Below, in pieces: positions 1-43,671 of a stretch of 43,671 nt of DNA. The position numbers were made by a program, and so were the translations under genes. How positions within the stretch are numbered: position 1 is the stretch's first letter; each line of letters starts with the position of its first letter. Source of the stretch: Chrysochromulina tobinii (lineage: Eukaryota; Haptophyta; Prymnesiales; Chrysochromulinaceae); assembly GCA_001275005.1 (NCBI GenBank), contig JWZX01003082.1, positions 1 through 43,671 on the forward strand, in the 5' to 3' direction. The notes under the pieces were generated by a model. That model worked only from the letters and a program-made list of their open reading frames with translations, did not search any database and was not told the origin of the DNA.

Positions 1-259
1 CCGGAATGGATGAGGGCCTGAGGCATATGTGAACCGGCACAACGCTCCCACGCCTGCATCACCCGAACGAGCAAGCTCATTAGCCTGGAGGGAGCGTGAA
101 GGGTTCGTCCTTTCCGCGAAGACGAAACGGCTTCAGTTTTTTGAAAAGATGCAAACCGCGTGTGTGGGGAAAAGTGTGGAATCCTCTTTCGCTCGGCCGG
201 TCTCGCACGCGAGGGTGCCGCGCACGAGGGGTACAAAGGACGGTTCGAGACGAGAGTGA

Positions 260-2443
260 ATGGAGAAGGCTCGACTGGGGGAGGTGCCCGTCGTCGATCT
301 CAAGTGTGCCACGTGCGACCTAGCATCGGAAGTGGGTCAAGCGCTGAAGCGATTCGGTTTCTTCTATGTGAGCAATCATGGCATCCCACAGGAGCTTCTC
401 TCCTCGCAGCTCGAGCAAAACCGCCGTCTCTTCGACTTGCCAGATCAGGTGAAGCGTTCGATGGCCTTCAACGTCACGCTGGACATTGGGTACACTGGCG
501 GGACTGGCACGAGCCAGGCGCTCGATCCTAACGCCGGCATCCAGGCCGCGGACACGAAGGAGGGATTCATGCTGACGAATAATGCGTTCATGGGTGCAGC
601 AGCGCTTGACCCCACGAATCCGCGCAAATTTCTCCCGAGGCACCCGCATCTTGACCCTAAAGACCCACTGGCGGGCGCCACGCTGCACTGGCCCCCCGGC
701 CTTCCCGGCTACGAGCGCGTCATTCGCTCGTACTTTGCCTCTGCCTACGAGCTCAACTATCGGCTCAATGATCTCCTCTTCTCGTCACTCGGCATGGATG
801 CCAACGAGCGTAACCGCCTCGGCTCGGCCCCCTTCTGCGTGCTGAAGCAGCTCCGGTACGGCCCGGGCAGGGACGCGCTCGCCAACGGAAGCAGCATCGG
901 CGCGGGCGCTCACGCCGATTGGGGATCCCTCACCCTCCTGCTGACCGACGACACTCCGGGCCTTCAAGTGGAGATGGCGGGCGAATGGCTACCGGTACCT
1001 CCGCGGCGCGGGATGTTCATTGTGAACGCGGGCGACCAGATTGAAGCGCTCACGAACGGGCATTACCGCTCCGCCAAGCACCGCGTCATCACCACCTCTC
1101 CCCGCCCTCGATACTCAACGGCCTTCTTCACGTACTTCAACTACAAGGAGCCGCTGACGCCCCTCCATGAGCACGTCAACCCACAAAAGCCCCTCCGGCG
1201 GGCGCCCATGGACACGATGGCGTGGTTCCAGTACAAGCTGCGCCAGTCCGTCGGTGAGAATGTGTCGCGTCCCCTGTCCACCACCACCTCCTCCTCCACC
1301 TCCTCCTCCGAGCCTGCCGCCAATGCCACGTGCTCGTTCGCGCCTCTTCGTGAGGCGCTCGTCATCCGCGCCCTCGGAGGAGGCGTCGAGGGAGGCGCCG
1401 AAGGGGGCGTGCTCCTGGGCGTTGAGGCGCTTGGTATCGATCTGTTGAGCGTGAGCGATGGCGTCATTGACGAGCTGATCGCGGCGATGCATGCCGACGG
1501 CAAGGGGCTGCTGGTCGTGCGCAACCAGACGCTCTCACCGGAGGGGTATGAGCGCGCGCTCTTCCGCTTGGGACGGGCGGCCGGTGGGTTTGGCACGCCT
1601 CTCCTGTACGACCGCTGGCCTGGCCAGTCGCCCCGGCTGCGCTGCTGCCCTCACGTCTCGCTTCTGGGCAACTACCGCGCACGCGTCGACGACGAGCTGG
1701 GGACAGGCGCCGTCGTGGGCGATCGGATCGGCGAGTACAAGCCGGCGAGGGAGGAGCTGCGCGAGTGGCACACGGATGGTTCCTTCCTGGCGCGGCCCAA
1801 GATTGGCGTCGCGCTGTACGCACCCTCCGCCGTACCGGTAGCGACGTGCGCGCCCTGCGCCAAACCGAGCGCGTGGTGGCGCAAGCTGCTACGGTGGCCA
1901 TGCCGACCAACGTGCCGGCACGCGCCTGCGAGTGCGCTGCCCCCCGAGGGTGGCCACACGGCCTTTGCCTCGGGCATCCTCGGCTACGAACGGCTCGACG
2001 CTGCGGAGCGAGAGCAACTCGAGTCGCTGAGCGCTGTGCACTCCTGGTGCGACTTCATGCACTTTCTCGAAGCGCGCGACCCCGGGCGTGAAAAGGTGAG
2101 CGCCGACGACTGCGCCAAGAAGCCCGACGTCACCTGGCCGCTCGTGCGCACGCACCCCGTCACCAACCGCCGCTCGCTCTACCTGAACCCGAAGAATGGG
2201 CTTCGCATCGTGCACTCGAGCGACGGAGAGCCTGCGAGCGCCGAGATGAGCGCGTCGCTCGTGCTCAACCTGACGAAGCGCGTGCTCGAGCTGGGCACCT
2301 ACCACCATACGTGGAGACCCGGAGATCTCGTGCTCATGGACAACCGTGTGCTCATCCATGCGGCGACACCCTTTGACGCCGACAAGTACGAGCGGCTCAT
2401 CTACCGCGCGGAATTCCCCGGCGAGCCCGTCTACTTCTTCTGA
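260..2443 (+). CDS. Fused double 2-oxoglutarate/Fe(II) dioxygenase (IPNS-like + TauD-like)
   Basis: A 727-residue reading frame joins two different non-haem iron, 2-oxoglutarate-dependent oxygenases. Residues about 8-325 look like the isopenicillin-N-synthase/gibberellin-oxidase group: an N-terminal RFGFFYVSNHGI segment, iron ligands H218, D220 (HAD) and H274, and R284-x-S286 for 2-oxoglutarate. A Ser/Thr-rich linker (about 340-356) follows. Residues about 365-727 look like the TauD/TfdA group: HTD at H504/D506, a distal histidine at H700 in LIHAATPF, and an arginine (R712 or R716) for the co-substrate. Both metal sites look complete, so both halves may be active; substrates cannot be inferred. 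Start chosen at the first ATG, with a TACAAA element 28 bases upstream. A stretch without TauD resemblance (about residues 529-558) may be an in-frame 87-bp intron (1846-1932); removing it gives 698 residues. It converges on the signal peptidase gene. Confidence 0.85.
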   Translation: MEKARLGEVPVVDLKCATCDLASEVGQALKRFGFFYVSNHGIPQELLSSQLEQNRRLFDLPDQVKRSMAFNVTLDIGYTGGTGTSQALDPNAGIQAADTKEGFMLTNNAFMGAAALDPTNPRKFLPRHPHLDPKDPLAGATLHWPPGLPGYERVIRSYFASAYELNYRLNDLLFSSLGMDANERNRLGSAPFCVLKQLRYGPGRDALANGSSIGAGAHADWGSLTLLLTDDTPGLQVEMAGEWLPVPPRRGMFIVNAGDQIEALTNGHYRSAKHRVITTSPRPRYSTAFFTYFNYKEPLTPLHEHVNPQKPLRRAPMDTMAWFQYKLRQSVGENVSRPLSTTTSSSTSSSEPAANATCSFAPLREALVIRALGGGVEGGAEGGVLLGVEALGIDLLSVSDGVIDELIAAMHADGKGLLVVRNQTLSPEGYERALFRLGRAAGGFGTPLLYDRWPGQSPRLRCCPHVSLLGNYRARVDDELGTGAVVGDRIGEYKPAREELREWHTDGSFLARPKIGVALYAPSAVPVATCAPCAKPSAWWRKLLRWPCRPTCRHAPASALPPEGGHTAFASGILGYERLDAAEREQLESLSAVHSWCDFMHFLEARDPGREKVSADDCAKKPDVTWPLVRTHPVTNRRSLYLNPKNGLRIVHSSDGEPASAEMSASLVLNLTKRVLELGTYHHTWRPGDLVLMDNRVLIHAATPFDADKYERLIYRAEFPGEPVYFF
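1846..1932 (+). other. Probable in-frame intron inside the dioxygenase fusion
   Basis: The sequence starts GTGCGCGCC and ends GCGAG, is 87 bases long (29 codons) and has no stop, so it reads through as coding. The encoded Cys/Trp/Arg-rich peptide does not resemble a TauD domain. Splicing it out joins PVAT to ALPPEGGHTAF, which restores the expected order between the HTD motif and the conserved GGHT segment. The donor matches the GTGCG donors used in the importin and cyclophilin genes. The acceptor lacks a strong pyrimidine tract, so this remains an inference. Confidence 0.5.
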
Positions 2444-2792
2444 ACTCGACGGACCACAGTGGACTCTCCGCACCGATTTTCGAGTTCGGAACTTCGACAG
2501 TCGAGTATAGATTGTTGTAAAATATGCACCGTGCAGTCTCGGCATGTCTCTCTTAGCGTCTTAGGTGTGAATGTGCCGGGGCCGACGATGCGTGGTGTGT
2601 GCGGTTTCGGTACTTCGGTCTTCGCTGGGGCGGTCTTCGGCTTGCCTGGGCGGGGAATTGAAAAGGGGAGCGGAGAGGAGTCGGGATTGAGGCCTTCCGT
2701 TCGAGGACGACCGCCGGACGCACACGATTTAACGTAGGTACGCGCGTTTGCGTACCCGGTTGGTACGGCGTTTCCTGATCCTGTTCACCCCT
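2444..2792. other. Intergenic region between convergent genes
   Basis: About 350 bases between the stop codons of the dioxygenase fusion and the signal peptidase. It presumably holds both 3' untranslated regions. No conserved ORF, RNA gene or repeat was recognised. Confidence 0.5.
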
Positions 2793-3845
2793 TTACTTGA
2801 CCCATCCAAACCGGCTCAAAGGCAGCACGCGCAGCACCGGTCGACCCACAACCTTATCCGCCGGCAGTACGCCCCATACGCGCGAATCGATGCTTACCTG
2901 CGCATTATCGCCCGCGACGAAGTACGCGGCTTCGGGTACGGTGAGCGCTGTCGTCGTCGTGGGAAGCAAGCTCGCGAGCCCCGGTGGCGACACCTCCGCC
3001 CGCGAGGGGGCCGCGGCGGCGAGGGCAGCTGGCGCGCCATCGTGGGCACGACCGGTGGCAATCCCTCGGACTCGCACGGAGCCTGCAGGTGTGACGGTGA
3101 CCTGATCGCCAGGCACCGCGACGACGCGTTTCACAAACAGCTCGCGCTTGGCAAACAGCGGCGGCAGTCGAGCAGTGCGGCGCGCTGGGGCAGCAGTGGC
3201 AACGGTGTCGTCAGAGGCAGCCGTTGCGCTCTGCGAGGGGTCGGCAGCGCTGGCCTTGGCGGCATCGGCATTTGCGGCGGCTTGGCGCTCCGCCACAATG
3301 GCCCGTAGCGCATCGGGAGGATTGAAAAAGACCAGATCACCCGTATGCAAAGGTAGGCGCAGCCGGGGCGTGAGTGTCTCGACGAGCAGCACGTCGGCAG
3401 GCTCGATGGTGGGCTGCATCGAGGCAGACGGCACGTACGAAAAGGTGAGGAAGAGCGAAACCACAAAGCCCACGAGCAGACCCGAACCCGCAAGCAAAAG
3501 GGCAAACGCTGCCGTCAGCAGATTGTACGCCGCCGGGTCCATCCAGCGAGGCGCAAGGCTGATCGCGATCGTGACGGGCCAGTCGCTACGTTCCAGCCTC
3601 GTGACCAATGGGTAAATGGGTCGCACGGTCAGCTCGGTCGCACTCCGAGCTTCGACGCGGTAGTCCACGCCTGGGTAGAGCCCAGAGGCAAACATTTCCG
3701 TGCGGACGCGTCTAAACTCAGTAGGCGACTGCCAGTCTGGCCGAGCGAGTGTGGGTATGACGACTCGGCCCACGGTAAGCTCGTCTGGCTGCAGCCGTGT
3801 GCATGGCAGACGGAGGGCCAGCACAAGCGGTATCACGGCGAGCAT
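2793..3845 (-). CDS. Type I signal peptidase (plastid/thylakoid-type candidate)
   Basis: A 350-residue membrane serine protease that removes signal peptides after export. The Ser/Lys dyad is visible: S142 in PSASMQPT just after a hydrophobic segment (about 106-136), and K239 in FVKRVVAVPGD. The third signature, GDNAQVSIDSRVWG, is at 312-325, followed by GRPVLRVLP. The order and motifs fit bacterial LepB and the organelle enzymes; the single membrane anchor and overall length suit thylakoidal processing peptidases, but the mitochondrial Imp family cannot be excluded. The segment between S142 and K239 carries an Ala-rich insert (about 184-225), and there is a second Ala-rich loop at 268-282. 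The extra N-terminal 100 residues begin with a hydrophobic stretch and may hold targeting information. Start codon is ATG; the neighbouring transporter diverges from about 114 bases away. Confidence 0.88.
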   Translation of the reverse strand: MLAVIPLVLALRLPCTRLQPDELTVGRVVIPTLARPDWQSPTEFRRVRTEMFASGLYPGVDYRVEARSATELTVRPIYPLVTRLERSDWPVTIAISLAPRWMDPAAYNLLTAAFALLLAGSGLLVGFVVSLFLTFSYVPSASMQPTIEPADVLLVETLTPRLRLPLHTGDLVFFNPPDALRAIVAERQAAANADAAKASAADPSQSATAASDDTVATAAPARRTARLPPLFAKRELFVKRVVAVPGDQVTVTPAGSVRVRGIATGRAHDGAPAALAAAAPSRAEVSPPGLASLLPTTTTALTVPEAAYFVAGDNAQVSIDSRVWGVLPADKVVGRPVLRVLPLSRFGWVK

Positions 3846-3959
3846 TGTGATTGAGCGAGGCGTCCCGACGTGAAAAGAACCGTGAATGGGGCGTGTGAAA
3901 TAAGCGATGATTGTGGGGGTCGGACGGGGGTTGAGGGGGGGGGGGTACTGTGGTGGACA

Positions 3960-5668
3960 ATGGAGCTCGAAGGGCAGGAACTCGTGCCTGCCGACGCCGA
4001 AGCATCGAACGAAGCAGCGAGTAGTAAAGACGCCGCCAGCCAGCCCCCCGCCTCGATTTGCTCGGGAATCCTCAATCTCGCCAATACCATCATCGGCTCG
4101 GGTTTGCTCAGTCTGCCGTCTGCATTTGCCCGCTGCGGCTTTGTGACCGGCTCGTTGCTCCTACTCATCTTTGCCGCCTTTTCAGCACTCGGGCTGCATC
4201 TGCTATCCGCAGCCTCCGATATCTCAGGCCGGCCAGCCTCGCTCTACACGGTCGCCGAGAAGGCACAGCCCAACCTCGGGTTGCTCGTGGATGTGGCGAT
4301 CGGCATCAAGTGCTTTGGTGTGGCGACGACGTATCTCATCGTCGTGGGCGACTCGCTGCCACTCGCGCTCGAACCGCTCGGCGCGACCGGCGCGCTGCTT
4401 GATCGTCGGCTTTGGTCCGCGCTGGCAGCTCTAGCAGTCGCTCCGCTCGCGTATAGGAAGCGCATGGATGGGCTACGACACACATCGCTCATAGCGATCC
4501 TGTCGGTGCTCGTCATCATGGCGGTGGTGATCGCCTTTGCAATTGGCCCGGCGCTCTCGCCTGCACTAGACCCGTGCGCGAGCACCTCTGCGCAGAGCTC
4601 GTGTCGCGCAGAGGGCGCAGAGGTGGTGTGCAGTTGCCGAGGACCCGTCGTCGCCGTCAGCGACGCGTCGTCGATACTTCGCGCGCTGCCCATCTACACG
4701 TTCGCGTACACGTGCCATCAGAACATCGTGAGCATTAGCAACGAGATGGCCCTGGATGGGCGGCCGGCGCCCGAGCGCGTCATCCGTGTCATCCAAGGCG
4801 CTCTACCCTTCGCTCTCGCCGTCTACTTTTCCGTCGCCGTCGCTGGTTATTCCACATTTGGGAATCGTGTGGCTCACGATGTCCTCACCTCCTACCCCAG
4901 CTCGCCGCTCGTCTCTGGCGCGCGGCTTCTCGTCGCAGGTGGGGACCACCGGGCTTTGAGTGCCTTCTGAGTGCCTTCTGAGTGCCTTCTGAGTGCCTTC
5001 TGAGTGCCCATCTGAGTGCCATCTGCGTGCCCTCTGAGTGCCCTCTGAGTGCCCTCTGCGTGTCAGTTGATAGCTTTCTGATCGCCATCTGATTGCCACG
5101 CGTCCCATGTGCTCGGATGCTCGTCGCAGTGCTCGTGATGTTCTCGTATCCGCTGCAGAGCCACCCGGGTCGCGCGTGTGCCCTCTCGATAGCTTCCGCA
5201 GCCGCCGCAGCCCTTGAACGGCGGCGGCGGCAAAGGAGTGGCCCCCGCGCCATCTCCAGCAGTCAGGCGCACTCAGCCACGCCTGATGGCTCCTCACGCC
5301 GCAAGGGCTCCTTGGACCACATGACACGATGTCGTCAATGGCCCTGTTTCTTCAATGGCCCCTCGGAAGACCCCACGGGCCTGCCGCTGCCGCCACTGAC
5401 AGAGTCAGACACTGCGCGAGCGCTCGCGACGACGCTCTTCCTGGCCGTCACAACAAGCACGGCTATGGCGCTCGATGACCTGGGCATCGTGCTCTCAGTA
5501 GTGGGCGCGACGGGCTCCGTGGTCGTCACGTACCTGCTGCCAGGCTTCTGTTACTACCGGCTGTGCCGACAGCCGCGAAGCTGGTTGCGACGTGCAGCAC
5601 TCTTGCAGACGCTGCTTGGCGCGATACTCATGCCAGTGTCGCTGGCGCTGATCATGACCAAAAAGTGA
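3960..5668 (+). CDS. AAAP-family (SLC38/Avt-like) amino-acid transporter, two exons
   Basis: Multi-pass membrane carrier that probably moves neutral amino acids with a proton or sodium ion across the plasma or vacuolar membrane. Exon 1 is 3960-4938 and exon 2 is 5130-5668, giving 505 residues in frame. The family signature LNLANTIIGSGLLSLP starts the first membrane segment; ALPIYTFAYTCHQNIVSISNEM and, after the splice, VLVMFSYPLQSHPGR match the typical order in SLC38/Avt proteins. Exon 2 ends with membrane segments around TTSTAMALDDLGIVLSVVG and TLLGAILMPVSLALIM. An upstream in-frame ATG at 3870 would add 30 residues, but these are Gly-rich and encoded by a G-run, so the start at 3960 is preferred. 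The splice joins A to V in phase 1. The intron is unusual (separate entry). Confidence 0.85.
4939..5129 (+). other. Minisatellite intron with flanking 10-bp direct repeat (introner-like)
   Basis: A 191-base intron of the amino-acid transporter, from GTGGGG to GCAG. The last ten exon bases before it, CTCGTCGCAG (4929-4938), are repeated exactly as the last ten intron bases (5120-5129). If one copy and the intervening sequence are removed, the transporter reads straight through (ARLLVA then VLVMF). Inside lies a tandem array of about 11-bp units (TGAGTGCCTTC and variants). Duplicated target bases straddling a splice site are what an inserted intron would leave behind. Confidence 0.7.
4957..5061 (+). 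repeat. 11-bp minisatellite, unit TGAGTGCCTTC
   Basis: Five nearly exact units of TGAGTGCCTTC are followed by degenerating units (TGAGTGCCATC, TGCGTGCCCTC, TGAGTGCCCTC). The array fills over half of the transporter intron. Its GAGTGC core recurs in the importin intron array and near 43160. Confidence 0.9.
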
Positions 5669-6048
5669 GCTGGCACAGCACAGACGCACTACGGACTGTA
5701 CGCACGCGGACTGTGCGTACTGAACTACTCGTACACGAGCCACGTCGGTTGCGTTGGAAAGTTGGCCCGGTGTGTACAGTAGAGCCGTAAAAGTGTTCCT
5801 GTTCGGAGCCGTAGATGAAGCGTATATCACTTTAGAGACATTAGGATCACCACACACCGCACCGCACTCCGCTCATCCCCAGCACTGACCACAGTCGCTC
5901 TGACACAGGACCGGGCACCGGGAGCGAAGCGCGCGCAGCCCGCGCCGATTGCATGCACACACTCAGACATGAGGAGCGATGGCATGCACACACTCAGCCA
6001 TGAGGAGCGATTGCAGCAGCTCGACGGCGGGCCACCCAAAGATTTGGC
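5669..6048. other. Intergenic region between convergent genes with a 31-bp repeat
   Basis: This separates the stop codons of the transporter and the importin. A 31-base unit beginning GCATGCACACACTCAG occurs twice in tandem (5951-6012) with two or three differences, just before the importin stop. No gene was recognised here. Confidence 0.6.
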
Positions 6049-7856
6049 TCAGAGCGCTTGCTGCAGCGCGGCGGGCAGGCTCGCGCGCAGCTCCGGTGCG
6101 ACGCCCACGATCCAAATTAGGAAGGCGCGCAGCTCGCCCTTGAGCTCCTCTGTCGCGAGCCGCTCGCCCTCACTCATCAGCATCTCGCTGAAGGCCGCGA
6201 GCATTTGGGGCACATGGGGCGCCAGGTGAGCACGCGCCGCGTCGTCCTGGGCGATGCGCATGAGCGCGCGGCAGCACGTGCGGTTCTCGCCGCTGTCCGC
6301 GCGCAGCGGCAGCCGAGTGACAATCGCAGGCAGGATCGAGGCGAGAGGCAGCGTGGCGCCAAAGGCGAGCACGAGTCGCGCGAGCGACGCGACGCCATTG
6401 TCGCACACGGAGGCCTCCTCATCGGCTAGGCGTGGCTGTAGGGCAGTGAGTAACGTCTGCATCACGTCGATGGCGGCGGGGCCCCCGAACTGGCCGAGGA
6501 TGCCCAGGCAGAAGGTGGCGTTCTGGCGGGCGGTCGAATTCGCATCCGAGGAGAGGCGCACGGCGTGCGGCAGCACCTGTGGGGAAACGGAGGGGAGGCG
6601 CGGCCCCGAAGAATCAAGTGGATTGTCACAGAGAGAGAGAGAGAGAGGGAGAGGGGTCGATCGGAGGCAGGGGGGTGGCCAAGGATGGTGGCGCGGGGCC
6701 TTGTCTCTGAGGTTGTTTTGGAATTGATTCGGGTGTTGACTTCAAAGAGCATTCAGCGGAAGGGCACGGGTTCTCATCATCGACCGAGGGGCCCTTCGGT
6801 GAGGCCATCAGAGGAGGGGAGGGGCTCGTTCGAGGGGGAGGGGCATCTCAGGCACTCACCATTGGAAGGAAGCCAGCCCCGGAGAGCTCGAGTTGATGGA
6901 GGGACTCGGCGAGGATCCCCACAGCGAGGGAGCGGTCTCCGGCAGGGTGCTGCGCGCTCAAGTACGGCTCGAGCTGCGGCACGAGCTTGGCGAAGTGCAT
7001 CAGGTAGTACTCCCCCATGACCTTTGGGAGGGTGGTGAGGAGATCCGAGACCGCTTCCCAGAGTGAGGCGTCATGGTCGTCCACGTCATCGTCGGGCTCT
7101 GCCTCAGCGCCAGGAGTGTCCTCCTCCTCCTCCTGCATGCATGCATGCCCTTTGGAGAGCAGCGCGATGGCTACCTCGCATAACTGCGCCGCGAGCGGCG
7201 TCGCTGCCGCCGGTCCGAGCAGATTGATAATGTCGGTGAGGGCCTCGGAGGCGGCGGCCACCGTGTCCTTATCGTCATCCTCTCCGAAGTGCTCGAGAAG
7301 GATGGGCACCACCTTCTCGAGTAGCGCGCGCGTCGCGGGCGGCAGATTGTAACTCACGGAGGCCATGCCCTTGGTCCACGCGGGCACGCCCTCTGCCTTG
7401 GCGGTGGCCGTGACGAGGGCTCCCAATGCTTTGCACGAGGCGCTGCGCACCTGCACGAGCCAAAAGGAGTCCAAAAGGAGTCGGGGGTGGCGATCGACAG
7501 GGTCAGAGGTGGGTCCAGGTGGGTAGGGTCAAGTTGGGCGCGTCCCACGCTCAGAAACACGGGAAAGTTCAGAATCATGCGCCGAGGCGTCATGGTCAAA
7601 TCTGGATTCTTTCGTTTTTCTTCCTTGCGTGCGCCATCGCAGAGCGCACTCAGGCGCAGTCGGTGGGCCGAGGCGCACGTCTTGATGAAAGTAATCATGA
7701 GTCTCGAGGAGCGAGGTGAGGCAGCGCTCCACATGAGGTGCGAATGCAGCCCCCGCGTGTTTGGCGCACTCGGCGATGCAGTGAGCGGCGGAGGCCTTTT
7801 CGTCGAGCAGGCCGGTGCGGATGGAGAGGCGGCGCTCTCCGCCGTCTTCGTCGTCT

Positions 7857-7895
<39 letters not shown>

Positions 7896-10800
7896 TCGGG
7901 GTCCCGGTCACCGTCGACATCCGCCGCGCCGCTGTCCGCCGCAGGAGCACCGGAAGCACCCTTGGCGTTGATGGAGGCCACCAGAGCCGCCATAGCGCTC
8001 GGCGGCTTGTCGTCGTCGCCAAAGTCGATGCAATCTTCAAAGTCGAGGGACTGCGGGGTTCGGAGGGCACGCCACGCGCGAGATCGCACGAGATCGCACG
8101 AGATCCTCAGCAGGTGATCGCGAGCGCCCAAATTAGGAAGGTGGGGGATAGGAGGAGACGGCACGCGCGGCGATGGCGGCGAGGCGGAGGGGAGCGAAGC
8201 GGTGGGGAGCGGGAGGGAAATGAGGCATCGGATAGGAGCGAAAGACTTAGATGCAATCCGCATCATCAGCGCGTTGTCGAGAGTTTAGGACGGATCGTCA
8301 TTTGCCAACCCATGGGCAATCCCAGGGTCTACACGCGAGGGCGGCGGCGCGGAAGGCGGCGAGGGGGGCAGGGCGGCGGCGGGCGAGGGCCAGCACGAGG
8401 CAGCTGGAATGGCCATCCGGGGCAATCTCAGCCAATCTCGTCCATCTCGGTCCATCTCCGCGCACACCTGGAGTACCCGGGGGAGTAGCTGTGGAAGGAT
8501 TGGGGCCACGTCCCCTTGCAACAACTCCGAGAGCTGGGCGAAGAAGCCGTAGCTGCGAGGGGGGCGATGGGGGCGGAGAGGCGAGGGTAGGGTGGGGGGT
8601 AGGGGTGAGTTCGGCGGTGTGAGCATCGAGAGGGCTTGGAAGCTGATGGTCCCCCGCTGGCAGCTCGCTACTGAGCAGCCAAGGGCAGCCAAGGCTAGGC
8701 GCCGCAAGCCCAAGCTGCTGCCAGGCCAGCTGATGTCAGGCCGCCGCCCAAGGGAGCCGAGGGGTGGCGCGCGGGTCCGAAATACAGGTGGGTATCGCGG
8801 TTATCGTCAGCGGATGATCTGTTTGGCTGAGACGATGGATTCGTCATTCCCGCGGGGGAAGGGGGCAGGGCAAGGGCGCCCGCGAGGCACTGCCTAGGAA
8901 CTGGCGAGGAGCTGGCTAGGAGCTGGCTAGGAAATGGCTAGGAAATGGCTAGGAACTGGCAGGGCGCTGCTGAGAGGGCCGTTGGAAAGGGGCCGAGGGC
9001 CGCGCACGTGTATTCACGAAGCTCTGGCAGATCCAGTTGCAAGCCCTCGAGCGCTGCAGCGGTCACCTCGGGCAGTACCGGTTCACAGACCTCACGCCCG
9101 ACCGCGAGGTTCATCAGTCCAATGCACTCGAGGGCGCGCGCACGCAGCGTCAGCTCGCCGGCGCCCGTCTGATGCAGCAACACTCGCACGAGAGAATAGA
9201 TCGTCTCAAAGTACGGCCGGAACTGCTTACCCGCGGACATGGCGACAGCGGCGAGGGCCGAGATGGCCATCTCCTGGGTGGCCCGCGTGGAGTCGCGAAG
9301 CAGTGCGGTGAGGCGCTCGAGTAACGGCTGCAAAAAGGGCACGATGTCGTCGCCTGCGAGGAGGTGGGGACGGGCGAGGGGTGAGGTGACCTCCTCCGTG
9401 CCCCTTCCTAATTAGGGTGATGTGCCTCTTCCTTATTAGGGTGAGGTGAGCTCTCCTGTCCCAGGGGGGGCGGGGGAGAGCGGGGAGCGAGATGGACTTG
9501 GGTCGGCCCTCCCTCTCCCGAATTAGGAAGGACTGGGGTCGGCCCTCCCTCTCCCTAATGAGGGTCGGCCCTAAGACAGGTGTAAGGTCTCCTCACGACG
9601 CGTGAACGAGCCACGTGGCCGCGGTAACGACCAGGCGGCTCGCCCACGGGGGTTCAGTTGCCAGTAGTCAAAGAGGTTACGGTGTCGTCATCGGGTCAGG
9701 GTGGCGGCACGGCGTCGTGCTGGGCGATGTGACGCACCCAAGTTTTCGCAGAAGCTCTCGAGGGCATAGCAACTCTTCTCCTTGACACGCTCCGTGGCGT
9801 CGTTGAGCACCTGGCAGAGGGAGACGCACTCAGGCGCACTCAGGCGCACTCAGGCGCACTCAGGCGCACTCAGGCGCACTCAGCCGTACTCAGCCGTATG
9901 CAGGGGCGCGTGCAGGGGCGCATCGCTCAGTCAAACCGCGTGTGCCCTCAGCTTGAGCGCAGAGGCTCGTCTCGGAGAGAAGATTAGTACGAAAGCTGTG
10001 TGTCGTCACCGCGATGCGGCCACGCCAGGGCGAGGGCAAGCAGCAGCCAGGGCCGCCGCAGCCAGGGCGAGGGCAACCCGCAGTGTGAAGGCGGGCGGCG
10101 GCGGGCGCAGGCAGTTACAGGTGCGGAGTTACATGTGCGCAGTCGCCATGGTCGCAGCAATCAGAGGCCATCCGAGGCCATCCGAGGCCATCCGAGGCCA
10201 TCCGAGGCCATCCGAGGCCATCCGAGGCCATCAGTGGAGCAAGCATCGCACCATGAAGATGTGCGGCAGGATCTCCTGGTAGTGCGAGATAATGTCCGGT
10301 TGCAGATAACATGCGAATTCACCGATGCAGATGCATGCGGCCTCGCGCACCGGCTGCGCTCCGTCACGACAGCCGGCGAATACGACAGGTAGGAGTGCAT
10401 CGAGCGCGTCGGCGTATGCCTCGGCGCAGCCTTCGGCGGTCATCGCGAGCGCCACAAGCACCGCCCGCCGCCACGCGAGGTGCTCGGAGCAGTGGTGCTG
10501 CCGAACCAGATCCAGGATCGCCGGTACCGCGTGCTTGGATGGGATACTCACGCCAAGCGTGTGGAAGACCTGCGCGGCGCGCCGGTGGACGGACACCTCG
10601 TCCTCGTCGTCCTCATCGTCCTCAATCGCACCCGAGGCGTCCGTAGTCGCACAGGCCTCGAGTAGGCGCATCGTCAGCGCCGGGACGAGCTTGTGCTTGA
10701 CGATCGTCTTCTTCTTATGAGCGAGCGCACAGCCCACGACGTTCAGAGCGACCACTCGTGTCTCAACCTCCATCGAGGGGGCGTTGGCGAGTGCGAGCGC

Positions 10801-11580
10801 GAGCTCGAGGATCGCGGGCAGGTGCGCGTTCACGAAGGTCGCCTGCGACTCGATCAGGTCGTACAGGATCTGGAACGCAAGAACTAGTGTCTCCTCGTCG
10901 CCCGAGGTCGCCGCTGCCTTGCACAGCTCGAGCAAGGGCGGGATCAGAGGCTTGATGACGCGCGCGTCGACCTCCTGGTCGACGACGCCGCACCACGCGC
11001 TCACCGCCTTGAGCGCGGCGCGACGCACCGGCGGGTTCGCATGGTCCGCGAGCAGAGCCTGCAGCGTCGCGGCAAGCATCGGGAAGTGAGGCCGCAGGGT
11101 CGACTCGACAACCTCATCGGACTCGAGCAAGGCGCTGAGCAGGACCATCGCGAGCTCACGGTGCTCGGCGGTCGCGCTCTGCGCGCACTGCGAGAGGAAG
11201 GCGAGCAGCTCGGACCACTCGCCGCGCGGGAGGGCGTACCGCGCGATCACGCCCGCGACCGACGTGATGCTGCGCCGCACCGCCCGCTCGGGCTCTATGG
11301 GCAGCCGCGCGAGCAGCACGGCCTGGAGCTGCGCGCGCACGGCCACGTCTAGCTTGGGCCAGTGTGCCGTGATGCGCCGGCGCACGAGAACCGCCGCGAG
11401 CTGCCGGACCTGAGGGAGCGATGAGTGCTGAATCTGCGCGAAGAGGTCGACGACGAACTGCGGCTGGCCGAGCGCGCGCCGGAGCGCCTCCTCCGACTCG
11501 CGGATGGCCTCGGTGCCTGGAGTGAGCAGTTGGCCGAGCAGGCGCTCGAGCTCGGAGGGGTCCACGAGTGGCTGCGACAT
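6049..11580 (-). CDS. Importin-4 / Kap123-like importin-beta karyopherin, seven exons
   Basis: Nuclear import receptor; known family members carry ribosomal proteins and histones H3/H4 through nuclear pores. Exons in coding order: 11580-10252, 9810-9738, 9353-9008, 8552-8468, 8050-7679, 7450-6860, 6576-6049. They sum to 3,324 bases, 1,107 residues, close to animal importin-4 and yeast Kap123. Residues about 23-80 form the importin-beta N-terminal domain (EEALRRALGQP, VRQLAAVLVRRRI); the remainder is HEAT repeats. The order SCYALESFCENLG, REYTYGFFAQL and ATFCLGILGQFGG follows importin-4. Exon 5 encodes an Asp-rich acidic loop (GTC/GAC repeats) and exon 6 a second acidic segment, positions where importin-4 is also acidic. 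All introns are GT-AG, mostly with GTGCG-like donors. Start is the ATG at 11580 (MSQPLVDPSELE), because upstream in-frame sequence is Pro-rich and not conserved-looking. Confidence 0.92.
6629..6648. repeat. GA dinucleotide repeat in importin intron 6
   Basis: A short GAGAGA tract on the plus strand (a CT tract on the coding strand) lies within the last importin intron (6577-6859). In the sense direction it adds pyrimidine-rich sequence upstream of the acceptor at 6577. Confidence 0.7.
8893..8960 (-). repeat. About 10-bp minisatellite in importin intron 3
   Basis: Tandem units of the TGGCTAGGAA / TGGCTAGGAGC type (plus-strand reading) lie in the 455-base intron 8553-9007. On the coding strand each unit contains CCTAGCCA. 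Confidence 0.85.
9824..9898 (-). repeat. 10-bp minisatellite A in importin intron 1 (sense unit GAGTGCGCCT)
   Basis: Six or seven near-perfect 10-base units (plus strand AGGCGCACTC) lie just upstream, in the gene's direction, of the intron 1 acceptor, in the 441-base intron 9811-10251. The sense-strand core GAGTGC matches the core of the transporter intron array. Confidence 0.9.
10161..10232 (-). repeat. 10-bp minisatellite B in importin intron 1 (plus-strand unit GAGGCCATCC)
   Basis: Seven near-perfect 10-base units close to the donor end of the same importin intron. One intron therefore carries two unrelated decamer arrays, one near each end. Confidence 0.9.
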
Positions 11581-12021
11581 CGGAGTCGATCGCCCTTTCG
11601 AGGTACGTCGCCGCCCGAAAGTTCCGGACGAAACGCGCCGTTTTGGTCCCCCGCATGCAATTGGGGGAGGGGGGGGGGGAGGGGATTTTGTAGGGAGGTG
11701 CGACATCGATCACCCCCACGGTGCCCCTCGCACCGCGAACGGGCGTGGCCAGATGCGCCCCCAGCCAACATCACGGAACCGAGACACGCGCTCTCACCGC
11801 TCTCACTCTCACCGCTGTCAGCGCTGTCATGTGAAGTAACCGCTGTCAGCGCTGTCAGCGCTGTCCCGTCATCTCAGTCGAGGCCGAGGTCGTCGACAAG
11901 CGTCCCATCCGGCAGGTCGTTGACGGCCACCGGCGGCGCGACGGCCACCGGCGGTGCGATGACCACCGGCGGCGCCGCCGTGCACACGCACCGGCTAAGG
12001 TTATCATGGACGCCCGTCTGC
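11581..12021. other. Upstream region of the importin gene
   Basis: No TATA box is seen near the importin start. The region contains a G-run (about 11665-11685) and short interspersed repeats of CGCTGTCAG (about 11813-11870). No gene is supported. Confidence 0.4.
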
Positions 12022-12939
12022 TCACGCAGCGAGGTGATGAGGAAGCGGTAGGCAGCCGGGTAGAGCGGGGCAGCCGTGGCATGCATCTTGTTGTACAGAC
12101 CGTGGCTGTGCGGGAGGGGAGCGGGGCATGCTGGTCGTCAGTGCATGGGGTGCGGGGCGAGGCGTTCGGCCGGGAGCGCCGTACCGAAGGGGCACACTCT
12201 TGCAGGGAAGGAGGAGGGTGTCACCACCCTGGCGGGCGGGGTCAGTCATCCAGGATTGGATCAGCGCTGTCGCAGGCGCGAACGACGACTGGCCGACGGC
12301 GGTCTGCAGCGTGGCAATAAAGTTGGAGCGAGTGGCCGCGACTTGAAACACTTTTCGCACTGCGCCCACGAGGAGATTTCCAGCTTGCGTGGCGGGCCCG
12401 CGGCACCGAACTTCGGCACCGGACAGGTGGCGTCGGCGATCAAGGGGAGGGTGGTGCAGGCGGTGGCGGAGGAGGTGGCGCCAGAGGTGGCGGCAGAGGC
12501 ACGTGTAAATGTTCTGTGGGTGGTGGTGGTCAGGGCGGCGGCGGTGGACGATGTCTGCAATCTCCATGGGCGCTTCGTCGCCAGGATCTGCCTCGGCGTG
12601 GTCCTCCATCGGGGAGGCGGCGATGGTGGCGGTGGAGAGGGCAGAGGCGGCGACGGAGTGGAGGGCGGGGGCGGCGATGGTGGAGGTGGAGGGATCGGCG
12701 ACGGTGGATGGATACATTTCCATAGCGACCATCAGGGACGTGCTCGCCACCTCGGATAGTGCAATAGTAGTAAGGGCATCTGCAAGCCCTGCATCAAGAT
12801 TGTGACCCGAATCCAGCAGCCGTCGAGCTTCTGCAAGCTCGAGGTCTGCTGCAGGTGCCATGACAGCACGAGAAAATGAATGACTAGAGCCAGCATCTTC
12901 TAATGCTTTTGTTACATAAAATTGAGTTGTTGTGGCCAC
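12022..12939 (-). other. Uncertain ORF beside the helicase fragment, with CW-finger-like remnant
   Basis: A 305-residue open frame, probably only partly coding. Its N-terminal third (MATTTQFYVTKALED onwards, Ala/Ser/Thr-rich) and a later part (about 12240-12400) look protein-like, but the middle is His/Arg-rich and resembles a shadow frame. In a different minus frame, 12342-12368 encodes WAQCEKCFK followed by SRPL, close to the W-x-Q-C-x2-C-x-K core of CW-type zinc fingers, but the later cysteines expected of that fold are not evident. This may be decayed exons of one gene continuing from the helicase fragment. No function is assigned. Confidence 0.25.
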
Positions 12940-13360
12940 TGTTGCAAATTATCCGATAACGGTCGAGAGAAGCGAGATAATGAGGGTACATGTATGGAGA
13001 CGTTCCAGCTCCCAGGTGGAAGTATTGATCGAGACCCACAGTGGTAGAATCGATAGGTGCCCATGTGGGGTCCACCCACTTGAAAAACTCGTTGGCCTCG
13101 CGCTCCAGGTCAAAGCAGAGCGACCGCCACGGCACCACGATGAGGCCGAGCGCGGGCAGCGAGCAGCCAGGCCCGCTGCCCGCAAGCGTCTCCAGGTACG
13201 CGTTCACCATCGGGATCAGCATGCTCAGCGTCTTACCCGAGCCCGTCGGCTGATGGGAGAGCACGTCTGAGTACTTCGCCTGGGGCTGGGCCAGGAGCGT
13301 CTCGATCTGCCCTTGGCGCAGCACGTGAGGAGCGAGGCGCTGCCACCGCGTCGGCAGCCG
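12884..13360 (-). pseudogene. RecQ-like superfamily-2 helicase, truncated fragment
   Basis: The minus strand encodes an ATP-binding helicase start: a motif-0-like LRQGQIETLL, a P-loop HQPTGSGKTLS (about 13224-13256), then GLIVVPWRSL, which corresponds to motif Ia of RecQ-like enzymes. After FDLEREANEFFKW the similarity fades, and no DEAH box or helicase C domain follows before the stop at 12884. Upstream in the gene's direction the frame runs into tandem duplications, so the true start is not visible. The downstream part (about 12760-13060) is noticeably AT-richer than its surroundings. It could be a decayed copy of a mobile or foreign helicase, or an exon of a split gene; the missing catalytic motifs favour decay. 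Confidence 0.45.
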
Positions 13361-13371
13361 GGCTGGCGACG

Positions 13372-13596
13372 ACGCTGCCGGGGCACGAGCACAAAGGGAT
13401 GAGGGGGCACAGGGTGAGGGCGTGCGCGCACGGAGCAACTAGCGTGACGGAGCGCCCGCGGGTGTCGAGCGGCTGGGCGCGCAACGCTGCCGGGGCACGA
13501 GCACAAAGGGATGAGGGGGCACAGGGTGAGGGCGTGCGCGCACGGAGCAACTAGCGTGACGGAGCGCCCGCGGGTGTCGAGCGGCTGGGCGCGCAC
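13372..13596. repeat. 112-bp tandem duplication
   Basis: A unit containing GCACAAAGGGATGAGGGGGC occurs twice with a 112-base period (for example at 13389 and 13501), with almost no differences. The period is not a multiple of three, so duplication shifts any reading frame through it. This suggests non-coding or decayed sequence. Confidence 0.9.
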
Positions 13597-13607
13597 CGCC
13601 CGCGTCG

Positions 13608-13709
13608 GCCGCATCCGGCTGCATGCTCCTCGGTGCTTGCAAGAGCTCGTCCACGAGGGCCGCATCCGGCTGCATGCTCCTCGGTGCTTGCAAGCGCTCG
13701 TCCACGAGG
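13608..13709. repeat. 51-bp tandem duplication
   Basis: Two units of 51 bases (GCCGCATCCGGCTGCATGCT onward) directly follow the 112-bp duplication. The period is 17 codons and a minus frame reads through as a Gln/Ala/Pro/Met-rich peptide. No family is recognised. Confidence 0.85.
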
Positions 13710-13968
13710 GCGTCCCTGGAGCGCCCTCCGCGCGTGGAGGGGCGACCGCGAGCTCACCCTAGGGCAATCGACCGGAATCGAGGCATGTGGCGGACAGGAT
13801 GCGGGCCTCGGCAAGGGCTGGGCCCAAAAGCGTGCGCACCGCGGGGGCCGCGCGCGCGCCGAAGAGGTATGCACGAGGCTTCCCTGGACATTTTGCCGGC
13901 GCCTCCCAGGCGCCCCTGATGAGGGATGTAATTGCGCCTCAGCAGCACGATAAACGTCTCTCTGATTC

Positions 13969-16512
13969 ATGGTACACGGCACTAAACGTGCCCGCGAAGG
14001 CACCTTCAAAGCGCCACTGCTGCAGAAATGCTTCAAGGTCGGCGACCTCGTCGAGGCCATGTACAGCGATGGCTGCTGGGTCCCCGGCAAGGTCATGGCC
14101 ACACGCGCGCGCCACGTGCTCGTGCAGTACGAAAAAGAACAAGCCGAGCTTTCTTCGCCGGAGCAGTTTGGCCCTCGGCACATCTGCTACGAGAACGAGA
14201 CGCCTCGCGACGTTGCACGCACGACCGGCGTGCCCGTCTCTGTGCTCCTCGCACTCAACTTGAACCGCTACCCGGGTCTTGTCGCCACGTCCAAGCTTCG
14301 CGAGAGCACGTTTCTTGTGCTGCCGGAGTTGCACGTGTGCGGTGACAAGGATACGCCGCGCATCGTTGCCGAGCGCTTCGGCCGTGATCTCGACACGCTT
14401 CTCCAGCAGAATGCGCCCACCGTGCCTGCGCTCCAAACGGACTCGATCCTATCCGAGGGCAGCGTGCTCGTGCTACCCCCCCCGGCCGAAGAAATGCAGA
14501 CGAGCGCGGTGAGTGCCGGTGACACGCTGCCCCCTCAGCTGGGCGTGATGGTCGAGGTGGACGACGCGCTCGTCTGCCGCCATCATCCGAGTGGCTCTCG
14601 TGGCCGAGGCTCCGCAGGCACGCGGTGGCACTTGGCGGAGGTCAAGCGGCTTCTGCCGTACAGCCGCTTCGCGGTGGTGCTGCGTCCGCTCGACCAGGAG
14701 CGCCGTACCGGTACCGCGCTCGGCCAGGAGCAAGAGACAGCCGACGTGGAGATCGACGCCCTCGGGCTCGACGGTGAAGGCCGGGAGTGGCGGCGGGTCG
14801 CGAGCGGTGGCGCGACGGCGATTGGACGACTCGCCGAGGTCGGTTGTGTTCTCGATGTGGGGAGCGAGGTGGAGGTAGAGGTGGGCGACAAGGAGCGCGC
14901 CCGATGGCGCAGCTCGGAGGTGCGCGCGCTCTTGAGCAGTGGCCGGTTCTTGGTGTGCGTCGACGGCGATGAGGACTTCATCGAAGAGTTTGGGCCCGAC
15001 GACGAGGGCGTCGAGTGGCGACGAAAGCCGGCGAGGCTGCCGCCGGATCGCTGTGCCTCCGAATGGACGGTGCATGAATTGGTGAGACCGCGGCTGCCGA
15101 GTGCGCCGGACGACTTTTTGCATGCCGTGCCGCCGCCGACGACAGTTCAAGTGTGGCAGGACGATGGTTGGTGGCGCGCGCAGTACTTTGGAGTGGCGGC
15201 ATCCAAGGCCGACCCCATCACCTCAGAGAGGCCGATGCCTGCGCCAGCGGAGCAAGAGACCTTCTTGTGCGCCATCCTAAAGATGGGGCAGCGCGCCGTT
15301 GTGCTGCGTGTCACCGCGCCGCGCATTCGCCCAGATCTGGTGTGGCAGCGGGAAGGCTGGGCTGCGGCCTCGCCGCCGAAGCAACTGCTCATCCCTTTGG
15401 CAGCGGCCACGGGGCCATCAGACGTACCCGATGCTCCGATAGCGCCCATCACGGCGCCCCTGAAGGCCGCGGCTGGCGCACGCGGCTGGCGCACGCGGCT
15501 CACGCTCCTTGCAAGTGCCGCCCCTGCCGGGAGGCTCCGTCGCGCCCGATGGGCGCGCCCCTCGAATCTGCAGCTCGCCCCAGCAGCGGATCTTGAGCCG
15601 AAGTTATGGGCGGGTGCCTCCGAGCAAGGGTGGCTTGTCGTCGAGGCGAGGGGCGGCAAGGATGGGCAGATGCACTACTTCGCGCCCGCTCGTCCGACAA
15701 GCGAGATGCCCCGGGACAGCTTCCACGTGGACGAATCACTCGCCCCAGGTTGCCAGGTGTATGCGCTGGCGTCGCAAGAGATGCAGGCAGCGGAGGCAGC
15801 GGGGAACGAAAGTGTGGGCATGCTCTCAGCGAACGCCGTACTTGGATTGGCCGACGCTGTCGAAGCTCAGCTGCCTAATGTGGCAGGTCCAGGGGCGGTT
15901 GTGGAAGCCCAGCTGGCGGACGTCCTTTATCGAGGCGGCTGGTGGGACGGGACGGTGGAGGAGTGCGGGCTCGGCGGAGCCGTGGTCCGCACGCACACCT
16001 TCTCCAAGAGCGAGCGTGCGGGCTCGACCGAGCAGCTGGCCGTGACGGTGCCCTGGAGTCAACTGCGACTCCCGGCGCCCTCGGCCACGCTGGAGGAGCT
16101 CGCACGGCCAGGCGGTGCCGTGGAGTTATGGTGGGAGGGAGCCTGGTGGGAGGCGACCATCTTGATGATGGTGCCGCCTAGCATCGCAACGCCCCGTGAG
16201 CCAAGCTGGACAGACAACCACAGCTATGAGGATGGCAGCAGCGACGGCGGTAAGAGCTTCTCTGGCGACGACGGCGGCGGGTACAGCACAGGCGGCGACA
16301 GTAGTGACGACGGTGGCGGCCTCGAAAGCGAGGACACCGACAGCAAGGACGACGGTGCTGACGACGACGCTGACGATGACGGCTGCGAGAGCGGCGACGA
16401 CGGCGTCGAAAGCACTCTCTCACAACCCACGATGCCACTCGTGATTGTCACCCGGGACGCGCCGATGCCCAGCAGACACTTCGTACCCCTCTCACAGCTG
16501 CGACCTGGCTAA
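13969..16512 (+). CDS. LysM plus multiple Tudor/Agenet-like domain protein
   Basis: An 847-residue single-exon protein. Residues about 21-75 (KVGDLVEAMYSDGCWVPGKV) resemble a plant Agenet/Tudor module. Two LysM-like repeats follow: about 72-119 (YENETPRDVARTTGV ... FLVLPEL) and 122-171 (GDKDTPRIVAERFGR ... VLVLPPP). Further Tudor-like strands with a paired aromatic core occur near 298 (EVEVEVGDKERARW), 393 (VQVWQDDGWWRAQY), 643 (AQLADVLYRGGWWDG) and 716 (VELWWEGAWWEATI). The tail (about 742-825) is Asp/Ser/Gly-rich and acidic. There is no signal peptide and the N-terminus holds KRAR, so an intracellular, perhaps chromatin or RNA role is more likely than sugar binding outside the cell. LysM joined to Agenet-like modules is unusual. 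Start is ATG; a weak GATAAA lies 20 bases upstream. Confidence 0.75.
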   Translation: MVHGTKRAREGTFKAPLLQKCFKVGDLVEAMYSDGCWVPGKVMATRARHVLVQYEKEQAELSSPEQFGPRHICYENETPRDVARTTGVPVSVLLALNLNRYPGLVATSKLRESTFLVLPELHVCGDKDTPRIVAERFGRDLDTLLQQNAPTVPALQTDSILSEGSVLVLPPPAEEMQTSAVSAGDTLPPQLGVMVEVDDALVCRHHPSGSRGRGSAGTRWHLAEVKRLLPYSRFAVVLRPLDQERRTGTALGQEQETADVEIDALGLDGEGREWRRVASGGATAIGRLAEVGCVLDVGSEVEVEVGDKERARWRSSEVRALLSSGRFLVCVDGDEDFIEEFGPDDEGVEWRRKPARLPPDRCASEWTVHELVRPRLPSAPDDFLHAVPPPTTVQVWQDDGWWRAQYFGVAASKADPITSERPMPAPAEQETFLCAILKMGQRAVVLRVTAPRIRPDLVWQREGWAAASPPKQLLIPLAAATGPSDVPDAPIAPITAPLKAAAGARGWRTRLTLLASAAPAGRLRRARWARPSNLQLAPAADLEPKLWAGASEQGWLVVEARGGKDGQMHYFAPARPTSEMPRDSFHVDESLAPGCQVYALASQEMQAAEAAGNESVGMLSANAVLGLADAVEAQLPNVAGPGAVVEAQLADVLYRGGWWDGTVEECGLGGAVVRTHTFSKSERAGSTEQLAVTVPWSQLRLPAPSATLEELARPGGAVELWWEGAWWEATILMMVPPSIATPREPSWTDNHSYEDGSSDGGKSFSGDDGGGYSTGGDSSDDGGGLESEDTDSKDDGADDDADDDGCESGDDGVESTLSQPTMPLVIVTRDAPMPSRHFVPLSQLRPG

Positions 16513-16939
16513 CGGGCACGAGCGGTGACAGGCGCCTCAACAATGTCTCAGCCCATCAGATGACCACTACTCGTTCACGATACCGGTACTCGGCACAGCC
16601 GGAGCGTCGGGTTCGGGTTGGTGCGGCGGTGGCGACTCCACTTTTTATCCGTGTTTGCCAAGATCGCCTCGGATTATCGTTCGAAGGCTGGTTGACATGA
16701 TTGATACTGGAGCGAGGCAGTCGACATGATGCTCTTTGATTCCCTGGTATAAACTTATACGGTGGTGGTTCGACTCATGAAAATCGAAAACTTGTCAAGT
16801 AAGAGCACCGGCGGTGCTGTGTATACACAGTGCACGTCCGCCGCACGAGAGCAGAGTGCGACTGACCGGTGAGCCTCCAAAGAATGCGCTCCACGGGCTG
16901 AAAGGCTCCACCGTCCACGCCAGGCTCGAGGCTGCAGGC
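16513..16939. other. Intergenic region with an orphan TATA box and short ORF
   Basis: This lies between the LysM/Tudor gene and the cyclophilin stop codon. A TATAAA (16748-16753) is followed 29 bases later by an ATG (16777) opening a 31-codon frame, with a GTAAGAG splice-donor-like sequence at 16799. The same TATA-to-ATG spacing occurs at three supported gene starts, so a short or split plus-strand gene is possible, but no continuation is recognised and downstream sequence is antisense to cyclophilin. The palindrome TACCGGTA lies at 16581-16588. Confidence 0.35.
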
Positions 16940-17635
16940 TCAGAGCGGGAGCTCGCCGCAGTCCACAATGATGGCGACCTTGTCGGGCGCACCACTCTGC
17001 GAGCCATTCGCCTCGAGCGCAGTCAGCGTCTGGAAGCCCGAGGCGAGCTCGCCGAAGACAACGTGCCTGCCGTCGAGATGTGGGCATGGGACGGTCGTCA
17101 CAAAGAATTGGGAGCCGTTGCTGTCAGGTCCCGAATTGGCCATCGACAAGAGGCCAGGGCCGGCGTGGGCGATCAAAAAGCCCTCATCGGCAAACTTGCC
17201 GCCGTAGATGCTCTCGCCGCCTCGGCCTGTGCCCGTGGTGAAATCGCCGCCCTGGCACATGAAGCCTTGTGAGGGCAGCAAGCCAGAGGGTGAGCTGAGC
17301 TTGCAAGTAGGCGAAGGAGGCCTTCAGATGATGCGGAGCGTCGCACCTGGGATGATCCGGTGAAAGATGGAGCCTTTGTAATGCAGTGGCACGCCGCTCT
17401 TGCCCACGCCCTTTTCGCCGGTGCATAGCGCTCGGAAGTTTTCTGCCGTCTTGGGTACGCCTCCCATGCCACCAAATAAGTTGAACTCCATGCGGCCCAT
17501 TGGGGCGCCCCCGATCTCGATGTCGAAGAAGACCTTCGATGTGGTCTCCACGCCGCGAACTTTCATAAGTGGCGCAGGGAGTCGCAGAGCCGCCGCGGCT
17601 GAAAGCAGACACGCAAAAACGAAAGGTCCCAGCAT
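16940..17635 (-). CDS. Secreted/ER cyclophilin peptidyl-prolyl isomerase, two exons
   Basis: Catalyses cis-trans isomerisation of proline bonds during folding. Exon 1 is 17635-17347 and exon 2 is 17265-16940; the 81-base intron uses GTGCGA and CACAAG. The spliced protein has 204 residues. An N-terminal hydrophobic segment ([20 protein letters not shown]) is a likely signal peptide, implying the secretory pathway, although a plastid bipartite leader cannot be excluded. The core reads [15 protein letters not shown], then [31 protein letters not shown] and LDGRHVVFG, matching the catalytic Arg/Phe/Gln and the substrate groove. The tryptophan that normally precedes LDG and helps bind cyclosporin is replaced by His (CPHLDG). 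The upstream in-frame ATG at 17701 would mask the signal peptide, so 17635 is preferred. A plus-strand gene starts 109 bases away. Confidence 0.92.
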
Positions 17636-17744
17636 CGTGCCTCGAATTCCGCAAGGAGCTTTCCAAAAGGGGAACGCGAACCTCTCAGGTGCATGGCGCA
17701 ACAGACAAGACGTCGATCAACGTTGCCTCGGTAAAGACGGCCCA

Positions 17745-20075
17745 ATGTTGCCGACCGCACCTCGGCCCTTGTTGCCGACCACTCCGAGGAGTGGTCGCCA
17801 AGGTCGCTTCCTGCTGCCGCGCGCGGACCCAGCAGCAGCTTCTCCTCGCGAGCTGCCAGCATGGCCACCCAGCTCGCCACGACAGGCGCCGGCGCTGCCA
17901 GACGAGCACCTCCTGCACATGCTGAAAATGAGACTGTACTCGGACGCAGTCGCGGCCGCTCGTAAGCGCGATCTCGATCCCTTCTCCTCGACTTCGATGG
18001 CAGCGAGCATGGTGTCACCGCGCTTTGCGCCACCAGCGCCGCCGGCGTGGCCTCGCCATCGCGTCGTCGGCCTCGCGGCGAAGCTGTCGAGCGCCGCAGC
18101 GTGCGAGCATCTGCTGCGCGGCCGGCTTGAGGGTGTTGAGTTTGCGGCTCAGCTGGCCGCCATGCCGCCCGCGACGCGCGAGGATTGGAGCCATGCTTTT
18201 GGCGCATGCGTTGCCAAGCTCGCCCGGATGCTCGTTGAGCTGCAGAGTCAGCTACGCAAGCTGACCGGCGCCGAGACGAGCTTCCAGGTGGACTTTGCAA
18301 GCGATGTGAAGAAGAGCAGCACCCGCCAGGCCAGGCTTGCGAGCAGCACGCGGAACGTGATAGATAGGGCGGAGGCGATGGAGGCGGCGTTTGAGGAGGT
18401 GGGCGAGACCGCACGCGCTGAGCTGAGCCGTCTACCCGCCGATGCTCTCGCCCTCGTCGGCGACCTCTTCGAGAGAGAGGGCCGCAGGCGCACGAGCCTC
18501 GCCCACCGGTGGCGCCTCGCCATCAAGGGCGCGATCGCGAGCACCGAAATGCAAGCACGTGCGCTCGAGACGGCGCTCGTTGACCTCGCAAGCGCGAGCC
18601 TCAGTCGTGCCCGTCACGGCGCTCTGGCGTGCCCGTCACGGCGCTACACTCGCGCCGGCGTCCGCCGCGGCGAGGGGAAGGGGTTGTTTGGCCGACATTC
18701 CCTTCGCGAGGGCGACAGATACGGCGAGGGAGACAGATACGGCGAGGGCGAGGGCGAGGGCGAGGGCAAGGGCGCGGACGGCGAGGGCGAGGGCGCGGAC
18801 GGCGAGGGCGAGGGCGCGGACTGCGAGGGCGCCGTGGCGGCGGCGGCACGCGCGGTGTGTCAGCATGCGCGCTGCCTACTCGGGGGCGCAGGCGAGGCAT
18901 CCATGGAGGCAACTCTCTATCTGCTCGTCAAGGGCTCGCATGCACGTGCGCCAGGGTCTGGGGTTGCCATATTAGGGTCTGGGGTTGCTCGGCGCGGCAC
19001 TGCGGGGACGCTCGATACGACGCGCGATGAAGGGCTGATGCTTCTCGTTCGGTTGGCCGATGACGATGCCGGTGCGGCGGCAGGCAGCCTGCCCACAGTG
19101 GAGGCGGCCAAGGCCACTCATGTCATCAAAAGGCGATTGGCGGATGCTGTGGAAGACGACGTCCCATCGGATGCTGTGGGCGTTGAGTCGGCCGCCGCGG
19201 AGGCAGATCCTAACAAAGCAAATCCTGATCAGGCAGATCCTAATAAGGCAGGTCCGCCGTCCGAAGACGTTCGATTTGTCTACGGCGTGCGTGCGGTCGC
19301 TGTGCCGATGACTTCATTAGCGGGGGAGTGCATGCAACGCTCCAGGCGGCCCGATCTCGCGCGCGATCTCGATCTCGCTCGCGATCTCGCGGGGCTCCCG
19401 ATGGGCTCCGCGCTGCAGGTGCGCCGAGGTGCTCGGTACGACGCCAAGTACAACGCGGCCGCCGACGGCATCGGCGCACGTCGCGCGCCGCCCGCCGCCG
19501 CCCTCTACCTTGATCTGAGTGATGAGAGCGGGGCGCTGCGGGCGGTCCTTCGGTTAGCCGTCCTGGATCGTGCAAAGGAGGACGATGCGTCGGCTTCGGT
19601 GGCGGTGGACGAGGCGGCACGAGCGGCGGCGGCGACGAGCCTGCTCAGCCCGGCGTCGCAGCGGCTGCTCTCGTCGCTTCGCCCGCTGTTCACACTCACA
19701 CTTCGAGAGCCCGTCCGTGCGGCCGCCGCCGCATTCACACGGGAGGGCGCGCTCGCACACACCCTCACAGCGCTCTCGATGGGACTGGCGCGCCTGCCCA
19801 AGGGGGGGGTGGCTATGAAGACGCTCATGGGCGCCTTGGGGGCATTGTGTTGTGACGCGCTCGGTGCGGCCACGTGCACCCTCTTCCTATTCAGGGACGT
19901 GGCGAGCGGCCGTAAGCTCGTCGGCTATCCCGTGTCGCGCCGTCATGGAGCCGCCGAGCCCCTGTCACTCAACCTGCCGCCGTCGAGGACGCCCGGGACG
20001 GCGCGCTCCCGGGGTCTCCGGGGTGAGGAGGGCGGCTGGCTCGGCGGCGGCGCCGATGTGGAGGAGCAGCAGGAG

Positions 20076-20110
<35 letters not shown>

Positions 20111-20450
20111 TCATGGCGGCGGCGCGGCTGGCACGTCGCTGGACAGCCTCGCTGGCCGATGCGCCGCCCAGCCGCCCACCTTCCTTCTCCTCAACGGCAT
20201 CGCGCCCGACGACCCCCGCCTGCATCCCGCCGTCGATGCCTTGCCAGCAGGCGCGAGTGGCCCCCTGTCGATCGTCTGTGCAGCTCTGACCGACGCGGGA
20301 GGCAACCACATCCTCGGGTTATGCGAGCTCGTGCGCTCAGCCGTTGAAATGCCGTTCGCCCATGACGACGCGCCGATTGTCGCCGCGGTGCTGCGCGCCG
20401 TCTCGTTTGCGATCGACAACTACTTCTTGCACGAGCTGCTCGACGGGTGA
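17745..20450 (+). CDS. Large unknown protein with C-terminal GAF-like region
   Basis: A 901-residue frame from the ATG at 17745; an upstream in-frame ATG at 17400 lies antisense to cyclophilin and is unlikely. The N-terminal 110 residues are Pro/Ala-rich. The middle (18150-18600) is helical with heptad-like stretches, possibly a coiled coil (VELQSQLRKLTGAE ... RNVIDRAEAMEAAFEEV). Residues around 680-890 resemble a GAF domain: ALGALCCDALGAATCTLFLFRD, then LGLCELVRSAVEMPFAHDDAPIVAAVL, interrupted by an Asp/Glu repeat (20068-20110). Two internal stretches may be unspliced introns rather than protein: the Gly/Glu minisatellite (about 18700-18830) and a DPNKA-type repeat at 19205-19255 ending in a CAG before GTCCG. 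Function is unknown; a small-molecule or light/redox sensing role would be only a guess from GAF. Confidence 0.6.
18716..18830 (+). repeat. GGCGAG / GGCGCGGACGGCGAG minisatellite within the GAF-like gene
   Basis: Short units built on GGCGAGGGCG repeat for over 100 bases. In frame they encode an EGEGEGADG-type peptide. They are either a low-complexity linker or part of a retained intron. Confidence 0.8.
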
Positions 20451-20773
20451 GAGGTCGATGGCGAGTTGCCGTGGTGTTCTGTTGGAGGATTGAAAACATC
20501 TCGGCGGCTGTGAATGCTCACTCTCTGGGTCTGGCCCGTCGTCGGGCTCCCGGCCCGCGTCTCTACATTGTGACTACGCACTGTTAGAAGCATATTCTTG
20601 TACCGATGTGTGTATCCCTAGCATGATCCGAGCATGCCCGAGTTGGCCTCGTCGATGATCGAGGAATCTTGTCCCACATTCACATTCACAGACCCAGACA
20701 CATCCTCGGCTCTTTCTTGTGCTCTTGCGTCTTGGGTCTTCGGCGCTGTCGGGGCTCGGGGCTGCTCGCCGAA

Positions 20774-21739
20774 ATGGCTGCTTTCTTTAGGGCGCTCTCA
20801 ACTCGCCGCGTTCTGAGTGGTGCGAGCGTCACGGCAGCAGCGACGGCGGTTGGTGCATTTGCACACGCCCAGGCCGCTCCGAGGCTGTTCTCGACGTGCG
20901 AGGAGCATCCTCTGCACGGTGGCGCCGAGGGGCCGCACTGCCTGCTCGTGTCGCTTCCGCTCTCCTACACTCCGTCAGCATCTGAGAGACATCCCGTGCT
21001 GTACGTCCTCGGTGGCGAGCCGTACCTCTTCTCGCTCGTCGCCACCGCGGCTCGCATCGGCAAGTACACAGCGTCGCTCGAGCAGCGCAGCTGGTATCCG
21101 GACTTGATCGTGGTCGGAATTTCTTGCGATGTGGTGGGAGTGACGGCTGTCCCAGAGCTCTGGAATGCGAATCGGCAGGTCGCGCTCTCGGTTGTGGCCA
21201 GCGCCATCGAGCACGTCGATGCCACCTACCGCACACAACCCTACGCCGGAGGCAGAGCGATCATTGGCCACGGTCTCGGCGGCGACGTTTTGGCACGTGC
21301 ACTCTGCGACGATGCCTTGGAAGGCTTCGAGAGCTACATGATCGGCTCGCCGACTTGCTTGGACACGCGGATCACTACTAGCAGCGAGCCGCCTAAGGCC
21401 AAGGCGGCGCTCGTGTGTGTCGGAAGCGAGGAGAGGGATGAGGCGCGGCAAGCTGCGAAGCGTTTGCACCGCACATTGCAGGCGGCCCTCGGCGGCAAGG
21501 CGGGTGAGATGCATGCGATGGTCCACGTGGACCGCGATGGACACCAACGCGTCGAGGAGCTTGAGAGCGCTCCGGACTCGGGCGCGGCCGCCGTGACGCT
21601 CGACGTGATGGTCGGCGAAGGTGCACGGACGGCGCCGTTCGCGTTCGCTGCCCGGGCTGTCGAGTGGCTCGCGGCGAGGATGGAGAGGGCCAAGATCGAG
21701 CGACTCCACCGCCACCTTCCATGGCACGAGTTCAGGTAG
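20774..21739 (+). CDS. Alpha/beta-hydrolase fold protein lacking the nucleophile serine
   Basis: A 321-residue protein resembling putative esterases of the Fes/IroE and esterase-D group: HPVLYVLGGEPYLFS (first strands), YPDLIVVGISCDV, a helix preceding DATYRTQPYAGGRAIIGHGLGG, then SYMIGSPT and a C-terminal DRDGHQRVEEL. In active relatives the nucleophile elbow reads G-H-S-x-G-G. Here residue 167 is Gly (GHGLGG at 165-170), so the enzyme has probably lost hydrolase chemistry or uses another residue. The N-terminus (MAAFFRALSTRRVLSGASV ... AFAHAQAA) is basic then Ala-rich, consistent with an organelle or secretory leader. The start at 20774 is the first ATG of the frame; upstream sequence opens only with TTG. 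It sits 90 bases before the next same-strand gene. Confidence 0.7.
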   Translation: MAAFFRALSTRRVLSGASVTAAATAVGAFAHAQAAPRLFSTCEEHPLHGGAEGPHCLLVSLPLSYTPSASERHPVLYVLGGEPYLFSLVATAARIGKYTASLEQRSWYPDLIVVGISCDVVGVTAVPELWNANRQVALSVVASAIEHVDATYRTQPYAGGRAIIGHGLGGDVLARALCDDALEGFESYMIGSPTCLDTRITTSSEPPKAKAALVCVGSEERDEARQAAKRLHRTLQAALGGKAGEMHAMVHVDRDGHQRVEELESAPDSGAAAVTLDVMVGEGARTAPFAFAARAVEWLAARMERAKIERLHRHLPWHEFR

Positions 21740-21829
21740 GGAAGCGGCACGTACATTGTAGGAAAGAGGGCGCGCCAAAAAATTGGCGCCGTTTTGGGCG
21801 TTGTGGCTCTCGCGGCATCTCATCTCACA

Positions 21830-23236
21830 ATGCTGACGCTCGTCACCGTGCTGATGGCCTTCAAGGCTCCGGACAAAAAGGCGGCGCCGGAACAGAAGGC
21901 GAACGGCATGCAGGTGCTCTCGCCCACGAACGCGACGCAGCTCAAGGCCGTCTTCTTCTCAGGCGACCCGTGGCTGATCCAGTGCGGCTCCAAGGCCGAC
22001 CTCGCGGCTGCGGCGGCCGGCGACGTCGGGCTCGGAGCGCACGATGTGCTCGAGATCGCGATGCCGGCGCTTGCAAAGCTTCCAGCAGAGTTGGGCCTGC
22101 TCGACTGCGAGAAGAAGCTCCCATCGGGCAAATCGACGCTCGATCGCTTCAAGCTCGACGGCGGTGTCTCGCCGATGCTCATCTTTGCCGCCAACGGCCT
22201 CGCTCCAGTGCAGATCGTGCCGTCGATGCTGGCCAAGTACGGCGGCAGCAGCAACCTGTTCCCGACGCCTCGCCAGCAGGCCGCCGCGCTCGTCGCCCTC
22301 GTCAAGTCGCGCGCGACGCCGCAGGCGTTCACGTTCACGAAGAGCGAGCAGATGCATGCCCACTGCCTCAAGTGCAAGCACTGCGTGCTGTGGCTGACCG
22401 AGGGCGAGCCACAGGGCGAGGCGGCACGCACGCTGGGCACCCTGCTGCGCGAGTACCGCACCGTCGCCTTCGGCACCGTCAACACCGCGCGCTACCAGTT
22501 CTCACTTGCCAAGGCGCTACCTGCCCCTCCGACAAAGCGGACGCCGCAGGTGCTTGCTGTGCGCTCGACGGCGGCGGAGGGCGACGCGAAGAAGGTGACG
22601 CTGGCGGCGAAGGCGTACCGCGGCGAGCCGACGCTCGAGGGGCTTCGAGGTTTCGTCAGTGGGCTCACCGATGAGTCGCTCGAGCTGACGCCTTTGACGA
22701 AACCTCCCGCCCTCGCGTGGAGGAAGCAGGCCAAGGAGGCGGCCAAGGATGGCAAGGAGGAGGGTGGGGTCGGAGGCAAGCGCGGCGCGAAGGAGGGCAG
22801 CAGCAGCAGCAGCAGCGGCAGCAGCACCAGCAGCACCAGCAGCAGCAAACGCCAGAGCCGCAAGGGCGGTAAGAGCGGTACAGGCGCTGGCAGCGGCGCA
22901 GAGCGTAAGATGAGCTACGAGGAGCGGAAAGCGGCGGAGGCGGCGGCCAGAAAGGCCAAGGCAGCGGCGGCCAAGGGCGGCGGCCCGGTGGATGAGGTGG
23001 AGCGGCGGCGCCGGATGGCTCTCGAGGAGGAAGAACTCCTCCGTTCCATGTTCGACTCCGAAGAGGCAGCTGGCGAAGAGGAGGCGGACGAGGCGGAGGA
23101 GACTGTGAACTTTGATGACGAGGAGGGCGCTCATGACGACGCGCAGGAGGACGAGGGTGCCGACATGGACGAGGAGAACGAGGACGAGGCCACGATGGAG
23201 GTCGAAGACGATGGCTCGGATAAGCAGGAGCTCTGA
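21830..23236 (+). CDS. Probable ER-lumen thioredoxin-fold protein with acidic tail and KQEL end
   Basis: 468 residues from the first ATG. A short hydrophobic start (MLTLVTVLMAF) could be a weak signal peptide. The first 300 residues look like one or two thioredoxin-like folds: LKAVFFSGDPWLIQCG and a GGVSPMLIFAANG strand, then a cysteine cluster HCLKCKHC near residue 180, which is not a classical CxxC-active-site context. From about 320 the protein becomes Lys/Ser/Ala-rich and from about 400 strongly acidic (Glu/Asp), like low-affinity calcium-binding tails of ER proteins. It ends SDKQEL; KQEL is close to KDEL-type ER-retrieval signals. The combination suggests an ER folding or calcium-buffering protein, but the family is not recognised. 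CAG repeats encode the Ser run. Confidence 0.65.
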   Translation: MLTLVTVLMAFKAPDKKAAPEQKANGMQVLSPTNATQLKAVFFSGDPWLIQCGSKADLAAAAAGDVGLGAHDVLEIAMPALAKLPAELGLLDCEKKLPSGKSTLDRFKLDGGVSPMLIFAANGLAPVQIVPSMLAKYGGSSNLFPTPRQQAAALVALVKSRATPQAFTFTKSEQMHAHCLKCKHCVLWLTEGEPQGEAARTLGTLLREYRTVAFGTVNTARYQFSLAKALPAPPTKRTPQVLAVRSTAAEGDAKKVTLAAKAYRGEPTLEGLRGFVSGLTDESLELTPLTKPPALAWRKQAKEAAKDGKEEGGVGGKRGAKEGSSSSSSGSSTSSTSSSKRQSRKGGKSGTGAGSGAERKMSYEERKAAEAAARKAKAAAAKGGGPVDEVERRRRMALEEEELLRSMFDSEEAAGEEEADEAEETVNFDDEEGAHDDAQEDEGADMDEENEDEATMEVEDDGSDKQEL

Positions 23237-23520
23237 TCTCCCTTCTCCGCGCGCGTGCGAGCGAGCGCGGCGCTGAAGCGTGTGCGCGCGCGCCGCACAC
23301 GCATCGAACTGCAGTTAGCAGTAGCACCCAACTGAACGGTCGGCTTCGGTTGAAAATCGTAGAAATTTTCTCAAGGGGAAATGACTGTTGACTCATGCCC
23401 AAACCCCAATTGCCCATCTGCGAAAAGGGCTGGCCCTTGCTGGCTGTGATAAGGGGGTCCAGGGGTCCCCGAGCCAGTTGTAACCGCACACGTATGTTCG
23501 GAGCGTCTTGGGTTTCGAGT

Positions 23521-23526
23521 TATAAA
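23521..23526 (+). promoter_or_regulatory. TATA box of the lysine-rich protein gene
   Basis: TATAAA, 27 bases from its first base to the ATG at 23548. This spacing implies a transcription start almost at the start codon. Confidence 0.6.
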
Positions 23527-23547
23527 CATTGGCTGTGAAACACAACC

Positions 23548-24234
23548 ATGTCACAGTCTCTTGGACGCGTGATCCAGTCGGTGGTGACGCACAATCGGCT
23601 TCAGGAATGCGAAGTCATGTGGCAGCAGCACCGACATCAGCTGGCGCACGAGCAGGAGCGCGGCGGCGAGGAGAGCGACTCACGCACCGCTGCAGCTCGC
23701 AACACCCTGGCTAGCATTGAGCAGGCTCGGGATGCGGCTGCGGCGCGGAAGCTGGCGGCGCGCAGCGCTGAGACGCAAGCGGCCGCCGCGTCCTCCAGCA
23801 GCGATAGCAGCGATAGCAGCAGCGATAGCGAGCGGCACGGCAAGAAGCGGCGACGGAAGGAAGAGAAGCGGGAGAAGAAGAGTCGGAAGCGCGGGCACGG
23901 AGAGAGGGACAAGAAGCAGCATCGCGAAAAGGAGAAGCGCAAGCGGTCTGGAAAGGAGAAGCACGAGCGCAACAGGAAGACGAAACGTCAGCGAGGCGCT
24001 TACCAGCCAGCCTCCTTAACGGTCATGGGCGCAGCGTTTTCCGACGATGATGACGACGGCGCACAGCATGACGGTGCGATAGTGTTGCCCCCCACCGTGG
24101 AGCCTGCAGCCAAGGATACACATCCACCCAGGGTCCTCGTTCCCGCTGCGGTGCAAGGGCCGTCCGCGACGCCATCCTTATACACTGGGAAGGAAAAGTT
24201 CCCGTCGCAGCATCCGTGGTTTGGATATCGGTAA
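23548..24234 (+). CDS. Lysine/arginine-rich nuclear-type protein, unknown
   Basis: A 228-residue protein. The N-terminal 65 residues are helical (MSQSLGRVIQSVVTHNRLQECEVMWQQHRHQL). A Ser/Asp run (SSSSDSSDSSSDSE) and a long Lys/Arg/Glu segment (about 97-150, KKRRRKEEKREKKSRKR) follow, with several nuclear-localisation-like clusters. The C-terminus is less biased and ends LYTGKEKFPSQHPWFGYR, a conserved-looking motif. This architecture is common in splicing and RNA-processing accessory proteins, but no specific family is recognised. A TATA box lies 27 bases upstream of the start, which supports it as a real gene. Confidence 0.65.
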   Translation: MSQSLGRVIQSVVTHNRLQECEVMWQQHRHQLAHEQERGGEESDSRTAAARNTLASIEQARDAAAARKLAARSAETQAAAASSSSDSSDSSSDSERHGKKRRRKEEKREKKSRKRGHGERDKKQHREKEKRKRSGKEKHERNRKTKRQRGAYQPASLTVMGAAFSDDDDDGAQHDGAIVLPPTVEPAAKDTHPPRVLVPAAVQGPSATPSLYTGKEKFPSQHPWFGYR

Positions 24235-24352
24235 CAGCGTAACAATGTTGGGCGCGTCGTGGAACGTTCTGTACTAAGTGGTATCAGCTGGCCCGTATAC
24301 CGGGATCAGCGAAGCAATATCGACGAGTTTCGTGGCCCTTCCCGGTCTAGCC

Positions 24353-24358
24353 TATAAA
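24353..24358 (+). promoter_or_regulatory. TATA box upstream of the small membrane protein gene
   Basis: TATAAA followed by AATA, 29 bases from its first base to the ATG at 24382. Confidence 0.55.
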
Positions 24359-24381
24359 AATAACGAACGTGCGTAAAGAGC

Positions 24382-25237
24382 ATGCTGGCGACAATGCTAC
24401 CGATGGAGAGCTCGGCCAGGGCTCGCGGGAGCGGACACCGAGACAGGTGTAGTCTCCACAGGACGCGTCACAGTTGTCCACAGAGCACATTGGATGTAGG
24501 ACGAGCCTCGAGGATTGTGGTGCGGGCGCAGACTGATGTTACCTCTCTGAGCTTCGAAAGCGCGAGAGGCCGACGCCCGACGGAGACTCACACGACACAA
24601 GGGACACATTGCGCATCGACGCACTAACGACGCACATCTTTGATCGCACATCGACGAGAGTGGATCGAGCAGTGACGGGTCTGCCAACTCACAGCACCGC
24701 GCTTCCCTCTGAAATGGATCCGGGGCGTTGAACTCAGAGCGGCTGTGAATTCACTGCGATGCGCCCCCGATCCGCTGGCGGGAAAAGTATTCACCCCCAT
24801 CGCTTTTGCGCATGCCGCTCGCACGTGCCCCGCAGTCGGCAAGTTCCAGGAGACAGCCAGCGGCCGACAGCTACCTCAGCGGTTCTTTCTCCGTGCATCT
24901 CAAGGGCCGCGCGGCGCCTACCGTCTGGAGGTGGCCGGCAGTCTGGGCACTGGTCACGGGCTTCTCCTTGCAGCTCGTCTTCGGCATATTCTCGTCGCTC
25001 ATCTCACTCGCAGCGCTTGTGGCCGCCGATCCGAAGCGCTGTCCCGTTGCCCCCGCAGATGGCGCGCTGAGGCCTTTTTGCATGTGGCTTGTCGGCGTGG
25101 TCGGCGCCTGCATAGTGGGCGAGTACTGCACCACCGCGCCCTGGTCCTCCCATAGCTCATGGGTGATGTGGGGTGGCATCTGTGAGCTGTGGCGACTGAA
25201 TCGGCTGCTAAACCACTTGCGAGACACCGCGCCCTAG
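24382..25237 (+). CDS. Small two-segment membrane protein, tentative two-exon model
   Basis: The second part is the better supported: 24836-25237 encodes two hydrophobic segments (WALVTGFSLQLVFGIFSSLISLAAL and FCMWLVGVVGACIVGEYCT) separated by a short loop, then WGGICELWRLNRLLNHL. The first ATG downstream of a TATA box is at 24382. Splicing GTGCGG (24520) to CCGCAG (24835) joins 24382-24519 to 24836-25237 in frame, giving 179 residues, with the local GTGCG donor type. Alternatively translation starts at the ATG at 24812, giving 141 residues. The proposed first 46 residues are Arg/Ser-rich and could be a targeting leader. No family is recognised. Confidence 0.4.
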
Positions 25238-25721
25238 GTGCCCAAGCTACTTGGTGCGTCGAAGTCGCTTGGCTTTGGGAAGGCCTCGTATGGGCTCTTC
25301 GCTTACAACTCGATATGAACGTAGGACGCTGATGAAATTGATGAACGAACATGTGCAGTCTTCAGCTTGTACTGTCCAACTAGTAAAAAACTTAGCTCCG
25401 CTCGCGACGTTACGCTGCAATAGTAACGCTGCAGTTACGCTGTTAATGGATCGATCCCTCCCGGCCACATGGTACAGGCACACAAACGAGGTGCGGGCTT
25501 CGGGCAAGGGCTTCGGGCAGGGGCGGGCGCGTCATACAGTTGTATCGCTATGTATGACGATATGTTTGTAGCACGGCGGAACCAACATTTTGGGAGGGTG
25601 GGATTCCTAATTGCTTGGGCACTCACGTTTTTGCAGCGCAGCCAGAACTACTCCCGAGCACACGTGCGCGCGCGCCTCTCTCGAGCACACGAGAAGCGCG
25701 CGCATTCATCCGCATTCATCA
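25238..25721. other. Intergenic region upstream of the Dbp5-like helicase
   Basis: Contains no conserved ORF. No TATA box is seen at the expected distance from the helicase start at 25722. The sequence is somewhat AT-richer than coding DNA. Nothing else is recognised. Confidence 0.4.
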
Positions 25722-27167
25722 ATGTCGACGACGCCTGCCGATGCCGCCGCGACTATGCCGACTGCACTGCCCGCTGCGCCTGCGGTGACGGCAATCGCTC
25801 CCGTCGAAGCTCAATTGGCTGCGGTCACCGAGGGTATGGCCGCTGTGGAGGCCACAGAGGTCGAGGTGGATGAGGTCCCCGAGGTGGAGCGCCGCCTGAA
25901 CGAGAAGGAGGATGACGAGGTGATCGACGGAACGTCGCAGACGGACGCGCTGCACTCGGTGACGATCGCGAAATTCGACGACCCGAAACTCGGGCTGCCG
26001 GAATCGCTGATCAAAGGGCTGTACGAGATGAACTTCACAAAGCCTTCGAAAATCCAGGCCATCTCGCTGCCCAAGATCTGGGCCAATCGCAATCTGCTCG
26101 CGCAGTCGCACAACGGCACGGGCAAGACAGCCTGCTTCGTCCTCGGCATGTTGCGTATCGCCGATGCGAGGGTGAAGAAGCCGCAGGCGCTCTGCATCTG
26201 CCCGACGCGTGAGCTCGCAAAGCAGATCGCGGAGGAGACACACAGGATGGGCAAGTACATGCTGCTGGAGTCGGGGATGACGGTCAAGTGCATCTTGAAA
26301 GAGGAGAGATACGAGAAGGGCGCCACCATGCCCGACCAGATCGTCATCGGCACTCCGGGTAAGATCTGGACACTCATCTCGCTCAGGGTGCTCGACACCG
26401 CTGCTATAAAGGTGTTCGTGCTCGACGAGGCGGACGAGATGTTGACGGCGGGGCATGGCGACAACACGAAGCGCATCCGCAAGGTTATGCCCAAACAGCT
26501 GCAGACCCTCTTCTTCTCTGCCACGTGGAAGGAAGAGACTGTCAAGTTTGCGAACTCGCTCAAGGGCAGTGGCGGCGAGGCGTCGTGGGCCCAAGTGACC
26601 ATCAAGCGCCAGCATATCTTCAACGACCAGGTGAAGCAGTATTACCTGGAGTGCAACGGCTTTAAGGAGAAGGAAGAAAGGCTCGGCGAGCTCCTCTCCC
26701 TGATCGACGCGGGACAGATCATCGTCTTCGTGAACACGCGTGACTCCGTCGAAAGCCTCACGAGGAGGCTCACGGCGGATGGGCACAGCGTCTCGTCGAT
26801 ACACGGGAAGATGGAGGAGAGGGCTCGTGACAAGGCGCTCAAGGACTTCCACGACGCCGCCTCGAAAATCCTGATCGCGACCAACGTCCTCTCACGCGGC
26901 ATCGACGTGCCCGCCGTGACCCTGGTCGTCCAATACGATATGCCGGTCATGCATGGCGGCATGTACGACCCAGAGACCTTTCTGCATCGCGTGGGGCGTA
27001 CCGGTCGTTTCGGGCGCAAGGGGGTCGCACTCAACTTGATCGAGAACAAAAAGGAGTTGAGGGTGCTCAACGATATTCAAGACTACTACGAGCGCAAAGC
27101 GCAAATCCAGGAAATCCCGCCCACGACCGATCCGGAGGCGATGCTGGCGCTGCTCACCGTCAAGTGA
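25722..27167 (+). CDS. DBP5: DEAD-box RNA helicase, Dbp5/DDX19-type (mRNA export)
   Basis: A 481-residue, single-exon ATP-dependent RNA helicase. Family members remodel mRNPs on the cytoplasmic face of the nuclear pore, driving mRNA export, and also act in translation termination. Motifs in order: FTKPSKIQAISLP (Q region), AQSHNGTGKT with GKT at 134-136, PTRELAKQI, IGTPGK, DEAD at 235-238 in VLDEADEM, SATW, IVFVNTRDSVESLTRRL, ATNVLSRGIDVPAVTLVVQYDMP and HRVGRTGRFGRKG. The N-terminal extension, the HNGTGKTACF context and the DPETFLHRVGR segment match Dbp5 better than eIF4A. Start is the first ATG; upstream codons open only with TTG. Exactly 88 bases of this gene (26493-26580) recur at the window end. 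Confidence 0.93.
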   Translation: MSTTPADAAATMPTALPAAPAVTAIAPVEAQLAAVTEGMAAVEATEVEVDEVPEVERRLNEKEDDEVIDGTSQTDALHSVTIAKFDDPKLGLPESLIKGLYEMNFTKPSKIQAISLPKIWANRNLLAQSHNGTGKTACFVLGMLRIADARVKKPQALCICPTRELAKQIAEETHRMGKYMLLESGMTVKCILKEERYEKGATMPDQIVIGTPGKIWTLISLRVLDTAAIKVFVLDEADEMLTAGHGDNTKRIRKVMPKQLQTLFFSATWKEETVKFANSLKGSGGEASWAQVTIKRQHIFNDQVKQYYLECNGFKEKEERLGELLSLIDAGQIIVFVNTRDSVESLTRRLTADGHSVSSIHGKMEERARDKALKDFHDAASKILIATNVLSRGIDVPAVTLVVQYDMPVMHGGMYDPETFLHRVGRTGRFGRKGVALNLIENKKELRVLNDIQDYYERKAQIQEIPPTTDPEAMLALLTVK

Positions 27168-28186
27168 GCGCTCGCCAAAGAGCAAAGGAGCGAGAGAGAG
27201 CGCCGCGGGGGGAGAGCCGGTCTGCAGCGCTGAGGGCAGGCGAGAGGCCACATGTGGAGGCCACAAGAGGGACGAACCACCAAGTTGTATTTTGTATTCT
27301 TGTTTCGTGTGTGTGACATGTGTGTGAAGGCATCGTCGTCGGTGTGTATGCGCCCGGGTCCGGAGGGGGCGGCGAGACGGGGGGCGCCCGAGGGATTCTT
27401 GTTGCTTCTTTGCGAAGCGGTGCGTGTTGATCGTGCATCGCGTCGAGTTGACCACACCGGAGGCGTAAGTGCTAAGTGGCGTTGAGGTAGTGGCCCCTAA
27501 GGCCCCCGGTTCATTTTACGCATTACGGATCGTACCGGTATCGCGTCGCCGTCGGTCCGTTTACGCATTGGCATTACGGTCCGTGCGACCCTCCGGGCCC
27601 GGCCCGGACGCGACGCCGACACCGGGCTTACGCCGGGTATGCATCCTTTATCGTTAAACGAAACGTTACCGCATAGTTACCGGTTAGTCGAGTCCTTACG
27701 CGACTACTAAAGAGAAATACCGGGTCCTCGTGGCTCCGGCCCCGGCCCGCCCGCGGTCACGGTGGACGGTCGCGCACGAGCAGACCGAACGCCCCCGCCC
27801 GCCCCGGCAGTCCGCGTACGACGCTCCTCTCGGAGCGCTACACACGTCACAGCTCTCGCCTGCGAGAGCGCACCAAATTCGGCTTCGCTCTCGCCGCGTC
27901 GCCGGGACCGATCATTGCCTTGTAGCTCGCACCCGCGAGCTCGCACCTGACCTCGCTCGGACCACACAACTCGCCGCTCTGGCTGTGAACTATGGCTGTG
28001 AACTCTTACCACCGCAGTATGACACCGCTGGCAAATGGGGTCGGCTCGACCTATCTAAAGCGCTGCGCGCGATCCGCTTGCCTACTGTACCTGTGACGGC
28101 GTATCTACCTCGGTCAGCTGGCACTCCGTTATGGAACCTCGTCCATGGCCGCCAGCGCAGCTGCCTGCTGGCCCAGCACGCCCCAA
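27168..28186. other. Intergenic region, about 1 kb
   Basis: Between the Dbp5-like gene and the stop codon of a minus-strand gene. It includes a stretch (27500-27720) with repeated TACG/CCGG-rich words and one TACCGGTA palindrome (27533-27540). Open frames here look like GC-driven chance ORFs. No RNA gene is recognised. Confidence 0.4.
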
Positions 28187-29272
28187 CTAGTTCACGTTAA
28201 TAGGTGGCTTGCGCAGCTGAGGCATGAAAGGGGTGAACGCGGGCTCGTCCGACGCGGCCGCATGCTCCACCTCCTGCGCCGCCGCCCCCTCGGCCGTCGC
28301 TACGGCCGCCGCCTCGGCCTTGGGCCTTGCCGTGGGCGTGGCCTCAACCTCCGCGTTGGGCGCAGCCTCCGCGTTGGCCTTAGCCTCTGCGTTGGCCTTA
28401 GCCTCCGCGTTGGCCTTAGCCTCTGCGGCCCACTTGACCCAAAACTTGCACGTGCCCTTCTCAACAGCCGAATGGCGCAGCCCGCAGAAGCTGCACCGGC
28501 TCTCCCACTCGCGCGGCAGGTACGACTTGCGCAGCCCCTGCACAGCACTCTCGCACTGGAGAAGGGCCTCGCGGGGGAGCTCTGCCTCCACGCTGTACGA
28601 GTCGAGCCGATCGTGCAACTCCTGCTGGAGCATCTTGACATGGTGCTTCTCGTCCGCAGAGGCGCCGCCGCGCTGCAGCCGCGCGTTCACCTGCGCACGC
28701 GACACGTGGAACTGCCGCATCGTCTCTGCCAGTTGCAGGGGCACCGGCGCGCTCAGGTCCGACGTGGCCGGCGCGGGCGTCGTGTGGTTCTCGCCCACGC
28801 CCTGCACCGTTGGGTGAGGGATGGTGACAGACGGGTGCTCGCTGTCGTCGAGCAGCACGCAGCGCACCGCGTCGGCCGCGCGCAGCGCCACGTCGCCCTT
28901 GCGTACCGGCCACCAGCCGATAGCACCCTGGATCTTCCCACCGTCATCCTGGCCGAGGCAAATGACGCACTCCTGCTGCCCGATGGGCTTGCAAAGCACA
29001 GCCCAATTAGTTCCATCCTCGACGGACGGCAAGCGGGCTATCGCCTTGCTATTCATAATCGACTGCCGGATGTCGACCGGAGCCGCTGCCAGCGTCACCG
29101 AAGCCTCCGCCGAGCTCAAACGCCGCAAGTCTGCGAGCAGCGAGGCATCCGCCCACTTTGGCACCGCGCCGAGCGCCTTGATCTCTGCAATCTCGGCAGC
29201 CTCCCTTCGCTCCTCCTTGGTCTCGCCCAGGCCCTTGCCGCGCCCTGCAAAGGCTCCAGCAAGCGCGGCCAT
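28187..29272 (-). CDS. Unknown protein with zinc-knuckle-like motif and AEAKAN repeats
   Basis: A 361-residue protein starting at the ATG at 29272. The N-terminal half looks globular: WADASLLADLRRLSSAEASVTLAAAP, then a Cys-containing NWAVLCKPIGQQECVICLGQDDGG and GAIGWWPVRKGDVALRAADAVRCVLLDD. The middle is helical (LAETMRQFHVSRAQVNARLQ ... HHVKMLQQELHDRL). A single C-x2-C-x3-H-x6-C pattern (CSFCGLRHSAVEKGTCKFW) could bind zinc. The C-terminus has six-residue AEAKAN repeats encoded by an 18-bp tandem repeat (28373-28427) and then an Ala/Glu-rich tail. No homologous family is recognised; a nucleic-acid or protein-binding role is only suggested by the Cys/His cluster. Confidence 0.6.
   Translation of the reverse strand: MAALAGAFAGRGKGLGETKEERREAAEIAEIKALGAVPKWADASLLADLRRLSSAEASVTLAAAPVDIRQSIMNSKAIARLPSVEDGTNWAVLCKPIGQQECVICLGQDDGGKIQGAIGWWPVRKGDVALRAADAVRCVLLDDSEHPSVTIPHPTVQGVGENHTTPAPATSDLSAPVPLQLAETMRQFHVSRAQVNARLQRGGASADEKHHVKMLQQELHDRLDSYSVEAELPREALLQCESAVQGLRKSYLPREWESRCSFCGLRHSAVEKGTCKFWVKWAAEAKANAEAKANAEAKANAEAAPNAEVEATPTARPKAEAAAVATAEGAAAQEVEHAAASDEPAFTPFMPQLRKPPINVN
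28373..28427 (-). repeat. 18-bp coding tandem repeat (AEAKAN units)
   Basis: Three units of about 18 bases (plus strand GCGTTGGCCTTAGCCTCT, alternating C/T at one position). They encode six-residue repeats in the unknown protein. Confidence 0.85.
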
Positions 29273-29537
29273 CTAGACGCAGGAGGTCGCAGAGCGACTC
29301 GAAGATCGACCGCGGTTTGGCGTGAATTCACGCAAAACGCCGACACGACGCTTTTCGTCGACCGAAAGTTCAGGCCGTCACAGATCGGCATTCTACAAGG
29401 GTTCACAGCGCCGCGTGCGCGCGCGCAGGCGCGCCACCCGTTTCTAGCGGTGCTTCCGGTGTACCGGGTACCGGGTAAAGTGCCTTTGTGCGTGTCCGCG
29501 TGTCCCGTGTGTGTCCCGGCTCCCCCCGGTGTCTTCT

Positions 29538-29578
29538 TACCGGTACCGGTACCGTGTGATATTCATACTGTACCGGTA
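29538..29578 (+). promoter_or_regulatory. Cluster of TACCGGTA palindromes upstream of the 29597 gene
   Basis: Overlapping TACCGGTA at 29538-29545 and 29544-29551, then a third at 29571-29578, ending 18 bases before the ATG. The same palindrome lies just upstream of the exostosin-like and sialidase genes, making it a candidate shared cis element. Confidence 0.45.
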
Positions 29579-29596
29579 GACGCGCGCGGCGCGGCA

Positions 29597-30652
29597 ATGA
29601 CCGTCGCCGCCGCAGGCGTCGCCTCCAAGAATGTGCGCCTCATCGCCGAGACCGCACAGCTAATTCAAGAGCTGCATGCGTCTTCGACGTCGACAAGCGT
29701 GCTACGCTCGGGCAGTGTTGCTAAGACGCCAGAGGCGCCCTTGTTGCCACCACCGCTACCGCCTGCGCCGCCTTCGTTTCCATCAAAATTGCAAGACCAC
29801 GACGCAGATCCGTTCCTTGGCAATGGACCGACCAACCATAGTGAGTGGCAGCACTGCTTTGATGCGATCGGCAGTCGTGCTGCGTATGCCACCGCGCTCT
29901 ATGGCACGAGTGCTGCTGCTGCCGAGGATGCTTTCCGCTGGACGCACGTCAACGTCATCTACCCCTTCTTGATACCTAATTTGAACAACACGTGCTTGAA
30001 TGCTGCTGACATGGTGTACCGCAGGGTGGTCGTTGGCGCTACGTTTGTCGACTACCCGGAGCGCAGCAAGATCATGCACGGGAATACAGTCAATGGTGGT
30101 GGCCCCCGCGCACCGCCAAAGTGGCGCAGGTGGCCATGGACCGAGGTGCTGCATTCGCCAAGTTGGGGTAGAGGCATGGTCGACGAGCAGCTGTGGATGT
30201 ACGTTGCAAGGGGCAGCGGCCTTTGGTTCAACCCAGGCCGAGTACTTGAGCTAAGTGACACGTCGGATCTCGCCATCTTCCTGAATGCCAGCTACAGTGC
30301 ACGCCATACAGGCTCGAAGGCCGTGCTCATGCAGCTTGGTGTGTGTGCGCCCTCGCCTCGCGATGCCCGCCTCGCGATGCCCGCCTCGCAGACGCACGAT
30401 GACGCCCAATGGCTGTTCTTCTCACCCCTCACCTCGACCCTCGCAGCTGTAAAACGCCTCTCTCACCAATTCGACAGCGTCGCGTTTGCCTACCACGTTG
30501 ACGGCGGCTGCTGCCATCGCATGGTCATGAGAGAGCTCATCTCTCTGCACAATTTCTCCAAAACATGCCCCGTAAGTCCATCAATGGCACGAGGGTGGCC
30601 ACCGCACAATCTTCGACCGTGCAACTGCACGCCCCGAGTGGGCGTGTGCTGA
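29597..30652 (+). CDS. Unknown protein, Pro-rich N-terminus and conserved-looking globular domain
   Basis: A 351-residue frame from the ATG at 29597. The first 70 residues include a Pro-rich run (LLPPPLPPAPPSFPS). The rest looks globular: NHSEWQHCFDAIGSRAAYATALYG, FRWTHVNVIYPFLIPNLNNTC, DYPERSKIMHGN, RGMVDEQLWMYVARGSGLWFNPGR, then a Cys-rich tail (GGCCHRMVMRELISLHNF ... CNCTPRVGVC). GSGLWFNPGR and the position next to glycan enzymes are compatible with a glycosyltransferase-related protein, but no catalytic DxD motif can be confidently pointed out and the family is not recognised. There is no clear signal peptide. A 3' intron hiding the true C-terminus is possible. It converges on the CD36-like gene. 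Confidence 0.55.
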   Translation: MTVAAAGVASKNVRLIAETAQLIQELHASSTSTSVLRSGSVAKTPEAPLLPPPLPPAPPSFPSKLQDHDADPFLGNGPTNHSEWQHCFDAIGSRAAYATALYGTSAAAAEDAFRWTHVNVIYPFLIPNLNNTCLNAADMVYRRVVVGATFVDYPERSKIMHGNTVNGGGPRAPPKWRRWPWTEVLHSPSWGRGMVDEQLWMYVARGSGLWFNPGRVLELSDTSDLAIFLNASYSARHTGSKAVLMQLGVCAPSPRDARLAMPASQTHDDAQWLFFSPLTSTLAAVKRLSHQFDSVAFAYHVDGGCCHRMVMRELISLHNFSKTCPVSPSMARGWPPHNLRPCNCTPRVGVC

Positions 30653-31254
30653 GGTTTCCAATAGGATTACTAAACATGCTGAAAATTGTAACCGATGTAA
30701 GGTTCGGTCCTCGTAATGTGGCATTCCAACTCCGATCTGTCCTCTCTTCGACGATTACGACGAAAACAGTAATGAGTAAACCGATGGCAGGGCCTGGGGT
30801 TCAACCGAACAGCGTTACGCGTGTGGTGAGAGCGGTGTGGCACGTAAATGATTCTGCGTGGCCTTTCGGCGCGGGATGGGGTGATGAACGTGATGCCTGA
30901 CTTTGCCTCACATATTAATCAGACCATCCCGAACACACATACACACACTGCCAGCACCGCCGCGCGTGGCCAGCTAGCCACCCGATCGCATCGGGCGATC
31001 TTCAGTCATCAATACAAGCGACCCACATCAAGCCAACAATCATCACATAATCTGACAGATGTGCCCACGTTATGGTGACTATTTATCGTGGGCCCGATCA
31101 TCCTTGTGTTGATCGAAGAAGAGAAGAAACAATTCGTACATCGTTCTCGGCCGATGCCGTGCCAAAGTCTGCGCTCGGCGCATCCGTCCGAGTCATCATC
31201 TTGACCTCACGTTGCCTTGACCTGGGGAGGCGAGAGTGTGTGAGTCGTTGCGCC
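30653..31254. other. Intergenic region between convergent genes, about 600 bp
   Basis: Presumed 3' untranslated sequences of the unknown protein and the CD36-like gene, with average AT content higher than the coding DNA. A small CA-rich run is present near 30930-30950. No gene is recognised. Confidence 0.4.
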
Positions 31255-33240
31255 TCAAACCGCCAAGGCAGGGTTCACGGGCGATTGGCGGACCGTAAAC
31301 GAGGGTGGACGGGCCGCTCTGAGGTCGATTGTCATGGTCGCCTGCGGCATCTCCACGGATCCGGCCTCCGTCGACTTGTTTGACGACTTGTTCTTCTTCT
31401 CAGCCACATCAGGCTTCACCTTTCTTTTAGGCTCTTTGTCCAGGTTGAGCCGACGGGCGAGGCGCCATTCAATCGCCTTGGACATCGCACGGCTGACTGG
31501 CCAGATAAATAGCGCAATCCCCACAATGGTGCAGAGGTACATGGCGAGGTAGGCCATCACTGGCGCCGAAGCAATCGCATTTAGCGCCGCCGCACCCGCA
31601 GTGAGCCGATTGCTCTCAACGTGTAGCGGGAACACGATTGGAAAGGTGGAAGAGTTGAACACGTTTGCAAAGAGGGGCCCGTCAAAGGTAGTTCGATCAA
31701 AGCCCACGATGTTGAACATGAATGGCATGTTATACTTGAGCACCTTGCCGGTGAGCGGCTCGATGTAAAGTTCGTGGCGCATCGTCGGTTCGTCATAGGC
31801 TAGCGGCGTGCCTCCCAGGGTCTCGAAGGTCGCCGATTCACTCAGGCTGTGACTGGCCTTACCAAAGTATGGCAAGGTCAGCGCGTATGGGTACATGATG
31901 GTCTTGTAGCCAGCCCACACATTCGGCCCCCAGAGCATGCCAAAGTCGCACCTGCCAGTGGCCGCGCAAGCTCCAGCCTCGTCTGGGACGCCGTCGACCG
32001 TGAGGGCACCCGCGCTCTCATCCATGGAATACTTGACCACGTACAGGCTGTTGATGATGAGCTCATGAGTGCATGCTCCGCAAGAGAAGGGAAGGCGGCG
32101 GTAATGCTTTGAGAAGTCCGTGAAGTCGAAGCTCGACTGGCGTGGCGGCGCCTTCGCAGGATAGCCAGATTCGAAAAAGGAGGGGGCGGCTGAGATGGGC
32201 GGCATCGGCTGACTCGAGAAGGGGGAGAGTGCCCCGCGCGTGCCGGAGATGTTGAAAATGGACATGCACCCGGTAAGGCGCCCTGCAAGGCGCAGCGCAA
32301 GAGGCTTGGGACTCAAGATGCACCCAGCGGGGCTGGAGATGCCGTCGTTGTCGAACGGAACGCCTTGCACACCCCACTGACCTTGGTTGTACGAGTCGCT
32401 TGCATACGTGAAGCCGCGTAGGCCGTGCTGGATGCCGATCAGGCTGGGGTTATTCTTGCCCGTGAATGTCAAGGTCTCGAACATCGTTCCGGTCGCACTC
32501 CCCGTCGCGATAGCCTCCTCGAGGGATGCGCGAGTCGGGTAGTCGTTGTACTCGCCCATGTGGAATTCCGTGATGCGGGAGCCCCCCAGAAGCTGCAGAG
32601 CCGCCGCCGGAAGGGAGGACGTGTGGCCGTAGATGAGCTCGCTGATAGTGCGCCGAACGAAGATGCCCACGTTGTTGGGTGTCGTCCCGTCCAGCCGGAG
32701 CTGTTGAGTGTCCGCTTCGACCATGTCGTACACGGGCACGCAAGCGAATGCAAGCGGGTGGGAAGAGTTTGGGTCGCGCATCTCCCGTATTGCCTGCTCG
32801 CCCCCGCAAAACCTGATCAGGCCAGCCAGAATGCTGTGTGCCGTCACGATCGAGAGCTGCGCGTCCGCCGGGTCGGAGAACTCCAAGTGGAAGTGCGTTT
32901 TTTCAGAGAACGTCTCCGCATCATCAGTGAGTTGGGCGTCGAAGCTCTCCGCCGAGAAACGAAAGGTGATCGGCACGGCCGCAAATATGGGCTTCGGCGG
33001 TGGCGAGACAGTCTGCAACTCGTACGCGTTGGTCACGTTCAGGAAGACATATTCGACCGGCTCATTCCTGATCATCTTGTTGCCAATGTCCCTTGCAGCG
33101 GCGAGCTTGGAATCGGTGTCAAGCGTGAGGGCATTGATCAAGGCATTCGTGAACATGGCCGGGAGGATGACATTGCCGAGCGCCAAAAAGACGGGGCTGC
33201 TGATGATCGCGCACAGCGCGCACACGTCCTTGCGTTGCAT
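31255..33240 (-). CDS. CD36/LIMP-2 (SCARB) family scavenger receptor-like protein
   Basis: A 661-residue two-pass membrane protein. The family binds lipids, lipoproteins or microbial ligands with a large extracellular or lumenal domain between two terminal membrane segments. Visible here: an N-terminal hydrophobic segment (VCALCAIISSPVFLALGNVILPAMF), then EPVEYVFLNVTNAYELQ, the counterpart of the conserved FxVFNVTNP region after the first membrane segment. A second membrane segment (about 559-585, VMAYLAMYLCTIVGIALFIWPV) is followed by a Lys-rich cytoplasmic tail. Internal cysteines and N-x-S/T sites suit a lumenal domain. The protein is longer than animal CD36 (about 470-500). Start is the first ATG of the frame; upstream residues open with non-ATG codons only. 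It lies downstream of, and on the same strand as, the exostosin-like gene. Confidence 0.75.
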   Translation of the reverse strand: MQRKDVCALCAIISSPVFLALGNVILPAMFTNALINALTLDTDSKLAAARDIGNKMIRNEPVEYVFLNVTNAYELQTVSPPPKPIFAAVPITFRFSAESFDAQLTDDAETFSEKTHFHLEFSDPADAQLSIVTAHSILAGLIRFCGGEQAIREMRDPNSSHPLAFACVPVYDMVEADTQQLRLDGTTPNNVGIFVRRTISELIYGHTSSLPAAALQLLGGSRITEFHMGEYNDYPTRASLEEAIATGSATGTMFETLTFTGKNNPSLIGIQHGLRGFTYASDSYNQGQWGVQGVPFDNDGISSPAGCILSPKPLALRLAGRLTGCMSIFNISGTRGALSPFSSQPMPPISAAPSFFESGYPAKAPPRQSSFDFTDFSKHYRRLPFSCGACTHELIINSLYVVKYSMDESAGALTVDGVPDEAGACAATGRCDFGMLWGPNVWAGYKTIMYPYALTLPYFGKASHSLSESATFETLGGTPLAYDEPTMRHELYIEPLTGKVLKYNMPFMFNIVGFDRTTFDGPLFANVFNSSTFPIVFPLHVESNRLTAGAAALNAIASAPVMAYLAMYLCTIVGIALFIWPVSRAMSKAIEWRLARRLNLDKEPKRKVKPDVAEKKNKSSNKSTEAGSVEMPQATMTIDLRAARPPSFTVRQSPVNPALAV

Positions 33241-33655
33241 GTCAGAGGAGAGTGCGCGTCGAGCGATCGTCCGGCGAATGGTGCTTGCGAAACTTTGTGT
33301 ATGGCCGCGGGCGGTGATGACGTTCACAATCCGCGTGAGGCCTGCCAGGCCACACCCTGAGTCCCGGAGGCATGCAGTAGCATGCTTTCCCAAACCGTCA
33401 ACTGTGTTACCAAATTAGTGTGTAACTGGCAGGGCGCGAGCCCTCCAGTTTGTAGTGCAGTGAGATTCCCGCGTTGCTTTCACACGCGTTTTTCATGACT
33501 AGCCCGTGGAAGTACTCGGGCCAGTCGGTGCCTCAGGGCACGCCGCCTGTTGGGACGGCCGGCACTGGGCACCCTGCACGCACAATCAAACACTCGCCCT
33601 GTCGGGCGAGGTTTGTCCACCTGTTCTGTTCTAAAATCTCAAAATCTCCCAACAG
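33241..33655. other. Intergenic spacer between two minus-strand genes
   Basis: About 415 bases holding the promoter/5' leader of the CD36-like gene and the 3' end of the exostosin-like gene. No TATA box is seen at 25-30 bases from the CD36-like start. Confidence 0.4.
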
Positions 33656-36600
33656 CTACCTCTGCTGTACTTTACGTAGTTTTCCCGGAGCCGATGGGTC
33701 AGTGCGAGCAGGGGCTCCACCTCGTGTGGCGAGCGTGAGCATGATGGTGTCGAACGCGTCCGGTGCGCCGCCGTCAACGACTGCCTGCAGCTTGACAAGG
33801 GCGGGATTGTCCTTCAAAAAGTCGGTCGGCAACGTGCGAGTTGGGTGGCTGGGCAGGAATCGATCCGCTTCGAGGAAGCTCTTAGCGTATACGAATCGCG
33901 TCCAGAGGCGCTCCATAGCTTCGCCCATAGAGCGGCGCGTGCTGGGGAGTACGGAGCGTAGAAGGCCGTCGAGCTGCTCGACGTCCTTCTCCGCGATGCG
34001 GATGGCGAAGGCAGAGTAGTTGAGCACGGTCTCAAAGGGCATGTGCACATTATCCATGATGATCACAGGGATGCATCCGTGCCGCACGGCGTCGTCGACA
34101 CGCGACGACCAGCCATCGCCGCCGGGGGGCACGATGCAAAAGTAGGATGTGCTCAGGTCGTTGCTGTAACGGGAGCCCACCTTGTTCTCGAGGTGCCAGC
34201 CAGGGACGCCCTTGAAGGCTTTGTAGAGCCGTTGCCGGATGCCACGCCCGTACTTAAGCGGCTCGTTCTGGGCCAGATTGCCGGAAAAGTACGCGAGGGT
34301 GGTGCGCGGCTGGCTGTCCCACGGCGGAGGGCGGGCTGACTGTGCGGTGCCCAACACGGCGCGATGCTGCTGAGCGCCATGTTGGGCTGGCTGCTGAGCG
34401 GCGGGCATCTCGGTGGGCTTCTCGGCGGGCTTCTCGGTGGCCGTCCGGAGCCATGGCGTCGCCTGCCATTTGGCGACGGGGGCGAAGACCGGGATGACGA
34501 GATCACGATCTGGCCGGTAGCACGGGTGCGTCCCAATGAGAGCGCGCGAGCCCCCCTGCCGCGCGGGCGGGAAGCTCCAGGCCTGACCAGCGGGCGCACG
34601 CTGGTCGAGGGTCCAATGAGCCTCCCAATTATCGGGTACGTACCGGCTGCTCGAGGTGGGCTTTGCGTCCATGCGCCCCCAGTGCGTGAGCACGATCGAG
34701 TGCTCGAAGAGCTCGAGGGGGGCCCAACACGCTCCTTCGTCGTGTGGGAAGAGCCACAGGTGGTCCACGCGGCCGCTCGCGACGGACGCGTTGAAAAACG
34801 GCCAGCGCTGCCGTATCTGCTGCAGCGCATCGAGCGCCATGCGCATCGCCGTCACCGGCCGCATCGGGAACCCAGTCGCGAACGGGCCCGGGCCGACCCA
34901 ATCGTACACGGGCAGGATGGTGCAGGCAAGGTAAGAGGGGACGTAGAAAAAATCAGCCGAAGCTCCGTCGACGGTGCGGTGGGGTGAGCGCAGCAGCCAC
35001 TCGTGCAGGGCCGTCTCGATTGTGTACGCGTAGTTGTCGTTGAAGACGGTCCGATTTAGCTCGTCAAAGGTGCGATGCACGCAGTAGCCGGCGTAGCCGC
35101 GGTACTGTAGGATGAGGCTCGTATGGTCCCAGAGCTCATACACGTACACCGAGGGGCGCCGAGGAGCGTTGTGGGCGGCATGGGCGGCATGGAGGGTGAC
35201 GTGCCCGTCGGCCGCGCGCGTCGTCATCGAGCAGTCGACTCCGAAGAAGCCCGGGTCGCAATGGCAGAAGCCGCCGCCGTGAGCGTCGCATAGGCCGTGG
35301 CCCGAGCACTGGTTGAGGCAAAACGGTTCATGGCGTTCATCGCACAGAGGGCCATGCAGGCCGTCGTAGGTGCACGGGCACAGGTGAGCCACCGCGCTGT
35401 CTAACGCGTCCGCTGGCGTCGCGTCACACCACGCCGCCGGCGCGGCGGGAGTGGCGGCGGAGGTGGCGGCGGAGGTGGAGGTGGAGGTGGAGGCAGCGGC
35501 GGCTGCGGTGGCTGCGGCGGCGGAGGCGGCTGCGGCGGCGGAGGCGGCTGCGGCGGCGGAGGCGGCGGCGGCGGCGGAGGGGGCAGCCTCGTAGCTTGCG
35601 GCCCAGCCGTCACTCTCGGCTGGTGAGAGCCGATGCAGCAAGCTGTGCAGTGGCCACGTGCCTCGTGCGGAGAGCTTCTGATAGAGAAACGCCCCCCGCG
35701 CCGCCCGCGCCCCGCCCTTGAGGATGGGCCCCCACGGTGGACCCATGAGCTTCAAGGGCAGCTCGGCGGCGGCGCGGAGGGCTGCCTCGCGCTGTACATT
35801 CTGCTCTATCTCTCGACGACGGGCGGCGTCCATTAGGCGGCGTGCTGGGGGTCGTCCCACCTGCTGATTCCGACGTCGTCGCGGTGACAACATTGACGAA
35901 GCACTCATTGACGAAGCACCCGCCCAGTTCGGTGCCATATCGGGCGAGCCTGCAAGCTGTCCGCCGCCGCTGCCGCCGCCGCTGCCGCCGCCGCTGTCCA
36001 GCCGATACGCATGCGGGACATCGTTCGCGCCCACCTCGATGCGCCAATCGCCGCCCTTGTCGCCAAACCAGAAGCGTCGGAGCACGCTGGACCGTTCCGT
36101 CGGATTGACGCGGAGCGCGGCTGTGCGACCAGCTAGATCGTCTTCGAAACGGCGGCGGCGGAGGACCTCCTGGGAGCGATCGAGGCCCGACCCCTTACCC
36201 ACGCCCAGGTCGAGTCGGCTCCCATTCAACGCAAACCGGATCCACGCCGGGTCCGGCTTCAACCCGAGCGCTGCGAAGGCATCCACAGGCATGTACTTCA
36301 CCTGGCACGTGTCGCTCATGGGCCGTCTGTTGATGCGCCCCGGGCAGAAGCAATAGCCGCGCCGCTCGTCGCACTCGCCCGCGCAGTGGCTCGCGTGCCA
36401 CAGCCCATCAGTCGGGCCGTTGCACCCGCGCACGTTCGCGCGCTCGCATGCAGAGCCGTTGAAGCCAGCCTCGCACGCGCAGACTCCCGTTTGCTCATCG
36501 CACACGCCGTGGCCGTGGCAGTCGGCAACGCACGCGCGCCGGCGCACGCCGACGACGTACGGCGAGATAGGTGCCGCTGAGAGCTCACGTGTCGCGTACC

Positions 36601-37018
36601 ACGTGCGGCACGCGTCCGCGGCAAGGAGACCAGTACACCGGCGAGTGGCCAACTCGTCCTGCGCGCCGGTCACAGCAGCTGCAGGTGTCTGCTGAACGTC
36701 GAGGTCTTTGGTGAGCGGACGCGGCCATGAAGGTTGTGTGAGCGTGCTCGAGTCAGACTGCGGAGGAGTTGATGCGTGGCTGGCGATGGCGTCGCTGGCG
36801 ATGGCGTCGCTGGCAATGGGGCGATGGGTCATCACGATGCGTGTGGGTCGGTGCTCGGTCTCCTGCTGCGAAAATCGCTGCAAGCACCACACGACTGCCA
36901 GCAGCACGCCTACAATTGCAAAGACTTCATACGGGCGTCGCCACCACGGACGTGTCCCTGTGGCGCGACCTGCGACGACCGATCGCGACTCGAGGGCTTC
37001 GTAATACGCACCTCGCAT
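33656..37018 (-). CDS. Exostosin-family (GT47) glycosyltransferase with EGF-like modules
   Basis: A 1,120-residue type II membrane protein, probably in the Golgi. A short cytoplasmic tail precedes one membrane segment (about 31-46, EVFAIVGVLLAVVWCL). EGF-like modules follow: 163-192 (CVADCHGHGVCDEQTGVCACEAGF), a partial one near 199-226, and another about 543-595 (CLNQCSGHGLCDAHGGGFCHCDPGFFGVDC). The GT47 exostosin domain spans about 622-1085: VYVYELWD, SADFFYVPSYLAC, DHLWLFPHDEGACW, then FCIVPPGGDGWSSRVDDAVRHGCIPVIIMDNVHMPF, the hallmark C-terminal exostosin motif. Relatives add sugars to heparan-type chains, xyloglucan or pectin. The middle (about 480-530) is an Ala/Ser/Thr repeat encoded by a GCC/GGC-rich microsatellite; length there may vary. 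TATAAATG overlaps the start codon, so the true start or promoter needs checking. Confidence 0.88.
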   Translation of the reverse strand: MRGAYYEALESRSVVAGRATGTRPWWRRPYEVFAIVGVLLAVVWCLQRFSQQETEHRPTRIVMTHRPIASDAIASDAIASHASTPPQSDSSTLTQPSWPRPLTKDLDVQQTPAAAVTGAQDELATRRCTGLLAADACRTWYATRELSAAPISPYVVGVRRRACVADCHGHGVCDEQTGVCACEAGFNGSACERANVRGCNGPTDGLWHASHCAGECDERRGYCFCPGRINRRPMSDTCQVKYMPVDAFAALGLKPDPAWIRFALNGSRLDLGVGKGSGLDRSQEVLRRRRFEDDLAGRTAALRVNPTERSSVLRRFWFGDKGGDWRIEVGANDVPHAYRLDSGGGSGGGSGGGQLAGSPDMAPNWAGASSMSASSMLSPRRRRNQQVGRPPARRLMDAARRREIEQNVQREAALRAAAELPLKLMGPPWGPILKGGARAARGAFLYQKLSARGTWPLHSLLHRLSPAESDGWAASYEAAPSAAAAASAAAAASAAAAASAAAATAAAAASTSTSTSAATSAATPAAPAAWCDATPADALDSAVAHLCPCTYDGLHGPLCDERHEPFCLNQCSGHGLCDAHGGGFCHCDPGFFGVDCSMTTRAADGHVTLHAAHAAHNAPRRPSVYVYELWDHTSLILQYRGYAGYCVHRTFDELNRTVFNDNYAYTIETALHEWLLRSPHRTVDGASADFFYVPSYLACTILPVYDWVGPGPFATGFPMRPVTAMRMALDALQQIRQRWPFFNASVASGRVDHLWLFPHDEGACWAPLELFEHSIVLTHWGRMDAKPTSSSRYVPDNWEAHWTLDQRAPAGQAWSFPPARQGGSRALIGTHPCYRPDRDLVIPVFAPVAKWQATPWLRTATEKPAEKPTEMPAAQQPAQHGAQQHRAVLGTAQSARPPPWDSQPRTTLAYFSGNLAQNEPLKYGRGIRQRLYKAFKGVPGWHLENKVGSRYSNDLSTSYFCIVPPGGDGWSSRVDDAVRHGCIPVIIMDNVHMPFETVLNYSAFAIRIAEKDVEQLDGLLRSVLPSTRRSMGEAMERLWTRFVYAKSFLEADRFLPSHPTRTLPTDFLKDNPALVKLQAVVDGGAPDAFDTIMLTLATRGGAPARTDPSAPGKLRKVQQR
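35440..35585 (-). repeat. GCC-rich coding microsatellite (poly-Ala/Ser/Thr)
   Basis: GGCGGC/GGAGGC/GGTGGAGGTGGA tandem units on the plus strand encode poly-Ala with Ser and Thr interruptions inside the exostosin-like protein, between the EGF-like modules. Confidence 0.9.
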
Positions 37019-38149
37019 TTATAGAAAGTATCGCGAGTGTGCACGAAAACGCGCTTAAGTGCTGTACCGGTAGCGGAACCTACTCTCGGGAGGTCCTTTG
37101 CGTGATGTTGACGCGCGAGCTCCGCGATTGCAAAAAAGGAGATATGGGCCCAGGGGGCGAGGGCTGGGGACCCGCTTTTCTTTATGTTTATCTTTTCGTC
37201 TCTCTACACAAAAACTTGCACCCAGACCCGGTCCGCGGAAACCGCGGACGCCACCTACGGACGCCTCCCACGCAGCCGGGCGGGTCGGCGGCGGGCGCAG
37301 GCCTGCGGCGCACACGCGCAGCCAGCCGCGCCGGCATCGGTGCGAGGCAGCAGCCTCTGTGGGTTACGCACGCGCACCAGGCGGGGAGGCGACGATTGCG
37401 AAGCGCGGCGCGTGGAGACTAGATGGCGGGGCGCGGCGCGTGGAGACAATCGCGCCATCGTTGCCTCCCCCAATTATTCTCGGACGCCGTCTCCCACATC
37501 GCCTTGCAATGCGCTGATGCTTCCTTGCCACCGTGCCCGTCGGGGCGGCGTTGGAGACGCCGGCGGCATCAAACCTGCGTGCACCGACGCGCCCGATGGC
37601 GCGCGCCCCCGTGGGGAACGCAAAGACGCACTCGACACCGTCGCATTACGACGGTGTCGAGCACAAGTGGTGGCTTCCATCGTCATCGCCGCCGCCGCCG
37701 CTGCCTCCGTGGGCGTCAAGCCGCAGGCCGAGGCACCACATTCGCCGCCGGTTGCGCCGCGCGGCGCGCTGCGTCGGTGCCTTCGCCGCCGCACCTGCAC
37801 AGCACGCGCGCGCGCTCCGCGCCATCGTGCTGCGGGCACGAGCTGGCCCGAGCTTGGGAGTCCGAGCGCAGCTCCTCTGTAGCGCGCGCGCGTCAAAACG
37901 CGTGGCGAAAGGTGCGCGCAGGTCGATGGCAAATGGAGAGATGGTTGGAGGCAGCGCCGTCCTCCGACGCGCCTGGAGCCGGCCGCAGCAGGGCCGGAGG
38001 CGCGCGTGCGCCCGTGGCAAAAAAAAGGTGAGCACGAACGGACGCACGAATTAAAGGGGGTCCGAGCCAGTACCCTGAAAGGCTGCTGCGCTCGCCTTTT
38101 TCAGGGTCCCCAGGATTTTGTGGTTGTCGAGCTTTATAGTGCGACGCGG
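37019..38149. other. Divergent intergenic region between GT47 and GH16 genes, about 1.1 kb
   Basis: Holds the promoters of two divergent genes. A TACCGGTA palindrome lies at 37065-37072, 47 bases upstream of the exostosin-like start. A TTATAG-type element lies at 38134-38139, just upstream of the GH16 ATG. Several long open frames on both strands (37184-38050) look GC-driven; one could hold an unseen first exon (signal peptide) for the GH16 gene. Confidence 0.4.
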
Positions 38150-39604
38150 ATGCCGCGGACCTCGTCGCGAGCACGGCCGCCCTCCGCACCCATCCACGAT
38201 ATAGGGCCGAGATACTGCGGATCACTCCCCGCCGAGCTTGCCCCTCCGTATCATCTCAACGCATCCTTCGCTGGACGCGACTTCTTCGATGCCTGGACGT
38301 TTGGTGAGTTTGACTACACTGGTGGCTCTAGTGAGTACCTCAGCCGCTCAGCTGCATTCGAAAACAACGTCGTGGAGGCGCACGATACGTACGCGGTGCT
38401 GAGAATCGGAGGGCGCGGGCAGAAGCCGTTCACTCGTCAGACCGTGCGGCTGACGACCCAATCATCTTGGATGTATGGTCTCTTTGCGATGCATTTCAGC
38501 CACACGCCGTATGGCTGCGGCACCTGGCCGGCGTTCTGGACGAGTGCCAAGTCAGGACACTGGCCTGACGGTGGTGAGGTGGACATGCTCGAGTATGCGA
38601 ACTATGACGTCAACGCGCTGAGCTTTCACACGGGTGGTGCGCGTGGCTCGGGTCATCACAAGCGCTGCAAGCTCGACGATGCGAGCGTGCGGCGGTGCAG
38701 CTCAGACAGATTCCCCCTCGATATAGGTCATCGAGGAACCTACCTTGACTGCGAGACCGATTATCCGAATAAGAAGATGGGCTGCGGGCCCGTCTCGCCC
38801 AAAGTCTACATGTCGGGCGTCGGGTGGGCCGCGTCACCCGGGCTCATTGCGATGGAATGGACGCCAGAGCACATCAAAGTCTTCTACTTCCCAGAGGACG
38901 AGATCCCACTGGATCTCAAGGAGGGGGCCCCAAGGCCGGACAGCTGGGATGACTTTATCTCGGGCTACTTCCCATTTGGACTCTCCGAGAGAGCACATCC
39001 AGGATCGTGCCCTGACTACATGCGGTTGCTCGAGCCACAGACTGTGATCCTCAACATCGCCCTGTGCGGCGACTGGGCGTCGCGTGACTTCCAAAAGCGA
39101 TGCCTCAACGAGATCACTCCGCGCGTCAAGGCTTTCAACGGCTCCGAGTGCACCGCGGTCAGTGGAGGCTTCTTCGACCCGAACTACGAGCTCGACTGTT
39201 GCATGAACTTTGTGTACGACCGCGACGGGCTGTACAACGCCGACGCGCTGCTGAAGAATGCCTTCTTCAACATCACCTCACTCAAAGTCTACCAGCGCCC
39301 ATCCGCACCCTTCCCGCCAGCGCCACCGCCGTCACCGCCGTCACCGCCACCATCGCCGCCATCGCCACCAGACCCACCGCCACCACCGCCACCGCCGCCG
39401 CCACCACCACCGCCACCACCGGCGCACCTCGACCAGTTCCCTCTACGGTGGGTGCTCGGCACCGCCGTCTTCATACTCGGAATTGTATGTGGCTGTCGCC
39501 TCAACTTCCGCATGAATTTCCGTCAACACGCGGACATGATCGGTGCTCAGGCCGGCCTGGAAGGCGATGAAGATGGCCTGAAGTACTTTAAGCATGAGCA
39601 GTGA
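38150..39604 (+). CDS. Membrane-anchored GH16 family glucanase/transglycosylase-like protein
   Basis: 484 residues from the first ATG. Family 16 glycoside hydrolases cleave or rearrange beta-1,3/1,4-glucans such as laminarin or related cell-surface polysaccharides. The catalytic signature E-x-D-x-x-E is present as GGEVDMLEY (E143, D145, E148), preceded by CGTWPAFWTS, the usual substrate-cleft strand. Later parts include SPGLIAMEWTPEHIKVFYF and LNIALCGDW, also typical of the fold, with many cysteines. A long Pro-rich stalk (about 385-420, encoded by CCACCG repeats) leads to one membrane segment (WVLGTAVFILGIVCGC) and a short cytoplasmic tail. No signal peptide is visible at this start, although a type I topology would require one, so an upstream exon is possible. 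The sialidase gene begins 92 bases downstream. Confidence 0.83.
   Translation: MPRTSSRARPPSAPIHDIGPRYCGSLPAELAPPYHLNASFAGRDFFDAWTFGEFDYTGGSSEYLSRSAAFENNVVEAHDTYAVLRIGGRGQKPFTRQTVRLTTQSSWMYGLFAMHFSHTPYGCGTWPAFWTSAKSGHWPDGGEVDMLEYANYDVNALSFHTGGARGSGHHKRCKLDDASVRRCSSDRFPLDIGHRGTYLDCETDYPNKKMGCGPVSPKVYMSGVGWAASPGLIAMEWTPEHIKVFYFPEDEIPLDLKEGAPRPDSWDDFISGYFPFGLSERAHPGSCPDYMRLLEPQTVILNIALCGDWASRDFQKRCLNEITPRVKAFNGSECTAVSGGFFDPNYELDCCMNFVYDRDGLYNADALLKNAFFNITSLKVYQRPSAPFPPAPPPSPPSPPPSPPSPPDPPPPPPPPPPPPPPPPAHLDQFPLRWVLGTAVFILGIVCGCRLNFRMNFRQHADMIGAQAGLEGDEDGLKYFKHEQ
39318..39420 (+). repeat. CCACCG coding microsatellite (poly-Pro stalk)
   Basis: CCACCG/CCATCG/CCGTCA repeats encode a PPSPPSPP then poly-Pro linker between the GH16 domain and the membrane anchor. 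Confidence 0.9.
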
Positions 39605-39671
39605 ACGTGAATAGAGTTGGCGCATCTCAAACTTTTTGACAAAGGCGCCGAGTCCTCAGGGCGAGAAGGGG

Positions 39672-39677
39672 TATAAA
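39672..39677 (+). promoter_or_regulatory. TATA box of the sialidase gene
   Basis: TATAAA, 25 bases from its first base to the first ATG (39697). The palindrome TACCGGTA (39686-39693) lies between the two. Confidence 0.6.
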
Positions 39678-39696
39678 TGTGTTCTTACCGGTACAC

Positions 39697-40947
39697 ATGC
39701 TGACCGGCGTGCTGTTCACGCTCGGCTTGGCAAAGACCTCTCAAGCCCTTCGCGTCGATCAAGACTGTCAAGCCGTCATCGACGACTACTGCCGAGAGTC
39801 GTGCGATTTGCGTTCGCGGGGCTGCGACTATCCGACCGTGGCACGCTACTCTGGCAAGAGTGGCACAGTTGAATGGCGGTGCTACTCACCGTCGACGCTC
39901 GACAACAACCAGACATACCGCGGTGGCGACTGCTATTGCTCACGTGGCCATGAGATTCAGGAGGCATTGAGCCTCTGCTTCAACGACGTGACGACCGTGT
40001 TTTCAACGGGAATGGCCGGCGAACACTGCTATCGCATTCCGACCATCATTCGCCTCGAGCAGGGCCCACTACTCGCCTTTGCAGAGCAGCGGGATCCGGG
40101 ATGCGGCGATGGCGGCAGCAATAATTTGGTCATGCGCAGGAGCACAGACGACGGCCAGACCTGGGGGGATCTCATCACGATTGCCGCGGGCGGCGGCGCC
40201 CCCTTCTCCAACCCAAACCCCGTCGAGGTCGACCTGGGCGATCACAAGCTTGCCGTGCTATTACACTACGACACGATGAACAACCCGACGAGCGCGCATC
40301 ACGGCTCTAATATGCAGATCTGGAGCTACGACGGCGGCGCCACGTGGGTGAACAGCACCAACATCTCTGCCTTCATGCCTGAGGGTTATGCCGGCTGCAT
40401 GCCAGGGCCTTCCGTGGGAGTGCAATCGATGGACGGGACCATCTACTTTTCGTGCCACGGATTCGGCGTCAACGGGTTCCTGTACTGGTCCCGCGATCTT
40501 GGGAGGACGTGGCGAGCATCCGAGGTCCTCGCCAGCCTAAACGAGTGCTCCATAGCTCTCCTCGCCAACCAGAGCATCGCCATGAACTGCCGCACCGCTG
40601 GCTCGTTTCGCGAGCAGCTCACCTGGGCACCAGATGGCTCGCTGCTCGGCGAGATTAGGCGACCCGCCGGGCTCGTCGATCCGAACTGTCAGGGCTCGCT
40701 CCTCGCGCACGGGGGCGCGCTGTACCTCTCAAATGACAACACAACCTCTGGTCGCACGCACATCGTCGTCAAACGAAGCGCCGACGCGGGACTGACGTGG
40801 GACGAGGGGCGTCTCATCTGGGCAGGCCCAGCAGCGTACTCACAGCTCGTCGGGATGGGGGACTCGCGGCTTGGGCTCCTCTTCGAGCTCGGAGTCGAGA
40901 CGACCTACGAGTCGATCGGCTTTCGCTCGTGGGCAGTAGATGGTTAA
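39697..40947 (+). CDS. Secreted GH33-type sialidase (neuraminidase)
   Basis: A 416-residue exo-sialidase-like six-bladed propeller, expected to release terminal sialic (nonulosonic) acids from glycans outside the cell or in the secretory pathway. The N-terminal MLTGVLFTLGLAKTSQA is a likely signal peptide. Residues about 24-94 form an unfamiliar Cys-rich module (eight cysteines) before the catalytic domain. The sialidase motif YRIP is at 112-115, with R113 as the substrate-carboxylate arginine. Four Asp-boxes (S-x-D-x-G-x-T-W) are present: STDDGQTW (about 149), SYDGGATW (about 209), SRDLGRTW (about 264) and SADAGLTW (about 361). The C-terminus LGLLFELGVETTYESIGF matches the family's closing strand. 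The start is the first ATG; the upstream in-frame codon at 39679 is GTG and would weaken the signal peptide. Confidence 0.9.
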   Translation: MLTGVLFTLGLAKTSQALRVDQDCQAVIDDYCRESCDLRSRGCDYPTVARYSGKSGTVEWRCYSPSTLDNNQTYRGGDCYCSRGHEIQEALSLCFNDVTTVFSTGMAGEHCYRIPTIIRLEQGPLLAFAEQRDPGCGDGGSNNLVMRRSTDDGQTWGDLITIAAGGGAPFSNPNPVEVDLGDHKLAVLLHYDTMNNPTSAHHGSNMQIWSYDGGATWVNSTNISAFMPEGYAGCMPGPSVGVQSMDGTIYFSCHGFGVNGFLYWSRDLGRTWRASEVLASLNECSIALLANQSIAMNCRTAGSFREQLTWAPDGSLLGEIRRPAGLVDPNCQGSLLAHGGALYLSNDNTTSGRTHIVVKRSADAGLTWDEGRLIWAGPAAYSQLVGMGDSRLGLLFELGVETTYESIGFRSWAVDG

Positions 40948-41532
40948 ACTTAAAGCTCCATTGAAGAGAGAAGAGTCTGAGAGAGTGATTCAATTTGAGA
41001 TACTCTCTCTGTCGAGGTCTCGAGGTATGGTGAGCCCCGCGAGGGCCGAGGCTGATCGTCGGGGAGAGACCGACTTCTCACCTCAAAGTTACACTTAACA
41101 CCTTTATAAGGCATAATTAGAGAGTTTGAGAGAGCCGAGAGAGGGTACTCAGTGCTTGTGTCGACCGAGGGAGGTGCGGAGCTGTCCTCTGAGTAACTGA
41201 GACGGCAGACGGCAGGCGCGCTCCCACTGCACGTTCGACGACGACGTTGCTCGACGCGCGTGTCCCCAGACGCTGATCTTCGGCGTAACTTCGGAAGGAC
41301 CGAATCGCGAATGAAGACCGAATGCCACACACACCGGCCCAAGGCGGCGCACGAGTGAGCGAGTGCACTTACATTCCCCCTTCTTTTCATGTTTTTTGGT
41401 CGGAACGTTCAATTGTACTTGTAGTGCGCTGGCGCTGCGGGGAGACGCGACGAAACTGAGACGTGCGATTGTGTGTTGCACAGTCATCAGATCTCCTCTC
41501 GGCCGCACTCCACAGCTGAAATCCTTTCGCGC
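40948..41532. other. Intergenic region upstream of the phosphate translocator
   Basis: About 585 bases rich in GAGAGA and CTCTC words (41020-41160). A TTTATAAGG element lies near 41103-41111, but no ATG follows at the spacing seen elsewhere. It is probably the translocator's promoter and leader plus the sialidase 3' end. No gene is recognised. Confidence 0.4.
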
Positions 41533-42498
41533 ATGGCGCCCTCGGCTTCGCTTATAACGTACCTTACCATGTGGTACGTCGGCAACTACTGGTACAACAT
41601 CTACAACAAGAACGCCGGCAAGCTCAGCGGCGGCGCCAACTTTGCCTTTACAAATGCCACGATGCAGCTGGTCATCGGCTGCGCTTACGCAATCTTCCTC
41701 TGGCTAGCGCCGGACGCACGCAAGCAGCCAACGCTCACGCTCGGGCAGTTCATGTCGTTGGCCCCGCTCGGATTCTTCGCCGCTGTCGCGCATGGCGGCG
41801 CGGTCTACGCGATGTCTGCAGGCGCCGTCTCGTTCGGCCAGATAGTGAAGGCGGGCGAGCCCGTCTTCGCCGCGGCCGTGGGCTACTTTGTCTACAAGAA
41901 GTCCGAGTCGGTGCCCAAGCTCATCTGCCTGCTGCCCGTGATCGGCGGCATCGCCATCGCCTCAATGCAGGAGCTCGACTTCACCATGGCCTCACTGATC
42001 GCTGCGAGCACCGCCAACGTTGCGAGCGCCTTCCGCGGCAGCGAGAACAAGCGCGTGATGACAGGCGAGCTCTCGTCAGCGATCGGCTCGGGCGGCAACT
42101 CGTACGCGCTCACGACCATCTGGGCGACCATCTTGCTCACTCCGACCGTCTTCATCTCGGGCGAGTTTGACCGCATCGACGAGTACCTCGCGCTGCTCCG
42201 CTCGAATAGCACGTTCCGGTACAACCTCCTGATGAGTGGCGTGACCTTCTACCTGTACAACGAGGTGTCGACCAAGTGCCTCACGGGAAAGGATGGGCTC
42301 TCGGGCGTCTCGCACTCGGTCGCCAACACCGCCAAGCGCGCCGTCGTCATCGTGGGCTCGGCGCTTGCCTTTGGCGAGGACATGGGGTTCTTAAAATCGG
42401 TCGGCTGCACCATCGCCATCGCCGGCACCTTCCTCTACGCGATCGCCGACAGCATCCCGGGCTACCTCGGCTTCGGGAAGAAGGCCAAGTCCAACTGA
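41533..42498 (+). CDS. Triose-phosphate/phosphate translocator family transporter
   Basis: A 321-residue, multi-pass member of the plastid phosphate translocator group of the drug/metabolite transporter superfamily. The family exchanges triose phosphates, phosphoenolpyruvate or hexose phosphates for inorganic phosphate across plastid envelopes. Visible signatures: WYVGNYWYNIYNKNAGK (first membrane segment), FAFTNATMQL, FGQIVKAGEPVFAAAVGYF (the conserved KAxEPxF), PVIGGIAIASMQELDF, ANVASAFRGSENKR, TFYLYNEVSTKCL and VANTAKRAVVIVGSALAFGE (the conserved K-R near the C-terminus). Length equals the mature transporter. The first ATG gives only a few residues before the first membrane segment, so a plastid targeting leader is absent; it may sit in an outer complex-plastid membrane, or an upstream exon carries the leader. 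The exact substrate cannot be told from sequence. Confidence 0.9.
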   Translation: MAPSASLITYLTMWYVGNYWYNIYNKNAGKLSGGANFAFTNATMQLVIGCAYAIFLWLAPDARKQPTLTLGQFMSLAPLGFFAAVAHGGAVYAMSAGAVSFGQIVKAGEPVFAAAVGYFVYKKSESVPKLICLLPVIGGIAIASMQELDFTMASLIAASTANVASAFRGSENKRVMTGELSSAIGSGGNSYALTTIWATILLTPTVFISGEFDRIDEYLALLRSNSTFRYNLLMSGVTFYLYNEVSTKCLTGKDGLSGVSHSVANTAKRAVVIVGSALAFGEDMGFLKSVGCTIAIAGTFLYAIADSIPGYLGFGKKAKSN

Positions 42499-42661
42499 GG
42501 CGTGCCGCAGGGACGCGGCGACGCGCGCGAGGCGAGAACTGAGTATGTGACCACGCCATTCTGCACACCGACGGAGCGTGAACTGTCACACAGAGTTTGC
42601 GAGTTGCGAGGACCACGTTCGGCGTCTGTTACGTGGCCCGCGTGTTGTGGGCTTTAGTGCG

Positions 42662-42687
42662 ACTGTATCGTGCGAGCATGATACAGT
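42662..42687 (+). other. 8-bp stem hairpin downstream of the translocator stop codon
   Basis: ACTGTATC (42662-42669) and GATACAGT (42680-42687) are perfect inverted repeats separated by ten bases, about 165 bases after the stop codon at 42498. It may form a 3' UTR hairpin or reflect a protein-binding palindrome. Confidence 0.5.
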
Positions 42688-43252
42688 ACAAGATGCCACA
42701 CATTACTATCCTACCGGCGCGAAGGGACGCGAAGGCGTTGAAATATACGATCGACCTCGCTATACGCTAACGCGGGGGCTTGCCTTACTCGCGGCTCGGC
42801 TTGCCTGACGGACTTCGGCCGCGTGTACGTCGTAGCGTGTGCGTGCTCCCGTCCCGTCACCTCCGATCAACGACACTCAGACTCACCGCACTCAAAGGCG
42901 ACCCAAGCGATCGCAAACAAGCAGCTCTGTAGACCGCCAAACGTGAAAGCAAATGCGGCTGCCGATCCCCATAGCAGATAGCACGAATCCCCCCATCGCC
43001 GACCCTGAGTCCCTCGAAGCCAGACTCGGCGGCACGCGCCACACGCATCGACGCAGCACGAACCCCGACCCCAACCCTGGCAGCCACCGCCCAGTAGGCA
43101 GCTGCTGGAGCCATGGTCCTATGCAGCACTCACGTTCACTGCTGGAGCCATGGTCCGACGTAGCACTCTAGTAGCACTCTAGTAGCACTCACGTTCACGA
43201 CGGGGTCCCCCACCTACCCCCGCTCGCCTGATTTGGAAAGCCCAATCTCGCC
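42688..43252. other. Intergenic sequence with short tandem repeats
   Basis: No gene is recognised. A 37-bp repeat (43104 and 43141, beginning GCTGGAGCCATGGTCC) and an 11-bp GTAGCACTCTA array (about 43160-43192) are present. The latter has a GAGTGC core on the minus strand, like the intronic minisatellites elsewhere. Confidence 0.5.
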
Positions 43253-43583
43253 TCATAACTGGACGTAACCACTCGCGGCGGCGGCTCGCCTGCGGTAGAG
43301 GACCGCAGCGAAGCCGAGGGCCAGCAGCCCGAGCGGCGAGATACCGTTACCCATCCCGGCACGCTCGGCCGGTGCGGCCAGCACGGCCGCAGGTGCGCCC
43401 AGCACGACGCCCTCCCTTCCATCAACCTCGGCTGCGATGGCGCCCAGCACGACGCCCTCTCTTCCATCAACCTCGGCTGCGAGGGCTTGGTCAATCGCGA
43501 TGTCTACGAGCGGCGGCGGAGGAGGAGGGGGAGGAGGAGACGGGGCCGGTGACGGTGGCGGGGGGGGCGGGGGCAAAAAAAAA
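43253..43583 (-). CDS. Possible C-terminal exon of a membrane protein with 15-residue repeats
   Basis: The minus strand encodes a Pro-rich run (about 43520-43580), two tandem 15-residue units of the AAEVDGREGVVLGA type (45-bp DNA repeat, at 43396 and 43441), then a hydrophobic segment (GISPLGLLALGFAAVLY) followed by RRR and a short tail ending SGYVQL at the stop at 43253. This resembles the end of a cell-surface protein with a stalk, anchor and short cytoplasmic tail. The upstream part lies beyond the window or beyond a junction: from 43584 the frame runs antisense through a copy of Dbp5 sequence, so that portion is not part of this gene. No family is recognised. Confidence 0.3.
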
Positions 43584-43671
43584 AAACAGCTGCAGACCCT
43601 CTTCTTCTCTGCCACGTGGAAGGAAGAGACTGTCAAGTTTGCGAACTCGCTCAAGGGCAGTGGCGGCGAGG
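43584..43671 (+). repeat. 88-bp exact copy of part of the Dbp5-like gene at the window end
   Basis: Bases 43584-43671 are identical to 26493-26580 in the same orientation (AAACAGCTGCAGACCCTC onwards, ending GGCGGCGAGG). The copy is preceded by a G-rich run and a 12-base A-run, and it reaches the last base of the window, so its full length is unknown. It could be an assembly or contig-end artefact, or the start of a real partial duplication. Confidence 0.9.

Follow-up and report, generated by a model that had tools for sequence, protein, structure and literature searches.

Probable introner-like insertion of a dispersed minisatellite in an amino-acid transporter gene of Chrysochromulina tobinii

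An amino-acid transporter gene of Chrysochromulina tobinii is interrupted by a predicted intron whose last bases repeat the end of the exon before it, which raises the question of whether this intron arrived as an insertion that duplicated its target. The gene lies in the 43,671-nucleotide stretch of contig JWZX01003082.1 (assembly GCA_001275005.1) analyzed here, hereafter called the window. Among the best 120 of 1,750 matches to the DBP5 helicase of this genome, metagenome proteins ranked closest, and the nearest with a name were from haptophytes (Calcidiscus leptoporus 55%, Pavlovales sp. 57% over 61% of the query). The origin of introns is a long-standing question, and this compact genome holds thousands of matches to the cassettes described below. 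We estimate a probability of about 0.85 that the transporter intron is an introner-like insertion of a piece of a dispersed minisatellite, here termed family M, accompanied by a target duplication of ∼35 bp.

The transporter intron and the repeat across its splice sites

When the two exons are joined (Table 1), they encode a 505-aa amino-acid transporter (Aa_trans, PF01490, Pfam E 1.2e-62), whereas the unspliced frame reaches a stop after 10 codons beyond the junction; the intervening 191 bp would be removed by splicing. The initial annotation had reported that CTCGTCGCAG ends exon 1 and recurs as the last ten bases of the intron, and that removing one copy with the intervening DNA restores an uninterrupted transporter frame, and we found both to be so. 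It had also taken these ten bases to be the duplicated target. A duplication is present at the splice sites, but its length is ∼35 bp rather than 10, as the best ungapped segment at a lag of 191 has 26 of 35 positions identical. This duplication is degraded (74% identity), and the intron tail, read in the frame of the exon, gives ARMLVA where the exon end gives ARLLVA.

Table 1. Coordinates of the transporter gene, its predicted intron, and the associated repeats in the window
Feature	Positions	Strand	Basis
Exon 1, amino-acid transporter (residues 1-326)	3960..4938	+	frame, Pfam, own-genome protein match
Target duplication copy 1 (exon end), 26/35 identical to 5095-5129	4904..4938	+	lag-191 comparison
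Perfect 10-bp core, copy 1, CTCGTCGCAG	4929..4938	+	sequence
Predicted intron, GTGGGG...CGCAG, 191 bp	4939..5129	+	removal restores Pfam domain
Minisatellite body, sense CTGAKTGCC units (8 exact; 11 if one mismatch is tolerated)	4957..5098	+	
Target duplication copy 2, supplying 3' splice site AG	5095..5129	+	lag-191 comparison
Perfect 10-bp core, copy 2, CTCGTCGCAG	5120..5129	+	sequence
Exon 2 including stop codon	5130..5668	+	frame, Pfam

Across positions 3960-5668, lags of 60-399 yielded eight segments scoring at least 11, seven of which are the intron array matched against itself; the eighth is the 35-bp repeat, which ends at both splice positions. Elsewhere in the window, 33 segments scored at least 12.5 across 17 tiles of 1.7 kb from which arrays had not been removed. 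A repeat of this score is thus not rare in a repeat-rich window; the unusual feature is its position at both splice junctions.

We compared this position with other introns using a self-trained gene finder, which predicted 81 introns in 252.5 kb (33 sequences, the same ones on which it was trained). These sequences comprised the window, 7 loci chosen by the 10-mer, 10 by similarity to the transporter, and 15 by place, the last lying mostly on contigs already sampled, with seven overlapping loci excluded. The gene finder set the transporter acceptor wrongly (at 5369), so the homology-supported acceptor was used in the tests, and other models are surely imperfect. Five of the 81 introns scored at least 8 between exon end and intron end, as compared to 0.05 expected from intron swaps, and the excess persisted (4 of 80) when the transporter, which had prompted the test, was left out; the converse comparison of intron start with the start of exon 2 gave 4 of 81 against 0.10 expected. 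The excess of exon-end/intron-end repeats over chance for which the initial annotation had proposed a test is therefore present in this non-random sample of introns.

The intron could instead be an old one in which a minisatellite grew internally, with the end repeat arising by chance. The splice consensus does allow exon ends and intron ends to share CAG, a 10-bp identity in one gene is weak, and segments scoring this high are common across the window. At the junction, however, only 1 of 6,480 swapped pairings among the 81 predicted introns scored as high as the transporter match (this null has a tail, with a maximum of 15.5), the body is that of a dispersed family whose other members have such duplications, and most paralogous loci read straight through the site, as described below; we regard an old intron as very improbable indeed. 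A chance 10-bp match is likewise disfavored by the extension to 26 of 35 and by the swap test.

The spliced protein gave 16 matches in its own genome, on the contig of the window and ten others. At 8 of 10 paralogue loci (L011, L012, L013, L015, L016, L018, L019, and L021), a match in a single frame spans the intron site, with that of L021 being weak (E 0.003). The match in L022 stops short of the site, although its 513-aa open frame aligns across it, and that in L017 ends at residue 318. None of the ten loci showed a break at the intron site. Three metagenome proteins (P0001, P0002, and P0003; 99, 98, and 94% identical over ∼65% of the query) diverge from the transporter exactly at the junction and end soon after, as would frames entering the intron. 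These near relatives thus appear to bear the intron, the start of which is read in them only as protein tails, and the tails differ from one another and from the window, which is consistent with a changing array. In P0004 (53%) and most lower relatives the sequence continues through the site, but some of the lower relatives are spliced annotations, which makes the paralogues from the same genome the better comparison. Read most simply, these results indicate that the intron was gained in this lineage before its split from the three near relatives.

Other features of the window include a 112-bp unit present twice at 99% (13372-13599), which coincides with a predicted 222-bp intron on the minus strand (13375-13596), and a 727-aa frame (260-2443) that joins a DIOX_N/2OG-FeII oxygenase to a TauD-type dioxygenase domain. 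At 9825-9893 and 10160-10232, an importin-like gene on the minus strand has a 441-bp predicted intron with two 10-bp minisatellites, one of them of the TGAGTGCG type. An Rfam scan of the window gave no match.

Dispersed families and their flanking duplications

All eight exact CTGAKTGCC units in the window lie within the transporter intron, which is therefore a family M intron. The units of this family, CTGAKTGCC(T), include CTGAT forms that presumably fit the yUnAy branch consensus. Across the genome (53.15 Mb in 2,253 contigs), a three-unit pattern of family M had 3,460 matches (1,668 + 1,792; one array may give several), its 3' end TGATTGCCTCCCTCATCAG had 3,713 (1,815 + 1,898), and a rarer left end, GTGAGTCTCGTCAATTGCCTC, had 56 + 29. 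A second cassette, GCATGCAAGTGCTCACCACGGCG, which defines family A, had 2,333 (1,126 + 1,207). The reversed motif, used as the control for these genome-wide counts, had 0 matches in every case. The clustering of intron bodies by sequence that had been proposed thus leads to families with thousands of genome matches. The inserted body had been described as a minisatellite rather than a recognizable transposon; it is indeed a minisatellite, but the minisatellite is itself the dispersed unit. The inserted sequence is common to introns at unrelated sites, including those in the unrelated genes at L008, L080, and L085.

Both families occur in the sense orientation within predicted introns. At least two M units were found in sense in 13 of 81 (transporter included) and in antisense in 0, and the corresponding numbers for family A were 8 of 81 and 0, a bias that the strand-specific intron model of the gene finder may strengthen. 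The predicted introns (12,272 bp) held 17 exact CTGAKTGCC units, with the transporter intron accounting for 8, and the predicted coding sequence (174,483 bp) held one such unit and one occurrence of family A.

Viral carriers of the families were considered and set aside. A single IMG/VR contig (L100) matched the 23-mer of family A, as it did a probe of the initial 19 bases, and three family M patterns had no match in IMG/VR. This 4,554-bp contig ends in a family A cassette (4495-4517) followed by ACAG/GTGAG, and the five of its 22 listed ORFs that were scanned had no Pfam match. The contig may be algal DNA that was classified as viral.

We then looked at the flanks of loci taken around the first listed exact matches (40 M and 20 A, not a random draw), leaving out L043, L051, and L061 because of incomplete flanks, for 37 M loci. 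With sequence common to several loci masked, a direct repeat scoring at least 12 flanked the array in 17 of 37 M loci, as compared to 1 of 1,332 swapped flank pairs, and flanked the cassette in 10 of 20 A loci, as compared to 0 of 380; the remaining loci (20 of 37 and 10 of 20) had no flanking repeat above threshold. The M control reported here masks 12-mers common to other loci. Without masking it was spoiled by matches between elements (25 of 37 loci and 22 of 444 swaps at or above 12), and masking 9-mers was too harsh (4 of 37 and 0 of 1,332).

The M duplications measured 17-35 bp in 14 simple cases and 57-85 in 3 compound ones, with a mean identity of 96% over the 17. Among 11 A cases, six had duplications of 35-41 bp around inserts of 35-49 bp (edges set by hand) in which the cassette sequence is nearly constant; the other five retained a repeat of 16-32 bp, to which unmatched bases are joined in some, as though through decay of the intronic copy. 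These lengths of 17-41 bp differ from the short target duplication (3-9 bp) of a MITE-like element. Terminal inverted matches were at most 4 nt in 18 of 19 inserts, with 6 in L063, so that inverted ends of 6 nt or more, as in MITEs, were lacking overall. M inserts begin and end at varying phases of the unit. Duplications this long and variable, in the near absence of inverted repeats, are unlike the work of a classical cut-and-paste transposon.

Splice signals and restored frames

For 32 cases (19 M, 11 A, L008, and the transporter), we asked whether exact excision of the insert plus one copy gives GT/GC-AG ends. It did in 11 of 19 M cases, 9 of 11 A cases, L008, and the transporter, these being raw counts, chance solutions included. 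GC donors account for 5 of the 20 M and A solutions (L042, L045, L057, L058, and L090), and 3 of the 20 (L042, L049, and L075) fall inside the repeat, off its edge. L080 likewise yields GT-AG if its two copies may differ by one base. No canonical exact-excision solution exists for 2 of 11 A loci (L091 among them) or for 8 of 19 duplication-flanked M loci (L046, L047, L048, L052, L054, L060, L065, and L078). These eight arrays may be unspliced insertions, non-genic sites, users of unusual splice sites, or, in L046, a compound repeat.

Two layouts recur among the solutions. In the first, the donor is a GT of the target at the upstream edge and the acceptor is the end of the insert, CCCTCATCAG or CCCCACAG. 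In the second, used by the transporter and L008, the donor is the left edge of the insert, and the second target copy ends downstream in the AG that serves as acceptor. The closest twin of the transporter intron is that of L008 (674-765, 92 bp), which consists of a minisatellite body plus a 34/35 copy of the exon end and whose removal restores the helicase motif LIFSQ/FTMML. Another predicted intron, in L031 (2011-2093), lies at the same LFSQ-motif codon in a different helicase-like gene (LLFSQ/STQML), and its exon-end repeat, with just 7 identical bases at the end, does not reach the threshold score. These introns at the LFSQ codon may occupy an old position common to both genes, or a favored site may have received insertions more than once.

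The joined frame is open for 150 bp on both sides in 15 of 32 cases and is not in 17, and for family A the frame is often open unspliced as well; short exons are common, and some of the loci lacking an open frame may lie outside genes. Pfam domains extend over the restored sites in L008 (Helicase_C), L080 (JmjC), L085 (DSPc), and L017 (Aa_trans). At the transporter, L008, L080, and L085, an insertion within an exon thus appears, judging from the sequence, to have made an intron, and taking this intron out restores the reading of the gene. To look for empty sites, the L085 protein was compared with its relatives, none of which was close (best match 50% over 61%).

Origin of the intron and comparison with known systems

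Because repeats alone are weak evidence, the case for insertion rests on the dispersed body and the swap controls. The proposal that the intron arrived as a target-duplicating, introner-like insertion draws support from the repeat excess, the dispersed body, and the 8 of 10 paralogues that read through. The likely order of events would begin with a piece of family M, a dispersed minisatellite bearing splice signals, inserting into the coding strand of the transporter and duplicating ∼35 bp of target, of which the upstream copy would have remained exon. The left edge of the insert would have supplied the donor GTGGGG, and the AG ending the downstream target copy would have become the acceptor, such that splicing would take out the insert together with one target copy and restore the message. 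Because duplication length and array phase vary and inverted repeats are nearly absent, we favor a cassette that would be copied into a widely staggered nick or break, whether templated by repair or target-primed, over cut-and-paste by a transposase. Insertions in genes would persist only where orientation and position allow good splicing, and such survival could by itself explain why the families lie in sense and why GT or AG stands at their edges.

A local tandem duplication, either of a piece of exon or of an intron end with an exon start, in which the minisatellite grew later, has a precedent in a potato RdRp intron described as arising from duplication across an intron/exon border (available part of PMC4974935), and local tandem copies of the family A cassette, arranged as if an intron end and an exon start had been duplicated, were seen in L090 and in the L008 intron at 407-571. 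However, the bodies are common to unrelated genes, in the transporter (array self-matches aside) the match to the upstream exon is confined to the last 35 bp of the intron, and the L085 cassette lies within the DSPc domain, where the sequence just before it is coding and offers no intron end for duplication. Tandem duplication is disfavored as the sole source by the dispersed bodies and by this lack of a parental intron end in L085, and we consider it quite improbable for the transporter. Intron gain by local duplication resembles what we describe in pairing a copy of the upstream exon with the 3' intron end, but it acts locally and inserts no dispersed cassette.

A further possibility is repair of a double-strand break with staggered ends, in which filling of the overhangs would create the repeat and a captured filler would later serve as intron, with no mobile element involved. 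In what is available of the report on Daphnia neointrons (PMC4202315), the exon end is repeated at the opposite end of the intron, the same footprint as in the transporter, with repeats of 4-12 bp attributed to break repair. The varying unit phases at which M inserts start and end, and the near absence of terminal inverted matches, are also as expected of captured fragments. The filler seen here is not random, however, being drawn from two families with thousands of matches and in sense throughout the 81 predicted introns; the family A cassette is nearly constant in its six short inserts; and our duplications exceed those of Daphnia, where that part of the report describes no dispersed shared body. 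Break repair as the whole account is thus unlikely, although the cassettes may still spread by way of it.

Among known systems, the proposed insertion is closest to the introners of Gozashti et al. (2022; PMC9860276), which, going by the available part of that paper, are likewise short intron-making elements in coding sequence that recruit a splice site from the target duplication and whose hosts are mostly aquatic. The two layouts found here correspond to its Fig. 2B and 2C, the latter drawn from a Chrysochromulina sp. genome. Its introners differ from ours in duplication length (3-9 bp for previously characterized families and 4 and 8 bp in the legend examples, as compared to 17-41 bp), and our inserts, unlike them, have hardly any inverted repeats and, in family M, are minisatellites. 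The introner elements of Amoebophrya (PMC7789003, as far as available) also have direct repeats over the exon/intron borders and are dispersed intronic elements, but with inverted repeats of 8-20 nt, direct repeats of 3-5 nt, and many non-canonical splice sites. Literature searches covering listings and the opening of abstracts, outside preprints and most subscription journals, brought up no paper describing introners in haptophytes, with minisatellites or with long duplications.

The stated pipeline in PMC9860276 discards low-complexity families manually and, at both splice sites, demands similarity that begins no more than 10 intronic (or 5 exonic) bases away. These are filters for detection and do not define what an introner is. 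Judged by these filters as stated in the part available, a minisatellite such as family M would not pass the first, and the second is at odds with shared sequence lying 17-41 bases from the splice site wherever the target copy is intronic. Families M and A should each be caught by one or both, and comparable activity could therefore go unnoticed in other genomes. We regard it as an even call whether the introns of this haptophyte are now arising in bulk from a ∼40-bp branch/acceptor cassette and a minisatellite, copied without a transposase into exons at widely staggered nicks with duplications of 17-41 bp, as a class that escapes such screens.

Some of the target duplications are long and fresh enough (as in the 17 M cases above) to allow the insertion to be read base by base, and both ways of recruiting a splice site, from a target GT upstream or a target AG downstream, are seen side by side. 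The minisatellite nature of the inserted body suggests, further, that what spreads can be the tandem repeat itself, given its splice-like units. If it is true that this class of cassette escapes introner screens, intron gain through such cassettes may be widely undercounted.
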